Source of the DNA: Centipeda noxia ATCC 43541
GTDB lineage: Bacteria; Bacillota; Negativicutes; Selenomonadales; Selenomonadaceae
Length of the DNA: 64,000 nt
Direction of reading: 5' to 3'
Assembly (NCBI RefSeq): GCF_000160555.1
Contig: NZ_GG749280.1
Location: forward strand, 175,890 to 239,889
Part shown: one piece after another, positions 1-64,000 of the stretch
How positions within the stretch are numbered: position 1 is the stretch's first letter
How the letters are laid out: the number at the start of each line of letters is the position of its first letter
The notes under the pieces: generated by a model
What the model saw: only the letters and a program-made list of their open reading frames with translations
Told to the model about the DNA's origin: nothing
The model's database searches: none
Position numbers and translations under genes: made by a program

Positions 1-1729
1 TACGTTTGCTGTCATACAGAAGGCGTTCTCTCCACTCCTGCGACAAATCGCCGGATATGCCGGTGTTATACTCGTACCATACGAAATTCTCATCCCAGAA
101 CCCGAGCCGAATATCATCGGCAATCATAATCGGATAGACAGCATCCTCCGTGTAAATAATTTGGCCGAGTATATCCCTTGTATAGGCGGCGAGCAAGCTG
201 CGCTCTCCCATAAATGCAGCCCCGACCACATAGTCCTGATAGACCAGATACGCCTCTTTGACTGCAGAGAAGTCCCGTTCTCTGTACGGCCGCAGCTGAA
301 AGGGATTCATGCGGTTGATCAGATGATATTTATCACCCATTTTGGAGTAATAACATGCACGCCCGAAGGCTATTTTATAGCTGTTCTCCTCCATAAAGCG
401 CAGCATATCCGCTAAAACATGGTCATTGTAGAGATAATCTCCCGGAGAGATCAGCTTCACGTAATGCCCCCGTGCTGCAGTGAGGACGTTCATCACATTA
501 TGCACCGTTCCCTTATTCTCGGGACTTCGTACGATCACATAATCCCTGCATCCATGCTGCAGCAGCCACAGTTCGAGCTCCCGCTCTCGAAAATCCTTGG
601 AACCGTCATCTCCGATCACAATCTCATAACTGCATCCTTGCTGCCGAATCACGGAGGTCAGCGTCATCAGCAGTTTTTCATAGTCCGGCTGATAGGTCAA
701 AATTCCGATACTGATATTGTATTCTTTCCAAACATGAAAAATCCTGCTCTGTTCGTCTCCGCCATAGACAATCTCCGCCCCTGCAGCAGCGGCATAATCC
801 GCACAGCGGGATGAAACATCCTCTTTGGTCGTAATCAGAACATCTGCCTGCTGCAGTGCTCGAACGGAAAAGTCCCTTCCGCTCTCATGCGTCAGTACAA
901 GCGGCGCCTTCTCCCCGAGCGCTGAAAGCAGTTCATTGAGTTCACCAAGGGCTGTAGGCGGAGCCTTCCGCCCGAGTTCCAAACACAGAGCAGCTGGATC
1001 CTCTGCCGTATATGATCGAAGATAGTCCCGGAACACCTTGCGCCAAATCGCTTCCGTTGATGAGAAGTCCGGCACAAAATAGTAGATCCGACAGCCCTGC
1101 TCTTTGAGCATCCTAAGCGGAAGCGCAGTTTCATTCGCTGCAGCCGGCGTATCATTTTGCGCCGCAGAAAATTTATGGATAAACTTTGCCATATCTCCGC
1201 AGAGCATATGAATATGCGCCCGAATCTTTGCCTCGGACCAATTCCACCACTTGATCCGCTCGAGCGCAGCAGCGATCTGTTCATCGAAGCGATGCCGGAG
1301 GACGTGCGCCGGATTGCCTGCCATAACGGCATAAGGCGGCACATCTTCCGTCACGACTGCTCCCGCCTCTACCACAGCCCCATTGCCAATACGGGCACCG
1401 CCCAGAATCGTCGCTTTGCCGCCGATCCGTACGTCATTCCCAATGATAATCTGTCTGCCTGAATGACGGTCTGTCCATTTGTCTGCGCTATGCGGCACGA
1501 TGGAAGCATGCGCCGTTTTGCATTCATTTTCGTTCTGAAAGATAAACGCGACATCGTCAGAGACGGCAGAATAGCGCCCGATCAGTACGTGGACATCGTC
1601 GTCATCCGCAGCGAAGTTCCCGCCGAGTACATAGGAGCCCGCCCCTGCCGTCAATACGGTTTTCCCGTTTTCACGGATTACTTTGCGGATATGCGCGTCT
1701 TTATTTTCCAATACCACATGAAAGTTCAA
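1..1729 (-). CDS. Acyltransferase-glycosyltransferase fusion, copy 1 (C-terminus cut by window edge)
   Basis: The frame stays open from a TTG start at 1729 to the left edge (576 codons, incomplete). GGGGA lies 6 bases before the TTG, and the start aligns with the GTG start of the next gene. The N-terminal ~160 residues contain the repeating I-G-N/G hexapeptides of a left-handed beta-helix acyltransferase (CatB-like), for example [10 protein letters not shown] and [25 protein letters not shown]. The middle ~170 residues are unassigned. From about residue 335 a GT-A glycosyltransferase 2 domain begins ([13 protein letters not shown], then EIVIGDDGS). It is a close paralogue of the gene at 1770-3719, with stretches of near-identical DNA. 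Probable role: making and acetylating a surface or flagellar glycan. The acceptor is unknown. Confidence 0.8.
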
Positions 1730-1769
1730 TGTCCATCCCCTTATGCGCAACGCGGGAAGCTCTCAAAAA

Positions 1770-3719
1770 TTATGCGAACACAACCCTTTTCTTCACCAGT
1801 TTCTCGAGTTCATGCGGGTCTACATTCTGTCTGTATCCGCCCGCTTCTTCCATCTGCGCGGCAACGACCTCTCTTGCATACTGCTGACGCACCGCGTTGA
1901 AGTCTTCTTCGCCGTGAGCGAGACGCCGCTTCTCTTTTTCCGCTCGAATTTCCGGGTGCTTATGTTCAATCAGCGCAAAACATACTGCACTGTCTTTTCC
2001 AATGCGTGCCTTCCACTCTTCCGATGCGCCCATGGAGATTCCGACGCCGTATTCATACCATATAAAATTCTCATCCCAAAAACCGAGTTCGATATCGTCT
2101 GCGAGCATCATTGCATATATGCCGTCTTCTCCATAGATAATTTTGCCGAGAATTTCCTCTATATATGACTGCACCAGCCTTCGCTCCCCCATAAACGCAG
2201 CGCCGCAGGCAAAATCGCCGTAAATCAGATAGGCTTCTTTGACGGCACGCATATCGCTGCTGCGATAGGGGCGCAAATGCAGGGGATTCATCGTGTTGAC
2301 AATCTTATAGCCACGATGATCGGACTGATAGCAGCAGGTACGGCCAAATGCGATTTTATAGTTTCTCTCCTCCATGAAGCGGAGCATATTCGTCAACACA
2401 TCGTATCTGTAAAAGTAGTCTCCCGGAGAGATCATCTTTACACAGCGTCCGCGCGCCGCACGCAGCGCACTTGCCGCATTATGCACCGTCCCCCGATTCT
2501 CGAGGCTGCGCACCACAGTATAATCGATGAAGCCGTGACGCAGCAGCCACAGCTCGATTTCCTGCTGCTGAAAATCTACCGTGCCGTCATCTGCGATCAC
2601 AATCTCATAACTGCATCCTCGCTGCTGAATCGCAGAGGTCAGCGTAATGAAAAGCTTCTCATAGTCCGGCCGGCAGGTCAGAACACAAATGCTGACATCA
2701 AACTCCTTCGAAACGCCAAACAAGCTGCGCGCGTCGTCCAGACCATAGGCAGTCCGCACGCCTGCCTCAGCGGCATAGTCCGCACATTGCGATGATATAG
2801 CTTCCTTGGTTGTAATAAAGCATTCTGCCTGCTGAAGAGCCTCCGCATCAAATCCCTCCGGACATGTGTGCGAGAGCACAAGGGGCGCATTCGTACCGAG
2901 CGCTGACAACAACGAAAGGAGCTCATCTGTCTCCGCCGAAGCTGCCGTCTCCGGGATCTCGATAAAGAGAGCTGTTTGATCCTCTGCCGTATACGATCGA
3001 AGATAGTCCCGGAACACCTTGCGCCAAATCGCTTCTGCCGAAGAAAAGTCCGGTACGAAATAGTAGATCCGATAGCCCTGTTTTTTGAGGTCGCACAGCT
3101 GAAGCGCAGTCGCACCCGTTCCTGCTGTGTCGTTTGCCTCAACAGAGAATTTCCGGGTAAACTTTACCGCATCTCCGCAAAGCAGCCGGATATGTTCCCG
3201 AATTTTCCCCTCGGGCCAATCCCACCATCTGATCTGCAGGAGCGCAGCCGTCGTATCTTCATCAAACCGATGCCGGAGGACGCGCGCCGGATTGCCTGCC
3301 ATAACGGCATAGGGCGGCACATCTTCCGCAACAACTGCTCCTGCCTCTACCACAGCCCCATTGCCGATACGGACGCCGCCCATAATAATTGCGCCCGCGC
3401 CGATGCGTACATCATTCCCGATGATGATCTGATTCCGCTCGCCGACGGGAACGAGCTTCAAATCATCCCCATTTGCTGCAAGCATCTCGAATGAATAGTT
3501 TGCCGCACATGTGCATTCCTTCTCGCCGAACACAAAGGTCACGCCATAGTCCAGCGACGAGTATCGCCCGATCAGCACATGCGCGGCATCACTCTGCACA
3601 ATAAAATTTCCGTTGAGGAGACAGGAGCCGGCCCCCGCTGTTAATACGGTCTTCCCATTTTCATGATGCACTTTGCGGACACGCGTATCTTTGTTCTCAA
3701 GCGTCACATGGAAATTCAC
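1770..3719 (-). CDS. Acyltransferase-glycosyltransferase fusion, copy 2 (complete)
   Basis: 649 residues from a GTG start with GGAGG 7 bases upstream. Residues ~1-165 are a hexapeptide-repeat (left-handed beta-helix) O-acetyltransferase of the CatB type, ending in the family hallmark [19 protein letters not shown]. Residues ~200-335 form a middle segment of unknown family; its [20 protein letters not shown] part resembles the tail of some GT-B enzymes. Residues ~338-560 are a GT2 domain with [14 protein letters not shown] and the nucleotide-binding EIVIADDG. The enzyme probably transfers a sugar and acetylates a sugar in the same polymer. It lies 40 bases upstream of copy 1, so they are probably co-transcribed. 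No signal peptide is seen; cytoplasmic. The family calls are solid, the substrate is not. Confidence 0.85.
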
Positions 3720-3793
3720 CTTACCGCCTCCGGATATTTGCCTATATCTTATTTATCGAAGAATCCTCGTTCTGCTAAAATACAGCCAAATGA

Positions 3794-4315
3794 TCAACGT
3801 CTCGGAAAATGCTCCCGCAGCAGCGGCAGCAGGAGAAGCGCGATCACACCGTTGATGATGCCCTCCATAAGAAGACCGGGCGAGGAGGCAAGCGCCGCTG
3901 TTAAACTATCGTAGAGCACCGCTCCTGCGAGGGTATATGCTGCCGCCATCCAAAGGCTCGAGAGCACGAGCGCGACGATGATATTCCTGCGGCCCGCAAG
4001 GCTGTCTCTCCTGCGCGCAATGCGGAAAACGATCTCTGCCATCACAAATTTGATGATGAGGGTCGGCAGTGCCCAGAGCACAAAGCCGCCGAGAAGGTCG
4101 GCAAGCACCGAACCGACGCAGGCGGCAAAAAAAGTCACGCGGCGCACCGTCATGAGGGCGAGCAGAAAGATCACTGCATCCCCGAGATGCGCATAGCCGA
4201 GCGGGATCGGAATGTGCGGCAGATAGGTCGCCGTAAAGACAAACGCTGTCATGAGTGCGGTAAAGACGAGTTCCCGCGTTGTAAAATACATTTTCCCTTT
4301 GTTCTGTGAAATCAT
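3794..4315 (-). CDS. ECF transporter S component
   Basis: 173 residues, ATG with AAGGAGAGG 3-9 bases upstream. Five to six hydrophobic segments and the motif GYAHLGDAVIFLLALM place it in the ECF-type riboflavin-transporter S-component family (Pfam ECF-ribofla_trS / DUF1393 group). Such proteins bind a vitamin or precursor in the membrane and share an energising module (EcfA1, EcfA2, EcfT) encoded elsewhere; none of those genes is nearby. No riboswitch-like leader is visible in the 90 bases upstream, so the substrate cannot be assigned from context. Confidence 0.8.
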   Translation of the reverse strand: MISQNKGKMYFTTRELVFTALMTAFVFTATYLPHIPIPLGYAHLGDAVIFLLALMTVRRVTFFAACVGSVLADLLGGFVLWALPTLIIKFVMAEIVFRIARRRDSLAGRRNIIVALVLSSLWMAAAYTLAGAVLYDSLTAALASSPGLLMEGIINGVIALLLLPLLREHFPRR

Positions 4316-4435
4316 AACCTCTCCTTTTCATATACCATAGCATATGGACTATCAAAATACAATGTGTTGCAAACTCTTGTCCGCGTTCAGCATTCGTGAT
4401 ATGATTTGATGCAAAAGCTGCAAAGGATCCGGTTT

Positions 4436-4927
4436 ATGAATGAAAGTATATGGGCAGAGGAATTTTCCTCTTACGTCTCCCTGACGATATTCCTCACACT
4501 GTTTTTGAAAGCCTATCGGAAGGATCGGGAGATCAAGCGTGCGGCCGCAGCGTGTGAGCCTCCGCCACCAATGGACAGCGGGCTCCGCTACCGTATTTTC
4601 CGTGCACGTCTGAACCGAAAATATTTCCTTCTGGAATTGATCGTATGGGCGTTCGTGGCTTTTTCAGAAATCGAATGGCTGCGTTCCCTGAAGCCTTCAC
4701 AAGAGCTCGATCTTTTGTATATCGCAACCACTGCGGTCGGTATTTTATCCTTCTACTCCATCGCTGCACGGCGCTGCAAGGATCTTGGCGTTTCGCACAA
4801 GACAATCGTATGTTATTGTCTTCTGGTCTGGGCGCCGCTCCTCTATCCTCCCGCATTCTTCCGCATATTCTTCTGTCAAGGACGGGACACCATTTACAAC
4901 GCGGATACACGCAGCGAATTCCCTTAA
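4436..4927 (+). CDS. DUF805-like small membrane protein
   Basis: 163 residues from the ATG at 4436, preceded by AAAGGA at 8 bases; an in-frame TTG at 4406 gives ten more residues but has no ribosome-binding site. One hydrophobic segment lies at the N-terminus, then RARLNRKYFLLELIVWAF and, after two more membrane segments, ARRCKDLG. This resembles the G-R-x-N-R-x-x-F...R-L-x-D-I-G pattern of DUF805 membrane proteins, here in weakened form. Function unknown. It stands alone, convergent with ccdA across a shared hairpin. Confidence 0.55.
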   Translation: MNESIWAEEFSSYVSLTIFLTLFLKAYRKDREIKRAAAACEPPPPMDSGLRYRIFRARLNRKYFLLELIVWAFVAFSEIEWLRSLKPSQELDLLYIATTAVGILSFYSIAARRCKDLGVSHKTIVCYCLLVWAPLLYPPAFFRIFFCQGRDTIYNADTRSEFP

Positions 4928-4932
4928 TTTGC

Positions 4933-4980
4933 AAAATAAAAATGGCCTCTCTGCATCAGCAAAAATGTGGAGAGGTCATT
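4933..4980 (-). terminator. Terminator between the DUF805-like gene and ccdA
   Basis: Inverted repeat AATGGCCTCTC (4941-4951) / GAGAGGTCATT (4970-4980) with one mismatch. On the minus strand it is followed by a T-rich tract, which suits termination of the tlpA-ccdA transcript. It may also serve the gene ending at 4927. Confidence 0.75.
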
Positions 4981-4996
4981 CTATATTCTGGAAGTT

Positions 4997-5680
4997 TTAC
5001 GACAGGATGCGCACAAGATAGGCCAACGAATCCGACCAGAGCAGTATGCCGAGGAGGACGAGCACGATGCCCGCCGCGCGCTGGATGATCGGCAAATACT
5101 GATAGAAGGCCCGCAGCTTCATGATATGCCGCCGCCAGATCACGGCGAGCAGGAAGAACGGAACAGCAAAGCCGAGACTGTATACGAAGAGCAGGAGGGC
5201 TCCCGCGCCGACCGTCGCCGTATCTCCCGCATAGAGCAGGATGGTTGCGAGCATCGGCCCCGTACACGGCGTCCAGCCAAGCGTAAAGCCGCAGCCGAGG
5301 AGAAACGCGCCCCCGATGCCGCCGAACCCGCGCCGCTGAAACGGACGATACTCACGCAGAAGGAGCGGGATCTTGATCCACCCCGTCATAAAGAGGCCCA
5401 TCACGATGATGAGCACGGCCGCTCCCTGCCGCAGGATATCCTGATAGGAAAAGAGCCAGGCTCCAATGAGCGACGCTGTCGCACCGAGCAGAACAAAAAC
5501 GAGCGTAAATCCCGCGAGGAATGCAGTTGTATTGGCGTAGAGGCGTCTTGCCTCACCGCCGTCCTGCTGACTGTTCTTCGCAAGGATCAGTGAGAACGTG
5601 GGAAGGAGCGGCAGGACACAGGGCGAGATGAACGAGAGGAATCCCGCGAGGAAGGCCCCGCCGAGAAGTGTCAGCTCCAT
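4997..5680 (-). CDS. ccdA: CcdA-type thiol-disulfide transporter
   Basis: 227 residues with six predicted membrane segments. The two conserved redox cysteines of the family sit in SPCVLPLLP near residue 20 and TPCTGPM near residue 132. CcdA/DsbD-type proteins pass electrons from cytoplasmic thioredoxin to periplasmic thioredoxin-like proteins used in cytochrome c maturation or thiol repair. The gene lies 27 bases downstream of the thioredoxin-like lipoprotein gene, its likely partner. Confidence 0.88.
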   Translation of the reverse strand: MELTLLGGAFLAGFLSFISPCVLPLLPTFSLILAKNSQQDGGEARRLYANTTAFLAGFTLVFVLLGATASLIGAWLFSYQDILRQGAAVLIIVMGLFMTGWIKIPLLLREYRPFQRRGFGGIGGAFLLGCGFTLGWTPCTGPMLATILLYAGDTATVGAGALLLFVYSLGFAVPFFLLAVIWRRHIMKLRAFYQYLPIIQRAAGIVLVLLGILLWSDSLAYLVRILS

Positions 5681-5707
5681 ACGTGCAGCCCCTCCCGAAA
5701 GTGTCCC

Positions 5708-6246
5708 TTAGAGGTGGTTGATAACATCTTCGAGTTCCTCTTTGGTCACGCCGCCCGTCTTGCGGTAGACGACCTTGCCCTCGGCATTTACGACGACGGT
5801 CGTTGGGATCGCGCGCACACCGTAGAGGTTTGCCGCATCACCGTTTGTATCGAGTACGACGGGAAGATCGGCCTTGCGCTCCGTCATAAACTTCTGCACC
5901 GGCTGCGCTTCCTCCTGGAGATTGACCGCGTAGAAATCCGCCTTATTGCCGTTCGCTGCATAGAATGCTGCCAGATCAGGAATCTCCGCCTGACAGGGCG
6001 GACACCATGTCGCCCAGAAATTGACACATAAGGCTTGCCCTTCGCCTCGACGGCAACATCCTCTCCCGCCAGGTTCTTGAGCGTAAACTTCGGCGCCGTT
6101 TCACCACTGAGTCCGCGCCCCTGTGTCTCTGCCGCAGGCTGCGCGCTGGCGGTGGCCCCTGTTTCTGCTTTGTCGCTGCCGCCGCAGCCCGCAATCATAG
6201 AGAGCGCAAAAACTGCCGCAAAGAGCGCTGCATATTTCTTTTTCAT
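5708..6246 (-). pseudogene. TlpA/ResA-like thioredoxin lipoprotein with a frameshift
   Basis: Reading from ATG 6246 gives a lipoprotein signal (hydrophobic stretch ending AGCG), a linker, and a TlpA-like start (APKFTLKNLAGEDV ... GKPYV). Immediately after GKPYV the frame becomes meaningless. Shifting by one base near 6021-6030 restores NFWATWCPPCQAEIP, with the CxxC active site, and then an intact thioredoxin fold (QKFMTERKADLPVVLDTNGD ... AIPTTVVVNAEGKVVYRKTG) to the stop at 5708. One missing base (expected V-V/I/L-N-F) explains everything. Both halves otherwise look under selection, so the change is recent or a sequencing error. Functionally it pairs with ccdA just downstream. The ATG is preceded by GGAGGAAATCCT. 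Confidence 0.85.
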
Positions 6247-6259
6247 AGGATTTCCTCCC

Positions 6260-7000
6260 TTACAAATTTCCCAATTCATACTGTGTCACTGCGAGCGCCG
6301 TAAGCGCCGCCGTCTCCGCACGCAGGATCAGCCGTCCGAGAGAGACCGGCTGTCCGCCCGCCGCGCAGATCATATCCGCCTCGGCAGAAGAGAAGCCCCC
6401 CTCTGCCCCGACGAAAATAACAACACGCCTCGCTTTGATCGTCTGCAGAACTGTTCGTACAGACTGCCGATGTTCCTGCTCATAACAGAATACAATCGCC
6501 GTATCTGCCGGGTCGAAGATCCGCGCATCCACCAAAAGATCAGGGAGCGGCCGGATCGGAGCAACCGGCATCAGCATGCTGCGCCCGCACTGCTTCGCCG
6601 CCTCATCGGCGATCTTTTGCCAGCGTGCAGTTTTTGCCGCCGCCTTTTTCGCGTCATAGCGCACGACGACATGCTCTGTTTTGACCGGATAGATCCCCGC
6701 TGCGCCAAGCTCCGCCGCCTTCTGCACGACAAAGTCCATCTTCTCCCCTTTGAGCAGTGCCTGCGCAAGGAATACCTCGGTGCCGCGCGCTTCTTCCTGC
6801 GCAATATATTCTGCAAGAGCCAGGGTCACGGCATCGCGCGCAGCAGCGATCACCGTCATGCGCGCTGCTCTGCCGTCTGCTCCGGCAACAATCACATCAT
6901 CTCCGATTTGCGCGCGCATAACGCGGGCAAGATGATGCGCATCCCCGCCCGTAATGCGAATTTCCTCTGCAAGTTCCCCTGCATAAAACAGCCGCCGCAT
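6260..7000 (-). CDS. rsmE: 16S rRNA m3U1498 methyltransferase RsmE
   Basis: 246 residues, the usual RsmE length. The N-terminal PUA-like region has HHLARVMRAQIGD. The C-terminal SPOUT domain shows VIFVGAEGGFS (a variant of the usual GPEGG) and LGRLILRAETAALTAL, the AdoMet-binding knot signature. It methylates U1498 in the decoding region of 16S rRNA. The ATG overlaps the prmA stop by one base, so it is translationally coupled to prmA. Confidence 0.92.
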   Translation of the reverse strand: MRRLFYAGELAEEIRITGGDAHHLARVMRAQIGDDVIVAGADGRAARMTVIAAARDAVTLALAEYIAQEEARGTEVFLAQALLKGEKMDFVVQKAAELGAAGIYPVKTEHVVVRYDAKKAAAKTARWQKIADEAAKQCGRSMLMPVAPIRPLPDLLVDARIFDPADTAIVFCYEQEHRQSVRTVLQTIKARRVVIFVGAEGGFSSAEADMICAAGGQPVSLGRLILRAETAALTALAVTQYELGNL

Positions 7001-7950
7001 CAGTTCTTAAGATCCGAGGTGCGGCGTATGATCATCGCCGCCCATTCCTTTTCACAGGTCATATCGAGCACCGTAAAGCCGTGCTGTGCCGCCGCATGTT
7101 CAACATCCGCAATGCGGTCGTCGATGATGCCTGAGGCGAGCAGCGTGCCGCCGGGGGCAAGATGGCGATCGAGCTGAGCAAAGAGGCGGATGATGATGTC
7201 TGCAATGATGTTCGCCGTAATCAGCTCTGCAGGCGCAGTTCCCTCGCACGCCGAAAGCAGATCGCTCTCGCACGCGACGACATTATGGACATTGTTCTGC
7301 CGAATATTTCCCTCTGCGACGGAGACCGCCACGGGATCGTAGTCCATCGCGATGACTTCGCCCGCACCGAGCTTCGCCGCTGCAACGGCGAGAATCCCCG
7401 ACCCGCAGCCCACATCATAGACGCGCATCCCTGGACTCACGAGATGTTCCAGCCAGCGCAGGCACATCGCGGTTGTCGCATGCGCCCCCGTGCCGAATGC
7501 CGCACCCGGGTCGAGTTCAATGACGATCTCATCCGCCGACGGGGTGTATTCCTCCCATGTGGGGCGAACAACAATCCGCTCCCCGATCTTCTCCGTGTGA
7601 ATGTATGCCTTCCACGTCTCTGCCCAATCCTCATCGGCAACGAAACTGTGAGAGATCGTCCCCGCACCGAGCGCAGCACCTGCATGTCTGAGCGCTGCGA
7701 TGCGCTCGGCAAGCGCAAGGAGGCTGCTCTCCAGGCGCGCATCCTCCGGCAGATATGCCCGCACCGTCACCGTCTCCGTATCCTCTGCGCGGGGCAGATC
7801 GGTATAGTCCCAAAGCCCCGCGTCAATGTACTCGTTCACGAGCGACGGATCGTCGATCTCGGTGCCGGCAGCGCCGAGTTCCATTAGAATATTTGCGATG
7901 AGATCCGCGCCCTCATGCGTCGTCACAACGCTTATCCGTGCCCAGCGCAT
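7000..7950 (-). CDS. prmA: Ribosomal protein L11 methyltransferase PrmA
   Basis: 316 residues from the ATG at 7950, preceded by GGGGAGG at 7 bases; upstream in-frame starts lack a site. The N-terminal L11-binding domain is followed by a Rossmann methyltransferase with VYDVGCGSGILAVAAAKLGA, the AdoMet-binding loop, and the ANII motif (ITANIIADII). Trimethylates L11. prmA-rsmE adjacency is common in Firmicutes. Confidence 0.93.
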   Translation of the reverse strand: MRWARISVVTTHEGADLIANILMELGAAGTEIDDPSLVNEYIDAGLWDYTDLPRAEDTETVTVRAYLPEDARLESSLLALAERIAALRHAGAALGAGTISHSFVADEDWAETWKAYIHTEKIGERIVVRPTWEEYTPSADEIVIELDPGAAFGTGAHATTAMCLRWLEHLVSPGMRVYDVGCGSGILAVAAAKLGAGEVIAMDYDPVAVSVAEGNIRQNNVHNVVACESDLLSACEGTAPAELITANIIADIIIRLFAQLDRHLAPGGTLLASGIIDDRIADVEHAAAQHGFTVLDMTCEKEWAAMIIRRTSDLKN

Positions 7951-8063
7951 TCCATATCCTCCCCAATTTACACCCAAATTCTCCTTCTTGCTGAGATGAA
8001 TTATATACAGAGAAAATTGGAAATACGCTAGAATTTTAATTTGAACAAAGGCAGATCAACCGA

Positions 8064-8100
8064 TAAAAAGCCGCTGCACAAACGGTACAGCGGCTTTATT
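8064..8100 (-). terminator. Terminator of the superoxide reductase gene
   Basis: Perfect arms AAAGCCGCTG (8067-8076) and CAGCGGCTTT (8088-8097) with an 11-base loop. The minus strand runs into a short T-tract, just past the stop at 8120. Confidence 0.85.
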
Positions 8101-8119
8101 TTGCAGAATACGGCGCAGT

Positions 8120-8500
8120 TTAGACCGCAGCCTGCCAGAGTCCGTGCAGATTACAGTACTCGAGCACGCGCACCGGCGCATCGCCGTCCGCGAGACGGAA
8201 CGTAACCTCGGGCGCATCCGTCGCTGTAAGATCAGCACGCTGCACCCCCTTCTTCGTCACGAGCATGATCCACTCAATGAGATGAGCCTCGGTCATCGGA
8301 TGGGCGACAGAACCGACCTTTACATGCACCTCGTTCTTCGCCGCATCGTAGGTTGCTACGGGAACGTGCTTCTCCTGCGCCGCGTCCTCCGTGTTCGGCA
8401 CGATCGCCTTGAGTTCCTCGCCGTTTGCGGTGAGCTTCAGAGCCTCATCGCCGTAGACCTCAACCATATGCTTCTTGCCTGCAAGATAAAAAACGGACAT
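8120..8500 (-). CDS. Superoxide reductase (desulfoferrodoxin-like, without N-terminal Fe centre)
   Basis: 126 residues. The C-terminal SOR domain is intact: EKHVPV (E43, K44, H45), GSVAHPM (H67), EAHLIEWI (H73) and YCNLHGLW (C116, H119) supply the four His and one Cys that hold the catalytic Fe, plus the conserved Glu-Lys loop. The enzyme reduces superoxide to peroxide using rubredoxin-type donors. The first ~38 residues align with the desulforedoxin domain of two-iron desulfoferrodoxins (ending VPNTEDAAQEKHVP), but all four of its cysteines are gone, as in the class III family. Single-gene transcript with its own terminator. Confidence 0.88.
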   Translation of the reverse strand: MSVFYLAGKKHMVEVYGDEALKLTANGEELKAIVPNTEDAAQEKHVPVATYDAAKNEVHVKVGSVAHPMTEAHLIEWIMLVTKKGVQRADLTATDAPEVTFRLADGDAPVRVLEYCNLHGLWQAAV

Positions 8501-8720
8501 TTTAAATCCCTCCTATTGCGGAAGCACCGAATGATCGGTCTTCCAAAATAAAATACACAGCAAAGTAAAATTGAAGAAACACTGTCATTTCGCCTTCGCT
8601 GATCAGCGCTTCGTTCAAAATGTGGAGTGTCAGACATCATAGATATGATCTATTTTGTCTTTCACAGATAATAATTCTCCACAAAATAAGATTATCCTTC
8701 TTTTCTTTCAAAAAAATTTT
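8501..8720. other. Intergenic region upstream of the superoxide reductase gene
   Basis: 220 bases between the SOR start and the end of the glycosyltransferase at 8721. GGAGG for SOR is at 8508-8512 (minus strand). The remainder is AT-rich, with no recognised operator, RNA gene or convincing ORF. Confidence 0.4.
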
Positions 8721-9695
8721 TCAAAAATCATGTTTCTGTTCTGCATTCCCGTCGATAAAATCCTGCACGAGGTAGCGCGGGCGGCGCTTGACCTCGAGAT
8801 AGATCTTTGCGACGTACTCACCGATCACGCCGACGGAGAGCAGGATCAGTCCGCCGAGGAACCAGAGCGAAACGACGAGACTCGTCCAGCCGACAACTGT
8901 CTCACCGATAAAATGGCGGACAATCGACCAGATGAGCATCAGCCCGCTGATGAAGGAAATGAACATGCCCATCTGCGCGATGAGGCGGATGGGACGCGCG
9001 GAGAGCGAGGTCACCCCCTCCCATGCGAACGACGCCATGCGCCGCCACGGGTACTTCGATACACCCGCAAGTCTCTCTTTGCGGGCGTAGTAGACGACAC
9101 CGTGCGTAAGTCCGATCATGGGCACGATACCGCGCAGGAAGAGATTCACCTCCGGATACTCTGCGAGCGCCGTGAGCGCCCGCCGGTCCATCAGACGAAA
9201 ATCCGCGTGGTTGAACACGATGTCGGCGCCGAGCGCCCGCATCGCACGGTAGAAGCTCTCCGCCGTAAATCGTTTGAAAAATGTATCTGAGCTGCGGTTC
9301 GCGCGCACGCCGTAGACGATGTTCACCCCCGCCGCGTATTTCTCGAGCATGGCGTCGACCGCATTGATATCATCCTGCAGGTCGGCATCCATGCTGATCG
9401 TGACATCCGCATACGGGAGTACCGTCATCAGCCCGGCGAGGAGCGCGTTCTGATGCCCCTCATTGTGCGCGAGATTGATGCCGGAAAAAAGCGCGCTGCG
9501 CTCCGTATACGCACGGATGATCTCCCATGTGCGGTCGCTGCTGCCGTCGTTGACGAAGGCAATACGGCTGCGCTCGCTGATTTTTCCGGCATCAATCAGC
9601 TGCGTGAGTTTATGCGCGAGTTTTTCTGCCGTGTCGCTCAGTACTTCGTGCTCGTTATAGCAGGGGACGACGAGATAGAGGACGGGCGCGCTCAT
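8721..9695 (-). CDS. GT2 polyprenyl-phosphate glycosyltransferase (GtrB/ArnC-like)
   Basis: 324 residues. The GT-A domain opens with LVVPCYNEHEVL, has FVNDGSSDRTWEI (nucleotide binding) and SMDADLQDD (metal-binding DxD), and later NHADFRLMDRR. Two C-terminal membrane helices (~residues 235-290) anchor it. The family loads a sugar onto undecaprenyl phosphate on the cytoplasmic face, to be flipped and used by a membrane transferase. The gene overlaps the ArnT-like gene by four bases (ATGA), which fits a donor-synthase / transferase pair. Confidence 0.87.
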   Translation of the reverse strand: MSAPVLYLVVPCYNEHEVLSDTAEKLAHKLTQLIDAGKISERSRIAFVNDGSSDRTWEIIRAYTERSALFSGINLAHNEGHQNALLAGLMTVLPYADVTISMDADLQDDINAVDAMLEKYAAGVNIVYGVRANRSSDTFFKRFTAESFYRAMRALGADIVFNHADFRLMDRRALTALAEYPEVNLFLRGIVPMIGLTHGVVYYARKERLAGVSKYPWRRMASFAWEGVTSLSARPIRLIAQMGMFISFISGLMLIWSIVRHFIGETVVGWTSLVVSLWFLGGLILLSVGVIGEYVAKIYLEVKRRPRYLVQDFIDGNAEQKHDF

Positions 9696-11278
9696 ATTCT
9701 GTCATCCTTAAATATACAGATGCCGTCGCGCTCTTCGACGAGCTGCCAATTCTCCGCGCCGAGCTCCTTCATCATCTTGCGGTACATAAAGTCGCGCATG
9801 ATGATATATTTCGGCCGCTCATCCGCGTGCAGCGCAGCGAGCGATCCCGCCTCGTTCGTGTCTGCCTCAATACCCGGGATATCCGTATAGACCATGACGC
9901 CGGGGCGGAGCTGCTTGTCGACGTAGAGGGCTCTCCCCTCCGCCTCTGCTGCCGCATGATACTTCGCAGCATAGTCCAGCGCCACCTGCTTCACACTGAA
10001 ATGCCCCTCGATCGCGGGCATCATAAAGCCAAAGGCAATGACCATTGTCACGATGCCCGCGAGCACATGCAGCCATGCCGCGAGCAGGAACTGCCGCGAC
10101 GCCGTGATCGTATAGACGATTACGGCCCCGAGGATCAGGGTAATCGTACCGAGCCAGAGCCCGCCCTCGGCAAGTCCCGCGAGACTGTCACCGCTCATCA
10201 GCCAGCCAAGTCCGAGCACAAGGAACATGAACGCGCTCCCGCCGGCCCATGCAAGATGCGTATGCCGCCAGTCATCCAGCATGCGCGCGAGATTCCATCC
10301 AATGATGGTCGCGAGTGCAGGCGTCAGCAGCAGCATATAGGAGACCTGTTTTGTCTGGGCGATGGAAAAGAATACGAGCACAAAGATCCACCACACCTGG
10401 AAAAACGCGAGCAGCTGCGCCTCCTCACCAAAGCTGCGGTGAAATGCATTTTTCACCGACTGAAAGAGCAGCCCCGTCCACGGAAAGAACCCAAGAATGA
10501 CAACGGGGAAATAGAACCACCAGTGCGCACGCACGGGGTGCAAAGGCGCGGTAAAGCGGCTGACATTGTGAAAGCCGATGAATTCATAGGTGAACGGCAT
10601 GCCGTGCACCTCGTACATATAGATATACCACGGCAGCCCGATGGCAGCGACAAGGAGAATGCCGCGCAGGATGTGCATGCGCAGCAGCTGCTCGAGCTGA
10701 CGTGTGATGAGCAGATAGAAAAATATAATCCCGCCCGGGAACACAATGCCGATCGGTCCCTTCGTCATCACCGCGAGACCGCAGGCAAGATACATCAGCC
10801 AATACTGACGGTGAACGAACGAAAAGAGCGCCGCCGTCATAAAGAACAGCAGCGTACTGTCGGTCACAGAAGCCTTGCCCATATACATGAGGATGACGCT
10901 CGTCCCCATGACAATCCCCGACCAGAACCCTGTGCGCGCACCGAAAAGACGCGCCGACGCGAGCGCCGTCATGAGGATCGAGCCGATCGCCATGAGCGCA
11001 GCGGGAAGACGCGCCGTCAGCTCGCTGAATCCGCCGAACAGCTTGAATGAAGCCGCGACAAGCCAGTAGAAAATCGGCGGTTTGTCATACCAGAATTCAT
11101 TGTAGATGCGCGGCGAAAGGTAGTCACCAAAGCGGATCATCTCCTTCGCCGTCTCTGCGTAGACTGGCTCGTCAGGATCCAGCAAAGCCGTCCCGCCGAT
11201 CCCGTACAGAATCTGAAAAGATATGATGACGAGCAGCAGGAGATAAACCGGCCACGCAAGATTTTTCTCATCGTTCAT
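9692..11278 (-). CDS. ArnT-like (GT83) membrane glycosyltransferase
   Basis: 528 residues from ATG 11278 (GAGGTG 9 bases upstream; a GTG at 11290 is an alternative). About eleven to twelve membrane segments. The first periplasmic loop carries DPDEPVYAETAKEM, the acidic catalytic/metal motif of the ArnT/PMT superfamily, followed by WYDKPPIFYWL. It uses polyprenyl-phosphate sugars and transfers them outside the inner membrane to lipid A, glycan or protein. The C-terminal ~110 residues form a soluble domain. Its partner at 8721-9695 probably makes the donor. Confidence 0.87.
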   Translation of the reverse strand: MNDEKNLAWPVYLLLLVIISFQILYGIGGTALLDPDEPVYAETAKEMIRFGDYLSPRIYNEFWYDKPPIFYWLVAASFKLFGGFSELTARLPAALMAIGSILMTALASARLFGARTGFWSGIVMGTSVILMYMGKASVTDSTLLFFMTAALFSFVHRQYWLMYLACGLAVMTKGPIGIVFPGGIIFFYLLITRQLEQLLRMHILRGILLVAAIGLPWYIYMYEVHGMPFTYEFIGFHNVSRFTAPLHPVRAHWWFYFPVVILGFFPWTGLLFQSVKNAFHRSFGEEAQLLAFFQVWWIFVLVFFSIAQTKQVSYMLLLTPALATIIGWNLARMLDDWRHTHLAWAGGSAFMFLVLGLGWLMSGDSLAGLAEGGLWLGTITLILGAVIVYTITASRQFLLAAWLHVLAGIVTMVIAFGFMMPAIEGHFSVKQVALDYAAKYHAAAEAEGRALYVDKQLRPGVMVYTDIPGIEADTNEAGSLAALHADERPKYIIMRDFMYRKMMKELGAENWQLVEERDGICIFKDDRI

Positions 11279-11350
11279 GCAGATGTGCACCTCACAAATC
11301 CCAAAGAAATTATCTGCATTGTACCATAGATTTTCTTTTTTACAACCGCA

Positions 11351-12310
11351 CTAAAGGAGGTTCTCGGCGCAGTCAATATCCGTGATCAGCACGTTGATGA
11401 ATCCGCCGCGGATGGCGCCGAGCACGGCGTCCTTTTTATGACGTCCGCCCGCAACGCCGACACGGCGCGGAATCTTTTTCAGCGCGGCGAGCGAAATGCC
11501 TGCTACGCGGTCGTTAAAGTCCTGAAACGGAGTCGTGTCGCCGTTCTCGTCAAAATACCGCAGAGCGATGTCCCCTACCGCACCGCGCACCGTGAACTCT
11601 TCGAGGATCGTGTGATCGACATATCCTGTGCGAAGAATGGTCGAATGCTCGGTTGTGGGGACGCCGATGCCCATGAGCACGAGGTCGAGGCGCGCATACA
11701 GGCGGATCACGTTCTGGATCGTCTTCTCCTGCAAAAACCCTTCGAGGACCTCACGCCGCGAGAACACAGCCGGAGAGAAGAACTGAACACAGTCTCCGAC
11801 AAAGCGATCGGCAAACTCCTGCGCAAGGTAGTTCGAGTGAATATCGAGGCGGCTCTCCGCCACTCCGCCCACAAGCGGCACGAAGGTCGCCTTGATTGGG
11901 CTGCGGATAAAGTAATCCGAACGCACGACATTCTGTATCGAAAGCCCCATCGTAATACCGACGAGATAGCCGTCCAGCAAAACACGAGACAGATACTCGA
12001 GCGTTGCGCTGCCGATCTCAGAGTTGATCGGATACTGTCCGTCCGAGATCGGGCTGGACGGAACGATGATAACCTCCTGCAGATTAAATTTCTTCTCCAG
12101 CTCACGCTCCATCTTCCCGTAGGCGATGTTGTCCGGATTCTGGATCTCGATGCGGACGATGCCGCGCTCCTTGCCGATTGTGAGCATACGCGAGACGGTG
12201 GGACGCGAAATGCCGAGCACTTCGCAGATCTCCTTCTGCCCGAGGCCGTCTTGATAGTAAAGACTGCAGCATTTGAAGATCAAGCGCACATCATCAACAA
12301 TTTTCTTCAT
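11351..12310 (-). CDS. SorC/DeoR-family sugar-responsive transcriptional regulator
   Basis: 319 residues from ATG 12310 (KKIVDDVRLIFKCCSLYY). The N-terminal helix-turn-helix is GLGQKEICEVLGISRPTVSRML (residues ~20-41). The remainder is the SorC sugar-phosphate-binding domain (LVGITMGLSIQNVV, VPLVGGVAESRLDIHSN, GVAGGRHKKDAVLGAIRGG). It sits just downstream of the glucitol PTS genes in the same orientation and is the likely regulator of that operon, though a strong terminator separates them. Confidence 0.88.
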   Translation of the reverse strand: MKKIVDDVRLIFKCCSLYYQDGLGQKEICEVLGISRPTVSRMLTIGKERGIVRIEIQNPDNIAYGKMERELEKKFNLQEVIIVPSSPISDGQYPINSEIGSATLEYLSRVLLDGYLVGITMGLSIQNVVRSDYFIRSPIKATFVPLVGGVAESRLDIHSNYLAQEFADRFVGDCVQFFSPAVFSRREVLEGFLQEKTIQNVIRLYARLDLVLMGIGVPTTEHSTILRTGYVDHTILEEFTVRGAVGDIALRYFDENGDTTPFQDFNDRVAGISLAALKKIPRRVGVAGGRHKKDAVLGAIRGGFINVLITDIDCAENLL

Positions 12311-12385
12311 GGCAACCCCCTTTTGCGTACAGAACACATTCTATCTTTTGTCATCCTCATTGACATATTTTCTATCAAATTGCTG

Positions 12386-12415
12386 AAAAAAGGGCTGCCG
12401 CTGCAGCGGCAGCCC
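12386..12415 (-). terminator. Terminator of the glucitol PTS operon
   Basis: A 24-base perfect palindrome (12392-12415: GGGCTGCCGCTG and its complement) followed on the minus strand by six T. It closes the gutM-PTS transcript 14 bases past the IIA stop. Confidence 0.92.
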
Positions 12416-12429
12416 CCTGTGGCATCATC

Positions 12430-12801
12430 TCAGTAGACCTCGATGCTGGCTCCCATCTTGACATCCTCTTTCGTGAGCGGAGCATCCCCCTGCAGCATGA
12501 TGCAGCCGGGCCGTTCGGGCGTCGTTCCGCCCTTGAAGGAGAGTGTGCAGTGACCGAGTTCCTTCAGCGTATGCAGCGCCTCATCGCCGATCGCCGTGAT
12601 GTTGAACGCCTTATCACAGATGATCATCGTGTCGCCGACCGCAGGGTCTGCATTGTAATTCGCCGGCGTATGCAGGACAGAGAACTCCGCCAGCTCCGCC
12701 GGAGCATTGTTGTTGAAGATAATGATGAAGTTGGCGTTCGGGTCATCCAGGAAGAGGAGAGCCTCCTCGCCCCAGCTCGTGATTTCACAATAGAATTTCA
12801 T
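12430..12801 (-). CDS. srlB: PTS glucitol/sorbitol-specific IIA component
   Basis: 123 residues from ATG 12801 with GGGGGATG upstream; longer in-frame starts overlap the previous gene. KFYCEITSWGEEALLFL, EFSVLHTP and GGTTPERPGCIMLQGD match the glucitol-type IIA family, which takes phosphate from HPr on a histidine (probably that in SVLHTP) and passes it to IIB. Last gene of the operon. Confidence 0.88.
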   Translation of the reverse strand: MKFYCEITSWGEEALLFLDDPNANFIIIFNNNAPAELAEFSVLHTPANYNADPAVGDTMIICDKAFNITAIGDEALHTLKELGHCTLSFKGGTTPERPGCIMLQGDAPLTKEDVKMGASIEVY

Positions 12802-12832
12802 ACCGCATCCCCCTGTCTTGCCAGACTGTTTC

Positions 12833-13360
12833 CTATGCCTGTTTTTCCTCACGGCGCTTCATATAGAGATAGATCTTCTCGGTGACGATGCCGCGAATCA
12901 GGATGACGACAATGCCGACGAAGAAATAGCGGACGGCAAGATCACCGAGCGGCAGTCCGAGCGCCGTAATGCCGGCCGCAATCCCCATATAGACGAAGAG
13001 TTCGCCGCCGTTCGCATGGGGGAAGAGTCCCGTCACGGGATGCACGAAGCTGACCGCCGCGTCATAGTAAGCGGGTTTGTACTTCTGATCGACAAAGTTG
13101 CCGAACGTATAGCACATCGGGTTGCCGAGGAAAAGCACCGCCAACACGGGCAGCACCGTATAGCGCGTGATGATGTTCTCCGTCGCGCGCTGGGCCACAC
13201 CGTTCACGCGCTCCTCACCGATGAGTTTGATCAGCGAGTTGACCGCCGTCATCATGATGACGAGCAAGGGAATGATCCCTGTCACCCACGAGGTAAATGT
13301 CGCCGCACCTGCGCGGAAGAGATCCATAAAGCCGTTTGCTGCTGCTGCTATCAGTTCCAT
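12833..13360 (-). CDS. srlA: PTS glucitol/sorbitol-specific IIC component
   Basis: 175 residues from ATG 13360 (ELIAAAANGFMDLFRAGAATF), with GGGAGGG upstream. Four to five membrane segments; FLGNPMCYTFGNFVDQKYKPAYYDAA and HPVTGLFPHANGGE are hallmarks of the GutA/SrlA membrane subunit. With SrlE it forms the sugar channel. Confidence 0.9.
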   Translation of the reverse strand: MELIAAAANGFMDLFRAGAATFTSWVTGIIPLLVIMMTAVNSLIKLIGEERVNGVAQRATENIITRYTVLPVLAVLFLGNPMCYTFGNFVDQKYKPAYYDAAVSFVHPVTGLFPHANGGELFVYMGIAAGITALGLPLGDLAVRYFFVGIVVILIRGIVTEKIYLYMKRREEKQA

Positions 13361-13379
13361 AATACTATATCCCTCCCGA

Positions 13380-14372
13380 TTAGTAAAGTCCAATGCTTGC
13401 CGCATAGGCGATCAGCACCGCCAGAGGGCCTGTAATGACACGCGAGTAGAGAACGGCCGGAACGCCGAGCTCGATCGTCTCGGGATCCGCCTCGCCAAGA
13501 CTGAGTCCGACGGGGACGAAGTCGGCGCCGACCTGCGCGTTAATCGCAAAGAGCGCGGGCAGCGCATACTGCGGCGGGATGTTGCCCATGCCGATCTGTG
13601 CGCCGAGCAGCGTGCCGACGACCTGGGCGATGACTGCACCCGGGCCGAGAACCGGTGAGATGAACGGAATCGCGCAGATGAGCGAGATGACGAGCATGCC
13701 GGGCAGCGTGCTCGCGAGCGGTGAGATAGTATTCGCAATGATATTGCCAAGTCCCGAGACGCTGATGATGCCGAGAATCATGGAGACGAACGCCATGAAC
13801 GGCAGGATGCTCTTGATCGTGATGTCGATCGTCTCGCGTCCCGCGGCATAGAACTTATTGACAACGCCGCCGATCGCGATGCCGAGGCGCGTGACAAAAT
13901 TCTTTTCGCGCCCGCTCTGCAGCGCTGCGATCTCCGCCTTTGCCTGCGCCTTGCTCTTAGGCGCATAGGCGGGTGCTGCCTCTGCCGCGGCCGTGCTTTC
14001 CGCCTCGTCCGCATAGGACAGACAGGACATATCGACGGCCGAAACGTAGAGCTCCTTCGTAATAAACTGCGCAAGCGGCCCTGTCTTGCCGACAGGCAGA
14101 ACATTCGCCGTCAGAATACCCTTTTTCGGATAGACGCCGCAGCGCGCTGTACCGCCGCAGTCCACAACAGAGAGCAGGATCTCCTCATCCGGCACCCCTG
14201 TCGAGAATCCATCCACCGTCTCACAGCCCGTCATCTCTGCAATCTGCGCTGCGAGCGGGTGAACGCCGCCGCCCGTAACGCTGACGATCTTATTCCGCGT
14301 CTCCGTCGGAACAAGGACGAGCGGACCTCCCCAGCCCCCTTTTCCTGCGACAATCTTCACAGATTTATACAT
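13380..14372 (-). CDS. srlE: PTS glucitol/sorbitol-specific IIBC component
   Basis: 330 residues. The N-terminal IIB domain starts VKIVAGKGGWGGPLVLVPTE; the phosphorylated cysteine is probably in VDCGGTARCGVYPKKG (~residue 72). After a variable Ala/Glu-rich linker (~140-165), a IIC-like membrane domain follows (GLGNIIANTISPLASTLPGM, PVLGPGAVIAQVVGTLLGAQIG). Phosphorylates the incoming hexitol. No sorbitol-6-phosphate dehydrogenase gene (srlD) is in the operon or window. Confidence 0.92.
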   Translation of the reverse strand: MYKSVKIVAGKGGWGGPLVLVPTETRNKIVSVTGGGVHPLAAQIAEMTGCETVDGFSTGVPDEEILLSVVDCGGTARCGVYPKKGILTANVLPVGKTGPLAQFITKELYVSAVDMSCLSYADEAESTAAAEAAPAYAPKSKAQAKAEIAALQSGREKNFVTRLGIAIGGVVNKFYAAGRETIDITIKSILPFMAFVSMILGIISVSGLGNIIANTISPLASTLPGMLVISLICAIPFISPVLGPGAVIAQVVGTLLGAQIGMGNIPPQYALPALFAINAQVGADFVPVGLSLGEADPETIELGVPAVLYSRVITGPLAVLIAYAASIGLY

Positions 14373-14428
14373 GCGTTTTCCTCCTATGCGATGAACTGCC
14401 TTACTCCATATATTCTCCGAACACTGCG

Positions 14429-14830
14429 CTATGCAGGGTCCGGCTCCTCTGCCGGCTGCAGGCGCGTCATCAGCGCCTCGAGCGCCTGCATATGCCCCTT
14501 GTAATGTGCGCGCCGCTTCTCCGGGAGCGCCGCATACTCCTCATGCAGACGGTAAATCGTCCGCCCCACGATATCCTCCATCGGACGGAAGCGGCTGAGG
14601 ATGGTCATCCCCTGCATCATGCGTCCGTCCAGAATCTCGCCGTCCGAATTGCAGGCGATGATCACGATGTTCGAGGGACCGAGCCGGCGGCGGCGCGAAC
14701 CGATGCCGACATTGCCCAATTTGTGCATCTCGCGCACGGCGCGCTTGTACTCCCTGACCTGCAAATGCGTGCCGGCCACTTGGATGACAAACAGCAGAAA
14801 CAGTCCGCCGAGAAGCATCTCCGTCTGCAA
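14429..14830 (-). CDS. gutM: Glucitol operon activator GutM
   Basis: 133 residues from a TTG at 14830 (GGGAGG 7 bases upstream); an upstream GTG at 14848 overlaps that site. One N-terminal membrane helix (MLLGGLFLLFVIQVAG) is followed by the GutM domain (VREYKRAVREMHKLGNVGIG, GPSNIVIIACNSDGEIL). GutM proteins are membrane-linked activators of glucitol PTS operons. First gene of the operon. Confidence 0.85.
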   Translation of the reverse strand: MQTEMLLGGLFLLFVIQVAGTHLQVREYKRAVREMHKLGNVGIGSRRRRLGPSNIVIIACNSDGEILDGRMMQGMTILSRFRPMEDIVGRTIYRLHEEYAALPEKRRAHYKGHMQALEALMTRLQPAEEPDPA

Positions 14831-14982
14831 GAAATCGCCTCCCTCCACGTCGTCTTCATGTATCGATTGAATTATAGCATCGGGTGATATTTTTTACAAT
14901 AAATACTTTATTGAATTTTTGTAAATGTGCTTCCATGCAGACTGATGCTCTTGTCTTTTGTTCCAATCCTTATGCGCCGAAT

Positions 14983-15010
14983 GAAAAAGCTGCCGAAAAT
15001 CGACAGCTCG
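14983..15010 (-). terminator. Terminator of the aldolase gene
   Basis: Stem AGCTGTCG / CGGCAGCT (one G-T pair) with a short loop and a T5 run on the minus strand, directly after the stop at 15016. Confidence 0.8.
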
Positions 15011-15015
15011 CGTGC

Positions 15016-15849
15016 TTATATTTTGGAGATAAGATTGATGTAATGCGTAAGCACCCTGCGCATTCCCTCGTCCGCCGCCTTCTGCGTCTCGATCAGCGAG
15101 TCTGTATGCGCCGCCTTGATCTCCGCCATCGCACCCGTGAGGAAATCCGTATAGATGTTCAGCTTCGCAATGCCCTCGCGTACGGCGCGGCGCAGATTCT
15201 CGTCGCCTGTGCCCGAGCCGCCGTGCAGGACAAGCGGAACGGGTACGGCGGCAGCGAGTTCGCGCAGGCGCGTGAAGTTCAGCTCCGGCGCTTTGTTGCT
15301 CTTGTAGACGCCGTGCGAGGTGCCGATGGACACGGCGAGAGAGTCGACTGCCGTCGCCTCTGCGAATGCCTTCGCCTCCTCCACCGTCGTATAGACGCTC
15401 TCCGAGGTCGCTCCCTCGACCCCCTCCGAGGCACCGCCCACATGTCCAATCTCTGCCTCGACACTGACGCCCTTCGTATGCGCGTAGGCGACCACTTCCT
15501 TAGTCAGGCGGATGTTCTCGTCCATCTCTTTCATTGACGCATCCAGCATAACAGAGGTAAAGCCGAGCTCGATCGCACGGCGCAGAAAATCGAAATCCTG
15601 TCCGTGGTCGAGATGCAGGACAATCGGGGTCGCCACTTTCTCCGCCCAATATTTGCCGACGAGAGCTGCCTCCTCGAGAGAGATGAGCCCCGCATGCCCC
15701 TGCGCAAAGGAGAGCAGGATCGGCGTCTTGAGCGCGTCCGCCGTCTGAACGAAGACACGCGCGGCGTTCAGCGTGAGAAAGTCGGGGGCGACAATACCGT
15801 AGCGCCCCGCCTTTGCGGCATCGAGAACGGATTTTCCATCGACCAACAT
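15016..15849 (-). CDS. Class II fructose/ketose-bisphosphate aldolase
   Basis: 277 residues from ATG 15849 (AAAGGAG at 8 bases; a GTG at 15858 is less well placed). Zinc site VLHLDHGQD, EAEIGHVGG, and phosphate-binding LVLHGGSGTGDE identify a class II aldolase of the GatY/KbaY/FbaA group. It cleaves or forms a ketose-1,6-bisphosphate with DHAP. It lies downstream of the gntR gene in the same direction, with an operator-like palindrome between them, and across from the TIM-like gene. Confidence 0.9.
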   Translation of the reverse strand: MLVDGKSVLDAAKAGRYGIVAPDFLTLNAARVFVQTADALKTPILLSFAQGHAGLISLEEAALVGKYWAEKVATPIVLHLDHGQDFDFLRRAIELGFTSVMLDASMKEMDENIRLTKEVVAYAHTKGVSVEAEIGHVGGASEGVEGATSESVYTTVEEAKAFAEATAVDSLAVSIGTSHGVYKSNKAPELNFTRLRELAAAVPVPLVLHGGSGTGDENLRRAVREGIAKLNIYTDFLTGAMAEIKAAHTDSLIETQKAADEGMRRVLTHYINLISKI

Positions 15850-15930
15850 GGGGATCACTCCTTTATCTTCCTGAAACCGAATGCGTATGCGCTCATGATA
15901 TTTCAGCGCGGCCCGTTTGTCAATTATTTA

Positions 15931-15944
15931 TTTACCAGTGGTTA
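15931..15944. promoter_or_regulatory. Operator-like palindrome upstream of the aldolase gene
   Basis: TTACCAGTGGTTA, a near-perfect 13-base palindrome overlapping the gntR stop. It matches the palindromes in the gntR / TIM-like intergenic region (TTACCTATGGTAA), so it is a candidate GntR operator for the aldolase gene. Confidence 0.55.
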
Positions 15945-16673
15945 TTCCTTCGCTGTCGAACGGACGCGGAAACGGCTGCGGAATGCGTCCGCCTTCGCCG
16001 TCGCATACTGGATAACGCGCCCTGTGCGGTCTGTCGTCAGAATCCGTGTGACGAAAATCGGCGCCTGCTCCTCCACCTTGAGATAGAGCGCAATCTCGGG
16101 CGCGGCATGAATAACCTCGATGGTCTTATCCTCCGCATAGGGGTGAATACCATGCGCCTCAAGGGTGCGCAGGAGGCCACTGCTCGTAAAGTCGACATGC
16201 ATAAGCTCTGGACAGAGCGCGAGCGGAATGTAGTCGTCCGTCACCGCATAGATATGCTCGTCCACGTAGCGCAGACGCTTCAGATGGAAGACGAGCGTCT
16301 CTGCCGCAACGCCGAGCATCGCTGCGAGATTGCCGCGCGCGGGCTCAACAACCTGCTGGAGCACTGTGCTCCGCGTAACGCGTCCCTCTGCGGAGAACAT
16401 TTGGGCAAGGCCGAACCCGCGCGTCTGCACCTCGGAATAGTCTACGGGAATTTTCTCCCCCGTGTAGAACGATCCGCGCCCCTGCATGCGCACGATTTTA
16501 TTCTCTGCCTCGAGCAGCTCGAGTGCCTTGCGCACCGTCGGACGGCTCACGCCGAGCTGCTGACACAGCTCCCGCTCTCCTGGGATGGGAGAGAAATAGG
16601 CAAGATCCGCGAACTGCCGCTCTATCGCATCGCGGATTTTCTCATGCAGACGCTGCTGCTTTTTGCTGGTCAT
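15942..16673 (-). CDS. GntR-family regulator with UTRA domain
   Basis: 243 residues. The winged helix-turn-helix spans residues ~8-72 (RELCQQLGVSRPTVRKALELL, then MQGRGSFYTG). The C-terminal ~150 residues are a UTRA ligand-binding domain (HutC type). It probably senses a sugar phosphate and controls the aldolase gene (same strand) and the divergent TIM-like / YjbQ pair through the TTACC-n3-GGTAA sites. Confidence 0.9.
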   Translation of the reverse strand: MTSKKQQRLHEKIRDAIERQFADLAYFSPIPGERELCQQLGVSRPTVRKALELLEAENKIVRMQGRGSFYTGEKIPVDYSEVQTRGFGLAQMFSAEGRVTRSTVLQQVVEPARGNLAAMLGVAAETLVFHLKRLRYVDEHIYAVTDDYIPLALCPELMHVDFTSSGLLRTLEAHGIHPYAEDKTIEVIHAAPEIALYLKVEEQAPIFVTRILTTDRTGRVIQYATAKADAFRSRFRVRSTAKE

Positions 16674-16758
16674 AACGCGCCGTCCTTTTCTTTTACTTTT
16701 GTTATAGTATGTGATTACTTATCCTTTTGTCAACAGGAAAGCATATTGCAAACGCGTT

Positions 16759-16792
16759 TTACCTATGGTAACATTTTATTATCCAATGGTAA
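16759..16792. promoter_or_regulatory. Tandem GntR operator candidates between gntR and the TIM-like gene
   Basis: Site 1, 16759-16771: TTACCTATGGTAA, a perfect 5-base dyad with a 3-base centre. Site 2, 16779-16792: TTATCCAATGGTAA, the same dyad with one extra base. Both resemble the site at 15931. They lie 31-64 bases before the ATG at 16823, where they could block or overlap a promoter. Confidence 0.6.
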
Positions 16793-16822
16793 TATTTCAT
16801 TCTGATACAGGAGGGCTTTATC

Positions 16823-17530
16823 ATGAAGAGCAGTCTTGCACCGTTCCTCGTTGTCAATCCGAAATCCTATCTCTACGGCAAGGAATCGCTCGCGCTTGCA
16901 CAGGCTGCCGATGCCGCCGCCAAGAAAACGGGGCTGAAGATCTACTTCACCTGCCCCTTCTCCGATATCCGCTATATCCGCGAGAACACCGACGCGATCA
17001 TCGTCACGGCACAGGCGATGGAGAGTCTGAAGCCGGGACGCGGCATGGGGCATCTCCTGCCCGAGGCGCTGTATGAGGCAGGTGCGCGTGCGACCTTCCT
17101 CAACCATGCGGAGAATCCCATGACGATGGCGGAACTCGCAAAGACCATCGCCCGCGTACGAGAGCTCGGCATCGAGACGATTGCCTGTGCGGATTCCCTC
17201 GCTGAGGGCACGGCCATCGCCGCATTTCATCCGGATATCCTGCTCTGCGAGCCGACGGATCTCATCGGCACGGGCAGGACTGCAGACGACAGCTATACCA
17301 CATCCATTGTTGCAAAGATCCGTAGCATTGATCCAACGATTGCCGTCATGATTGCCTCGGGCATTACAACGGCGGACGATGTCTACCGCGTTGTCCGCCT
17401 CGGTGCCGACGGCAGCGGCGCAACAAGCGGCATTCTGAACGCCCCTAACCCGGCGGAGCGCATTATGGAGATGGCAGAAGCCATCGTGCGTGCTGCGGCG
17501 GTACGCGAATCCGAGGAAAGCGCAGCATAA
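16823..17530 (+). CDS. Archaeal-type triosephosphate isomerase
   Basis: 235 residues; CAGGAGGG precedes the ATG. VVNPKSYLYG supplies the catalytic N12 and K14; FLNHAEN carries the His and LLCEPTDLIGTGR the catalytic Glu of the TIM family; MIASGITTADDVYRV and GADGSGATSGIL form the phosphate loop. The pattern is that of short archaeal-like TIMs, which in bacteria are often accessory enzymes in unusual sugar pathways rather than the glycolytic enzyme. The gene is paired with yjbQ (11-base gap) and divergent from gntR/aldolase, so it may act on the aldolase product or a tetrose/pentose phosphate. Confidence 0.8.
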   Translation: MKSSLAPFLVVNPKSYLYGKESLALAQAADAAAKKTGLKIYFTCPFSDIRYIRENTDAIIVTAQAMESLKPGRGMGHLLPEALYEAGARATFLNHAENPMTMAELAKTIARVRELGIETIACADSLAEGTAIAAFHPDILLCEPTDLIGTGRTADDSYTTSIVAKIRSIDPTIAVMIASGITTADDVYRVVRLGADGSGATSGILNAPNPAERIMEMAEAIVRAAAVRESEESAA

Positions 17531-17541
17531 GGAGAAGAGAT

Positions 17542-18063
17542 ATGACGGTCTTCAAGAAGAAACTGACGCTCGAATCCCACGGCGGAACGCCGACCTTTAT
17601 CAACATCACCGAGGAACTCCGCACGGCCATCGCCGAGAGCGGCATCCGGGAGGGGATCGCCACGGTGATCTCCCCGCACACGACCTGCGCCGTCTTCTTC
17701 GAGGAGTTCGTGCACGATGTCGACGAGACGGGCACCGAGTTCCTGCAGAACGATCTGAACGCCGTCCTCGAGAAGATCATCCCCGACCAGACAGGCTGGA
17801 ACCAGTACCAGTATCCGGGCGAGGAGCATTACCGCGCGGTCGAGAGCTGGCCCGATGCGGAGGCATACCTCCCGGGCGGCGACCGCAAGGCACTCTGGAA
17901 CTGCGACGCCCACCTCAAGGCAACTCTCATCGGCTCGTCTGAGACCTTCGAAGTCACCGACGGCAAGCTCGGCGTCGGAACAACCGGCTACTGCTACTTC
18001 GTCGATTTTGACCGCACGCGTGCCCGTACGCGCAAATGCATCATCGTCGTCATGGGCGAATAA
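17542..18063 (+). CDS. YjbQ/UPF0047 family protein
   Basis: 173 residues, with AGGAG before the ATG. TVISPHTTCAVFFEEFVHDV and CDAHLKATLIGSSETF are the two conserved His-containing motifs of the YjbQ family. Some family members have weak thiamine-phosphate-synthase activity, but the true role is unsettled, and several occur in sugar-phosphate operons. Longer than typical (~140) because of an insertion around ENDLNAVLEKIIP...GEEHYRAVESWPDAEAYLPGGDR (two separated segments). Second gene of the TIM-like operon. Confidence 0.85.
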   Translation: MTVFKKKLTLESHGGTPTFINITEELRTAIAESGIREGIATVISPHTTCAVFFEEFVHDVDETGTEFLQNDLNAVLEKIIPDQTGWNQYQYPGEEHYRAVESWPDAEAYLPGGDRKALWNCDAHLKATLIGSSETFEVTDGKLGVGTTGYCYFVDFDRTRARTRKCIIVVMGE

Positions 18064-18078
18064 GAATACAGAGAACGC

Positions 18079-18116
18079 AGAACCGCCGCATTGCAATTTC
18101 ATGCGGCGGTTTTCTG
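18079..18116 (+). terminator. Terminator of the TIM-like/yjbQ operon
   Basis: AACCGCCGCAT (18081-18091) and ATGCGGCGGTT (18101-18111), perfect 11-base arms followed by TTTCTGTTT. Confidence 0.88.
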
Positions 18117-18238
18117 TTTGACGTTTTAAGTTGACAAGAGAAAAAGGATAAGGTATTCTAACAACAAGCAAATGACAAAATTATTATAATATAACGATTT
18201 GACTGCCGGTAACGAATATATAGGACTTATTGCATTTA

Positions 18239-18260
18239 AAAAAGGGATATATCCCTTTTT
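18239..18260. promoter_or_regulatory. 22-base perfect palindrome upstream of the iron-chelate uptake operon
   Basis: AAAAAGGGATA plus its exact complement, with no loop, 63 bases before the permease start. It could be an operator, or a hairpin in the 5' leader. Confidence 0.4.
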
Positions 18261-18270
18261 CTTTTCGTCT

Positions 18271-18285
18271 ATTATTGAAAATAAT
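18271..18285. promoter_or_regulatory. Fur-box-like inverted repeat
   Basis: ATTATT-GAA-AATAAT, a perfect 6-base dyad resembling half of the AT-rich Fur consensus, 38 bases before the permease ATG. Consistent with iron repression of the operon; not proven. Confidence 0.45.
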
Positions 18286-18322
18286 TACACCTCTCATAAA
18301 TTACAGAACGGAGCTATTATAT

Positions 18323-19348
18323 ATGGAAGCATTGGAAAAAGATCTCTGCGCAGATGTACATCCGCGTACACTGAAGCGGCGTCTGGCGCTGGGGATCGGC
18401 TTCCTCGTACTCCTATGCGCGCTGCTCGTAAGTGCATCATCGGGTGTGGTCGAGATCGCTCCGCATGATCTTCTCCCGACACTTCTGGGAAGCGGCAGTC
18501 CGGAGGACTATCGCATTCTCTGGCATATTCGGCTGCCGCGCATCATCACGGGTGCACTGACGGGCGTCAATCTCGCGCTCGCGGGCTGCATTCTCCAGGG
18601 CATTCTGAAAAACCCGCTTGCCGACCCCGGAATCATTGGTGTTTCCGCCGGTGCGGGGCTCGCCGCCATGTGCATCATGATCCTGCTGCCGGCTGAGACG
18701 AAGTTTGTTCCGCTCGGTGCGTTCGTCGGGGCAATCATCGCCGTGGCGCTCGTCTTTGCGCTCTCCTGGGAAAACGGCGTGCACCCGATGCGTATGGTGC
18801 TCGCAGGCGTTGCAATCGCAGCGTTTTTCGGCGGGGCGATGACGGCGCTGATGGTTTTTTACTCCGACCGCGTGCAGGGCACGGTGAACTGGATGGCAGG
18901 CGGATTTGCCGGGCGCAGCTGGAGCCATGCAGAGATGGTTCTCCCCTACACCCTCGTCGGCCTCGCGGGAACGCTGCTCGGCAGCCGCTGGCTGAACGCT
19001 CTGCAGCTCGGCGAGGAGACCGCGCGGAGCCTCGGTGTGAATGTCCCGCGCGCCCGCTTGATCCTCCTCATACTCGCTGCGCTGCTTGCCGCATCGGCCG
19101 TGAGCGCCGCCGGCATGCTCGGTTTTGTTGGGCTCATTATCCCGCATATGGTGCGCCTTTTGACAGGTTCGGATTTTGATTGGCTGCTGCCCGTATCGGC
19201 GATCTGGGGAGCGGCCCTTGTGACCGGCGCGGATGCGGCGGCACGCGTCGTTTTCGCACCGGTGGAGGTCCCGGTCGGCGTATTCATGTCCTTCTTGGGC
19301 GCTCCCTTCTTTCTCTATCTGCTCAAAAAAGGCATGCGAAGGGGGTGA
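18323..19348 (+). CDS. FecCD-type iron-chelate ABC transporter permease
   Basis: 341 residues from ATG 18323, with CGGAG upstream. Nine to ten membrane segments. LPRIITGALTGVNLALAGCILQGILKNPLADPGIIGVSAGAGL (seen in separate motifs) and GFVGLIIPHMVRLLTGSD are FecCD/BtuC signatures. It forms the homodimeric inner-membrane channel for siderophore, heme or cobalamin. No cobalamin riboswitch is visible upstream, and the Fur-like box favours iron. Confidence 0.92.
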   Translation: MEALEKDLCADVHPRTLKRRLALGIGFLVLLCALLVSASSGVVEIAPHDLLPTLLGSGSPEDYRILWHIRLPRIITGALTGVNLALAGCILQGILKNPLADPGIIGVSAGAGLAAMCIMILLPAETKFVPLGAFVGAIIAVALVFALSWENGVHPMRMVLAGVAIAAFFGGAMTALMVFYSDRVQGTVNWMAGGFAGRSWSHAEMVLPYTLVGLAGTLLGSRWLNALQLGEETARSLGVNVPRARLILLILAALLAASAVSAAGMLGFVGLIIPHMVRLLTGSDFDWLLPVSAIWGAALVTGADAAARVVFAPVEVPVGVFMSFLGAPFFLYLLKKGMRRG

Positions 19349-19352
19349 CGAT

Positions 19353-20162
19353 ATGGAGGAACTGCTGCGGGCGCACGATCTTTCCGTCGGCTACGGACGC
19401 GCGGAGATCATTCATTCGGTCAACGTTTCCATCCGCCGCGCGGAGATCTCCGCCATCATCGGGCCAAACGGCTCTGGCAAGTCGACGCTCCTAAAGGCAC
19501 TCGCCCGACTCTTGAAACCACGCAGCGGATCGGTGGAGTTCCTCGGCGCCGACATCTGGAGCAAAACAGAGCGGGAGATCGCACAGAAGATTGCCTTTCT
19601 GCCGCAGAGTGCGGACCCGCCGGGCGATATTACAGTGCTCGAGCTCGTCCGCATGGGACGGCTGCCGCATCGGAGCTTCTGGGACACGTTTTCCAAAGAA
19701 GATAGGGATATCTGCTGTGAGGTGCTTTCCCGCACGGGGATGGAAGCCTTTGCCATGCGGCCGATCCGCGCACTTTCCGGCGGTGAACGCCAGCGCGCAC
19801 GTCTGGCGATGGCGCTCGCCCAGCAGCCGGAAGCGCTGCTCCTCGACGAGCCGACAACATATCTTGACATCCGTCACCAGCTCGCGCTGATGGAGCTTGT
19901 GGAGCAGCTGCACGATATGCTCGGTCTCACTGTCGTCATGGTGCTGCACGATCTCAATCAAGCGGTGCGCTATGCCCAGCGCCTCGTTGCCGTCCGCGCC
20001 GGAGAGATTCTCGCAGACGGCGCACCCAGCGCGGTATTCACCCGTGAACTCGTACGCAATCTTTACGATGTGGAGAGCCGCGTCAGCGATATCGAGATCG
20101 CGGGCAGATGTACAAAGCTCTGCCTTCCGGAACGCGTTGCAAAGGTAGCGGCAGTCCAATAA
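19353..20162 (+). CDS. FecE-type ABC transporter ATPase
   Basis: 269 residues from ATG 19353, with GGGGGTG just upstream (overlapping the end of the permease gene). Walker A GPNGSGKST, Q-loop FLPQSADP, signature LSGGERQRARLAMALAQ, Walker B ALLLDEPTTYLD, and the switch His in VMVLHDLNQA. Energises the FecCD-type permease. Confidence 0.93.
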   Translation: MEELLRAHDLSVGYGRAEIIHSVNVSIRRAEISAIIGPNGSGKSTLLKALARLLKPRSGSVEFLGADIWSKTEREIAQKIAFLPQSADPPGDITVLELVRMGRLPHRSFWDTFSKEDRDICCEVLSRTGMEAFAMRPIRALSGGERQRARLAMALAQQPEALLLDEPTTYLDIRHQLALMELVEQLHDMLGLTVVMVLHDLNQAVRYAQRLVAVRAGEILADGAPSAVFTRELVRNLYDVESRVSDIEIAGRCTKLCLPERVAKVAAVQ

Positions 20163-20206
20163 GGCACGATCAAATCATCATTGACAGCATCCAATCGGAG
20201 GTATTT

Positions 20207-21157
20207 ATGCGAAAAGCAGGCATCATCACGGCGCTGCTGTGCCTCGCGGCAGCGGCGCTCTTCCTTCTCTGGCCGCGGGCACAGCAGCCGCCGGAACCGC
20301 AGGAACTCACGGTGACGGACAGCACGGGGCGCCAGGTCACGCTGCCGACACATCCGCAGCGTGTCGTCATCCTCAACCCCTCGAACCTCGATCTCTATGT
20401 CGCAGCAGGCGGCGCCGAGAACGTCGTCGGGAAGCCGACCTCACAGGCGCTCTCCGAGACGGTGAAGGAAAAGACGGCAGCAGCCGAAGAGGTCGGCATC
20501 ATACACCAGCCCGACATGGAGAAGATTCTCGCGCTGCAACCCGATCTCGTCATTGGTACGAATGTGCCGTTCCATACAGCCCTCGAGGAGGCTCTCAGCA
20601 ATGTCGGCGTGCCGCTCTACATCCAGGCACTGGACGATGTCCCCTCGCTGTTCGGTGCGCTCGAGCTGTACGGCAGACTCACGGGTCATGAAGACGACGC
20701 CGCAGCGCAGATCGCAGCGATCCGGCAAAAGCTCGATGCTGTAAAGAAAAAAGCCGACGGCCGCACACCGCCGAAGAATCTCCTCGTCTTCGGCGCACCG
20801 GACAGTTTTAACATGGGCACATCAAAGTGCTTTACGGGCGGCCTCATCGACATGCTCGGCGGCGGCAATATCGCAGACCGGGCGGAGGGTGACGGTGCCT
20901 ATCTGCCGATCTCCATGGAGTTCGTCGCACGCGAGAACCCCGCTGTGATCTTCGTCATCGTACACGGTCCGGCGGATACGCTCGAGCCAAAGATGCGCCG
21001 TGAGCTGCAGGAGAGCGAGGCATGGGCCGATGTGGATGCCGTGAAAAACGGCCGTGTCTACGTTCTGCCGTACGAACTCTTCGCCGTGAATCCCGGCATT
21101 CGCGCCGCAGACGCACTCCAAACGCTCGCGGACATCATGTACCCGACGCCGCAGTGA
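20207..21157 (+). CDS. Iron-chelate-type ABC substrate-binding protein
   Basis: 316 residues from ATG 20207 (GGAGG at 5 bases). One N-terminal hydrophobic helix without a lipobox cysteine, so it is either secreted to the periplasm or membrane-tethered. TVTDSTGRQVTLPTHPQRVVIL is the standard start of the BtuF/FepB/FhuD fold (Peripla_BP_2), and MEKILALQPDLVIGTN is the usual second strand. Binds a metal chelate delivered by the TonB receptor encoded next. Confidence 0.9.
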   Translation: MRKAGIITALLCLAAAALFLLWPRAQQPPEPQELTVTDSTGRQVTLPTHPQRVVILNPSNLDLYVAAGGAENVVGKPTSQALSETVKEKTAAAEEVGIIHQPDMEKILALQPDLVIGTNVPFHTALEEALSNVGVPLYIQALDDVPSLFGALELYGRLTGHEDDAAAQIAAIRQKLDAVKKKADGRTPPKNLLVFGAPDSFNMGTSKCFTGGLIDMLGGGNIADRAEGDGAYLPISMEFVARENPAVIFVIVHGPADTLEPKMRRELQESEAWADVDAVKNGRVYVLPYELFAVNPGIRAADALQTLADIMYPTPQ

Positions 21158-21290
21158 AAGGAGGCCGTGCCAGAACAGACGAAATATCTTTGGGAGAGCA
21201 GAACGAGGCATCAGCGGCGACGCGCCAAAATTTCCCGCGCGGAGTTTTGGTGCACGCCACGTTTGATATACAGTGATAGGAGATGGAAAG

Positions 21291-23264
21291 ATGTTCCACA
21301 AGCACACGAAGAAGAAAGTCCTTCTGACCGCCGCCGTACTCAGCGCGGTATCGATCCCCGCCTATGCGGCGCAGCGTGCGGAAAATGCGCCCGAGACGCT
21401 GGTCCATACGGATGAGATTGTCGTCACGGCATCCCGCACAGAGCAGGAGGTCAAGGAGACGCCGAGTGCCGTCGAGGTCATCACACGCGCAGACATCGAC
21501 AAGATGGGCGCAGAGACACTCGCGCAGGCACTGAAGCTGGCCATCGGCATCGACATACAGGAGAACGCGATGGTCGGCAACCGCTCCGCCATCCGCGGCA
21601 TGAATACGAACCAGACGCTCATCCTCGTCGACGGCCGGCGCGTCCGCACGGAGAACACGAGCGAGACGATGAACTACTACGAGCTACAGCGCATCAACAT
21701 GGACGACGTGGAACGCATCGAGATCGTGCGCGGCGCCGCAAGCTCGCTCTACGGCTCGGAGGCACTCGGCGGCGTCATCAACATCATCCGCAAGCACCCC
21801 GATAAAGCACAGGCAGCGCTGACACTCGACTGGACCACCCGACAGAGCGATCAGGGCATCCGCCTCGACTCCGGAAAGGTCGGAAAATGGGCGTTCAGCA
21901 CGAGCTTCAAACACACGGATGTACGTGAGCGCGGCACCGACGCCCGCAGCAGCATGTACGGCAAAAAGTATTTCTTCAACATCGACGGCCGTATGGATGT
22001 AGCGCAAAACAAATGGCTCGATGTCTTCTTCGACTACCTGAAGGAAGACCTCTATATGAAGGACTCGCTCACGCAGGGCACAAGCTACGACCACGACCGC
22101 TTTTCCACGGGCGTCAAGTATTCCGGGCGCGACCGCCGCGGCGACTACGAGCTGCAGACCTACTACACCTATTTCGACAAGAATCAGCGCACGCGGAACC
22201 GCGCAAGCGGCGGTCTCAACAGCTTTGATGATATGAAGTACAACTCCCTGATCTTCGACGGCAGGCGCTCCATGCAGATCGCGCCGAATCATCTGCTGAC
22301 CGTCGGCGGCGAATACCGCAAGGAGGACTACGAGAGCACGCGTATCAAAGGCTCACACACCAAAACACTTGAGGGCGTGACCAATCAGCTCGGCGACAGC
22401 TCGATGAATTTTGCGGCGCTCTACGTCCAGGACGAATGGGTCGCCGGTTCGCGCTGGACGGTCATCCCGTCCGTCCGCTGGGACTACAACGACGTATTCG
22501 GCAGCGAGGTGACCGGCAAACTCGGCACAACTTACAAGATCAACAAGGGCCTGCGCTTCAAGGCGAACATCGGCACCGCCTACCGTGCGCCGACCGCAAG
22601 TGAGCTCTACTTTGACTGGCGTCATTCGCCGGCTGCTCAGGTCAATGTCCACATTGTTGGAAATCCCGATTTGAAGCCCGAAAAAGCATTTAACTTTGAT
22701 GTCGGAGTCGAGGGAGAACGCGGCAAGACATTCGGCAAACTCACCTATTTCCACAACAAGGTGGAGGATCTCATCAACATCAATACGGTCATGACCATTA
22801 TCCCGGGATTTCCGCCGACCAGACTCATGACCGGGACGTACAACAATATTGAAGATGCAACGATTCAAGGCGTCGAGTTCGAGGCAAAGCAGGATCTCGG
22901 CAGTGGCTTTTCCCTGCGCGGTCTCTACACCTATCTCGACGCACGGGACGATCAGACAAATGCGCGCCTAACCGGACGCGCCCGCCACAAGGCAAGCCTG
23001 CAGCTCAGCTACGATGACCCGCGACACGGCTGGAACGCAACGCTCTGGCAGGACTGGATCTCCGGGTATCGATATGCGGAGACGATCGGTAGGCGAACCG
23101 TTTATAAGGATGCCGCCCTTGGTCTCATGAACTTCGTCGTGACGAAGAAATTCAACGACCAGTTCAGTGCCTACCTCGGCGTCGACAACATCTTCAACAA
23201 GGAGAGTGACGCCCTTGCTTACGACGGCCGTATCTGGCGCGGCGGCGTACGCATGACGTTCTGA
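21291..23264 (+). CDS. TonB-dependent outer membrane receptor
   Basis: 657 residues from ATG 21291. Signal peptide (VLLTAAVLSAVSIPAYA), TonB-box region and plug domain (DEIVVTASRTEQEVKETPSA; RGMNTNQTLILVDGRRV; VRGAASSLYGSEALGGVINI), then a beta-barrel rich in alternating aromatic residues that ends in Phe, as outer membrane barrels do (GGVRMTF). It imports a metal chelate across the outer membrane, which shows the host is diderm. Last gene of the uptake operon. Confidence 0.94.
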   Translation: MFHKHTKKKVLLTAAVLSAVSIPAYAAQRAENAPETLVHTDEIVVTASRTEQEVKETPSAVEVITRADIDKMGAETLAQALKLAIGIDIQENAMVGNRSAIRGMNTNQTLILVDGRRVRTENTSETMNYYELQRINMDDVERIEIVRGAASSLYGSEALGGVINIIRKHPDKAQAALTLDWTTRQSDQGIRLDSGKVGKWAFSTSFKHTDVRERGTDARSSMYGKKYFFNIDGRMDVAQNKWLDVFFDYLKEDLYMKDSLTQGTSYDHDRFSTGVKYSGRDRRGDYELQTYYTYFDKNQRTRNRASGGLNSFDDMKYNSLIFDGRRSMQIAPNHLLTVGGEYRKEDYESTRIKGSHTKTLEGVTNQLGDSSMNFAALYVQDEWVAGSRWTVIPSVRWDYNDVFGSEVTGKLGTTYKINKGLRFKANIGTAYRAPTASELYFDWRHSPAAQVNVHIVGNPDLKPEKAFNFDVGVEGERGKTFGKLTYFHNKVEDLININTVMTIIPGFPPTRLMTGTYNNIEDATIQGVEFEAKQDLGSGFSLRGLYTYLDARDDQTNARLTGRARHKASLQLSYDDPRHGWNATLWQDWISGYRYAETIGRRTVYKDAALGLMNFVVTKKFNDQFSAYLGVDNIFNKESDALAYDGRIWRGGVRMTF

Positions 23265-23281
23265 TCCAAAATATAAGCAGC

Positions 23282-23316
23282 AAAAACGCCTCGCGGGATT
23301 ACCGCGGGGCGTTTTT
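23282..23316. terminator. Bidirectional terminator after the TonB receptor gene
   Basis: AAAAACGCC...GGCGTTTTT with an inner CGCGG/CCGCG stem. It has T runs on both strands and lies between convergent genes. Confidence 0.88.
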
Positions 23317-23336
23317 GCTGCAGCTGTAATTGTACC

Positions 23337-24659
23337 TTACTTCAGCGCATAGCCGTTGTTGTACATCTTGTCCTGCTCTTTGCGAACCTGGTAAAGCTGC
23401 GTCGAGGTGTCGAGCTCAACCATGTCGAGGGTGAGGAGCGTGCCCTTCTTGACGTCGCACTTCATGCGCGTGTTCTTGTTCACGAGGGCGTAGACGACGT
23501 AGCCCTTTTCATACGTCTCCTGCGCCGTTGCAATGGAGCCGTAGGTGGTGTAGCCGCCGATGCCGTCAATCGTTTCGCCTGCCTTCAGATCGCGCTTGGC
23601 GACGGCGATGCACTCGCTGACGGGGCCGTCAAGCGGAATGATGGTCGGTTCGCCGTCGATGACGATCTTCGCGACGGTGAGCGGTGTCTCAAGGTTGCAG
23701 AGATGATAGGGACGATAGAGCGTCCAGAGGGGGCCGGGGCCCATGCTGTGATAGCCCATCTGATAGGCGATCTCTTCGTTCTGCGTTGTGACGGTGACGA
23801 AGACGCCGGGCGCAATGCCGTTGACGTACTCCACAACGCCGTGCCTGCCGAGAATGCCGCCGTCCTTCTTGAGTTTGAAGATCTCGTTGAGCTCGGCGCA
23901 GCGATCCTTCGGCGATGCCGATGGGCCGTGTCCGCCGATCACATCCGGAATGAGCCCGGTTGCGTTCGACATGGCGGTCATCTCGACCATGGTCTTCGTA
24001 CCATCTTTGAACGAGGTGAGCATGCGGGGGCTCATCTTGCGACGTGTCGCCTCCTCGAGTACGGTGTCGGGATTGCAGTCGTAGTCGAGCTTGTTGTTTT
24101 TGCCCTTGCCCATGACCTTGACTTCCATGCCCATCGCGCGCGCAAAGGAGTAGAGCTCCATGACGGCACCCGGCTCATCGCCCGCAGAACCCGTATAGAT
24201 GACGCCGTTCCTGTCGCCGAGTTTTTTCAAATAGCTGCCGATGACAACGTCTGTCTCCACATCCATCATGACAACATGCTTCTTGTTGTTCATCGCATCA
24301 ATGGCAATCTTGACGCCGACCTCAGGCACGCCCGTCACGTCGATCGCAACCTCGACAAGATTTGCCTGCGAAATAAGGTCCGAGTTCTCCGTCGCAACGT
24401 ACTTTCCCTGCTCCATGAAGCGGTTCGCCTCTTCGAGCGTCTTTGCAACGGCGATATCCTCGTCGCTGATGCCCGCATAGTGGAACGCATTGATGACATT
24501 GTCCATCTTGATATCCGAGACAATCGCCGGCATAATGCCCTTCATGAGTGCCATCTGCGTTACCATGCCGCGGCCCATCTGCCCCGCGCCGACAATGCCC
24601 GCACGGATGATCTTGCCCTCTTCCTCGCGCTTTGCGAGCTTCTTGTCCATATTCAGCAT
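23337..24659 (-). CDS. Homoserine-dehydrogenase-like oxidoreductase with SAF domain (COG4091 type)
   Basis: 440 residues from ATG 24659 (AAAGGAG at 7 bases). An N-terminal Rossmann fold (AGIVGAGQMGRGMVTQ) is followed by an oxidoreductase domain with GVIYTGSAGDEPGAVMELYSF, and from ~residue 345 a SAF-like C-terminal domain (AKRDLKAGETIDGIGGYTTYG). These are called predicted homoserine dehydrogenases but lack the ACT domain of the biosynthetic enzyme; the substrate is unknown. Single gene between two terminators. Confidence 0.78.
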   Translation of the reverse strand: MLNMDKKLAKREEEGKIIRAGIVGAGQMGRGMVTQMALMKGIMPAIVSDIKMDNVINAFHYAGISDEDIAVAKTLEEANRFMEQGKYVATENSDLISQANLVEVAIDVTGVPEVGVKIAIDAMNNKKHVVMMDVETDVVIGSYLKKLGDRNGVIYTGSAGDEPGAVMELYSFARAMGMEVKVMGKGKNNKLDYDCNPDTVLEEATRRKMSPRMLTSFKDGTKTMVEMTAMSNATGLIPDVIGGHGPSASPKDRCAELNEIFKLKKDGGILGRHGVVEYVNGIAPGVFVTVTTQNEEIAYQMGYHSMGPGPLWTLYRPYHLCNLETPLTVAKIVIDGEPTIIPLDGPVSECIAVAKRDLKAGETIDGIGGYTTYGSIATAQETYEKGYVVYALVNKNTRMKCDVKKGTLLTLDMVELDTSTQLYQVRKEQDKMYNNGYALK

Positions 24660-24778
24660 TGCGAAACTCCTTTCGCCCACCCGTCGGTGGAGTTCATAAT
24701 CATTTGTCCGGATCCAGTATAGCACCGTATCTTTATTTTTACAATATCATATTCACTGAATTTGCGTAAACATCACAG

Positions 24779-24821
24779 CAAAAAAGAGACATGTTTCTTG
24801 CTGTAAAGAAACATGTCTCTT
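24779..24821 (-). terminator. Terminator of groESL
   Basis: AAGAGACATGTTTCTT (24784-24799) and AAGAAACATGTCTCTT (24806-24821), perfect 16-base arms, followed on the minus strand by a T5-6 run. Confidence 0.9.
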
Positions 24822-24857
24822 CGCCCTTATATTTTACGCAGCAATGCAAGCAAGTGC

Positions 24858-26486
<1,629 letters not shown>

Positions 26487-26509
26487 TTATATTGCCTCCA
26501 CTTTATCTA

Positions 26510-26791
26510 TTACAGAATCGCCAGAATGTCACTCTCACGGACAATGAGGTAATCCTTGTCATCGACCTTGATCTCGGAGCCCGAATACTTCGAGAAGACA
26601 ACGCCGTCGCCGACTTTAACCTCCATCGCCGCACGCTGCCCGCTTTCAAGCAGCTTTCCCGTGCCAACGGCGACAACTTTGCCCTTCTGCGGCTTTTCCT
26701 TCGCCGTGTCGGGGAGCACAATGCCGCTCGCCGTCGTGACATCGCTCTCCGCGACTTCAATGACAACACGTTCGCCCAATGGCTTAATCAT
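26510..26791 (-). CDS. groES: Co-chaperonin GroES
   Basis: 93 residues. [12 protein letters not shown], the mobile-loop region [17 protein letters not shown], and [24 protein letters not shown] are typical GroES. AGGAGG lies at ~8 bases from the ATG. First gene of the heat-shock operon. Confidence 0.98.
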
Positions 26792-26831
26792 GGTATCTGC
26801 CTCCTAATTTTCATCCATAATTTTTTCTTGA

Positions 26832-26858
26832 TTAGCACTCTCACGAACTGAGTGCTAA
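26832..26858. promoter_or_regulatory. CIRCE operator (HrcA binding site)
   Basis: TTAGCACTC-N9-GAGTGCTAA, an exact match to the CIRCE consensus, lying just after the predicted groES transcription start. HrcA repression of groESL is therefore expected; hrcA itself is not in the window. Confidence 0.97.
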
Positions 26859-26870
26859 CTTACGATGTCT

Positions 26871-26899
26871 ATACTAATCGTTTTAAGTCAAAAAGTCAA
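26871..26899 (-). promoter_or_regulatory. groESL promoter
   Basis: On the minus strand, -35 TTGACT (26894-26899), 17-base spacer, -10 TAGTAT (26871-26876). The start would be near 26864, placing CIRCE at about +6 to +32. Confidence 0.85.
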
Positions 26900-26960
26900 T
26901 AGTTTTTTCTAAAAAAGTCAAAAAAACAATATTTCTTTTTTCTTTTGCAGCCGAATGCGC

Positions 26961-26989
26961 AAAAAAGCACCGCAGTACTGCGGTGCTTT
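26961..26989 (-). terminator. Terminator of the chemoreceptor operon
   Basis: A 26-base perfect palindrome (26964-26989: AAAGCACCGCAGT plus complement) with T6 on the minus strand, just past the stop at 27013. Confidence 0.9.
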
Positions 26990-27012
26990 CAAAAGTTTTG
27001 CGTGCAATATTT

Positions 27013-28737
27013 TTATTCTTTGAACGCCGCCACAAGATTTTTGAGACGGGCTGTCCCCTCCTTAAAGGATTGGATCTTCGCGATGATGTCCTCGTACTCT
27101 GCCGCCATGCCGACGACCTTCTCGGCGATGCGTGTATTGCCGACTGCGCCCTCATGCGTCGCATTGCGGATCCCCTCCATCGCCCCGTTCATCTCGCTGA
27201 CAGCGGAAAGCAGCTTCTTCGATGTGGAGGTCGTCTCCTCGGCAGTCTTGCGGAAATACTCCGCATCCTCGCTGTACTGGACTGCCGTCTTGTCCATCAG
27301 ATCGTAATCGCCGCTCACGTTTTCATCGATGAAGCCGAGCAGTTTGAACGTACCGTCCGAGAGCGCCTGAACCGCTGCGGTGACCTGTCCCGTGAGGTTC
27401 TTGATCTTCTCCGCTGCACCCTGCGACTGCTCCGCGAGTTTGCCGACCTCGCCTGCGACCACGGCAAACCCGCGTCCCTGCTCGCCTGCACGTGCGGCTT
27501 CGATGCTGGCGTTCAGCGCGAGGAGGTTCGTCTGCTCCGCGATCTCGGAGATATCGAGCGTGAGCTGACCGATCTGGTCAACAACCTTCGCCGATTCAAT
27601 CGCCTCGGCCACGGAGGTCTTTGTCGCGCCGTAGATCTGGCGCGTATTTAGGCGAGAACGCTCCATATTCGCCTTGAGGTCGGAGGCGCGCTGCGCAACC
27701 TCACGCGTGTATTCCTCGCTTTTCTGCGCAGCATCTGCAGCGCCCTTGATACCGTCGCTGAGATCACCACTGAGGTGCTGGACGTTCGATGTGGACGCCG
27801 CCGTCTCCTCCATGCCCGCAGACATCTCCTCTGTTACGGCGGACATATCCTGCGTATCATTGTTCAGCCCGCGCAGCATCTGCTCGAGCTCTTCCACCAT
27901 GGCGTCTGTCTGCTCGGCTTCCTCATGCACCTGCTTCATAAAGCCCTGCATCTTGCCGAGTGCCTGGACGACCGTGCCGATCTCATCCTGCCTCTGGGAG
28001 AGCGCGGCAGGAATTTCACGCGAGAGATCCCCCGCTGCTACGGCACTCAGATGACCGATGGACGCAGCAAGAGGATCGGAGATATTATTCGCAATGCGCC
28101 GCGATACAAGGATGCCGAAAGCCACGGTGACGATGATGATCACTATAAAGCTGCAGACCGTCCGATCGTACCGCGCATTGTTCTCCTCGAATACCTGCTT
28201 CCCCTGAAATACGTTGTCCGGCGTGAGCACCGCCATATTGCTCGAGATCACTGTGAGCGTACCAAGATTGTCGAAAACGGCAACACGATCCTCAGATGCC
28301 GTGCCCATATTGTTGATGGCACCGACCTTGTCCGATGCGGTGCTGAGATTCTTCTCAAGCTCAGCGATCGTCGCCTGCGCCCGTTCGCTCGTATCGATCT
28401 TTTTGAGTTCCTCCATGTCGTGGCGGATGCCGTCCAGATTGCCGAGCACGTCGTCCACGAGGATCTTGCGGTTGTCCGCCGTAAACCCTTCCTGGAGAAT
28501 ATAGGGGATATTGACGCTGATCTTCCTCAGGCGGTTGTTCGCGTCGTTCAGATACTGCGTCGACATCAGGTTGTGATGATACATATCGTCGAGCGCCTGT
28601 TTTGCCTGGTAGTTCGAGTAGACGCCAACCGCGGCGACAATGAGCAGGGCCGCCATCAGGAACACGGACAGGATGAATATCTTGGTCCGTACGGCATAAT
28701 CTTTCAGTGCTTCTGCGGAGATGAACGGAATATTCAT
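27013..28737 (-). CDS. Methyl-accepting chemotaxis protein
   Basis: 574 residues from ATG 28737 (GAGGAAAG upstream). A membrane helix at ~20-42, a ~155-residue periplasmic four-helix-bundle sensor, a second helix at ~185-205, then HAMP ([20 protein letters not shown]) and the signalling domain with the hairpin [20 protein letters not shown] and [13 protein letters not shown]. Routes stimuli to CheA/CheW. It follows the solute-binding lipoprotein gene by 13 bases, so the binding protein may present ligand to this receptor. Confidence 0.93.
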
Positions 28738-28750
28738 GGCTCTTTCCTCC

Positions 28751-29671
28751 TCAGTTCGCTGCCTGCGCGGCATTGTCCCGCGTAATGGACGTGAACGGAA
28801 CGGCCATATCTCCCGACGGCGGCGCCCCCTTCAGGAATCCCTCTGCAAGCGCAAGAGCCCCCTCGCCCTGCCCCTTCGCATCCTGCTTAACCGTCTGCAC
28901 CATTTCCCCTGCCGCAACGGCAGCAAGTCCGGACGGCGTCGCATCGACTCCGGTCACGAGGCAGCCCTCGAGACGGTTCGCCCCCTTCAGTGCCGCAACG
29001 GCACCGAGCGCCATCTCGTCATTGCCTGCAACAACCCCGTTGATCTCCGGGAACATGCTCATCCAGAGGCTCATGGTCTTGAGCGCCTCCGCTTTGCTCC
29101 ATCCTGCATCGACAAAGGAGAGCAGCTGGATGTCGGAGCGCTTGTCAAGGCATGCCTCCTTAAAGCCCTCCCAGCGCCCCACGGCACTGCTCTGTGTGCC
29201 GTCGCCCTGCAGATAGACAATCTTCGCGTTCGGCGGCAGATGCGCCGCCATGTATTCGCCCTGCATGCGTCCCGCCTCCTTGTCGTCGGAGTAGGAGCGC
29301 AGAACCCGTCCTCCGGCAACGCTGCGGTTGATTGTAATGACAGGGATGCCCGCATCGTTTGCCTTTTCGATCGTCTTCACGATGCTTGACCCGTCGGCGG
29401 CGAGCAGTATGATCGCGCCCGCACCGCTGCTGATCGCCTCGTTGAGCTGATCGATCTGCATATTGCCGTCGCCCTTTGCGTCAAGAAATTCAACCTGGAT
29501 GCCGTCTGCCTTTGCCTTATTCGCAAAAGCATCTTTGATCTGCGCGCAGAATCCGTCCGCATCATCGTAGTTCGCATAGATAACGCGGTCGGAACTGCTG
29601 CCCGTGAGTCCGCAGCCTGCAATGCAGATACAGATCGCCGGCAGGAGCATTCCCCATGTTCTCAGATTCAT
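28751..29671 (-). CDS. Periplasmic sugar-type solute-binding lipoprotein
   Basis: 306 residues from ATG 29671 (GAGAGGGG upstream). Lipoprotein signal with lipobox IAGC, then the type I periplasmic-binding fold (Peripla_BP_4): [65 protein letters not shown]. Such proteins bind ribose, galactose or related ligands. No ABC permease or ATPase is adjacent; the next gene is the chemoreceptor, suggesting a sensing role. Confidence 0.88.
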
Positions 29672-29699
29672 TGCAATTTCCCCTCTCAGTTCACCAAAA

Positions 29700-30200
29700 C
29701 TACATCCTTTTAACCGGCACAGGTCCGCGTGAAAGCGCAATCGCTCCCGTTCGGGCAATCTCAATGATACCGTAGTCGGAGAGCAGTTCCGAGAGTGCAT
29801 CGATCTTCTTCGCGTCGCCTGTCAGCTCGACAACGACATTCTCAACGCCGACATCGACGATACGTGCACGGAAGATATTTACCACATCGATGATCTCGGC
29901 GCGGTTCTCCTTTGTCGCGCGTACTTTGATGAGGACGAGTTCGCGCGTAATGGATTCAAACTGCGTGAGGTTGACGATCTTTACAACGTCGATCAGTTTT
30001 GAGAGCTGCGTGACGACCTGGCGCAGCTCGTTCTCCGAGGCGACAGAGACGACGATGTTGATGCGCGTGACATCCGCCTCCTCCGTATAGCCGGCGGAGA
30101 TGCTCTCAATGTTGAACGCACGGCGGCTGATGAGTCCTGCAATGTGCGTGAGAACGCCGGGCTTGTTGTCGACGAGTACTGCGAGCAAATATTTATCCAT
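29700..30200 (-). CDS. ilvH: Acetolactate synthase regulatory (small) subunit
   Basis: 166 residues. The N-terminal ACT domain (LAVLVDNKPGVLTHIAGLISRR, FNIESISAGYTEE) binds valine for feedback control; the C-terminal domain (GDAKKIDALSELLSDYGI, IARTGAIALSRG) is typical. The ATG directly follows the ilvB stop, with GGGAGG inside the ilvB end, so it is translationally coupled. Confidence 0.95.
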   Translation of the reverse strand: MDKYLLAVLVDNKPGVLTHIAGLISRRAFNIESISAGYTEEADVTRINIVVSVASENELRQVVTQLSKLIDVVKIVNLTQFESITRELVLIKVRATKENRAEIIDVVNIFRARIVDVGVENVVVELTGDAKKIDALSELLSDYGIIEIARTGAIALSRGPVPVKRM

Positions 30201-31886
30201 CTATCTCCCTCCCAGCACCATCTGGTCGAGCCGCTTGCCGCCCGGCACCATCGGCACGACATCCGCCTCCCGGGGCACGATGACGTCGATGAGACGCGCT
30301 CCCTTCTCGTGCAGCGCGCGCGGCAGCATCTCCGCAAATTCCTCCCGCGTCGTGATGCGGCAGGCATCGACTCCCATCGCCTCGGCGAGGCGCACGAAGT
30401 CCGTCTTGCCCTTCAGCTCCGATGCGGAGTAATGATGGCTGTAAAAGAGGCGCTGCCACTGTCCGACCATGCCGAGGATGGAGTTGTGTACAATGACGAT
30501 CTTCACATCAATGTCGTTGTCCGCCATCGTCGCCAGCTCCTGGCAGTTCATCATAATGCTTCCGTCCCCTGTGATGAGGACGACTTCCTTGTCCGGACAG
30601 GCGAGCTTCGCCCCGATCGCCGCCGGCAGGCCGTAGCCCATCGTGCCGAGTCCGCCCGAGGTGAGGAAGTGCCGCGGCTCGGTGCAGCCGAAGAACTGCG
30701 CAGCCCACATCTGATGCTGTCCCACATCGGTAACGCAGACCGCATCCTCATCGACGAGCGCGCGCACACGGCTGATCAGCTCCTCCGGACGAATCTCCGC
30801 TGACTCTTTCCACCCAAGCGGATGCGCGCGCTCCATGGAGAGCACATCGCCCAGCCACGAGCGGAAGCGGGTACGCAGATCCTCCTGACTGCCGTTCTTC
30901 AGAATATCGATGAGAGCGGGCAGCGTTTGGCGCAGATCGCCGATGACCGGAATATCAGCGCGCACATTCTTGTTCAGCTCCGCCGGATCAATATCGAAAT
31001 GGACGATCCGTGCCTTCGGCGCAAACGCCGCCGTATTTCCCGTCACGCGATCACTGAAGCGCGTACCGACTGCGAGGAGCAGGTCGCATTCCTGGATCGC
31101 CATATTGGATGCGTAGGCGCCGTGCATTCCTGCCATTCCCGTAAAGCCGTCCGTTCCCGCGGGAACCGCCCCGAGCCCCATCAGTGTCGCCACAGACGGC
31201 ATCCCCGTCAGAGCGATAATCTCGCGGATGTATTTGGCTGTATCCGAGAGCACGGCACCACCGCCGACAAAGAGCACGGGCCGATGCGCGGCAAAGACCG
31301 CCTCCGCCGCCTCCCATACCGCAGGTACCTCATAGGCGACCTCGCCGGTATATCCGTGCAGTTCGATCGTCTCCGGACAGCGATACTCGATTTCCGCATC
31401 GAATACGTCCTTCGCCACATCGATGACAACGACGCCCGGACGCCCCGTCCGCGCGATATAGAATGCCTCTTTTACCACGCGCGGCAGCTCGTTCACGTCC
31501 TTGACGAGGTAGTTATGCTTTGTGATCGGCGTCGTAATGCCGACGATGTCCGCCTCTTGGAACGAATCCTTTCCGATGTACGGATTCGCGACCTGTCCCG
31601 TGATGCAGACCATCGGAACGGAGTCCATATGCGCCGTCGCAATCCCCGTCACGAGATTCGTTGCCCCGGGCCCCGATGTCGCAAAGACCACGCCGACCTT
31701 CCCCGATGCTCTGGCATAACCGTCCGCCGCATGCGCCGCGCCCTGCTCATGGCGCGTGAGGATATGCGGGAAATTCGTCTGATATACTTCATCGTAAAGC
31801 GTGAGCACCGCGCCGCCCGGATACCCGAAGACGACCTCTACTCCCTCATGCCGAAGGCTCTCGAGAAGTGCCCGCGCACCATTCAT
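30201..31886 (-). CDS. ilvB: Acetolactate synthase catalytic (large) subunit
   Basis: 561 residues from ATG 31886; a TTG at 31892 is closer to AGGAGG and is an alternative start. VVFGYPGGAVLTLYDE and HEQGAAHAADGYARASGKVG (with the catalytic Glu) and the thiamine-diphosphate motif VLITGDGSIMMNCQEL are present. Condenses pyruvate (or pyruvate with 2-oxobutyrate) in branched-chain amino acid synthesis. No T-box leader is visible in the short upstream gap. Confidence 0.95.
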   Translation of the reverse strand: MNGARALLESLRHEGVEVVFGYPGGAVLTLYDEVYQTNFPHILTRHEQGAAHAADGYARASGKVGVVFATSGPGATNLVTGIATAHMDSVPMVCITGQVANPYIGKDSFQEADIVGITTPITKHNYLVKDVNELPRVVKEAFYIARTGRPGVVVIDVAKDVFDAEIEYRCPETIELHGYTGEVAYEVPAVWEAAEAVFAAHRPVLFVGGGAVLSDTAKYIREIIALTGMPSVATLMGLGAVPAGTDGFTGMAGMHGAYASNMAIQECDLLLAVGTRFSDRVTGNTAAFAPKARIVHFDIDPAELNKNVRADIPVIGDLRQTLPALIDILKNGSQEDLRTRFRSWLGDVLSMERAHPLGWKESAEIRPEELISRVRALVDEDAVCVTDVGQHQMWAAQFFGCTEPRHFLTSGGLGTMGYGLPAAIGAKLACPDKEVVLITGDGSIMMNCQELATMADNDIDVKIVIVHNSILGMVGQWQRLFYSHHYSASELKGKTDFVRLAEAMGVDACRITTREEFAEMLPRALHEKGARLIDVIVPREADVVPMVPGGKRLDQMVLGGR

Positions 31887-31975
31887 CAACAATAGAACTC
31901 CTCCTAAATACAATACGCACCATTCTATATAATATATTATAGGGCTTTCCGCTGTTTTTTACAAGCAGATGAATC

Positions 31976-32626
31976 TCAGAGGTGCTCGCTCGTCAAAGCG
32001 ACGGCATAGACATTGCGCGCACCTGCTCGTTTCAGCGTGCGTGCACACTCCGTCAGCGTCGCCCCCGTCGTCATAATATCATCCAAAAGCAGGATATCCT
32101 GCCCGCTGACATCCATCGCCTCCGTCACAGCAAAGGCTCCACGCAGTTCCCGCTGGCGTTCCGCACGCGTATGTTCATAGAGAGGAGCCGTCTCACGCGT
32201 ACGGACAAGCAGCGGGAGGAGCGCGATGTCATGCGCACGAAGCCATGACGCAAAGATCTCTTCCGTCTGATTAAAACCGCGCACTTTTTGCCGTGCACGC
32301 CCGAGGGGGACAGCAACGGCCGTGAGCGGCCGAGGCAGCTGCGCGAGCACCTCCTCCCCCTCCGCAAGCATCGCATGAAGATGAGGGAGCGCAGATTTTT
32401 TCTGTTGGTATTTCAGCGCGCGAAGGAGATCGCGCACTCCCTCACGGTAGTGTCCGAGCGTCCAAATCCCCGCAAGCTGCCGTGCGGTCTCCGGCGTACG
32501 AGCCAGTACGCGAACGCCGATCAGGCGCCGCGCACAGGCATGACAAAAGCCGCCGCGCCGCTCTACATAGGAAGAACAGTTGGGACAGCGCGGCGGAAAG
32601 AGAAAATTAAGCAGCGCATCAAACAT
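31976..32626 (-). CDS. comF: ComF family protein
   Basis: 216 residues from ATG 32626. The N-terminal four-cysteine zinc element (RCPNCSS ... FCHACARR) is followed by a phosphoribosyltransferase-like domain with PRPP motif ILLLDDIMTTGATLTEC. ComF homologues act with ComFA in DNA uptake in Gram-positives; comFA is not in the window. Confidence 0.9.
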   Translation of the reverse strand: MFDALLNFLFPPRCPNCSSYVERRGGFCHACARRLIGVRVLARTPETARQLAGIWTLGHYREGVRDLLRALKYQQKKSALPHLHAMLAEGEEVLAQLPRPLTAVAVPLGRARQKVRGFNQTEEIFASWLRAHDIALLPLLVRTRETAPLYEHTRAERQRELRGAFAVTEAMDVSGQDILLLDDIMTTGATLTECARTLKRAGARNVYAVALTSEHL

Positions 32627-32641
32627 GAGGACCGCCTCCAC

Positions 32642-33182
32642 CGATTTTCGGAAAAACTATTGCAAGACTTCCTTATTTATGATATGATAAATGCAGAAAA
32701 GAGATATATCTCCTAGATCGTAAATGAAGGAAAGGAGAATGTCTATTGACACAAAATCTGAGGCGCGGTGGCGCACTCTCCTGACAGGAATGCATCTTTG
32801 AAGAAGATTCGAGTCTGCATACTCTGCGGGAGCTCAGCCGGCATTGTGTCACGGGAGCTGGCCACGGCGCCGTCATCTCCGGTTTGCCGAGCAGATGACA
32901 TTGTTCCTTTGTACGATTCGTATTCGAAAACCAAGCGCGCAAATTGGATGATATCAGAGATCTCCAAAACGGTTTCAGCTGAACGTACAATATACGACAC
33001 GGACACACAGGAGATCCGTGCAGGTCGGACACACAACTGAATAAGGACGTGTACAACTTTTATGGCAACAGTTACATAAACCGGCAGCTTGCTCGAAACA
33101 GAGCGCTGTCGGTTTTTTCATGCGCGCCGCACATCCGGAGCAGAGTGCCGCATGCTGCGCACGGCGAGCGGCGGCCCCGCAA
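32642..33182. other. 541-base region without an assignable gene, with a possible degenerate plus-strand unit
   Basis: A clear ribosome-binding site (AAGGAAAGGAG) precedes an ATG at 32739 on the plus strand, but that frame stops after 20 codons (MSIDTKSEARWRTLLTGMHL). Different frames then look protein-like for short stretches, and a plus-strand terminator closes the region at 33118. This suggests a decayed gene, or a small peptide plus untranslated RNA. No family was recognised in any frame. Confidence 0.4.
33078..33118 (+). terminator. Terminator of the unassigned plus-strand unit
   Basis: CCGGCAGC...GCTGTCGG with an inner GCTC/GAGC stem, followed by T6. Its polarity shows a plus-strand transcript reads through 32,739-33,080. 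Confidence 0.75.
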
Positions 33183-34235
33183 TCATACATATATGACGTG
33201 TCCGCCGCTTGCCTTGCGCAGGCGGTTCATGATCGCAAGCCCGAGGCCGTCCGCACCTGTTCCCTCGGCGAGCAGAGAGGTGATGTCTGTATCGTCAAAG
33301 CAGCGGAGCGCATCGTAGAGGCAGGCGGCAAAGGCGCTATGATTGCCGCGCGCTCCGCAGTTGTATGTATGTTCTGCGGGGATAATCGCACGGAGCGCCG
33401 TAAGGGTCTCGTTGCTCGCAATAACGGCAGGACGTTCCCCTGCCGCCGTGCGCCGCAGGAACTCTGCGCGCAGCGCCGCCCTGATGTCATCTCCCATCCC
33501 TGCATAGACGGTGAGCGGCACGCGCGGCGCATAGTGCGTATACTTCATTCCGGGCGCGCGCGGCGCTTCGTTCGCCGCCGTGAGTGCCGCGTCGATACGC
33601 ACCTCGATCGCGGGCAGTTCCGCTGCAATCATCTCGCGCGTCACTGCACCAGGGCGCAGGAGCGTAAGAGCGCCTTCCTCCGTACAGTCGACGATGGTGG
33701 ACTCCACGCCGAGGCGACAGCTCCCGCCGTCGAGGATGAGCGGAATGCGCCCCGCCATATCTTCATAAACCATGGCCGCCGTCGTCGGACTCGGACGCCC
33801 CGAGGTATTCGCCGACGGCGCGGCAATCGGCACGCCCGCCGCGCGGATCAGCCGACGCGCAGCGGTGTGATCGGGGCAACGCACGCCGACGGTCGAAAGA
33901 CCGCCCGTCACGATGTCCGGGATATGCGCTGCCTTCGGCAGGATAACCGTGATCGGTCCCGGCGCAAAGGCCGTCAGCAGATGCGCCGCAAGCGGCGGCA
34001 TATTCGAGGTGACCTCATGCGCCATTGTAAGATCTGCGATATGGAGAATGAGCGGATTATCGGACGGTCGCCCCTTCGCCTCATAGATACGCGTGCATGC
34101 GGCCGCATCCAGACCGTTCGCGCCGAGCCCGTAGACTGTCTCCGTTGGAAACGCGACGAGTTCCCCGCTCTGAATGAGCCCAGCGGCGCGCTCAAAATCT
34201 ACGGATGATGTGGGGTGTAGTATCTCCGTATTCAT
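33183..34235 (-). CDS. sua5: L-threonylcarbamoyladenylate synthase (Sua5 type)
   Basis: 350 residues, the long Sua5 form with a C-terminal Sua5 domain (RAPGMKYTHYAPRVPLTVY). The catalytic YrdC domain has FPTETVYGLGANGLDA and YEAKGRPSDNPLILH (Lys, Arg and Ser that bind ATP and bicarbonate). Makes the precursor for tRNA t6A. Last gene of the DUF1385-prfA-prmC operon. Confidence 0.95.
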   Translation of the reverse strand: MNTEILHPTSSVDFERAAGLIQSGELVAFPTETVYGLGANGLDAAACTRIYEAKGRPSDNPLILHIADLTMAHEVTSNMPPLAAHLLTAFAPGPITVILPKAAHIPDIVTGGLSTVGVRCPDHTAARRLIRAAGVPIAAPSANTSGRPSPTTAAMVYEDMAGRIPLILDGGSCRLGVESTIVDCTEEGALTLLRPGAVTREMIAAELPAIEVRIDAALTAANEAPRAPGMKYTHYAPRVPLTVYAGMGDDIRAALRAEFLRRTAAGERPAVIASNETLTALRAIIPAEHTYNCGARGNHSAFAACLYDALRCFDDTDITSLLAEGTGADGLGLAIMNRLRKASGGHVIYV

Positions 34236-34246
34236 CGTGCCCCCCT

Positions 34247-35125
34247 CTACTCCGTATACCCAACAACAACCCTGTCGATTCCGCCAAGATCACGCAGGAT
34301 TTCCGTCCTCACAATGCGCGGATGCGCCGCTACGAGCGCCGCGGCATCCGCCGCCGCGCCGATGCCGACCTCAACGGCGATCGCACCACCGTTCTTCAGC
34401 ATGGACGGTGCCTCCGCCATCATGCGCCGGTAGAACACGAGTCCGTCCGCGCCGCCGTCGAGCGCAAGCCGCGGCTCATAGCCGCGCACCTCCGGCATCA
34501 GCCCCTCTATGTCTGCGGACGGGATGTACGGCGGATTCGAGAGGATCACATCATACGTCCGCCCCGCAAGGGGCACAAGCAGATCGCCCACATGAATCTC
34601 AATGCGCGTCGTCAGCCCGAGGCGCTCTGCATTCTCCCGTGCAGTATCCGCCGCAACCGGCGAGATATCAACCGCATCCGCATACGTATTCTCTGTATAG
34701 TGAAGAACAGAGAGTGCTATCGCGCCCGTCCCCGTACCGATATCGGCAGCGGTGAGGTCAGATGCTCCCGCTGCTCTGCGCGCACGCAGGAAATCCACGG
34801 CGAACTGGGCAAGGATCTCCGTATCGGGCCGCGGGATGAGCGTATCGCGGGTCACACGGAACTCCAGCCCCATGAACTCGCGCCTGCCGAGCAGATAGGC
34901 AAGCGGCACATGCGCTCCGCGCTCCTTTGCATAGGAGCGAAAAAGAGTGCGCGCGGCGGACGCGATCGGTTCATCGAAATGCACATAAAGATACGTTCGA
35001 TCTTTGCCGAGGACAGCAGAGAGCAGGACCTCGGCGTCAAGGCGCGGATTTTCGATGCCGCGCTCTTGAAAAAACTCCGCCGCCCATGTCAGCACACGGC
35101 GAATCGTCCAAACAGAGTCCGCCAT
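34247..35125 (-). CDS. prmC: Release factor glutamine methyltransferase PrmC
   Basis: 292 residues. The AdoMet motif TAADIGTGTGAIALSVLHY and the catalytic ILSNPPYIPSADIE are diagnostic. Methylates the Gln of the GGQ motif in release factors. The ATG overlaps the prfA stop by one base. Confidence 0.95.
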   Translation of the reverse strand: MADSVWTIRRVLTWAAEFFQERGIENPRLDAEVLLSAVLGKDRTYLYVHFDEPIASAARTLFRSYAKERGAHVPLAYLLGRREFMGLEFRVTRDTLIPRPDTEILAQFAVDFLRARRAAGASDLTAADIGTGTGAIALSVLHYTENTYADAVDISPVAADTARENAERLGLTTRIEIHVGDLLVPLAGRTYDVILSNPPYIPSADIEGLMPEVRGYEPRLALDGGADGLVFYRRMMAEAPSMLKNGGAIAVEVGIGAAADAAALVAAHPRIVRTEILRDLGGIDRVVVGYTE

Positions 35126-36189
35126 CAGTTCACCTGTTTCAGACGTTCCGCCTGATCCGCGGTGATGAGCCCCGCCAGAATCTCGTCCAGCTCGCCGTCG
35201 AGTACGGCGTCGATCTTATAGAGCGTCAGTCCGATGCGATGATCGGTCACACGTCCCTGCGGGAAGTTGTATGTGCGGATGCGTTCGCTGCGGTCGCCGG
35301 AGCCGACCTGACTGCGGCGGTCCGCCGCGACGGCATCCGCCTGTTCCTGCCGGGCACGGTCATAGAGACGTGCACGCAGCACCTTCATCGCCTTCTCGCG
35401 GTTTTTGAGCTGCGACTTCTCGTCCTGGCACTGTACGACAATGCCGCTCGGAATGTGCGTAATGCGGATGGCTGTCTCCGTACGGTTGACATACTGTCCG
35501 CCGGCGCCCGAAGCGCAGTAGGTATCGATGCGCAGATCGTTCGGATCGATTGTGACCTCCACATCCTCCGCCTCGGGCAGCACAGCGACCGTCACCGCAG
35601 ACGTATGGATGCGCCCGCCGGACTCAGTGACGGGAATGCGCTGCACACGATGCGTGCCGCTCTCATATTTCAGACGGCTGTATGCGCCGGCGCCATTTAC
35701 AAGAAAAGAGATTTCCTTAAACCCGCCGATCTCGGTCGGATTGCTGCTGAGGATCTCCGTCCGCCAGCCCTGACGCTCGGCATAGCGGGCATACATGCGG
35801 AAAAGGCTTGCGGCAAAAAGAGCCGCCTCCTCTCCGCCGACGCCGCCGCGGATCTCGACAATCACATTCTTGTCGTCATTTGGGTCGCGCGGCAGGAGGA
35901 GAATCGGCAGCTCCTGCGCAAGCTGATCGCGGCGCTCCTCCGCCTCGGCAATCTCCTCCTCGAGCATCGCCTTCATCTCGGCGTCCGCCTCGGCGAGCAG
36001 TCCCTGATCCTCTTCGATGGTCAAAAGCGCCTGCTGATAGGCGCTGTACGCCTCGACGATGGGAGTCAGAGCAGCGTGTTCACGTGTATAACGCTGCCAC
36101 TTTTCCATATCTGCCATCACTGCGGGGTCGCTGAGCAGGGCTTCCAGTTCGCGGTATTTATCCGCAACGGCATTCAGTTTGCTTAACAC
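35125..36189 (-). CDS. prfA: Peptide chain release factor 1
   Basis: 354 residues from a GTG start overlapping the end of the DUF1385 gene. [18 protein letters not shown] carries the GGQ peptidyl hydrolysis motif; [18 protein letters not shown] carries the P-x-T stop-codon-reading tripeptide. Terminates at UAA and UAG. Operon partner prmC modifies its GGQ. Confidence 0.96.
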
Positions 36190-37097
36190 AATATGTCCTT
36201 TCGATAACTCCCGCTCCCCGCGGGAATATCCTCGGGCGGGAGCACCGCCTTGAGGCTTTCGATTGCGACCTCAACCATCTCGTCGTCCGGCGGACGCGTC
36301 GTCAGATACTGCAGCCAGAGCCCGGGCGTAATCAGAATACGCACGATGCGGTTCTCGCTGCGCCCCGCAAAGCGGATGATCTCATAGGAGACGCCCGCAA
36401 CGACGGGCAGGACGGCAAGACGGCTCAGAATGCGCAGCCAGAGATCGGGCCAGCCGAAGAATACGTGGAACACGATCGCGATGACCATGACGATGAGGAG
36501 GAAGTTCGTACCGCAGCGCGGATGCAGGCGCGGGAATTTCTGCACGTTCTCCACTGTCAGCGCCTCGCCGGCCTCGTAGCAGTGGATCGTTTTGTGCTCG
36601 GCGCCGTGGTACTGAAAGACGCGGCGGATCCCGCCCATCCATGAGATACCCCAGATATAGAGAAGGAATACCGCGAGACGGATCCCCCCCTCAATGAGAT
36701 TGAACACGATCGGGTCGTTCGTGTACGCCGCAGCCAGATGCGCCGCTCCCGTCGGGATGACGATAAAGAGTACGCTTGCGAGGACAAGCGCAAAGAGGAT
36801 CGTCAGGGCAATCTCCTTCTTCGTCATCTGCTCGTCCTCCTCGCCCGCCGCCTGTGCGGAGAACGAGAGGGCACGCATCCCGATGACCAGGGACTCGACC
36901 ATGATGACAGAGCCGCGGATCAGCGGCAGGTTGAGCACGGGATATCGGTCACGGATGGAGGTGACGGGATGCATCTCCACCGCGATCTCCCCGTTTGGAA
37001 GGCGAACGGCAGTTGCTGTCTTTGCCGCATCGCGCATCATCACGCCCTCGATGACCGCCTGCCCGCCGACCGCAAGGTCCGTTATTTTCTTTGGCAT
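36183..37097 (-). CDS. DUF1385 membrane protein
   Basis: 304 residues, with GAAGGAG before the [44 protein letters not shown] and [14 protein letters not shown] are DUF1385 hallmarks. Four to five membrane segments. Often encoded between rpmE and prfA in Firmicutes; biochemical role unknown. The conserved His/Cys motifs suggest metal binding (inference). Confidence 0.9.
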
Positions 37098-37136
37098 GAT
37101 TCTCCTTCATATTGCTTGTATATGTATTGTGCAATG

Positions 37137-37290
37137 TCCCTGAGCGAGCCCTAGTAAGGCAAGTACGTAAAGCGTGCGGCTCGCCCCCGGCGCACTTCTT
37201 TCGCTCAAGTGCAGTGAGTTCGTTTAAGAAGTGCGCCGGTATCTAGGCGAACGAGCACGCGATCCCTTGCGGACTAAGCGTTCGCGTGAG
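37137..37290. other. Structured element with three inverted repeats upstream of the DUF1385 operon
   Basis: Three consecutive inverted repeats: GCGAGCC 37144-37150 / GGCTCGC 37178-37184; CCGGCGCACTTCTT 37187-37200 / AAGAAGTGCGCCGG 37226-37239 (14 bases, perfect); GCGAACG 37247-37253 / CGTTCGC 37279-37285. It lies between the rpmE terminator and DUF1385 and is probably a 5' leader on the minus strand. No ORF accounts for it. Confidence 0.6.
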
Positions 37291-37311
37291 GGTCCCGCGG
37301 CGACAAGTATA

Positions 37312-37350
37312 AAAAAAGAGACTATCACACGATCTCTCGTGCAATAGCCC
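37312..37350 (-). terminator. Terminator of rpmE
   Basis: On the minus strand GGCTATTGCACGA-gaga-TCGTGTGATAGTC, an 11-13 base stem with a T-G pair, followed by T7. It separates rpmE from the DUF1385 operon. Confidence 0.85.
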
Positions 37351-37404
37351 CTCCCTGTTTGCATGCGGTGAACAGGCAAGGCGCAGTGCACCTCACCGGT
37401 TCTG

Positions 37405-37605
37405 CTATTTCTTTGCGTAGCGCTTTTGGAACTTCTCGATGCGTCCGCCCGCCTGAACGTCACGCTGACGTCCCGTGAAGAACGGATGGCACTTCGAGCA
37501 AACGTCGACACGCAGATCCTCCTTCGTCGAACCCGTCGTGAACTTGTTGCCGCAACCGCAGGTCACCGTTGCTTCGAAGAATTCCGGATGGATGCCCTCT
37601 TTCAT
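37405..37605 (-). CDS. rpmE: 50S ribosomal protein L31 (zinc-binding form)
   Basis: 66 residues from ATG 37605, with GAGGTG 7 bases upstream. [20 protein letters not shown] and [15 protein letters not shown]; the four cysteines C16, C18, C36, C39 are the zinc site of the C+ form. HPFFTG is the family signature. Monocistronic, with its own promoter and terminator. Confidence 0.96.
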
Positions 37606-37727
37606 GCAGATACACCTCGTTTCTTTTGCCGGATACAAGCATGCTCGTGCACACTTGGTTGAACTCGATGCGTGCGCATCAAGAACGAAGGTCTTGGAAT
37701 CAGACGCCCGGCGTCCAATACCGAGCA
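37606..37727 (-). promoter_or_regulatory. rpmE 5' leader
   Basis: About 115 bases of untranslated leader from the predicted start (~37721) to the ATG. It contains a GACGCC-g-GGCGTC dyad and a GATGC/GCATC dyad, so an L31-dependent regulatory RNA is possible. Match to a known leader family not tested. Confidence 0.4.
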
Positions 37728-37756
37728 AGTATAGCATAAAACAGAGCGGCGCGCAA
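37728..37756 (-). promoter_or_regulatory. rpmE promoter
   Basis: On the minus strand, -35 TTGCGC (37751-37756), 17-base spacer, -10 TATACT (37728-37733). Confidence 0.7.
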
Positions 37757-37760
37757 GTAT

Positions 37761-39044
37761 TTACTCCATCTTGTCGAGTATAATGCGCGAAACGCGCGTC
37801 CCGAAGAAGAAATTCCAAATCCACTTTACAGAGACCGTGAAGTCCGCATATCGCCCCGCAAGGCGAATGAGATGAACGAACATCCATGCAAACCACGCAA
37901 AGAACCCACTTGCCTTCATCATAAAGCCGAGCACGGGGAAGGGGCCGTTCATGACTGCTTCGCCTTTGCCGATCGTCGCCATCGCGCCGAGGTCACGATA
38001 AACGAATTTACCGAGCTGATCCGGAGACCTGCCGGAGATGAGCGCCATGATGTTCTTCTTGACCTGCGCCGCCTCCTGCGTCGCGACCGGCGCAACCGTC
38101 GGGAGCGGACGCTCCGTCCCGTGGTGGAAATTCGCGCAGTCGCCGATGGCAAAGACGCGCTCGCTGCCCTTCACCAGGAGATTCTCCTCGACGACGACGC
38201 GCCCCGCACGGTCCACCTCGCCGCCGCAGTCCTTGATGAAGTCCTGCGCGCGCACGCCCGCAGCCCAGATCACGGTCTTTGTCGCAATGGTCTCCCCGCT
38301 GCTGAGCTTAAGCTCATTGCCGTCATACTCGGTCACCGCGGTATTGAGACGAACATCAACGCCCTTCTTGCGCAGGACGTCGATCGTATGCTGCTGGAGG
38401 TCCGGCGGCACCATCGGGAGAACGCTGCCCATGGCCTCGAGAAGGCTCACGTGAACCTCGTCGAAATCGATCGAATGGAATTCCTTCTTAAAGATATCGA
38501 TCAGCTCTGCCAGGGCACCTGCCATCTCGATCCCCGTCGCACCGCCGCCGACGATAACGAAATTGAGATGACGGCGGCGTTCGTCCGTCATAGAGGGATC
38601 GGTCTTCTTCGATGCACGCTCAAACTCGTGAATGATATGGCTGCGCAGCGTGATTGCTTCCTCGAGGGTCTTCATCGCAAAGGAATTGCGGGCAACGCTC
38701 TCGTTGCCGAAGAAATTTGTCGTGGCCCCCGCCGCAAGCACAAGGTAGTCATAGGGGATCTCGCCGTGATCCGTGAGGAGAGCACGGCGCGTCTGATCCA
38801 CGCCCGTCGCCTTGGCGAGGAAAAATTCTACATTCTTATAGTCTTTGAAAAACTCTCGTGTGGGGTAGGCAATTTCTCCCGCGGACAGGACCGCCGTGCT
38901 TACCTGATAAAGGAGCGGCTGAAACAGATGATAGTTATGTTGATCCACGAGCGTAATCCGCAGCTTTTCCTTGGCAAGTTCCTTGGCGAGATGAACGCCG
39001 CCAAAACCGGCGCCGACGATGACAACATGTTGCTTATCTGCCAT
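37761..39044 (-). CDS. ndh: Type II NADH dehydrogenase (NDH-2)
   Basis: 427 residues from ATG 39044. Two Rossmann motifs: [18 protein letters not shown] (FAD) and [20 protein letters not shown] (NADH). [17 protein letters not shown] and [10 protein letters not shown] are typical of NDH-2. The C-terminal ~50 residues contain a hydrophobic and an amphipathic segment for membrane attachment. Passes electrons from NADH to quinone without pumping protons. Confidence 0.93.
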
Positions 39045-39210
39045 AATAAACCCCACTCCTTATCGAAATAGCGGAAACATCACGCAATCGGTTCTCCCTC
39101 GCCCGCGAAAGAGCCGCAAATGATACATTTCAATCTCATGTGGTACATCATACCATGTTTCCCAAGAAATTCAATAGGATTTTTCGCGGGACAGGCCTCT
39201 TGACGGCACT

Positions 39211-40578
39211 TCACCGCGTCGAAGTACGCTTCGACCGCCGCATCCGATTCTCGATCACGTGCAGGCGCAGCATCAGCAGAATTGCACCGACAATGATGCC
39301 CCCGATCAGCCCCGCCCAGTAACCATAGGGTCCGAGCTCCGTCCACCCCGCAAGCACATAGCCGCTGGGCAGTCCAATCCCCCAAAACGAGAGAACGGCC
39401 AGCCAAAATGTGACCGTGACATCCTTGTACCCGCGCAGCGCCCCCTGGAGCGGTGCATTTACGCAGTCACTGAACTGCATGGCAAGTGCATAGAGCAGGA
39501 AGACCCGCAGGAGCTCCCGCACCTCCGGATTCGTCGTATAGAGTGCCGCGACAGAATCGCGCATCACTGCGAGCAGGAGTGCAATCACACCGACGAAGAG
39601 GAGCGTAAGTACGCGGCTGAGGCGGATATAGGCACGCGCTCCATTCTCCCGGCCGGCGCCGACCTCGTAGCCTACGAGGATCGTGATCGCCATGGAGACG
39701 GAGAGCGGCAGCATGTAGACGATCGTGGTGAAGTTCATCGCCGCCTGATGTGCAGCGAGCACGGTTGTCCCGTACGCCGCCATGAGAAGGCCGACGGCGC
39801 CGAAAATACTCTGCTCGCAGAACACCGTGAGGCCGATGGGGACGCAGATCGCGAGCAATGCCCACCATTCTCGCGGGATCGGTTTCGGCAGGCGCGCGAA
39901 GACATGGTAGCGCGCAAACTGTTTCATACACAGAACGACAATGCTGTTCAGCACAAGAAAAATGCAGTAGCTCAGCGCCGCACCAAGCCCTGCACCCGGT
40001 CCACCCAGGGATGGTACGCCGCACGCACCGTACATAAAGATATAGTTCAGGACGATGTTGATCGGAATGGTCGTCATCGTGATATACATGGTGAGGCGCG
40101 TCCGTCCGTGTGCGTCGATGAAGTTGCGCAGAACGATCGCGGGCGCAACCGGAATCAGTCCGAGGGCAATGTAGGAAAGATACTCCATCGTAATATGCTC
40201 GACCACGGGTTCGAGCGCGAGTGCACGCACGAGCATCGGCACGGTCAGCACGCCAACGACGAGCAAGAGCACAGCAAGGAGCGTCGCCCAGTAGAAACTC
40301 TGCTGAACGACGCTCCGAATTTCCCGCATGCGCCGCGCTCCGTAGTGCTGCGCGATCACGGGAGTCAGCCCCGAGACAAGCCCCATAAAAGCCCCGAATA
40401 CGGGGAAGAAGATGCTCGCGCCGACAGCAATCCCTGCAAGATCCTCCTTGCTGATATGCCCTGCCATAATCGTATTGAAGAAGCCCGGCGCCATAAGGGA
40501 AATCTGCGTCACAAGGATGGGAAGGAGCACAATAAAGAACTGGCGGGCACGCGCCGGATATCCATGGACTTCCCGCAA
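39211..40578 (-). CDS. MATE family efflux transporter
   Basis: 455 residues from a TTG at 40578 (AGGAGGGAG at ~6 bases); the longer in-frame start adds 21 unlikely residues. Twelve membrane segments in two homologous halves: LLPILVTQISLMAPGFFNTIMAG ... in half one (seen as separate motifs) and AAMNFTTIVYMLPLSVSMAI in half two. MATE exporters use Na+ or H+ gradients to expel drugs and cationic compounds. Confidence 0.92.
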   Translation of the reverse strand: MREVHGYPARARQFFIVLLPILVTQISLMAPGFFNTIMAGHISKEDLAGIAVGASIFFPVFGAFMGLVSGLTPVIAQHYGARRMREIRSVVQQSFYWATLLAVLLLVVGVLTVPMLVRALALEPVVEHITMEYLSYIALGLIPVAPAIVLRNFIDAHGRTRLTMYITMTTIPINIVLNYIFMYGACGVPSLGGPGAGLGAALSYCIFLVLNSIVVLCMKQFARYHVFARLPKPIPREWWALLAICVPIGLTVFCEQSIFGAVGLLMAAYGTTVLAAHQAAMNFTTIVYMLPLSVSMAITILVGYEVGAGRENGARAYIRLSRVLTLLFVGVIALLLAVMRDSVAALYTTNPEVRELLRVFLLYALAMQFSDCVNAPLQGALRGYKDVTVTFWLAVLSFWGIGLPSGYVLAGWTELGPYGYWAGLIGGIIVGAILLMLRLHVIENRMRRSKRTSTR

Positions 40579-40719
40579 AATCTCCCTCCTCTCCTGAGCT
40601 GGCGCCCCAGTGCATCCTCTTCGCCCTGTCAGCGTCAACAAATCCGCTATAAAGCACCTCTCTGCGGCTTTTTCCTCGGCGGAGCAAATTCTGTGCCGAT
40701 CCCGGCGAGCTTCATCATA

Positions 40720-41832
40720 TCACCCAAAATAATCGGCAATTCCGTCGGCAATTCCCTGCGCAATCTTTTTGATCCCCGCTTCGCTGTTCATCATGCGCTC
40801 TTCATCCGGATTCGAGATAAAGGATATCTCCACGAGAATCGCCGGCATGTCCGTATGTTTGACGACATAGAAATTGCACGTCTGCGTTCCGCGGTCAACC
40901 GTCCCGATGGAATCGATGAGCGCTGTGCGCACGCTGTCAGCAAGCCGTCTCGACTGTGCTGAGCCCTTGGTATAGTAATATGCCGTCGTCCCCTTGACCT
41001 CGGGATTTGTGAACGCATCCGCATGGATCGAAAGGAAAATATCCGCATCCGCACGGTTTGCAATCTCACAGCGCGCCTCAAGCTCCTCGACAGCAGTTGC
41101 ATTGGCTCCTTTTGATGAGACCTCCGTATCTCCCGTGCGCGTGAGAATCACCGCTGCGCCCTCCGCCTCGAGCAGACGCTTGAGCTCACGGCTGACGCGC
41201 AGCGTTACGGACTTCTCCATAATGCCCGTCGGCCCGATCGCGCCCGAGTCGCTTCCGCCATGTCCGGGGTCGATCGCAATTTTCCGTCCCTTCATGCCCG
41301 TAATCGCCGAGATGTCACGATCATGGGAATCGCCCTCGCCGCCATCCGTTCCGCGCGGCTGCACAGATTCCGGGGGCTTCTTCGTCCCGGCGGTGCCACC
41401 CGGCGCGGCGCCGAAATCCATGACGATGCGCGGTTTCCCCCCGCTGAGGGCGAATACCTTGTAGCCGTCTTTCCCGACAGAGGTCTCTACCACAATACGC
41501 ACGGTCGACGCATCGAACTGAGCAGCGCGCACGCCGGAGACGAGAGAGGAATCGACGGTGATATTTTTCTTGTACGCCGGCACAATCCAAGCGTTCTGTA
41601 CGTCCACAACGACGCGCGTCGGATTTGCGAGAACGCGCTGCCGATAGGAAATGGGGCGGTCGGAATCGACGACAATGCGCACATTCCCGTCCATCCGTCC
41701 GATGCGAATCCCTGTGATCTTTGCCATATCCTTGGCGCGGTCGCCGAATGCAGCCTCTGCCGTCGGAGCAGCCGCAGTGATCCCCAGTATGCAGACGAGA
41801 AATACCGTCGTCCATAAAAATATACGATGCAA
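40720..41832 (-). CDS. N-acetylmuramoyl-L-alanine amidase (AMIN + Amidase_3)
   Basis: 370 residues from a TTG at 41832, which has GGAGG at 8 bases (the TTG at 41838 is too close). Signal peptide ending in AAAPTAEA. AMIN domain ~40-135 (ITGIRIGRMDGNVRIVVDSD), Pro/Gly-rich linker, then Amidase_3 from ~180: KIAIDPGHGGSDSGA (Zn His and Glu region), LSIHADAF (Zn His) and MPAILVEISFISNPDEE (catalytic Glu). Cleaves peptidoglycan stem peptides in the periplasm. Confidence 0.93.
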   Translation of the reverse strand: MHRIFLWTTVFLVCILGITAAAPTAEAAFGDRAKDMAKITGIRIGRMDGNVRIVVDSDRPISYRQRVLANPTRVVVDVQNAWIVPAYKKNITVDSSLVSGVRAAQFDASTVRIVVETSVGKDGYKVFALSGGKPRIVMDFGAAPGGTAGTKKPPESVQPRGTDGGEGDSHDRDISAITGMKGRKIAIDPGHGGSDSGAIGPTGIMEKSVTLRVSRELKRLLEAEGAAVILTRTGDTEVSSKGANATAVEELEARCEIANRADADIFLSIHADAFTNPEVKGTTAYYYTKGSAQSRRLADSVRTALIDSIGTVDRGTQTCNFYVVKHTDMPAILVEISFISNPDEERMMNSEAGIKKIAQGIADGIADYFG

Positions 41833-41884
41833 GAGCAAAACCTCCTAAAGGAATCACGGGGAAAGCCCCATGACGGTGATTCGT

Positions 41885-41923
41885 AAAAAACCTGCGAAAG
41901 CCGCTTATCAGCGGCTTCGCAGG
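41885..41923 (-). terminator. Terminator of the flagellar operon
   Basis: CCTGCGAAAGCCGCT...AGCGGCTTCGCAGG with a 4-base loop and T6 on the minus strand, directly after motE. Confidence 0.92.
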
Positions 41924-41948
41924 CTCTCTCCATCCGTGTGTTGTTTCC

Positions 41949-42569
41949 CTATTGCTGCGGCGCCTCCGCAGATCCCTCTTCTGCCGGTGCAGATCCCGGC
42001 ACTGCGGCATTTGCAGCGGCATTGCGCGCGTTGGTTGCCCTGTTCGGAACGCCCTCATAGATAATCTGCGTGATCTGCGCGGCGCGTTCCGGCTCAAATG
42101 CCGCCATAATCTTCGCCGCATTGCTCTCGTCCATGCGCTGCAGGATGGCAATACACAGATCGACATCGAGAGATTCCATGACCTTTGCCGCATCCGCCGC
42201 CTTCATATCGTCGTAGAGATGTGCGAGCTTCGTGATGCGCTTTTTCTCGGCTTTCTCACGCTCCGCCTGCTGCTTTGCAATCTCTTCTTTTGTAATCCTT
42301 ACGCTCTCAGATGCCTTCTTCGGCTTCGCAGCAGCAGGCATACTGTGCCCGGGCGTATGCACCGTACTGTCTGAGGACTGCGCCGTATGCTCCGCGCTCC
42401 CCGCAGGCGGCACAAAGTACTCACCGATGATGGGGAGTTTGTGCAGTCCGTACTCCTCATTGAGTGCCTGCGTGTCAAAGAGACGAAGGTAGACGCCGAG
42501 CGCAAAGCCTCCGGCGACCAATACGAGGAGTAAGATCAATCCAAATAGGATCTTCAATTTCTTCCGCAT
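41949..42569 (-). CDS. MotE-like flagellar protein (MgtE-N-like domain)
   Basis: 206 residues. N-terminal membrane helix (~6-26), periplasmic part with a Lys/Glu-rich coiled coil (~95-125), and a MgtE-N-like helical domain (VMESLDVDLCIAILQRMDESNAAKIMAAFEPERA, seen in parts). Its place after fliJ and a transglycosylase matches MotE, a periplasmic chaperone or scaffold of stator MotC in other bacteria. The name rests on domain and position only. Confidence 0.75.
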   Translation of the reverse strand: MRKKLKILFGLILLLVLVAGGFALGVYLRLFDTQALNEEYGLHKLPIIGEYFVPPAGSAEHTAQSSDSTVHTPGHSMPAAAKPKKASESVRITKEEIAKQQAEREKAEKKRITKLAHLYDDMKAADAAKVMESLDVDLCIAILQRMDESNAAKIMAAFEPERAAQITQIIYEGVPNRATNARNAAANAAVPGSAPAEEGSAEAPQQ

Positions 42570-42619
42570 GGAATTCCCTGCCCTCTTTCTCTTTCCCTTA
42601 GTATACTCGATTTATTCGC

Positions 42620-43237
42620 TCAGCGGTAGATGTCCAGAACACTGTCGACATAATTCTGCGTCTCGGCATAGGGCGGAACACCGCCGTACGCCTTTACCGC
42701 ATTCGGCCCGGCATTATAGGCGGCAACGGCCTTCTTCACATCGCCGCCGAAGGCGTCGAGCATCTCCCGCAGGTACTTCGCTCCGCCCTCAATATTGCCC
42801 TCCAGATTATAGGGATCAACCCCAAGCCCGGCTGCCGTCTCAGGCATCAGCTGCATGACCCCGACCGCGCCTGCAGGCGAAACGGCCTTCTGATTTCCAC
42901 CGGACTCGACCTCCGCAACGGCGGAGACGAGTTTTGGATCGAGCCCGTATTTCTGCGCCGCACGGTGAATTGTGCGCGCGAGATTCGGATCGGCCAGTGT
43001 GGTCCGATCCGCTGCAGACGTATTCTGCATGTGCGCAGGCGCTGCAGCGGCGTCACCCGCCTGCACGCGCTGCGCGGCATAGGCTTTAGCGGCAGCGCCA
43101 TTGGCACTGCGATTGATTTCCTGCTGAAGTTTTGATGCAAAATCCATCCCTGGGAGGTCCTGCTTCGGCAGCGCAAACTGCCCTTCGATCTCCGCAATAC
43201 GCGCCTGTATCTGGCGAACGCCCGAAAGATCCATCAT
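42620..43237 (-). CDS. SLT lytic transglycosylase of the flagellar operon
   Basis: 205 residues. The C-terminal ~115 residues are an SLT domain: YGLDPKLVSAVAEVESGGNQ (catalytic Glu), SPAGAVGVMQLMPETA, and AVAAYNAGPNAV. The N-terminal part is probably a rod-binding or export region, as there is no Sec signal peptide; export through the flagellar apparatus is likely (inference). Overlaps fliJ by four bases (ATGA). Confidence 0.9.
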   Translation of the reverse strand: MMDLSGVRQIQARIAEIEGQFALPKQDLPGMDFASKLQQEINRSANGAAAKAYAAQRVQAGDAAAAPAHMQNTSAADRTTLADPNLARTIHRAAQKYGLDPKLVSAVAEVESGGNQKAVSPAGAVGVMQLMPETAAGLGVDPYNLEGNIEGGAKYLREMLDAFGGDVKKAVAAYNAGPNAVKAYGGVPPYAETQNYVDSVLDIYR

Positions 43238-43701
43238 ACCGCTTCCTCCAATTCCCTATTCCGCATCGTCAGCTGCAGACCGATCTCATCGAGCATCTTC
43301 TGCTCCTCCTGCAAGATCTCTGTCTTGTATTCCGCAAGGCGTTTTTCCCTCAGTTTTTCGATGCTTTTAAGTGCACTCATGTGCTCCATAAGAACTTTGA
43401 GCCGCTTCTGCCGCTCGGCACTCGCCTGCAGGATGACCTGCTGCTGATCCTCGATCTGCTGCCGCTTCCACCCGAAGAACTGATTAAAACTCATGAGGCG
43501 GCCGATCTTGATGCGAGTGCCCACCTTCGAGAGTTCCTCGTAGTCGCGCTGCCCCTGCGCCATCTCCTCCAGGAGCCGGCGCTGGCAGGCGCGCGCCTCG
43601 TCCAAACGGCGCACCGCCTCGGCAAAGGCGACCTCTGCCTCCTCCTTCTTCATGCGTGTAACCTTAAGAAGGGTTTCCAACTGAAAACGAAATTTTTTCA
43701 T
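43234..43701 (-). CDS. fliJ: Flagellar export chaperone FliJ
   Basis: 155 residues, almost wholly charged coiled coil (KFRFQLETLLKVTRMKKEEAE...). Length, opening motif and position after fliI define FliJ, which sits inside the FliI hexamer as a central stalk. Overlaps fliI by four bases. Confidence 0.88.
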   Translation of the reverse strand: MKKFRFQLETLLKVTRMKKEEAEVAFAEAVRRLDEARACQRRLLEEMAQGQRDYEELSKVGTRIKIGRLMSFNQFFGWKRQQIEDQQQVILQASAERQKRLKVLMEHMSALKSIEKLREKRLAEYKTEILQEEQKMLDEIGLQLTMRNRELEEAV

Positions 43702-45083
43702 GTGCTTTCCTCAGCGGGGGCGGGCGCAGGTTCAGACTTTCCAACAGCGGCGAGGAGCTGCTGCTCCGTCTCCTCATAGGAGGTCACCTCATAGATATCC
43801 TGCCGAAGGAACTCGTTGATGCCGTCAATCTTTTGAATGGCAGCATCGATCTTCGGACTGGATCCTTTGACATATGCCCCGATATGAATGAGATCCTCCG
43901 CCTCGGCATAGACCGCCATGAGCTGGCGCATCTCCTGCGCCGCTTCCAGATGGCTCTTGTCCACAACCTCGTACATAACGCGGCTGACGCTGCCGAGCAC
44001 ATCGATCGCCGGGAAATGGTTCTGCGCCGCAATGCGGCGTGAGAGTACGATATGCCCATCAAGAATGGAGCGGACGGCGTCCGCAATGGGCTCATTCATA
44101 TCATCACCGTCAACAAGAACGGTATAGATGCCTGTGATGGAGCCTCTCTCGCTCGTGCCTGCGCGTTCGAGCAGGCGCGGAAGCATCGCAAAGACAGACG
44201 GCGTATAGCCGCGTGTCGCGGGCGGCTCGCCGATGGTGAGGCCGACCTCGCGCTGCGCCATCGCAAAACGCGTGACCGAGTCCATCATAAGAACGACCTT
44301 ATGCCCCTGATCGCGGAAATACTCGGCGATTGCCGTGCCCGTCATCGCCCCCTTGATGCGCACAAGCGCAGGCTGGTCGGAGGTCGCAACAACGACCACA
44401 GAGCGTTTGAGCCCCTCCTCGCCGAGATCACGCTCAATGAAGTCACGCACCTCACGGCCGCGTTCCCCGACGAGAGTGATGACGCTGATGTCCGCCTCGG
44501 TATTGCGCGCGATCATAGAGAGCAGCGTCGATTTGCCGACGCCGGAGCCCGCCATGATGCCGATGCGCTGCCCGTCACCGAGCGTGATGAGCCCATCAAT
44601 GGCGCGTACACCGACGTAGAGGTTGTCGTGAATGCGCGGGCGCGTGAGCGGCGGAGGCGGAGGGGCCTGCAGGGGATATTCCTCCTGCGCAAGAATCGGT
44701 CCCTTGCCGTCAATCGGATTGCCGAGCCCGTCCAGTACGCGCCCGAGCAGCTCCTCGCCGACCTTAACCCGCAGGCGTCGGCCCGTAGCGATGACCTCGC
44801 AGCCGGGGCCGATGCCCTGCATTTCACCGACTGGCATGAGGAGCACGCTCCCCTCACGAAAGCCGACCACCTCCGCGGGAACAGGCGGCATCCCTGAGAA
44901 ATGAGAACTCACATAGCACAGCTCACCGACGGTGACCGTCGGGCCCTGCGACTCGATGACAAGGCCGATGATCTGCGTCACTTTCCCCGTCAGTTTCATT
45001 GGCGAACATGCGCGCAGGGCATCCTGAAATTTATGGATATCTATGGAAAATGGGGGATTCCCCCCCGTTTCACTCATATTCAT
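43698..45083 (-). CDS. fliI: Flagellum-specific ATPase FliI
   Basis: 461 residues. Walker A GIMAGSGVGKSTLLSMIA (~residue 165), VGERGREVRDFIERDLG, Walker B region VVLMMDSVTRFAMAQREVGL, and GEPPATRGYTPSVFAMLPRLLERAG are F1-beta/FliI motifs. Energises flagellar export. The ATG overlaps the fliH stop. Confidence 0.96.
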   Translation of the reverse strand: MNMSETGGNPPFSIDIHKFQDALRACSPMKLTGKVTQIIGLVIESQGPTVTVGELCYVSSHFSGMPPVPAEVVGFREGSVLLMPVGEMQGIGPGCEVIATGRRLRVKVGEELLGRVLDGLGNPIDGKGPILAQEEYPLQAPPPPPLTRPRIHDNLYVGVRAIDGLITLGDGQRIGIMAGSGVGKSTLLSMIARNTEADISVITLVGERGREVRDFIERDLGEEGLKRSVVVVATSDQPALVRIKGAMTGTAIAEYFRDQGHKVVLMMDSVTRFAMAQREVGLTIGEPPATRGYTPSVFAMLPRLLERAGTSERGSITGIYTVLVDGDDMNEPIADAVRSILDGHIVLSRRIAAQNHFPAIDVLGSVSRVMYEVVDKSHLEAAQEMRQLMAVYAEAEDLIHIGAYVKGSSPKIDAAIQKIDGINEFLRQDIYEVTSYEETEQQLLAAVGKSEPAPAPAEEST

Positions 45084-45871
45084 AGCATAACTTCCCGCAC
45101 AGCCTTCTTAAGCTGCTCGATCTGTGTCTGCAGACGTGCGTCAACATTTCCGTTCGGCGTCTCCACGAGACAGTCTCCGGGCTTTAGCCCATCGTCGGAG
45201 GTGATGGTGAGATTCGTATCTCCCGCCGTCAGAATGCCGCGCAGCTCATCGCGCGCCATCAGCACAAAATCGTAGCTGTTGGGCGGAACATGAACAACGA
45301 TCTCCTTTTGATCCTTGACGCGCAGAATCGCGTCGCGCACGACGGGCAGAACCATCTGCGGCACATCGATGAAATGCTGCGGCAGAACGCGTTCCACGGC
45401 CTCCATGGCAATGGAAACAATGTCCTGCTCCGCATGAATAACATAGTCCCGCATGGCGTCATGCGCGTCGCGCAGGGTTTTCTCTGCCTGGGCATTGGTC
45501 TGCCGGATGAGATCTTCCATCTCGGCGCGTACCGCGGCTTCTCCTGCCTCTCTTCCCGCGGCAAAGCCGTCTTCATGCCCTTTGGCACGAGCCTCCTCGC
45601 GTTCCTGTTCGATCTGTGTTTGAGCCTCACTCAGAAGCTGGTCGCGTTCCTTCTCGGCTTCTCCGCGGAGGACGGCGACCTGGATCTCCGCCTCTTTGAC
45701 GCGCTCGTCCATTGCCTGTTCGCGTGCTTCAATGCGGGCAAGCAGGTACTGAACGGTCTCTTCACTGACGCCCTCTTCCTCCCCCTCCTCGCGGGAGGGC
45801 GGCGGCGGGGGCGGTGCATCAATGAGGTGCGGATTCTCTTCCCAGACGGCTGCCTTGATAACTCTAGACAA
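45080..45871 (-). CDS. fliH: Flagellar assembly protein FliH
   Basis: 263 residues from a TTG start inside the fliG end (GGGAG 9 bases upstream). A Pro-rich spot (APPPPPPSREEGEEEG), a long coiled coil (~60-145), then the FliH/V-ATPase-E-like C-terminal domain (FIDVPQMVLPVVRDAILRVKDQ...). Stator and inhibitor of FliI. Confidence 0.9.
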   Translation of the reverse strand: MSRVIKAAVWEENPHLIDAPPPPPPSREEGEEEGVSEETVQYLLARIEAREQAMDERVKEAEIQVAVLRGEAEKERDQLLSEAQTQIEQEREEARAKGHEDGFAAGREAGEAAVRAEMEDLIRQTNAQAEKTLRDAHDAMRDYVIHAEQDIVSIAMEAVERVLPQHFIDVPQMVLPVVRDAILRVKDQKEIVVHVPPNSYDFVLMARDELRGILTAGDTNLTITSDDGLKPGDCLVETPNGNVDARLQTQIEQLKKAVREVML

Positions 45872-46883
45872 TCATCTCGTCTCCCTTGCCGCGCGAAATC
45901 ACGATCTCGCCCTTGTCCTCGAGCACGCGGATGATGCTGACGACCTTCTGCTGGGCCTCCTCGACGTCGCGAATCTTGACCGGACCCATGAACTCGATCT
46001 CCTCGCGCAGCATATCCGCCGCACGCGTCGACATATTCTTGAACACCTTGTCGGCGACTTCCTGCGGCGTCGCCTTGAGGGCGAGGGAAAGATCCTTTGT
46101 CTCGACCTGGCGCAGAACAAGCTGCAGCGAGCGGTCGTCGATCTGAACAATGTCCTCGAAGACAAACATGAGCTTTTTGATCTCTTCGGCAAGCTCCGGA
46201 TTGTCGACCTCGAGGGTCTCTACAATCGCCTTTTCCGTCGTGCGGTCGACACGGTTGAGCACCTCGACAATCGCCTTGATGCCGCCCGCCGTGGTAAAGT
46301 CCTGTGTTACCATCGAGGACAGTTTTCTCTCCAACACGCGCTCCACTTCGCGAATGAAATCCGGCGACGTGCGATCCATCATTGCAACGCGCTTCGTAAC
46401 CTCTACCTGCGACTCCGGCGGCAATGAACCGAGGACGATCGCTGCTTGATCCGGCTCGAGATACGCCATGATGAGCGCGATGGTCTGCGGATGTTCGTTC
46501 TGTATGAAGTTGAGCAGCTGTGCAGGATCGGTCTTGCGCAGGAAGTCGAAGGGGCGCACCTGAAGGCTCGTCGTGAGGCGGTTGATGATCTCGAGCGCCT
46601 TGTCCGGGCCGAGCGCCTTCTCCAGGACATTCTGCGCATACTGCAGGCCGCCCGAGGAAATGTAATCCTGCGCCATGCACATAGAATAAAACTCGGCGAT
46701 AATTTCTGCCTTAAGCGCAGATGAAACTTGTTTTTGATTTGCAATCTCGAGCGTCAGCTGCTCGATCTCATCGTCGTCCATATGCTGGAACAACTTGGCG
46801 GAGTACTCCGGTCCGATCGCGATGAAGAGGATTGCCGCCTTCTGCTGATTGGTCAGATCTCCGCTGCCATACATATCAGGCAT
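45864..46883 (-). CDS. fliG: Flagellar motor switch protein FliG
   Basis: 339 residues from ATG 46883 (GGAGGAG upstream), two bases after the fliF stop. LTNQQKAAILFIAIGPEYSAKLFQ, the EHPQTIA motif (FIQNEHPQTIALIMAYLEP) and the C-terminal torque helix region (FVFEDIVQIDDRSLQLVLR; MSTRAADMLREEIEFMGPVK) are typical. Part of the rotor switch under FliF. Confidence 0.97.
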   Translation of the reverse strand: MPDMYGSGDLTNQQKAAILFIAIGPEYSAKLFQHMDDDEIEQLTLEIANQKQVSSALKAEIIAEFYSMCMAQDYISSGGLQYAQNVLEKALGPDKALEIINRLTTSLQVRPFDFLRKTDPAQLLNFIQNEHPQTIALIMAYLEPDQAAIVLGSLPPESQVEVTKRVAMMDRTSPDFIREVERVLERKLSSMVTQDFTTAGGIKAIVEVLNRVDRTTEKAIVETLEVDNPELAEEIKKLMFVFEDIVQIDDRSLQLVLRQVETKDLSLALKATPQEVADKVFKNMSTRAADMLREEIEFMGPVKIRDVEEAQQKVVSIIRVLEDKGEIVISRGKGDEMIV

Positions 46884-46885
46884 AT

Positions 46886-48466
46886 TTACTCCTCCTCCGA
46901 AAGCCACGTCTTGACGAGGAGCGCCACCTCTTCCGGCTTGGAATCGATGAGGGCGAGGAGGGCGAGTTTCTGGTTCATCTGATGCTGTTCCTCCTCGGAG
47001 AGGTCTTCCTCTTCAACCTCGCCCGCTGCAATCGCCGCGGCACGCTCCTCTGCAGCCCGCGCTTCTTCAATGCGCTGCGCTTCTTCTGCCGCTTCGCGTT
47101 CGAGGCGCTTCTTCCGGCGGTACATGAGAATGCCGCCGACGATGAGCGCAATGATGAGGAGCGCAAGGCCGACCTGCGCGTAGAAGATCCGATCCTGACG
47201 ATCCTTCTCTGCCTGTTCCTCCGCAGCGCGGCGCTCTGCCGCCTCCGTGCTGAACGGCAGAGGTTCGACGGAGATCGTATCGCCGCGCGTCGGATTGATG
47301 CCCGCTGCACTGCTCACCGTGCGCAGGATACTCTCCTGCTGCGGCTGGGTCACATCGTCGTTGACGAGGACGGCGACGGTGAGACGACGGATCGATCCGG
47401 GAGACGCAATGACATGCTGGCGCTCCTCGTTGATCTCATAGTTCTTTGTAGATTCTTTTTTCTCGTATTCGGCGTTTGCATTTGCCTCCTGCTCCACATA
47501 GCCGGGAACGTTGCTCTGCACGCCTGCAGGGCCGCCGGGATTGGTGGAGTTGCCGACGTAGCTCTCCGAGATGTCCTGCTGGCTGCGTATGATGCCCGCA
47601 TCGTCGACCACAGGCGTAAAAGTCTGCCGATCGGTCAGACGATCGTCAAAGTCCAGTTCTACGCTGACGCGCGCGAAAGCACGCCCCTCACCAAGCGTCT
47701 GATCGAGCAGGGACTGTACCTTCTTTTCGATATTATCCTGTACTTTGCGCGTCATGTCGAGCTGCGTGAGCGTCTTGACCCCGATCGCGTTCTCATCCTG
47801 ATCGTCCGGGTCGTTCAAAATCTTGCCCGTGTCGTCAACAATCGTGATGTTCTCGGGCATCAGTCCCTTTACGCTGTGCGCGGCAAGGTTGACAATACCC
47901 TTGATCTCTTTCTTGGTCAGCTCCGCATTCGGCTTGAGACGCAGCATAATAGAAGCCGTTGCAGGCTTCTCCTCTTTTTTGTAGAGGCTGTCCTCCGGCA
48001 AAACGATATGAACGCGGGCCTTCTCGACGGCCTCAATTTGTTCAATCGTACGCGTCAGCTCGCCCTGGAGGGCCTGAAGGTAATTGACGCGGTTCTGGAA
48101 CTCCGTGACGCCGAGTTTGCTGTCATCGAATATCTCAAAACCCTTGTTCCCGCGCGGCAGTCCCTGCGTGGCAAGATTAAGCCGCGCCTCATGGACGTTC
48201 GTCGTAGGAACAAGGATGGTTGTGCCTGACTTATTCTCTTGTATTTCGTAGCTGATCTTCGACTCACGAAGCTGCTTGGCGACTTCGCCTGCATCCTTGG
48301 TCTCCATGTCGGTGAACAGCGGAACCATATCAGGTTTGCTGCCGTACCAGAAACTCAGACCAAAGATCAGGACGAGAATCGCGAGCGCCGAACCGAGCAT
48401 GATGTAGCGCTGCCGTTTATCAAAGCGTTTCCACATCGCCAGGCCGCGCTCTTTCCACTCTCCCAT
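46886..48466 (-). CDS. fliF: Flagellar MS-ring protein FliF
   Basis: 526 residues. N-terminal helix (~23-43), ring-building YscJ/FliF domain (SKISYEIQENKSGTTILVPT; ATQGLPRGNKGFEIFDDSKLGVTEF in parts; ARVHIVLPEDSLYKKEEKPA), a second helix at ~425-445 and an acidic C-terminus that binds FliG. Forms the inner-membrane ring of the basal body. Confidence 0.96.
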   Translation of the reverse strand: MGEWKERGLAMWKRFDKRQRYIMLGSALAILVLIFGLSFWYGSKPDMVPLFTDMETKDAGEVAKQLRESKISYEIQENKSGTTILVPTTNVHEARLNLATQGLPRGNKGFEIFDDSKLGVTEFQNRVNYLQALQGELTRTIEQIEAVEKARVHIVLPEDSLYKKEEKPATASIMLRLKPNAELTKKEIKGIVNLAAHSVKGLMPENITIVDDTGKILNDPDDQDENAIGVKTLTQLDMTRKVQDNIEKKVQSLLDQTLGEGRAFARVSVELDFDDRLTDRQTFTPVVDDAGIIRSQQDISESYVGNSTNPGGPAGVQSNVPGYVEQEANANAEYEKKESTKNYEINEERQHVIASPGSIRRLTVAVLVNDDVTQPQQESILRTVSSAAGINPTRGDTISVEPLPFSTEAAERRAAEEQAEKDRQDRIFYAQVGLALLIIALIVGGILMYRRKKRLEREAAEEAQRIEEARAAEERAAAIAAGEVEEEDLSEEEQHQMNQKLALLALIDSKPEEVALLVKTWLSEEE

Positions 48467-48533
48467 AATCTCTTTCCCTTCAAGTCATCACGGTTGTGCC
48501 CGCCCCGGAGGCGCGCGAAACGGCAGGTATTCC

Positions 48534-48842
48534 TTATACCTGCATCCGCATGATTTCCTGATAGGCAGAGACTGCGCGATTGCGCAGCTGCAGCGTGAGC
48601 TGCAGTGCGATCTCAGCCTTCTGCCCCGCAACGACGACCTGAGAGATATCCGAGACTTCGCCTGCGGCAAGCAATTTGTTCTGCTCATCCGATGCAAGCT
48701 GGAGCTGGTTCACCTCGGAAAGGGCATCTTTGAGATACGTGCCGAAGCTTTTTTCCTCGGGCTTTTCGATGGTTTCCCCCAGATGACTGACTGCACGCAT
48801 CGTTACGGGGGTCATTTGCAGTGCCTGTACTTCCATATACAT
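48534..48842 (-). CDS. fliE: Flagellar hook-basal body protein FliE
   Basis: 102 residues. FGTYLKDALSEVNQLQLASDEQ and the C-terminal ISQVVVAGQKAEIALQLTLQLRNRAVSAYQEIMRMQV (seen in parts) are FliE motifs. Joins the MS ring and the rod. GGGAG precedes the ATG. Confidence 0.93.
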   Translation of the reverse strand: MYMEVQALQMTPVTMRAVSHLGETIEKPEEKSFGTYLKDALSEVNQLQLASDEQNKLLAAGEVSDISQVVVAGQKAEIALQLTLQLRNRAVSAYQEIMRMQV

Positions 48843-48869
48843 TGATCTCCCTTAAAATGTGTGCAGGAA

Positions 48870-49325
48870 TCAGTTCCCGCCGCCGATGCGAAGCGCTGCC
48901 GTCACCATGGACTTGGCTGCGTTGATGGTCGTCGCATTTGCTTCGTAGCCGCGGGAAGCCGAGATCATATCCACCATCTCGGCAACAATATTGACGTTCG
49001 GACGCTCCACATAGCCGTCCGCATTGGCATCCGGATGCCCGGGCTCGTAGACGAGCGTTCCCTGCGAGCGATCCGTCTCAATGGATACCGCGCGAACGCC
49101 GTCACCGGGGCGCAGGCGGTCAGAGGCACGCGCGAGGAACGACTCAAATCCGATCCCGTTCCCCTTTTCACGGGGCTGGAAGACCACATAGCGGCGGTGA
49201 TAGGCGCCTCCGCCCTGCGCACGCGTCGTATTCGCGTTCGCAATATTATTGGAAATCACGTCCATACGCAGCCGCTCTGCCGTAAGACCGGAAGCTGCTG
49301 CATCAATTCCCAGAAACATTCCCAT
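48870..49325 (-). CDS. flgC: Flagellar rod protein FlgC
   Basis: 151 residues. The N-terminal ASGLTAERLRMDVISNNIANANTT and C-terminal VNIVAEMVDMISASRGYEAN, NAAKSM are rod/hook family ends with the conserved ANxxT and SRxYxAN. Proximal rod. Follows flgB by 18 bases. Confidence 0.95.
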   Translation of the reverse strand: MGMFLGIDAAASGLTAERLRMDVISNNIANANTTRAQGGGAYHRRYVVFQPREKGNGIGFESFLARASDRLRPGDGVRAVSIETDRSQGTLVYEPGHPDANADGYVERPNVNIVAEMVDMISASRGYEANATTINAAKSMVTAALRIGGGN

Positions 49326-49343
49326 ATCGTGTCCTCCCGCTTA

Positions 49344-49766
49344 TCAGCCGTTCTGTCCGCTGTTGATGACAGTCTTCAGCTTGTTGATGTGTCCTCCCAA
49401 CGCATTCGCCAGCGCGCTGTAGTAAAGTTGATTCTTTGCTACCTCGGCCATCTCGATGTCAATATCGACGTTATTCCCGTCCAGACGCATATTGGTCGTC
49501 GCGTCCTGTTCGATCACGGCACGCGCCTTCCCATGAAACGCAGCCGGCAGGTGTCGGTCATGCGTGCGCACGACCTTCATCAACGGGTCGCTGTCCATGC
49601 CCAGCTCCTGTTTCAGCAGATCCTCAAACCGGACATGACTCCGTCTGAAATACGGCGTGTTCACGTTTGCAATATTATTGCTGAGTACCTCATGCCGAAG
49701 AGACGCTGCCGCCATGGCACGGCTGCCGATATCGATTGTCGGGGTATTTACCAGCTGCTCAAGCAC
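49344..49766 (-). CDS. flgB: Flagellar rod protein FlgB
   Basis: 140 residues from a GTG start. MAAASLRHEVLSNNIANVNTPYF and VDIDIEMAEVAKNQLYYSAL are FlgB motifs. First gene of the flagellar operon flgB-flgC-fliE-fliF-fliG-fliH-fliI-fliJ-SLT-motE. Confidence 0.95.
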   Translation of the reverse strand: MLEQLVNTPTIDIGSRAMAAASLRHEVLSNNIANVNTPYFRRSHVRFEDLLKQELGMDSDPLMKVVRTHDRHLPAAFHGKARAVIEQDATTNMRLDGNNVDIDIEMAEVAKNQLYYSALANALGGHINKLKTVINSGQNG

Positions 49767-49874
49767 GAAACGTCACATTCCTTTCCCACTCATTTGTGCG
49801 CACAGGAAACCTGCACACAAAACAGATATATTCTTTTAGTTCTACATTTCCTCAAAAAATCCTTTTCATTCTAG

Positions 49875-49894
49875 CACTTTTTCCCTAAAAAGTG
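49875..49894 (-). terminator. Weak terminator between the Gls24-like gene and flgB
   Basis: CACTTTTT-agg g-AAAAAGTG, an 8-base stem with a 4-base loop on the minus strand, about 50 bases after the stop at 49945. It lacks a following T run, so it may be partial, letting some transcription enter the flagellar operon. Confidence 0.45.
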
Positions 49895-49944
49895 AAGCGC
49901 GTTTTTAATTCTGATGTAATTATATTGGCATTCAAATCTGAAAA

Positions 49945-50796
49945 TTATGCATGAACCTGATGCGTGAGATCGACATGCAGACTCTTGACAAGGATGTCAA
50001 TTTCATGTACAACCATCCCCGTCATGCGCTCGATCTCCATCTGCAGATCTCTGCGCAGCGCTTCCATCGTCTCTGCAATCGCATACCCATAGGCAAAGAC
50101 GATCTCCAGCGAGACGGTAATCCCCAGATCTTCATCCCCGTTGACGACATGATAGACGTGCGCCGCACCCACACGGTAGACCTCGTCCAGCTTCTCGGCG
50201 ACGATGTGCACAATGTTCTTAATAACTGAGTCATCGATGATGAGCTTCCCGTAGTAGCTGAATACGGGGCGTACAATGGAACGCTCGCCGAGACGGCGGC
50301 GCCTCGATGAGGATGTCTTGAAGAAGCTCTTGATCGGATCGATGAGATATCCTGAAAAATGCGGCTTGAGTTCGATGCTCGGCACCGGGATGATGTGTTC
50401 TCCCCGCTTGAGGCGGTGATACTTTGCGATCTCCATGTCCTTTTTCGAGGCAATGTCCTCGATGCGGATGATCTTGCTGACGGGGCCGATGCGCAAAGTC
50501 TTTGCGATCTTCTGCACCATATTCTCGGACGTGCCAAGAAGCAGAATCCGGCGCGGAAGGGATTCTGCAATGGCCTTGCGTACGGCGGAAGCATGCCCCG
50601 GCAGTACAAAGATGGCACGGCGAACCGCCATGATGCGGTTCTTCTCCTTCTTTGCCGAGGTTCCTCCGATCACCTTTCCATCCTTAATCAGAATGCCGTC
50701 GTCAATGATAGCGTCTGCGCCATTGTTTCGGGCGACCCACAGGGCGCGGTGGCTTTTGCCGGTACCGCTCGGGCCGACAAGGGCGATAACGTCCAT
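49945..50796 (-). CDS. P-loop protein with Asp23/Gls24-like C-terminal domain
   Basis: 283 residues from ATG 50796 (GAGGAAAG upstream). The N-terminus has Walker A ALVGPSGTGKSHRALWVA (~residues 4-21) and a second strand RRAIFVLPGHASAVRKAI. From about residue 165 an Asp23/Gls24 (DUF322)-like domain follows (YGKLIIDDSVIKNIVHIVAEKLDEVYRVGA in parts; GITVSLEIVFAYGYAI). Gls24 proteins are linked to envelope stress; here the domain is joined to a nucleotide-binding one. Target unknown. Confidence 0.75.
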   Translation of the reverse strand: MDVIALVGPSGTGKSHRALWVARNNGADAIIDDGILIKDGKVIGGTSAKKEKNRIMAVRRAIFVLPGHASAVRKAIAESLPRRILLLGTSENMVQKIAKTLRIGPVSKIIRIEDIASKKDMEIAKYHRLKRGEHIIPVPSIELKPHFSGYLIDPIKSFFKTSSSRRRRLGERSIVRPVFSYYGKLIIDDSVIKNIVHIVAEKLDEVYRVGAAHVYHVVNGDEDLGITVSLEIVFAYGYAIAETMEALRRDLQMEIERMTGMVVHEIDILVKSLHVDLTHQVHA

Positions 50797-50851
50797 AGTG
50801 TCTTTCCTCTTTTCATTTCGTCTGGCTGAAAATGATTGCTTGATGTATCTC

Positions 50852-51682
50852 TTACACGGAATGGGGCGGGCGATAGAAATTCTCTGCGTAGACATCCTCT
50901 ATCGTAAACGCGCCGATCGATTCCGGCTCGCGCCCCGGAAATCCCCGGTAATCCGACCCTCCCGATACGAGCAGGCCGTGCTTTTGTGCAACGTCCAGAT
51001 AGTGCCGCACATCCTGCTGATCATAGCTCGGATAAAAAACCTCAAGACCTTGGAGCCCCTGCTCAACGAGTGTATCGATCAGCTGCTCATCGCCGGCTTC
51101 CTTGGGATTCGCGAGTACGGGAATCCCCCCCGCCGCCCGGATGAGTTGAATCATTTCCTCGGAGGAAAGGCGGAGATGCGGCACATATGCGGGCCGCCCC
51201 CGAAGGAGCAGCTGATCAAAGCAGGCACGTATCGTGTCGAAATAGCCTTTTTTGACGAGGACACGGGCCACATGGGAGCGTCCAACCGCTTTGCACATGC
51301 CTTCATCCGTCAGCACCTCGGTCTCGCCGATCTCATAGCCAAGCCCGTTCAGAAGTTCCACGATCTCTGTAAAGCGCGTCCAGCGCGCCTCGCTGATCTC
51401 CTCCAGTTTCTCCTGCAGTCCGGCATCGTAAATATCGATATTATATCCTAATATATGAACTTCACGCTGCGCATCGCTGACGCTGAACCCGACCCCTGGA
51501 ATGATCCGGAGGCTGCCGGAGCCGTAACGTCCGCTCTCATAGAGCTCAGTAACGCCCTCCACGCTGTCATGGTCAGTGATGGCGATATAGCGCAGCCCCG
51601 CAGCCTTTGCCGCCTCCACGATCTCCTCCGGGGTATCACGCCCGTCGGAAAAGGTCGTATGGATATGCAAATCGCTTGGCAT
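50852..51682 (-). CDS. PHP-domain phosphoesterase (YciV/RNase AM-like)
   Basis: 276 residues. DLHIHTTFSDGRDTPEE and IAITDHDSVEGV are the PHP metal-binding motifs; GVGFSVSDAQREVHILGYNID and LVSGGSDYRG(F)PGRE supply the others. Closest to the family of 3',5'-nucleotide phosphatases / 5'-3' exoribonucleases (YciV). GGAG lies upstream of the ATG. Follows ymdB in the same strand. Confidence 0.85.
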   Translation of the reverse strand: MPSDLHIHTTFSDGRDTPEEIVEAAKAAGLRYIAITDHDSVEGVTELYESGRYGSGSLRIIPGVGFSVSDAQREVHILGYNIDIYDAGLQEKLEEISEARWTRFTEIVELLNGLGYEIGETEVLTDEGMCKAVGRSHVARVLVKKGYFDTIRACFDQLLLRGRPAYVPHLRLSSEEMIQLIRAAGGIPVLANPKEAGDEQLIDTLVEQGLQGLEVFYPSYDQQDVRHYLDVAQKHGLLVSGGSDYRGFPGREPESIGAFTIEDVYAENFYRPPHSV

Positions 51683-51701
51683 TATGATATGTTCTCCTCG
51701 T

Positions 51702-52484
51702 TTACTCTTCTTCGCGGATCAGAATACGTTCGATCGCTCCGGGGCTGCGCCCGTTCGGATCGACATCCGCGATCACCGCGGCATATTCTGCCGCTCCTTC
51801 CGCCATTTCAAACCGTACGGGCATCCCGGTACGGAACTTTTGGATCACCAGATCCGTGCGCACGCCAAGAATAGAACTGCGTGCTCCCACCATGCCGAGA
51901 TCCGTGATATACGCCGTTCCGTCCGGCAGGATCTGCTCGTCCGCCGTCTGCACATGCGTATGCGTACCGACAACGATATCGACGCGCCCATCCATGTAAT
52001 GCGCCATAGCAAGCTTCTCCGAGGTGGTCTCGGCGTGAAAATCGAGGACAATAATGTCTGCTTTTCCCTCAATTTCCGCAAGAATGTTGTCCGCCTTTTG
52101 AAAAGGGCAGTCGAGCGCGGGCATGAAAGAACGGCCCGACAGATTCATGACGGCGATATTCACCGCCTTAAACGGAAAGATGCAGTATCCCTGCCCGGGT
52201 GTCCCCTCTGGATAATTGGCGGGGCGCACGAGAAAGGGATCCTCGTCAATAAAGGCGAAGACATCCTTTTTATCCCAGACGTGATTGCCTGAGGTCACAA
52301 TGTCGGCGCCGCCCGCATAGAGTTCATCAAGGGCCTTGCGCGTAAACCCTTTGCCGCCCGCAGAGTTCTCTCCGTTGACGATGACGACATCCACCTTACG
52401 CTCTGCCCGCAGGCGCGGCGTTATCGTGCGAAAGGCGCGCCGTCCCGCGCGGCCGACGACATCACCGACCAGCATGATACGCAC
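51702..52484 (-). CDS. ymdB: YmdB-family metallophosphoesterase
   Basis: 260 residues from a GTG at 52484 with AAGGAGG at 7 bases. IMLVGDVVGRAGRRAF, VNGENSAGGKGFT, SGNHVWDKKD, LDFHAETTSEK, VVGTHTHVQTADEQIL are the metal-binding motifs of the TIGR00282/YmdB family, cyclic-nucleotide phosphodiesterases. As in many Firmicutes, the gene lies downstream of rny. Confidence 0.93.
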   Translation of the reverse strand: MRIMLVGDVVGRAGRRAFRTITPRLRAERKVDVVIVNGENSAGGKGFTRKALDELYAGGADIVTSGNHVWDKKDVFAFIDEDPFLVRPANYPEGTPGQGYCIFPFKAVNIAVMNLSGRSFMPALDCPFQKADNILAEIEGKADIIVLDFHAETTSEKLAMAHYMDGRVDIVVGTHTHVQTADEQILPDGTAYITDLGMVGARSSILGVRTDLVIQKFRTGMPVRFEMAEGAAEYAAVIADVDPNGRSPGAIERILIREEE

Positions 52485-52510
52485 GTCTTTTCCTCCTTCG
52501 AAGCCCTTCT

Positions 52511-53068
52511 TCATCGATTGTAGACAACCACCTGATCGCGCTCCCGAATTCCAACCAGCCGATCCCGCAGCGGGATCTCGCGCACCGCCAGGAGCATGCG
52601 CTCCAGCGTTTCATGCTGAAGGAAACTGAACTCCGCGTCAAGCGTGTCTGCGCCATGGGCGTCGACCAAAAGATCTTTGCCGAAACGCTCCGTGAGCAGC
52701 TGAACGATCAGGCTCAGCTCCTTTTCTGAAAGTTCGTCCATTCTGCGCGCAAGATGAATCATCGTAAGGGCAGCATGCTGCTCATATGAGAAACTCATCT
52801 CGCTCACTGCCCCATCGCCGATCAGGTGGTATGTTTCAATACTTTCGGCGAGAAGGGCGGAAAAGCGCTCCATCTCTGCAGGAGGAATCTCTGCGCGAAC
52901 GACAAAATCCATCGTCAGCATCCCCTCGTGCGGGTCATAGGAAACCGCCTCGATCTCCGGGAAGCAGACGAGCACAGAGGCGAGAAGCTGTACGCCGGGG
53001 CGTGCCTGTTCGCTCTTGGAACGAGAAGGATTGCCGCCCGTAAATCGTGCACGCAAAAAGTCAAACAT
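52511..53068 (-). CDS. Conserved hypothetical protein
   Basis: 185 residues from ATG 53068 (MFDFLRARFTGG). No signal peptide, membrane helix or recognised motif. A central alternating strand region (VSYDPHEGMLTMDFVVRAEI) suggests an alpha/beta fold. It sits between the FIST-GGDEF gene and ymdB with ~20-base gaps or overlaps, so it is probably co-transcribed; function unknown. Confidence 0.7.
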   Translation of the reverse strand: MFDFLRARFTGGNPSRSKSEQARPGVQLLASVLVCFPEIEAVSYDPHEGMLTMDFVVRAEIPPAEMERFSALLAESIETYHLIGDGAVSEMSFSYEQHAALTMIHLARRMDELSEKELSLIVQLLTERFGKDLLVDAHGADTLDAEFSFLQHETLERMLLAVREIPLRDRLVGIRERDQVVVYNR

Positions 53069-53088
53069 ATTCGTATCTCCACATAGTA

Positions 53089-54864
53089 TCATTCCGTATG
53101 ATTGATCCTGCCGAGTCCAAGCGCGTAGACCGCATTCCTGCCCGCCGCCTTTGCCTGGTAGAGCGCCTCATCCGCATTCTTAAAGAGCTGCAGTTCATTA
53201 TCGCGATCCGGATCGAACGAAGCCACGCCCACGCTGATCGTGATATGCTGATGAAAGGGCATCTCAAAGCCTTCCACCTTGCGGCGGATGCGCTCCCCGA
53301 CCCTGCCCGCGACGGTCAGCGGCGCACCTTGGAGAATGATGAAGAACTCGTCGCCGCCCCAGCGGCAGCCCGCATCCGATCCGCGGATCGTATGAGAGAT
53401 CGTCTCCGCCACAGTCAGCAGAACCTTGTCCCCCATATCGTGCCCGTAGGTATCGTTGATCCCTTTGAAGTGGTCGATGTCCATCAAAATCACCGAAAGC
53501 GGCGTCTTTTCCTGCTGCGAATGTTCCACAGCAGCATTGAGCAGGCGCTCCATCTCGCGGCGGTTCAGAAGATTCGTCAGTGCATCACGGCTCGCGAGCT
53601 GGCTGAGGCGCTGATTTGCCGTATGGAGTTCCTCCTCGGAAACACGGATGAAATGCGACATGAAGGCCAGCATCTTTCGATTGTAGGAAAGGTGCGCAAC
53701 ACGCTTCGTCTTCAGCTCGATATCCTTCACATAATCCGTGTCTTCCTTCATGCCGACGAGGATTGCGTTGAGGTGGGCCGTAGAAATACGCCGGCCTACA
53801 CGGCGCACCTCACCGAATACATAGACCGCTGAGGAAGGAAATCCCGCACACGGCGTCATCTCTGTTACGACATCGTCGCCGAGCAGGAGATAATGGCCCA
53901 CGCACACCGTGCCGAGAATCGCCTCGGGGGAGAACGCCGTCATTTCACGCGTATTCTCCGCCGCCTTCGACAGAATCCCATAGGGATCGCCATAGGCAAG
54001 GCGGAACTTCGTCCCCTGCTGCATGGGGATCCCAAAGATAAGTTCCCCGCTCCCCTGTTCAATCTTGATGGGGACGCGTGCCGAGATGGATCCGTCCTCC
54101 TCTTCAAAGCAAAGGGGAAAGAGCGCGGCATCTGCGCTGAACTCTCCGTCGCCCTTGATGCCAAAGTAGCGTTCATAGATTTTGAGCGGGACATCGTTAT
54201 CGAGTTCTTTGACCGTACAGCCGTCCACGCGCGTCGCAATGATTTCGCGCCCGAGCGAGTTCCAGCCGAAATTACGCACCGTATGTGCCTGGAGCGTTTC
54301 CCCGTGAAATACGACAGCAAGCATGCCGAGCCGCATCGCTGCGTCGTCCGCAACGATATAGCCGTGCGCGTTCATCGGGCCCGCGTCGACGAAGGCGCCG
54401 AACACCTGAATGCTCTCGTCAACGGCGGAAAATCCTTCGAACAGGTCATCGATCTGATCCATAAGCCCGACGACAAAGAACTCAATCAGTTTTGTGTGCG
54501 GACGCGCCTCTACAAACCGGACAAACGATTCCTGCGTCGCCGTATCCGACGTATTGCCGTCGACGAGAACGAACTCGGCCCGAGATGCTTCGAGCGCCGT
54601 GAACGTCAGCATAATTCCGTGCGTATCGAGGCGCAGATCAGCCATCTTGAGCGCACATGTATGCACCAGAATCCGCGCTTCCGGGAATATGCTCCGCACA
54701 TCGTCACGCATGCGGAGAGCCTCTTCCATCGGCATCTCGCAGGGGGCGGCAATCGTGACAAGCAGCGACTCCACATGCGGGATCCGCTCCAGTTTTTCCT
54801 TCGCCGACTCCGCTTTGCGCTGGGCATCCGCGGTACCGGAAACGATATACGTCAGTTGCTGCAT
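53089..54864 (-). CDS. FIST sensor domain - GGDEF diguanylate cyclase
   Basis: 591 residues from ATG 54864 (GGAGGGG at 3-4 bases). The N-terminal ~380 residues form FIST-N and FIST-C domains (ligand-sensing, cytoplasmic). A short coiled coil (ELHTANQRLSQLASRDALTNLLNRREM in parts) leads into GGDEF: DIDHFKGINDTYGHDMGD, then the intact catalytic motif RWGGDEFFII. An inhibitory site RxxD (RGSD) lies five residues before GGDEF. Predicted active, product-inhibited cyclic-di-GMP synthase controlled by a small cytoplasmic ligand. Encoded between rny and ymdB, near flagellar genes. Confidence 0.88.
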   Translation of the reverse strand: MQQLTYIVSGTADAQRKAESAKEKLERIPHVESLLVTIAAPCEMPMEEALRMRDDVRSIFPEARILVHTCALKMADLRLDTHGIMLTFTALEASRAEFVLVDGNTSDTATQESFVRFVEARPHTKLIEFFVVGLMDQIDDLFEGFSAVDESIQVFGAFVDAGPMNAHGYIVADDAAMRLGMLAVVFHGETLQAHTVRNFGWNSLGREIIATRVDGCTVKELDNDVPLKIYERYFGIKGDGEFSADAALFPLCFEEEDGSISARVPIKIEQGSGELIFGIPMQQGTKFRLAYGDPYGILSKAAENTREMTAFSPEAILGTVCVGHYLLLGDDVVTEMTPCAGFPSSAVYVFGEVRRVGRRISTAHLNAILVGMKEDTDYVKDIELKTKRVAHLSYNRKMLAFMSHFIRVSEEELHTANQRLSQLASRDALTNLLNRREMERLLNAAVEHSQQEKTPLSVILMDIDHFKGINDTYGHDMGDKVLLTVAETISHTIRGSDAGCRWGGDEFFIILQGAPLTVAGRVGERIRRKVEGFEMPFHQHITISVGVASFDPDRDNELQLFKNADEALYQAKAAGRNAVYALGLGRINHTE

Positions 54865-54906
54865 ATGCCCCTCCATTGTATCGGGGGCCGCCCCCCTCGG
54901 CTCTTT

Positions 54907-56451
54907 TTACTTCGCGTAGTCCACAACGCGCGTCTCGCGAATCACCGTGGCCTTTATCTGCCCCGGATATTCGAGATCGCCCTCAATCTTCTTCACAATA
55001 TCATGAACGAGCACTGCCGCGCCCGCATCATCCACCTTATCCGGTTTGACCATCACGCGGATCTCACGGCCTGCCTGGATGGCAAAGCAGCGCTCGACCC
55101 CGTCAAAGGATTCTGCAATGGCCTCGAGTGCTTTGAGCCGCTTGATGTAGGACTCCAGGCTCTCGCGCCGTGCGCCCGGACGCGCCGCCGACACAGCATC
55201 TGCAGCTGCAACGAGCACAGCTTCGACCGTCGTTGCCTCTTCGTCGCCATGATGCGATGCGATGATGTTGATGACTTCCTTTGACTCACGGTATTTGCGC
55301 GCAAGCTCGGCGCCGACCGTCACATGCGGCCCCTCGACCTCGTGGCTGACCGCCTTGCCGATATCGTGCAACAGGCCGCCGCGTTTGGCGAGCATGACAT
55401 CACATTCGAGCTCTGCCGCCATCAGCCCGGCCAGATGTGCCACCTCGATCGAGTGCGCAAGCACATTCTGCCCATAACTCGTACGGTAGCGCATGCGTCC
55501 GAGCAGACGAACCAGCTCCGGATGGATGCCGTGAACGCCCGTCTCGAACGTCGCCTGTTCCCCCGCTTCCTTAATCCGCTGATCGACCTCGCGGCGCGCC
55601 TTCTCGATCATCTCTTCGATGCGTGCGGGATGGATGCGCCCGTCCTGGATCAGCTTCTCAAGTGCAATGCGCGCAATCTCGCGGCGCACAGGATCGAACC
55701 CCGAAAGGATGACCGCTTCCGGCGTATCGTCAATGATGAGATCAATGCCCGTCAGCGTCTCGAGCGTGCGGATATTGCGTCCCTCGCGTCCGATGATGCG
55801 GCCCTTCATCTCATCGTTCGGCAGGGCAACAACCGAGACCGTTGTCTCTGCCACATGATCAGCTGCACAACGCTGTATGGCAACGCTCAGAATCTCGCGC
55901 GCCGCCTTGTCGGCCTCATCTTTCGTCTGCTGGATGTACTCCTTGATCTTTCGGGCCTTCTCGATCTTCAGCTCATCCTCCGCCTCGGCCATGAGGATCG
56001 TACGAGCCTCCTCCGACGAAAGACCGGAGATGCGTTCAAGCTCCTGTCTCTGGTTCTCATAGAGTGCCTCTACCTCAGCCTGCGTCTTATCGATGCGGGC
56101 TTCCTTGCGTGCAAGCCCTTCCTCTTTCTTCTCGATGGACTCAAGCTTGCGGTCGAGGTTTTCCTCCTTCTGAATCGTGCGGCGCTCAAGACGCTGCAGC
56201 TCGCTGCGGCGTTCTTTCGTATCGCGCTCAAACTCCTGCCGTTGGCGCTGAATCTCTTCCTTCGCCTCCAGAAGGACTTCCTTCTGCTTTGTCTCCGCCG
56301 CCTTTCCGGCCTCTTCGACAATGCGCTTTGCTTCGTTCTCGGCTGATCCTATCTGAGCCTCCGCCGTGCTCCTGCGTCCTATATAACCGGCCGCAGCGCC
56401 GACGGCGAGAGCAATAATTACCATTATTATTTCAGTAATGATAACAGCCAC
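54907..56451 (-). CDS. rny: Ribonuclease Y
   Basis: About 514 residues. N-terminal membrane helix ([16 protein letters not shown]), long coiled coil (~30-190), KH domain ([26 protein letters not shown] in parts) and HD domain with [12 protein letters not shown]. Endonuclease that starts mRNA decay at the membrane. Start unclear: GAGGAGG directly abuts a GTG at 56451; a TTG at 56472 and an ATG at 56424 are alternatives. Confidence 0.95.
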
Positions 56452-56667
56452 CTCCTCGTTCTTATAGTTCAAATTTCTTTATAAATACTTCTATCTATTT
56501 TAATGTTTTTTCCCTGCAGTGTCAAGAATTCTGTGCATTTGTCCAGCCTCCTGCATGGGAAGGATTTTCTTTATTTTCGCGGCCACTTTATAATCTCTCT
56601 GCCATAGACGAACGCATATTATTTCGTGTATAATATGCTCACAGGTTCATAGGATGAGGAGGAAGAC

Positions 56668-57741
56668 ATGAAGAAAAAGAAATGGATGCGCATCGGCATT
56701 GCGCTCGCACTCTCCGTATCGATGACAGCCGGCACTGCCGCGGTGCCCGCCGTCGCCGAGGCAAGTACCGGCAGCATCATCGGCGCAATCATCGGCGGCG
56801 CAGTTGCGGCGTCCGAGATGAACAAGCAGATCAAATACTATAACACAACGGAAGAAGGCCGACAAGAGCTTTTCAAGCAGCTCCAAGAAAAATACGGCGT
56901 CTATTACCGCTATGATCTCAACACACAGCTCGACCGCATCTTTACCAATCTCACGGCGGCAATCGGCTCCATGGACGCGTCAATTTACGATCGTCCCTAC
57001 AATTATTTCATCAATAAAGAGGACAGCTTCAATGCCTTCTGCACGCTCGGTCACAATATGAGCGTCAATGTGGGTCTGTACAGCTATCTGACGAACGAGG
57101 ATGAGATCGCCGTCGTGCTCGCGCATGAGATGGGACACGGACAGAAGGATCATCCCGCCAAGGGCATGAAAAAATCACTGGGTCCCGCCGTGCTCGCGAG
57201 TGCGACGGGAACGGTACTCGGTGCAATTGCCGCGAACATCTGGAACGGCCAGGGCCTCACCAAGCCGATGGAGTGGGAGGCGGACAACCTCGCGTTCGAG
57301 TACATCTCGCGTTCGCCCTACAACCCGGGAGCAACCGCCGCCGTCTGGCAGAGAGTCATTGATCTCGGAGGCAACAACTCTGCCAACGTATTTTCCATCA
57401 TGGCAGGCGCGGCTGACCACCCGTCGAACTCTTCGCGCCGTGACAACTATGCAAAGAAGCTCACGGAGATGAGCGGCGGAAAGGTTACCGTGCAGGACGG
57501 CGTCGTCTACGTGAACAAAAAGGAACTCTTGACACCCGCTCCTATCAGCAGCATGAGCTCAGCCGAACGGGCCTACTTCGTAATGGGCAATCTCGCCGCG
57601 GCCTACAAAAACGGACACGCTGCCTCCGCCGCGTACGCCGACGGGCGAACAGTCATGCTCGGCGCGCAGCCCATCATCAGCTGCACGGACGGCGATCGCA
57701 GCGCCGCAGAGATTGCGGACCTGCTGAATCAAATCAAATAA
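56668..57741 (+). CDS. Secreted M48 family metallopeptidase
   Basis: 357 residues. Signal peptide (KKKKWMRIGIALALSVSMT ... AVAEA). Zinc motif AHEMGH (His153, Glu154, His157) and a third ligand in EWEADNLAFEY. M48 family (BepA/LoiP-like), periplasmic protein quality control in diderms. The C-terminal ~100 residues carry no recognised repeat. Divergent from rny. Confidence 0.9.
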   Translation: MKKKKWMRIGIALALSVSMTAGTAAVPAVAEASTGSIIGAIIGGAVAASEMNKQIKYYNTTEEGRQELFKQLQEKYGVYYRYDLNTQLDRIFTNLTAAIGSMDASIYDRPYNYFINKEDSFNAFCTLGHNMSVNVGLYSYLTNEDEIAVVLAHEMGHGQKDHPAKGMKKSLGPAVLASATGTVLGAIAANIWNGQGLTKPMEWEADNLAFEYISRSPYNPGATAAVWQRVIDLGGNNSANVFSIMAGAADHPSNSSRRDNYAKKLTEMSGGKVTVQDGVVYVNKKELLTPAPISSMSSAERAYFVMGNLAAAYKNGHAASAAYADGRTVMLGAQPIISCTDGDRSAAEIADLLNQIK

Positions 57742-57750
57742 GCACACAGC

Positions 57751-57790
57751 AAAGCGAGGCTTCCCCCTTAGGGAAAGCCTCGCTTTTTTA
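57751..57790. terminator. Bidirectional terminator after the M48 protease gene
   Basis: AAAGCGAGGCTT (57751-57762) and AAGCCTCGCTTT (57775-57786), followed by T6 on the plus strand. Lies between convergent genes. Confidence 0.87.
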
Positions 57791-57796
57791 TTCCTT

Positions 57797-58249
57797 TTAC
57801 CGCCGCGGAAATCTGCGCAGCGCACGCGGACGGCCGAGCACTTCAGAGAGCACAATCGCCTGCTTCATCGTATCCGGTGTCAGCTGCGGCAAGAGGGCAG
57901 CTGTCGTACGCGGGGCTGCAGGCATCATCGCGGGCTGCTCTTCCTGTACGGGCCGTTCTTCGTGCCGGCGCTGAAGCAGACGTCTCTGCCGCTCGGTCTC
58001 CCTGCGTGCTTCTTCCCACTGTGCACGGAGCTCCTGCTCATGCAGTACCTCCATATCGGCAGATACCTGCACGTCCCCGGGAATGCCGCGCATCGGCGGG
58101 ATCTCAAAGGTTCCGCTCTTCTCCCTGCGTTTCTTCGGCCGCGGAATCTCCTGCGGAACGGTCGGCGGAGGGACTTTTTTCTTGCCGCGCAGGCGGTCAT
58201 CCAAGAGTGAAATGATGACCACTATTGCGACGATGACGAGGTATTCCAT
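57797..58249 (-). CDS. Small single-helix membrane protein of the floA operon
   Basis: 150 residues: N-terminal helix (MEYLVIVAIVVIISLL), a basic Pro-rich stretch (GKKKVPPPTVPQEIPRPKKR), a charged coiled coil (~70-105) and an Ala/Pro-rich tail. No known domain. It follows floA by 10 bases, so it may be a partner of flotillin. Confidence 0.65.
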   Translation of the reverse strand: MEYLVIVAIVVIISLLDDRLRGKKKVPPPTVPQEIPRPKKRREKSGTFEIPPMRGIPGDVQVSADMEVLHEQELRAQWEEARRETERQRRLLQRRHEERPVQEEQPAMMPAAPRTTAALLPQLTPDTMKQAIVLSEVLGRPRALRRFPRR

Positions 58250-58259
58250 TCCAGCGGCC

Positions 58260-59258
58260 TCACTTTACCGGAGGAGTTGGATGCTTCTCATCGTGCTTGC
58301 CTGCGGAGCTGATCGCCTGGCGCATATCCGTATCCGACTGGATGTTGCTGAGCTGATAGTAATCCATTACGCCGAGCTTGCCTTCACGCAGCGCCTGCGC
58401 CATCGCGTGCGGAACCTCTGACTGCGCCTCGACGACCTTTGCCTCCATCTCCTGCGTATACGCCTTCATCTCCTGCTCGCGGGCAACCGCCATCGCGCGG
58501 CGCTCCTCTGCCTTTGCCTGAGCGATGCGCTTATCCGCCTCAGCCTGGTCGGTCTGGAGCTCGGCGCCGATGTTGCGCCCGACATCAACATCCGCAATAT
58601 CAATCGAAAGAATCTCAAACGCGGTTCCCGCATCGAGTCCCTTTCCGAGAACGGTCTTGGAAATATCGTCCGGGTTGGCGAGCACATCTTTATGGTTCTC
58701 CGAGGAACCTACCGTCGTGACAATACCCTCGCCAACACGCGCGATGATCGTCGGCTCGCCTGCACCGCCGACGAGGCGGTCAATGTTTGCACGCACCGTA
58801 ACACGCGCTTTGATTTTCAGCTCGATGCCGTTTGCTGCGACGGCAGAGACGATCGGCGTCTCGATGACCTTCGGATTAACGCTCATCTGCACGGCATCCA
58901 ACACATCGCGGCCCGCGAGGTCGATCGCAGCCGCACGTTCAAACGGCAGCGCGATCTGGGCACGATGCGACGCGATCAGCGCGTCGACTACCTTGTCCAC
59001 GTTGCCGCCCGCGAGATAATGCGCCTCAAGCTGATTCACGCTCACATCAAGGCCGGCTTTGTTTGCCTTGATCAACGGCAGTACAATGCGGCTGGGAGGG
59101 ACGCGGCGCAGCCGCATGCCGATCAGTGAGACAATACTGACCGAAACGTTTGCCGAGATCGCGGATACCCACAGCCCAAGCGGCACAAAGTGCAGAAAAA
59201 TCGATATGGCCAGAATGACGATGACAATGAGGAAAGCTCCTCCAAACAGTGTACCCAT
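58260..59258 (-). CDS. floA: Flotillin-like protein FloA
   Basis: 332 residues from ATG 59258 (AGGAGG upstream). N-terminal membrane-embedded segment ([24 protein letters not shown] in parts), SPFH/PHB region ([43 protein letters not shown] in parts) and a C-terminal coiled coil ([20 protein letters not shown]). Organises membrane microdomains. Encoded with an nfeD gene as in B. subtilis yqeZ-yqfA. Confidence 0.93.
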
Positions 59259-59295
59259 AAGTACCTCCTTACATGATCCGTTCCATATGTGTGTG

Positions 59296-59928
59296 CTATG
59301 CCTCGCGCACGACAATGCGGCTCCCGTTCACGGACAGAACGACAACCTGCGCTCCCTTCTGTATAAACGCGCCCTCGGAGATCACATCCACGGGACGGCC
59401 ATCGATCCGCACCGTCCCCGAGGGACGCAGTTCCGTGAGCACCTCTCCGGTCTTTCCGACCAGCTCAGACTGCTGTGCGGCACTGACATAGCCCGCTTCT
59501 TCACGGGAGCTTGTGCGGAGCACCATCTTATTCCACAGCTTGCTCGACGGAAGGCGTGATACGATCAGCATAAACGCGGCAACGGAGATGATGAGCGCTA
59601 TGCCGAGTGCAGCCAGCGCGCCGATATCGCCGCCGAGTGCGAGCACGATGCTGTAAAGCATCGCCGCAACGCCAAGTCCCGCAAGCAGGCCTACCGTCGG
59701 GAGCAGGATCTCCACAATGATCATCAATACGCCGGCAAGAAAGACCGCAATATGATAGAGTTCTACCAGTCCACGCGTATATTGGCTGCCCCAGAACACC
59801 CCCGCCGCAACGATGCCCAGCAGGACGCCGATGCCCATACCGCCCGTTTTGATCTCCACCATCACGGAGAGAAACATCACGGTAAGGAGCAGTACCTGCA
59901 AAGCGCCGATATCTACAATGAAATCCAT
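59296..59928 (-). CDS. NfeD-family membrane protein
   Basis: 210 residues from ATG 59928. Four membrane helices ([52 protein letters not shown] in parts) and a C-terminal OB fold ([24 protein letters not shown] in parts; [13 protein letters not shown]). The short NfeD type without a protease domain. Operon partner of floA. Confidence 0.9.
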
Positions 59929-60024
59929 AAGGCCCCACCTTTCCAATGCAGCAGTACAGATCAGAATTCTCTCTAATGTGGCGTTCCGAATTTATCAGCA
60001 TTTTCTTAACATAGTCCTATACTG

Positions 60025-60052
60025 AAAAACCCCCGCGCACGCTGCGCGGAGG
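60025..60052 (-). terminator. Terminator of the interrupted tRNA-Pro gene
   Basis: Minus strand CCTCCGCGCA...TGCGCGGGGG and T5. It stands 17 bases after the CCA of the tRNA fragment, as expected for the original tRNA gene, and shows that the element has split the tRNA from its terminator. Confidence 0.8.
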
Positions 60053-60068
60053 TCCCTATGCTGAAAAA

Positions 60069-60114
60069 TGGTCGGAACGACGAGATTTGAACTCACGACC
60101 TCTTCCACCCCAAG
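60069..60114 (-). tRNA. 3' fragment of tRNA-Pro (UGG), an attachment site
   Basis: On the minus strand 46 bases read from the anticodon loop (CTTGGGGT, anticodon UGG) through the T arm (GTGAG-TTCAAAT-CTCGT) and acceptor strand CGTTCCGACCA. The matching 5' half (acceptor CGGAACG, D arm) is absent upstream: the next bases do not form an anticodon stem with GGAAG and no CGTTCCG occurs on the plus strand nearby. This is the displaced 3' end of a tRNA gene, the usual scar of tyrosine-integrase insertion. The intact tRNA should lie to the right, outside the window. Confidence 0.85.
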
Positions 60115-60156
60115 CAACTCAAAAGGCTCGGGGCCCAAATTCAAACAATAGGAACG

Positions 60157-60168
60157 CTACACATTAAC
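60157..60168 (-). repeat. 12-base repeat shared with the integrase promoter region (left copy)
   Basis: Minus strand GTTAATGTGTAG, 43 bases inside the attachment site. The same 12 bases are on the plus strand at 63454-63465, and similarity continues (18 of 21 positions). Candidate integrase arm-type or excisionase binding site. Confidence 0.55.
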
Positions 60169-60234
60169 AACTTTTTCTAAGGTCATCAAACACTCGTTTT
60201 GATGATCTTGGAAAGCGTTGATAATCTTACATAC

Positions 60235-60263
60235 TTGCGCTTTCAAAAAATCCCCTGTATAAT
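60235..60263 (+). promoter_or_regulatory. Toxin promoter
   Basis: -35 TTGCGC (60235-60240), 17-base spacer, -10 TATAAT (60258-60263). Predicted start at ~60270, exactly the first base of the long complementary arm. Confidence 0.8.
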
Positions 60264-60269
60264 GCAGAC

Positions 60270-60303
60270 GAACCCCTATAGGCATAGGCGGCTACTTCTT
60301 CAC
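60270..60303 (+). repeat. 5' arm of the long-distance complementary pair
   Basis: The 34-base arm (GAACCCCTATA, bulge GGCAT, then the 18 bases 60286-60303) is complementary to all 29 bases at 60451-60479, with only the 5-base bulge unpaired. It brackets the toxin ORF. Confidence 0.85.
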
Positions 60304-60336
60304 CTCTCCGACTCTATAAGCGGGAGGTGATGCGAT

Positions 60337-60408
60337 ATGAGTTATTACGAGTTCGTTTTTGTTTTAGTTCTCGTCACTGGCTACATCATCAGCATAAAAA
60401 AGAAATAA
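60337..60408 (+). CDS. Small hydrophobic peptide, candidate type I toxin
   Basis: 23 codons: ATG at 60337, TAA at 60406-60408. GGGAGGTGA (60322-60330) is a strong ribosome-binding site. The peptide begins MSYYEF, has an uninterrupted hydrophobic core (VFVLVLVTGYIISI) able to span a membrane, and ends in KKK, the classic plan of Gram-positive type I toxins (holin-like, TxpA/BsrG style). Its mRNA would start ~67 bases upstream and its 5' and 3' ends can pair. An antisense RNA covers its last codons. No search was possible, so the family is assigned by architecture. Confidence 0.7.
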   Translation: MSYYEFVFVLVLVTGYIISIKKK

Positions 60409-60489
60409 CCGCCCTACTTTGACACGGTAAGCGGTTATTCCCGTCTTTCTGTGAAGAAGTAGCCGCCTTATAGGGGTTCTTCTCTTTGT
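60395..60489 (-). ncRNA. Antisense antitoxin RNA candidate
   Basis: About 95 bases on the minus strand from the promoter at 60496-60524 to a complete intrinsic terminator: AATAACCGC (plus-strand 60431-60439 complement) pairs with GCGGTTATT (complement of 60404-60412), followed by TTCTTTTTT. The RNA is fully complementary to the end of the toxin ORF and its 3' untranslated region, including the 3' arm, so it can compete with the mRNA's own folding. Confidence 0.7.
60451..60479 (+). repeat. 3' arm of the long-distance complementary pair
   Basis: 29 bases (GTGAAGAAGTAGCCGCCT... to GGGGTTC) whose complement repeats the toxin mRNA 5' end. In the antisense RNA, the same sequence lies ~10-15 bases from its 5' end. 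Confidence 0.85.
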
Positions 60490-60495
60490 GTCTTT

Positions 60496-60524
60496 ATCAT
60501 AACAGATATACACACTTTCCGCAA
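60496..60524 (-). promoter_or_regulatory. Antitoxin promoter
   Basis: On the minus strand, -35 TTGCGG (60519-60524), 17-base spacer, -10 TATGAT (60496-60501). Its -35 and spacer match the toxin promoter closely. Confidence 0.75.
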
Positions 60525-60562
60525 GTTCTTTATAAAAGCTAATTTTTGCAAAATATTTTCGA

Positions 60563-60638
60563 GCGGGTATATATATTATTATGGGCAGCTGATTCCCCCG
60601 TGCAGCACTCTCTGCCCGTACCCGCCTGCTGGCGCAGG
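60563..60638. other. Nested hairpins, possible structured RNA
   Basis: GCGGGTA (60563-60569) / TACCCGC (60619-60625) encloses GGGCAG (60583-60588) / CTGCCC (60612-60617); a third stem CCTGC-tggc-GCAGG follows (60625-60638). It stands between the antitoxin promoter and the secreted protein gene, with no ORF. Confidence 0.45.
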
Positions 60639-60755
60639 TGAAGACAACAAATCCTTTTATTTTCGGAATGCAGAACATACCTAAGACTATACATCAAAGG
60701 GGGAACGTGGTAGAATTAGGAAGATATTAGATTGGCTTGAGGGGAGTTATGAGAT

Positions 60756-61277
60756 ATGCTAAAACGACTAGGTGTTATGTGTCTATGGGTCTATATTTCT
60801 CTTTGTTCTATGGTGCTAGCCGCTCCTGTTGCTCCTACATATGCAGAGCAGACGTTAGATAATCCTATTGATGGTGGATTCCTCTTGCAAAAGACTGCTA
60901 CAGGTGCTATAGTCGTTCCCCACAATTATCCACTTGTTGTTCAGTTCAGTGTATATTATCAAGAAAATGAATTTTACTTTGGAGATATATCCCTTTTACA
61001 GTTCAATAAAAAACCTCCCGTAGATATTAAACAAGTAATTTTATTATCGGATTTCAGAACCATTGAACTTCCTGATAAAGACCACAAAAGAGATACAGGC
61101 TTAGAATATACGACCGATGCCTTTATGATACCTTCATCCCTCGGCGGTAACTTAAAGGGATTCTTCAGACTTCCTAGCAGTAAGATTGTCTTACGGATTA
61201 TAGACAATAAGAATATGCTACACGATTATTTTCTAGATATGGATTTTATAGAGCAAATTAAAAAGACCCTACTCTAA
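60756..61277 (+). CDS. Secreted hypothetical protein of the integrated element
   Basis: 173 residues with a clear signal peptide (LWVYISLCSMVLAAPVAPTYA). GGGGAG lies before the ATG. The mature part is beta-rich, with no cysteine and no known motif. AT-rich codons mark it as belonging to the acquired element rather than the chromosome. It ends at a terminator, so it is a single-gene unit. Confidence 0.7.
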   Translation: MLKRLGVMCLWVYISLCSMVLAAPVAPTYAEQTLDNPIDGGFLLQKTATGAIVVPHNYPLVVQFSVYYQENEFYFGDISLLQFNKKPPVDIKQVILLSDFRTIELPDKDHKRDTGLEYTTDAFMIPSSLGGNLKGFFRLPSSKIVLRIIDNKNMLHDYFLDMDFIEQIKKTLL

Positions 61278-61286
61278 AACTGTACG

Positions 61287-61330
61287 CCTACACTGTGCGG
61301 CTTGATTGTCACATCGTGTAGGTTTTTTAT
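61287..61330 (+). terminator. Terminator of the secreted protein gene
   Basis: CCTACA (61287-61292) and TGTAGG (61317-61322), with an inner TGTG/CACA stem, then T6. Confidence 0.75.
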
Positions 61331-61525
61331 TTTATGTCTTTCCCCTGCATGTAAATTTAAACCATAGTCTAACATTACATCTTCAGGCAGTGTATGAACC
61401 GTGTTAAGCAAAGTCCTTTTTTACATTTATTTACAAATGTCTATAAAGTTATTGATTCTATTTTTACACTATGCTATACTTATGCCATCCGGTCACAGAC
61501 ACACACCATGAGGAGGAATGGCAGA

Positions 61526-62077
61526 ATGAAAGTTGGCTATGTGAGAGTATCCACCGTGGAGCAGCACGAGGAAAGACAAACAAGGGACTTGACAGAGGCA
61601 GGAGCGGAAAAGCTCTTTCTTGACAAACTGAGCGGCAAAGACACAAACCGCCCCGCCTTGCAGGAAATGATAGAGTTCGTACGCGCAGGTGATACCGTCC
61701 TTGTGTCTGAGTTCTCACGGCTTGCCCGCAGCACGCGCGACCTATTGGACATCGTGCAGACCTTGCAAGATAAGGGAGTGACCGTCATAAGCCGAAAAGA
61801 ATCCCTTGACACCTCCACACCGCAGGGGCGCATGATGTTGACGGTTATAGCAGGTATGGCAGAGTTCGAGCGCACACTTATGCTGCAAAGACAAAAGGAG
61901 GGAATAGCGATAGCAAAGGAACAGGGAAAATACAAAGGCAGACAAAAAACAGAGAAGCCCAAAGAGTGGCAAGAATGGCGAGAACAGTATCAGACGAGAC
62001 AGATCACAGCAACGAAACTGGCTGAACGCTGCGGAGTCTCCCGCCCCGTCATCTATAAGTGGCTGAAGGAATCCTAA
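61526..62077 (+). CDS. Serine recombinase (resolvase/invertase family)
   Basis: 183 residues from ATG 61526 (GAGGAGG upstream). VGYVRVSTVEQHEERQ carries the nucleophile Ser9; FLDKLSGKDTNRPALQEMI, VSEFSRLARSTRDLLDIV and AGMAEFERTLMLQRQKEGI are catalytic-domain motifs. The C-terminal HTH is ITATKLAERCGVSRPVIYKWL. It resolves dimers or inverts DNA. No clear inverted crossover sites are seen beside it. Confidence 0.92.
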   Translation: MKVGYVRVSTVEQHEERQTRDLTEAGAEKLFLDKLSGKDTNRPALQEMIEFVRAGDTVLVSEFSRLARSTRDLLDIVQTLQDKGVTVISRKESLDTSTPQGRMMLTVIAGMAEFERTLMLQRQKEGIAIAKEQGKYKGRQKTEKPKEWQEWREQYQTRQITATKLAERCGVSRPVIYKWLKES

Positions 62078-62122
62078 AGCCCTATCTGTTTCGAGGTAAT
62101 CACATAGACAAAAACACGCAAC

Positions 62123-62159
62123 AAAGCCTTTTGACATTTGTCAAGGGGCTTTTTCTTTT
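62123..62159 (+). terminator. Terminator of the serine recombinase gene
   Basis: AAGCCTTTTGAC-attt-GTCAAGGGGCTT (G-T pairs) followed by TTTTCTTTT. Confidence 0.75.
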
Positions 62160-62379
62160 ATCAGGATATTATATTTGTGGAGAAAACGGAACATTTAACT
62201 AATAGCTAAAGGCTTGTCATTACTGGCTTTATAGATATTTTTCTATTCTCTGTTTTTAGTGGTACACAAGTCAGGAGAAAAACACTTTTCTAAAATTCTG
62301 TGAGTCATATAGTCGCAAGGCTTCCGTAGGCGGTACACAAGAAGAAGAGAAAAAGTCACTTGACAGGAGGAATGATTTC
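62160..62379. other. Non-coding stretch with a repeated 10-mer
   Basis: AT-rich. GGTACACAAG occurs at 62261-62270 and 62332-62341, 71 bases apart, just upstream of the Rep-like gene. Two copies are too few to call iterons. No other signal is seen. Confidence 0.35.
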
Positions 62380-62931
62380 ATGTATGGCAACAAGACTAAC
62401 AAAAAGCAGAGAAGAAAAGAGGGTTTTATAGCAGGGACTCTCAAACTCCATGCCTCTCTCAATAAAGGAGGCAGTAAGGAAATCTCTCATGCCCTTCTGC
62501 TTTCTAAGGTGCGAGGGATGGTTAAAACATGGAAACGCTTTGCAACGCGAAAAGAGCTGCATTGGAAACTCTTCCTTGTACTTTCTGATTGGTCTGAATC
62601 AAAAAGGTGTAAATCTGATTTGCATGTGCATTTCTTACTCTATTCTTCTGCTGCCTCTCTAAGCGGGGCATTCTTTCAGAATTGGTGGAGCAGTAATAGC
62701 ATGGGAGGATTTAAGCAGGTGCTCGTGAAGCCCTATCTATCGAATCGAAAGACCACAGTTCGCTTTCCGATTGACTTTGGGTGGTTTAACTATGTCAGGG
62801 AGAACTATAGGTTCAGCACTCACAAGAATAAGTGGGAACTATGCTCTGATTCTTTGGTTAATCATTCATGGCTTATGCTTGGTCTTCCTGAGAGGGTAAA
62901 TAGTGCTGAGTTCTTAGGGCTTGCATGGTGA
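62380..62931 (+). CDS. Possible HUH replication protein (degenerate Rep-like)
   Basis: 183 residues, with AGGAGG 9 bases before the ATG. WKLFLVLSDW could be motif 1 and SDLHVHFLLY carries an HxH motif as in HUH Rep/relaxase enzymes. Next come a Trp-rich helix (FFQNWWSS), QVLVKPYL, and FNYVRENYRF, which may hold the catalytic Tyr. Order and spacing match rolling-circle Reps, but the motifs are weak and no Lys follows the Tyr as usual. AT-rich palindromes downstream could be an origin. Confidence 0.4.
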   Translation: MYGNKTNKKQRRKEGFIAGTLKLHASLNKGGSKEISHALLLSKVRGMVKTWKRFATRKELHWKLFLVLSDWSESKRCKSDLHVHFLLYSSAASLSGAFFQNWWSSNSMGGFKQVLVKPYLSNRKTTVRFPIDFGWFNYVRENYRFSTHKNKWELCSDSLVNHSWLMLGLPERVNSAEFLGLAW

Positions 62932-63027
62932 AGTTGATTTGCTTCATAGGGGGTGAACAAAAGAGGAGTTAAAGAGAAGAGCATAGCCATAGAGGTATAA
63001 AGGGTTAAAGGTAGTAGTGTCAACTCT

Positions 63028-63066
63028 TATATATAATATTATATATACTTATAAGTTAACTTATAA
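63028..63066. repeat. Two adjacent perfect AT-rich palindromes
   Basis: 63028-63047 (TATATATAAT and its complement, 20 bases) and 63049-63066 (TTATAAGTTAACTTATAA). They lie ~100 bases after the Rep-like gene, so an origin or a regulator site is possible. Confidence 0.5.
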
Positions 63067-63378
63067 ACGCTCTTTAAAGGGATAAGAGGCGAAATACAGA
63101 AACCTTCTTCCCGCAGAGACTCTAAGGAGAGAAGTATTTTTTGCAAAGTGTTTTGTCCACTTAATGTCAAAAACCTATTCTGTTTCCTTGTTTAGGTATG
63201 TGGGATATATAAAACTATATCAAAGCACCTAAGAACAGTTTTAGGGGCACTCTCGTGTGCGTAATAACGGAATACGAGACAAGGAAGAGGGGTTCTGATG
63301 CGACATCATCCCTGCTTTTCAACAAACACGCTATTTGGCGCTCGAGAACATCACGGAGGATAGAGAGGCAGCCGGTTA

Positions 63379-63411
63379 GGGCTTCCCGAGGAATCGGGAG
63401 GCTCTTTTTTT
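63379..63411 (+). terminator. Terminator upstream of the integrase gene
   Basis: GCTTCCCG-aggaat-CGGGAGGC stem, followed by T7. It implies a plus-strand transcript ending here with no ORF, possibly an untranslated RNA. Confidence 0.8.
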
Positions 63412-63453
63412 GTGTCTATTTACAGGTGCTATACATTGCGCTATCATGAAAGC

Positions 63454-63465
63454 GTTAATGTGTAG
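63454..63465 (+). repeat. 12-base repeat shared with the attachment-site region (right copy)
   Basis: GTTAATGTGTAG, 28 bases before the integrase ATG and the inverse of the copy at 60157-60168. May be both an integrase arm site and an autoregulatory operator. Confidence 0.55.
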
Positions 63466-63492
63466 TGCTTCTATGCAAAGGAGCGTTACATA

Positions 63493-64000
63493 ATGAGCGA
63501 CACAATCACAATGACAAAAGAGCAGTTACAGGAAGCCATGAAGGAGGTATTGCAGGGGCTTCCCGCCATCCAGACACAACCCGCCATGAAGGGCGAGAGC
63601 ATCGCCTTTAAGGAATATGGCGACAAGTACATGAATGACAAAAGCCGCACCGTGGCAAAGACAACCCATTCCAAGAGCGCGTGCCTCTATCGTGTGCAGC
63701 TCCTGCCCGCATTCGGGGAACAGCCACTAGCGGCAATCACCCGTTCACAGGTGCAGGGATTCGTAAACGCTATGGCAGACCACCCCTACAGCATGGAGAC
63801 CATCAAGGCGACAAAGTGCCTCCTATCCTCCATCATGGCGCTTGCCGCATCTGATCAACTTATCCCTGTTAACCCCTGTAAGGCGGTTAAATTGCCAAAG
63901 GTGGAGCCGAACAAAAAGCGAGCCCCCAGCATGGAGGAGTTCAAGCGACTCATGAAAGCAAGTGAAGGGCATCGGCTATGGATTGCCATCCCTCTCCTCT
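63493..64000 (+). CDS. Tyrosine integrase (C-terminus cut by window edge)
   Basis: 169 codons open to the right edge, from ATG 63493 (AAAGGAG at 9 bases). The N-terminal SAM-like DNA-binding domain is seen: AFKEYGDKYMNDKSRT, YRVQLLPAFGEQPLAAITRSQVQGF, MALAASDQLIPVNPCKAVKLP, then the start of the catalytic domain (KRAPSMEEFKRLMKASEGHRLWIAI). The R-H-R-Y residues lie outside the window. Presumably drives insertion at tRNA-Pro. Confidence 0.88.
   Translation, partial: MSDTITMTKEQLQEAMKEVLQGLPAIQTQPAMKGESIAFKEYGDKYMNDKSRTVAKTTHSKSACLYRVQLLPAFGEQPLAAITRSQVQGFVNAMADHPYSMETIKATKCLLSSIMALAASDQLIPVNPCKAVKLPKVEPNKKRAPSMEEFKRLMKASEGHRLWIAIPLL

Follow-up and report, generated by a model that had tools for sequence, protein, structure and literature searches.

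A putatively GntR-controlled isomerase and aldolase module near a glucitol-type PTS and DXR-II in Centipeda noxia, with a possible role in 2-C-methyl-D-erythritol catabolism

Results

Organization of the locus

The stretch of DNA analyzed here, which we call the window, comprises 64,000 nt of Centipeda noxia ATCC 43541 (GCF_000160555.1, contig NZ_GG749280.1, positions 175,890-239,889 of the forward strand). The comparisons include a genus sample of 14 genomes and a phylum sample of 398 genomes. The relevant features, in window coordinates, are as follows.

11351-12337, minus strand: SorC-type sugar-binding regulator (PF04198)
12430-12852, minus strand: srlB, glucitol-type PTS subunit (named by reading, from position and BLAST-matched counterparts in related loci)
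12833-13405, minus strand: srlA, glucitol-type PTS subunit (named by reading, on the same grounds)
13380-14372, minus strand: srlE, glucitol-type PTS subunit (family scans)
14429-14848, minus strand: gutM (PF06923)
14987-15009, minus strand: terminator-like hairpin 3' of the aldolase gene
15016-15858, minus strand: class II (FBA/GatY/KbaY-type) aldolase (PF01116, 275 bits; TIGR00167 above cut-off)
15895-15923, minus strand: sigma-70-like aldolase promoter, TTGACA-17-TATCAT, adjoining operator 1 (a consensus match only, 11/12 positions)
15932-15944, no strand: predicted operator 1, TTACCAGTGGTTA, TTACC-n3-GGTAA with one mismatch
15942-16673, minus strand: GntR/HutC-type repressor with UTRA sensor domain (PF00392, PF07702)
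16759-16771, no strand: predicted operator 2, TTACCTATGGTAA, exact TTACC-n3-GGTAA arms
16780-16792, no strand: predicted operator 3, TATCCAATGGTAA, TTACC-n3-GGTAA with two mismatches
16823-17530, plus strand: archaeal-type TIM-like isomerase (NF003302, 177 bits; cut-off 132)
17542-18063, plus strand: long-form YjbQ/UPF0047 protein, 173 aa, with a helical insert in the middle (PF01894 and TIGR00149 above cut-off)
18083-18109, plus strand: terminator-like hairpin 3' of yjbQ, a 9-base loop followed by TTTT (read by eye; the loop exceeds the limit of the hairpin scan)
23337-24725, minus strand: DXR-II (DRL) oxidoreductase (PF21135)

The four module genes, which encode the aldolase, GntR, the TIM-like protein, and YjbQ, were confirmed as real, as were the operators. 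The nearest solved structure to the aldolase is that of the YdjI aldolase (6ofu). The score of the window aldolase against the FBA class II equivalog TIGR01859, 241 bits, lies below the cut-off of 343 bits, and every score against the tagatose-bisphosphate aldolase (GatY/KbaY) models falls below cut-off. The repressor joins a GntR HTH to a UTRA domain, the combination that marks the GntR/HutC family. The TIM-like protein is a predicted isomerase of the archaeal-type TIM family with structural relatives 1hg3, 2h6r, and 1w0m. Its residues N12, K14, H95, and E143, which we take to be the catalytic Asn, Lys, His, and Glu, are unchanged across 17 aligned sequences. The initial annotation had regarded this gene as a second TIM rather than the only one of the genome; indeed, a canonical TIM is encoded elsewhere (C19, 313.6 bits).

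YjbQ is the sole UPF0047 protein of the genome. Family models above cut-off and the fold of its predicted model (pLDDT 88.4; UPF0047 fold, Z 15-19) place it in this family. At high Z, a VIA-align comparison of the fold listed only UPF0047 entries, nine of them with Z 15.2-18.7; no other entry exceeded 5.0, which provides no hint of function. The YjbQ family bears the name secondary thiamine-phosphate synthase, and an excerpt of PMC7954711 gives the function of the family as unknown.

A predicted GntR regulon

Three TTACC-n3-GGTAA palindromes had been proposed to tie the four genes into one regulon. All three sites are present, but only operator 2 has exact arms. Allowing up to two mismatches, TTACCANTGGTAA occurs four times in the window, with three sites at the module; shuffled windows (n = 100) contained a mean of 0.57 sites and none of the 100 reached four. 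A control set of 70 loci without this GntR yielded 67 sites in 1.077 Mb. The proposal depended on the operators being present in relatives, and one or two predicted sites lie in the gap between GntR and the TIM-like gene in 8/8 GntR-bearing loci (window included). A counterpart of operator 1 at the GntR 3' end and aldolase front is found in seven of these eight loci; in the exception (L113), SorC sits between GntR and the aldolase. A locus that contains no GntR (L020) has zero operator sites at its module. Because the operators are kept with GntR and absent where GntR has been lost, these comparisons support the prediction that the four genes form one GntR regulon. The genome-wide palindrome scan suggested by the initial annotation found TWACCNNNGGTWA at three places, two of these at the module. 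A regulon wider than the module was set aside, the sole further match having a different core.

The neighboring glucitol-type PTS

The window PTS shares SrlA, SrlE, SrlB, and GutM homologues with the glucitol/sorbitol PTS operon (srlAEB, gutM, srlD) but has a SorC-type regulator and no srlD; inspection by eye of ORFs of at least 80 aa between positions 8000 and 26000 revealed no SDR-type protein. The second Srl PTS of the genome (L210) carries SrlD (NF004817, 425 bits), and this is the true sorbitol system. A plain sorbitol operon was thus rejected for the window, since srlD accompanies the second PTS.

In the genus sample, the window-type SrlE orthologue (90-100%) is confined to the nine genomes that bear the module, so that the PTS occurs in 9/9 genomes with the module and 0/5 without it. 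This pattern may reflect a single event, because DXR-II is 82-85% identical in the five module-less genomes and 94-100% identical in the other nine. The initial annotation had speculated that the module receives an unusual sugar phosphate from the neighboring PTS. The genus co-occurrence supports such a PTS-delivered substrate, as do a one-strand row of module, DXR-II, and PTS in a Lachnospiraceae genome (L026) and Gat-type PTS operons elsewhere that carry the same three enzymes.

DXR-II in the window and the genus

A siderophore-uptake cluster separates the module from DXR-II, whose true start is likely about 22 codons inside the ORF. The initial annotation had overlooked this oxidoreductase. 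It matches Brucella DXR-II (3upl) over its full length (residues 21-455, 9.8e-104) with 44% identity over the compared positions (179/407). It retains 12/12 diagnostic residues (K191, K193, T229, R320, E174, F178, Y322, G121, G248, H250, V351, and E353), sites described as functional or DXR-II-typical in PMC3847144. DXR-I was not found in the genome, which does have IspG; across the genus sample, DXR-I occurs in 0/14 genomes and DXR-II in 14/14. Given the complete set of residues, the presence of IspG, and the absence of DXR-I, the enzyme very likely handles DXP/MEP. Judged by gene content, isoprenoid synthesis in this genus must also depend on DXR-II, and its nearness to the module could therefore be incidental.

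Neighborhoods of DXR-II and of the module elsewhere

Genome-level co-occurrence of module and DXR-II is weak across the phylum sample, in which only 4/12 module genomes carry DXR-II; the remaining eight have a Gat-type PTS or other partners. Where both are present in this sample, they lie within about 10 kb of one another in 4/4 genomes (G000, G013, G331, and G280). They likewise lie within that distance in L026 and L023, and linkage is seen again in L082, L023, and L106. G028 and G033 carry both, though not together, and 1 Mb separates them in G011. The composition of the module varies as well: GntR lacks an adjoining aldolase gene in S. artemidis (L019), a class II aldolase/adducin protein (FucA/ribulose-1-phosphate-aldolase-like) replaces the aldolase in L115, and Enterococcus faecium plasmids encode YjbQ without TIM. 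The TIM-YjbQ pair persists in PTS operons across families.

We fetched 30 DXR-II loci of the phylum sample (L081-L108, L119, and L120). In 22 of them, DXR-II has two or more Srl PTS genes no farther than 9 kb away. Other DXR-II loci have an ABC transporter and sugar kinase, or an MFS transporter and FGGY kinase, as neighbors, as expected of a catabolic enzyme. Such company, a PTS or a transporter with a kinase, is found across Firmicutes and Alphaproteobacteria, and PTS-linked DXR-II copies keep 10-12 of the 12 diagnostic residues. Genes for an E1-E2(-E3) complex related to PDH and acetoin dehydrogenase, with E1 and E2 bearing the NCBIfam name pyruvate dehydrogenase, adjoin DXR-II in 15/30 loci, as they do on Rhizobiales, Terrarubrum, and Priestia plasmids. 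The script counted 16/30; L096 was removed because its E1 matches show 28-30% identity and sit next to a transaldolase-like gene, so that we read them as transketolase halves. Also left out of the count were L091, which the contig end truncates and which shows E1-alpha alone, and L107, whose frames are broken.

Discussion

We tentatively propose a catabolic pathway fed by the PTS, in which the adjacent Srl PTS and DXR-II form the upstream half, the module forms the downstream half, and 2-C-methyl-D-erythritol (ME) is the likeliest substrate. Plants make 2-C-methyl-erythritol. The PTS would convert ME to MEP, and DXR-II acting in reverse would oxidize MEP to DXP. An excerpt of PMC13001223 calls Dxr reversible, and, according to its title, Testa 2004 (in the reference list of PMC3994034) reported ME transport by a sorbitol PTS in Salmonella. 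Two fates of DXP can be envisaged. DXP is a methyl ketol like acetoin, and an E1-E2 complex would split it into acetyl-CoA and glyceraldehyde-3-phosphate. In the window, YjbQ would shift the carbonyl from C2 to C3 and the TIM-like isomerase from C3 to C4, beside the phosphate-bearing carbon, generating a 5-deoxypentulose 1-phosphate that the aldolase would cleave to DHAP and acetaldehyde. Occupying the three operators, GntR would repress the aldolase gene on one side and the TIM-yjbQ pair on the other until a sugar phosphate in the UTRA domain frees it. The FucA-like stand-in for the aldolase in L115 favors this scheme. The weak co-occurrence of module and DXR-II in the phylum sample, the genomes in which the two lie apart, the missing aldolase gene in S. 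artemidis, the pyruvate dehydrogenase names of E1 and E2, and YjbQ without TIM in E. faecium speak against it.

A somewhat unlikely alternative is that the PTS imports another polyol or a tetritol/pentitol, which a DXR-II-like (or other) enzyme turns into a ketose phosphate. The TIM-like protein and YjbQ would then act like LerI, which is TIM-like, and DerI, which is RpiB-like, to form erythrose 4-phosphate, while the aldolase makes sedoheptulose bisphosphate or cleaves a ketose 1-phosphate. LerI and DerI convert L-erythrulose 1-phosphate to erythrose 4-phosphate (PMC10733421, excerpt). In Shinella, the TIM-YjbQ pair occurs with an SDR, a TIM-barrel protein, and an FGGY kinase, an erythritol-like layout with YjbQ at the place of RpiB. 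Transaldolase/Fsa-type genes by DXR-II in L. salivarius, L096, and L097, two of which (L. salivarius and L096) also have transketolase-type genes, likewise fit an ordinary ketose phosphate better. Left unexplained, however, are the E1-E2 complexes and the strictly kept diagnostic residues of PTS-linked DXR-II.

It is unlikely that the module is instead a stand-alone route fed by other PTSs, with DXR-II nearby only because the genus uses it for isoprenoids and the adjacent PTS irrelevant. The module does have its own repressor and terminators, DXR-II is the only DXR throughout the genus sample, and many Firmicutes modules accompany a Gat-type PTS with no DXR-II beside them; yet the shared distribution of module and window-type PTS across the genus sample, the L026 row, and the recurrent linkage argue against it. 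Extra glycolytic capacity (G3P/DHAP, FBP) with YjbQ as a bystander, perhaps thiamine-related as the family name implies, is very improbable, for despite the intact TIM catalytic residues, the canonical TIM and the aldolase scores below FBA cut-offs led us to reject a glycolytic second TIM, and the TIM-YjbQ pairing is kept in PTS operons of several families.

If ME catabolism is the correct reading, it would reveal bacterial use of this compound, assign a first physiological role to the widespread YjbQ family, and hint at why many bacteria hold a second, seemingly spare isoprenoid enzyme. The gene neighborhoods offer a testable answer, namely that DXR-II is part of a catabolic row. A broader and rather doubtful extension holds that DXR-II arose as, and in many bacteria remains, a catabolic ME enzyme, with a DXP-cleaving dehydrogenase complex or a cascade of carbonyl shifts at the end of its pathway; its recruitment in place of DXR-I would have come later. 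YjbQ would be the missing isomerase of the cascade. With the phosphate-bearing carbon numbered P0, TIM-like enzymes would interconvert carbonyls at P1 and P2, YjbQ those at P2 and P3, and HxlB those at P3 and P4, which would explain why YjbQ occurs with the TIM-like protein and aldolase or with HxlB and Rpe/AlsE. Open-access searches on ME or DXP catabolism, on DXR-II neighborhoods, and on YjbQ with HxlB turned up no paper whose title or opening abstract lines report a pathway of this kind.

Several known systems resemble parts of this scheme. E1-alpha, E1-beta, E2, and E3 genes like those of acetoin and pyruvate dehydrogenase complexes adjoin DXR-II elsewhere, where we propose that the complex cleaves DXP; none lies beside DXR-II in the window. 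The 5-deoxyribose/DHAP shunt splits 5-deoxypentulose 1-phosphate into DHAP and acetaldehyde, the same end as proposed here, but reaches the intermediate by another route, and most of our loci contain an FBA-type rather than a FucA-type aldolase. In the erythritol and threitol pathways with LerI and DerI, for which the Brucella names are EryH/EryI, a kinase and a polyol dehydrogenase stand upstream, whereas here the PTS and DXR-II do so, YjbQ occupies the RpiB-type place, and a class II aldolase is present. No kinase, polyol dehydrogenase, or RpiB-type isomerase was recognized beside the window module, which thus falls outside these pathways. For Brucella DXR-II (3UPL), the published role is isoprenoid synthesis (PMC3847144); here and elsewhere, its gene belongs to PTS or transporter-kinase rows, a setting on which that paper is silent (0 occurrences of "sorbitol" or "catabol"). 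A chemical parallel to the proposed cascade is offered by LerI and DerI (PMC10733421, excerpt). There too, a TIM-type isomerase moves the carbonyl beside the phosphate-bearing carbon, with a second isomerase acting before or after it.

Proposed pathway and module proteins

We propose that the module serves catabolism of 2-C-methyl-D-erythritol (ME). The glucitol-type PTS would convert ME to its phosphate (MEP), a carrier step for which a 2004 paper by Testa, cited in PMC3994034, reportedly provides precedent, going by its title. DXR-II working in reverse would convert MEP to DXP, YjbQ would convert DXP to a 3-keto form, the TIM-like enzyme would yield the 4-keto form, and aldol cleavage of the latter would give DHAP and acetaldehyde. 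In other bacteria, a complex encoded by E1-alpha/E1-beta/E2(/E3) genes related to pyruvate or acetoin dehydrogenase would split DXP to acetyl-CoA and glyceraldehyde 3-phosphate; either route would leave a triose phosphate and a two-carbon unit. We infer both the substrate, ME, and the reverse direction of DXR-II; Dxr is stated to be reversible in PMC13001223.

The module is divergent: the minus strand carries the aldolase and GntR genes, the plus strand those for the TIM-like protein and YjbQ. Both arms close with terminator-like hairpins, that 3' of yjbQ being spotted by eye. The class II aldolase scores under the cut-offs of family models for FBP and tagatose-bisphosphate equivalogs, and its nearest solved structure is YdjI. 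Family models and structural relatives place the TIM-like protein in the archaeal-type subfamily; Asn12, Lys14, His95, and Glu143 are invariant across 17 aligned module proteins. YjbQ (173 residues) belongs to the long form of UPF0047 by family models, with 37 positions invariant among 16 aligned sequences and the UPF0047 fold recovered by fold comparison of its predicted structure (pLDDT 88.4).

Probable control by GntR

The initial annotation described three TTACC-n3-GGTAA palindromes; three sites were found at the module, one exact and two near matches. TTACCANTGGTAA-type sites occupy the GntR-TIM gap in 8/8 GntR-bearing loci, window counted, and operator-type sites lie at the opposite end of gntR in seven of these. 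GntR proteins of loci L082 and L113 are just 47–56% identical, yet sites in the gap are kept there, and none was found at either position in L020, which has no GntR. Because the sites are kept with GntR, missing without it, and above background (the rate across 70 control loci being 1.24 sites per 20 kb), there is good sequence evidence that GntR binds these putative operators and controls all four genes. The annotated single regulon is supported in relatives, every GntR-bearing locus having sites.

The neighboring PTS

The TIM-like gene occurs in 9/14 genomes of the genus. SrlE 90–100% identical to that of the window is found in the same nine and in 0/5 others, which have at most a 54–56% paralogue. 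This agrees with the earlier suggestion that the neighboring PTS may feed the module, and we conclude that the window PTS belongs with it. The co-occurrence may reflect a single gain or loss, because the five module-less genomes may form one lineage (DXR-II identity 82–85%, against 94–100% in the others). No sorbitol-6-phosphate dehydrogenase was found with the window PTS, and therefore sorbitol does not suggest itself as the substrate. The source genome has another such system on contig C19, with a dehydrogenase matching NF004817 at 425 bits:

L210 8197-11073: second glucitol PTS (GutM, SrlA, SrlE) with sorbitol-6-phosphate dehydrogenase

SrlB was not seen there, and this PTS may share that of the window. 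Window SrlB orthologues persist in genomes without the remaining window PTS genes (L201, L203, L204).

DXR-II as the oxidoreductase

DXR-II is the missing oxidoreductase of the proposed pathway: the product of the gene at 23337-24725 can be aligned with Brucella DXR-II from end to end and has 12/12 residues given as functional or family-typical in PMC3847144. DXR-II adjoins yjbQ, or lies one small ORF off, in L018, L019, L020, and L021; in the window the two are parted by:

18230-23264, plus strand: siderophore/haem-type uptake cluster (FecCD permease, ABC ATPase, binding protein, TonB receptor), named by eye

IspG is present in the source genome, where DXR-I was not found; the genus has DXR-II in 14/14 genomes and DXR-I in 0/14. 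Since this is so, DXR-II in the genus must, judging from gene content, make MEP for isoprenoids, and the substrate pair of the window enzyme is very likely DXP/MEP. Among other relatives, 26/27 have DXR-I, four of these also with DXR-II.

DXR-II neighborhoods in other bacteria

DXR-II occurs in 41/398 phylum-sample genomes, weak matches included. Thirty loci with at least 41% identity were fetched (L081-L108, L119, L120), 22 with at least two Srl PTS genes within 9 kb and 15 with an E1-alpha/E1-beta pair (one of 16 script counts was dropped). The TIM-YjbQ pair also occurs at L082 and L106. DXR-I accompanies DXR-II in 19 of 36 genomes checked (33 sample genomes and three relatives). Genomes G154, G187, G262, and G333 each have two DXR-II copies, and DXR-I was not found in them; in several of them a PTS gene row holds one copy and the second is solitary, which suggests separate catabolic and biosynthetic copies. 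Arrangements on annotated plasmids are as follows:

Rhizobium N324, S. meliloti Rm41, A. tumefaciens CFBP7129: DXR-II, then E1-E2(-E3, LipA), beside ABC transporter and sugar kinase
Terrarubrum: DXR-II, then E1-E2(-E3, LipA), beside glucitol PTS
Priestia: DXR-II, E2-E3, MFS transporter, FGGY kinase
Listeria innocua: DXR-II and glucitol PTS, complex absent

Importer and kinase types change between these rows, with DXR-II and the complex constant, the pattern expected of a catabolic pathway. In NCBIfam the E1/E2 genes fall under pyruvate dehydrogenase; we infer DXP cleavage by analogy, because the DXP end is acetoin-like. A Cys-rich protein of 95–108 amino acids follows DXR-II/E1-E2 rows and some TIM-YjbQ/Gat rows (L086, L092, L097, L131, L132); no Pfam family was found in the two scanned.

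The TIM-YjbQ pair elsewhere

In the loci read, long YjbQ accompanies sugar-phosphate isomerases, epimerases, or aldolases:

Streptococcus massiliensis, Aerococcus, Anaerococcus, Enterococcus faecium pQL50, Lacticaseibacillus paracasei, others: TIM-YjbQ, aldolase, Gat-type PTS
L115: TIM-YjbQ, FucA/ribulose-1-phosphate-aldolase-like gene replacing aldolase
L136, L137: TIM-YjbQ, HxlB (TIGR03127 over cut-off), Rpe/AlsE-like epimerase; fructose-type PTS in L136
L135: TIM-YjbQ, FGGY kinase, Zn-dehydrogenase, SIS protein
Shinella: TIM-YjbQ, SDR, TIM-barrel protein, FGGY kinase
E. faecium and L. paracasei plasmids: YjbQ without TIM, with Rpe and HxlB

On the last plasmids (L145, L146), Gat-type PTS, YjbQ, Rpe-like, and HxlB genes form a single row; 153 Enterococcus plasmid records carry YjbQ. 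In L030, the TIM-YjbQ/Gat module sits between dxr (DXR-I)-like and rseP-like genes (by eye), an isoprenoid/cell-envelope row, probably by chance.

Several results count against the proposed pathway. The module and DXR-II co-occur weakly across the phylum (DXR-II in 4/12 module genomes) and lie apart in G011, G028, and G033; S. artemidis has no aldolase gene adjoining GntR; transketolase/transaldolase-type neighbors occur in L. salivarius and L096; and some plasmids carry YjbQ without TIM. For Gat-type rows without DXR-II, imported 1-deoxyxylulose would suit the same logic. The YjbQ and TIM-like steps of the proposed route would resemble the two-isomerase logic of LerI/DerI, as described in PMC10733421.

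What the first reader, a model, noticed from the sequence alone, without database searches (positions are those of the whole stretch)
60025..60168. tRNA-Pro 3' fragment and orphaned tRNA terminator mark an element boundary
Only the last 46 bases of a tRNA-Pro are present, still followed by an intrinsic terminator, with AT-rich mobile genes starting right next to it. This is the outcome of tyrosine-integrase insertion in a tRNA gene, and it predicts the intact tRNA-Pro at the far end, on the minus strand beyond base 64,000.
Basis: partly seen in the sequence, partly recalled or inferred. Interest (0 to 1): 0.65.

Follow-up and report, generated by a model that had tools for sequence, protein, structure and literature searches.

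The report
Small mobile element in proline-tRNA gene
A 4.6-kb mobile element inserted itself into a proline-tRNA gene, left the old tRNA tail and its terminator stranded at one end and rebuilt the gene at the other; this is a well-known kind of event, and this copy looks like the intact survivor of a lineage that related bacteria keep mostly as fragments with a small toxin-like gene.

Summary
Bases 60069-60114 are the last 46 bases of a tRNA-Pro (minus strand), followed by the tRNA's native terminator (60025-60054); G+C drops from 57% to 43% there. The predicted intact gene exists about 630 bases beyond the window (window-frame 64627-64703, minus strand), but its anticodon is GGG, not UGG. The copies share an exact 49-nt repeat, 4558 bp apart, from the anticodon loop to three bases past CCA. 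A tyrosine integrase (63493-64527) lies beside the rebuilt tRNA. In nine other genomes of the genus the tRNA runs directly into the same terminator and nfeD: the empty site. A distant element in another genus (29-30% integrase identity) has the same architecture and also a 49-nt repeat. New details: (i) the element brings its own terminator for the rebuilt tRNA, and comparable hairpins replace the native one in four more genomes of the genus; (ii) a 23-residue toxin-like cassette persists at this tRNA in related genomes where no integrase remains; (iii) a 183-residue orphan protein has a weak relative near the distant integrase. Ordinary mechanism; new member of a known kind.

The parts
60025..60054 (-). 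Native intrinsic terminator of tRNA-Pro, stranded by the insertion
   Evidence: Hairpin plus T-run; its homologue follows the intact tRNA directly in nine genus genomes
60066..60114 (-). Displaced copy of the 49-nt att repeat; 60069-60114 is the tRNA-Pro 3' fragment (46 bases)
   Evidence: Exact match to the second copy at window-frame 64624-64672
60148..60168 (+). Candidate integrase arm site, inverted copy at 63454-63474 just before the integrase (86% of 21 nt)
   Evidence: a similar motif flanks the decayed fragment in G002; function inferred
60266..60490 (+). Toxin-like cassette: peptide ORF 60337-60408 in an RNA whose 5' and 3' ends pair
60756..61277 (+). 173-aa protein with a signal-peptide-like start, function unknown
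   Evidence: No Pfam or PHROG hit
61526..62077 (+). Serine resolvase, 183 aa
   Evidence: Pfam Resolvase, E = 7e-44
62380..62931 (+). 183-aa orphan protein with an HVH motif; weak relative near the G032 integrase
   Evidence: no family hit
63493..64000 (+). Tyrosine integrase, 344 aa; continues beyond the window to window-frame 64527, followed by the element-borne terminator (about 64568-64606), the second att copy (64624-64672) and the intact tRNA-Pro(GGG) (64627-64703, minus)

Best explanation
The window's right end holds a 4558-bp integrative element inserted by its own tyrosine integrase into tRNA-Pro(GGG). The element's attP carried a copy of the 3' part of the tRNA, from the anticodon loop to just past CCA, plus its own terminator. 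Strand exchange near the anticodon-loop end of the 49-bp common core joined the chromosomal 5' half to the element-borne 3' half, so the tRNA stays whole. The original 3' half with its native terminator was pushed 4.6 kb away, next to nfeD. Shown: both att copies, the integrase, the empty site in relatives, the replaced terminator and a parallel element in another genus. Inferred: the exact crossover, the catalytic act, and whether the element can still excise.
For: Exact 49-nt repeat in the same orientation with the fragment downstream of the intact tRNA; full-length integrase beside the rebuilt tRNA; empty site tRNA-terminator-nfeD in nine genus genomes; G+C shift; independent element with the same architecture and a 49-nt repeat in G032; decayed fragment plus native terminator in G002; common cores of this size covering the tRNA 3' half are usual for such integrases (PMC10865867; PMC4383910).
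Against: No circular form or excision was observed. No excisionase gene was recognised. The integrase has no close relative in the genomes searched (best about 34% identity), so its specificity is inferred from position.
Confidence: 0.96

Rival explanations
1. The fragment is a decayed or partly duplicated tRNA unrelated to [12 protein letters not shown] integration (segmental duplication or pseudogene).
For: A 3' tRNA fragment alone could arise this way.
Against: The repeat is exact over 49 nt and stops at the anticodon loop, an integrase abuts the intact copy, the native terminator is beside the fragment while the rebuilt tRNA has a new one, and relatives show the empty site.
Confidence: 0.02
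2. The insertion happened as described, but the element is now immobile: a shrunken remnant of a larger element that has lost excision or transfer genes.
For: Small size, long gene-poor stretches, no recognised excisionase, and clearly decayed kin at the same tRNA in G002, G003, G004, G012 and G031.
Against: The 49-nt repeat has no mismatch, the integrase is full length, and the G032 element is smaller still (about 3.3 kb, integrase plus one main other protein), so compactness may be native.
Confidence: 0.35

Closest known systems
tDNA-targeting genomic islands (Islander class, anticodon site, 3' fragment; PMC4383910)
   Same: Intact tRNA and displaced 3' fragment in the same orientation flank an integrase-bearing element; core starts at the anticodon loop
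   Different: Near the small end of the 2-200 kb range; carries its own tRNA terminator, a point I did not find discussed in the papers held
Tyrosine-integrase prophages of actinobacteria at tRNA genes (PMC10865867)
   Same: Common core of 30-49 bp that includes the tRNA 3' half and restores the tRNA at one junction
   Different: No phage structural genes; different host group
AapA/IsoA and hok/Sok type I toxin-antitoxin mRNAs (PMC6733600), for the cassette only
   Same: Small hydrophobic peptide; RNA with 5'-3' long-range pairing and a hairpin over the ribosome-binding site; some hok-type loci are split by insertion elements, as in G012
   Different: Peptide looks unrelated by eye; no antisense RNA and no toxicity shown

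Membership tests
tDNA-integrated genomic island (Islander criteria) | Intact tRNA gene plus a fragment of it in the same orientation, 3' fragment downstream | tested here: met
tDNA-integrated genomic island (Islander criteria) | Tyrosine integrase gene between them | tested here: met
   Pfam Phage_integrase E = 3.7e-26
tDNA-integrated genomic island (Islander criteria) | Length between 2 and 200 kb | tested here: met
   4558 bp
tDNA-integrated genomic island (Islander criteria) | Uninterrupted site in relatives | tested here: met
   nine genus genomes
tDNA-integrated genomic island (Islander criteria) | Excision and circular form | not testable with these tools
   needs reads or PCR
Type I toxin-antitoxin (cassette 60266-60490) | Short hydrophobic peptide with a structured mRNA | tested here: met
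   23 aa; fold z = -7.2; long stem 92.6% paired over nine copies
Type I toxin-antitoxin (cassette 60266-60490) | Antisense RNA antitoxin and toxicity | not testable with these tools
   needs transcript data and expression tests
HUH-type replication initiator (183-aa ORF) | HUH motif and a downstream tyrosine | tested here: inconclusive
   HVH and one Tyr shared by three weakly similar proteins
HUH-type replication initiator (183-aa ORF) | Match to a known Rep or relaxase family | tested here: not met
   No Pfam, PHROG or PDB sequence hit; the predicted model had pLDDT 42, so the fold itself was not tested

The most novel reading that the evidence does not exclude
A lineage of very small integrative elements, with an integrase and an uncharacterised HUH-like replication protein, uses tRNA-Pro(GGG) across the family and brings its own tRNA terminator. 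One branch carries an addictive type I toxin cassette whose mRNA is held shut by a 5'-3' stem, and the cassette outlives the element at the tRNA as a fossil.
Probability: 0.3. Interest if true: 0.5.

Novelty: new member of a known kind. Interest (0 to 1): 0.33.

Why it matters
The boundary itself is textbook. Its value is a precisely mapped element with its empty site, a remote counterpart and a series of decayed remnants at one tRNA gene. That makes two things testable: whether such elements routinely replace the terminator of the tRNA they rebuild, and whether toxin-like cassettes persist after the mobile element has died.

Tried and rejected
tRNA-Pro(UGG): the rebuilt gene reads GGG. Plain duplication: excluded by the empty sites. 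Prophage: of the three proteins scanned against PHROGs only the integrase hit, and no relatives of the integrase or orphan protein turned up in viral contigs, nor of the orphan protein in phage records. Plasmid relatives of the orphan protein and its two kin: none. Structure prediction of the orphan protein: confidence too low to use, so no fold search was run. Rfam hits near the fragment (Leu_leader, BjrC68) are far below gathering scores, so chance. The weak match of the orphan protein in G110 lies among ordinary chromosomal ORFs that look by eye like recF and gyrB, so chance. A possible integrase C-terminal scrap in G063 (DIYCH by eye) was not significant by tblastn. The one genome-contig scan with the integrase found only a 27% Lachnospiraceae match.

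Full report
Observation. On the minus strand, 60114-60069 is the last 46 bases of a tRNA-Pro ending in CCA; ARAGORN finds no tRNA gene in the window and no 5' half adjoins it. Directly downstream (60054-60025) is a strong hairpin with a T-run; the 49-nt stretch holding it folds at -24.4 kcal/mol. G+C falls from 57.2% to 43.3% at this point.

The predicted partner. The window is G000:C17:175890-239889, and the same sequence recurs at C17:240513-240561. In the fetched stretch L003 (window coordinate = L003 coordinate + 59610) ARAGORN finds an intact tRNA-Pro, anticodon GGG, minus strand, at window-frame 64627-64703. The copies share an exact 49-nt repeat (60066-60114 and 64624-64672, start-to-start 4558) from the anticodon loop to three bases past CCA. 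Between them, next to the rebuilt tRNA, is a 344-aa tyrosine integrase at 63493-64527. A pattern search allowing three mismatches finds only these two copies in the genome.

Empty site. I joined the two flanks in a script and compared the result with 12 genomes of the genus; a 13th was read directly. In nine of the 13 (G001, G005-G011, G013) tRNA-Pro(GGG) is followed at once by the homologue of the stranded terminator and then nfeD (for G010 only tRNA and terminator were read). This is the pre-insertion arrangement and shows that the terminator is the tRNA's own.

Replacement terminator. In the window's genome the rebuilt tRNA is followed by a different hairpin with a TTCAGT/ACTGAA core. In G002, G003, G004 and G012 a comparable hairpin stands at the same point instead of the native one. 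In G031, another genus, the stretch spanning hairpin and tRNA matches the element's end at 91%; in G063, a third genus, a similar hairpin can be read by eye. These sites look like present or past insertions of the same kind. G002 also keeps a decayed tRNA fragment with the native terminator and the candidate arm motif. So 5 of 14 genus genomes, the own one included, bear the mark.

A distant parallel. G032 (same family, other genus) has two tRNA-Pro copies flanking about 3.3 kb, with an integrase of 29-30% identity beside the rebuilt tRNA, a 49-nt repeat from the anticodon loop to two bases past CCA, a terminator at the displaced fragment and another at the rebuilt gene. G044 has two related integrases in tandem, the second ending about 100 bp from the 3' end of a tRNA-Val.

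Cargo. A serine resolvase, a 173-aa protein with a signal-peptide-like start, and a 183-aa orphan. The orphan resembles the 201-aa protein near the G032 integrase (21% identity over 164 aligned positions, E = 1e-5 for that single comparison) and, through it, a protein in G130 that lies on the 5' side of tRNA-Pro with a resolvase-like ORF nearby. All three share HVH and a later tyrosine, which suggests a small HUH-type protein, but no family, PDB sequence or usable model confirms it.

Toxin-like cassette. At 60266-60490 lies a 225-nt unit encoding MSYYEFVFVLVLVTGYIISIKKK. Its RNA folds at -90.9 kcal/mol (z = -7.2) with the two ends paired and the ribosome-binding site in a hairpin; the opposite strand also folds well (z = -9.0). 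Across nine copies the long stem is 92.6% paired, against 44-58% for slid controls, with nine double changes (0 of 500 shuffles). Many one-sided changes are to G-U, which keeps pairs on this strand only, so the peptide strand is the likelier structured RNA (inference). The 3' part of the unit also occurs alone at other loci. Copies or pieces sit beside tRNA-Pro in G002, G003, G004 (piece), G012 (split by an IS3-like insertion, judged by eye), G031 (two full copies plus pieces, with insertion sequences) and G063; none of these loci gave an integrase match by tblastn. Other copies lie elsewhere, mostly away from tRNA genes. The closest described behaviour is that of AapA and hok mRNAs (PMC6733600). 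Toxicity and an antisense RNA are not shown.

Verdict. The finding is correct. Its mechanism is standard tDNA integration at the anticodon site (PMC4383910; PMC10865867), and it is a new member of a known kind. Literature searches found nothing specific in the held library, which is weak evidence because many papers are not held.

Noticed in passing
window 60266-60490; L052, L054-L057, L062, L063, L065, L091, L092: Multi-copy cassette of a 23-aa hydrophobic peptide in an RNA closed by a long 5'-3' stem, in 11 of 14 genus genomes (some only as pieces) and in two other genera; candidate type I toxin-antitoxin family.
   Followed up: partly
window 62380-62931; L039 4038-4643; L046 2093-2704: Three weakly similar small proteins with an HVH motif, all found near tRNA-Pro; possible uncharacterised HUH-type protein.
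   Followed up: partly
L015 629-1967: Remnant in G002: decayed tRNA fragment, a RelB/RelE-like pair (by eye), the toxin-like cassette and the element-type terminator, no integrase match.
   Followed up: partly
L007 929-1005 and L012 1254-1330: In G003 and G004 the tRNA-Pro 3' half carries the same substitutions, with paired T-stem changes, perhaps an element-borne 3' half that stayed after the element was lost.
   Followed up: no
window 63290-63410: Gene-poor stretch before the integrase ending in a terminator-like hairpin; possible small RNA.
   Followed up: no
L046 2093-2970: In G130 the HVH-motif protein and a resolvase-like ORF lie on the 5' side of an intact tRNA-Pro, opposite to the usual side for such elements; the contig starts too soon to see the far end.
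   Followed up: no
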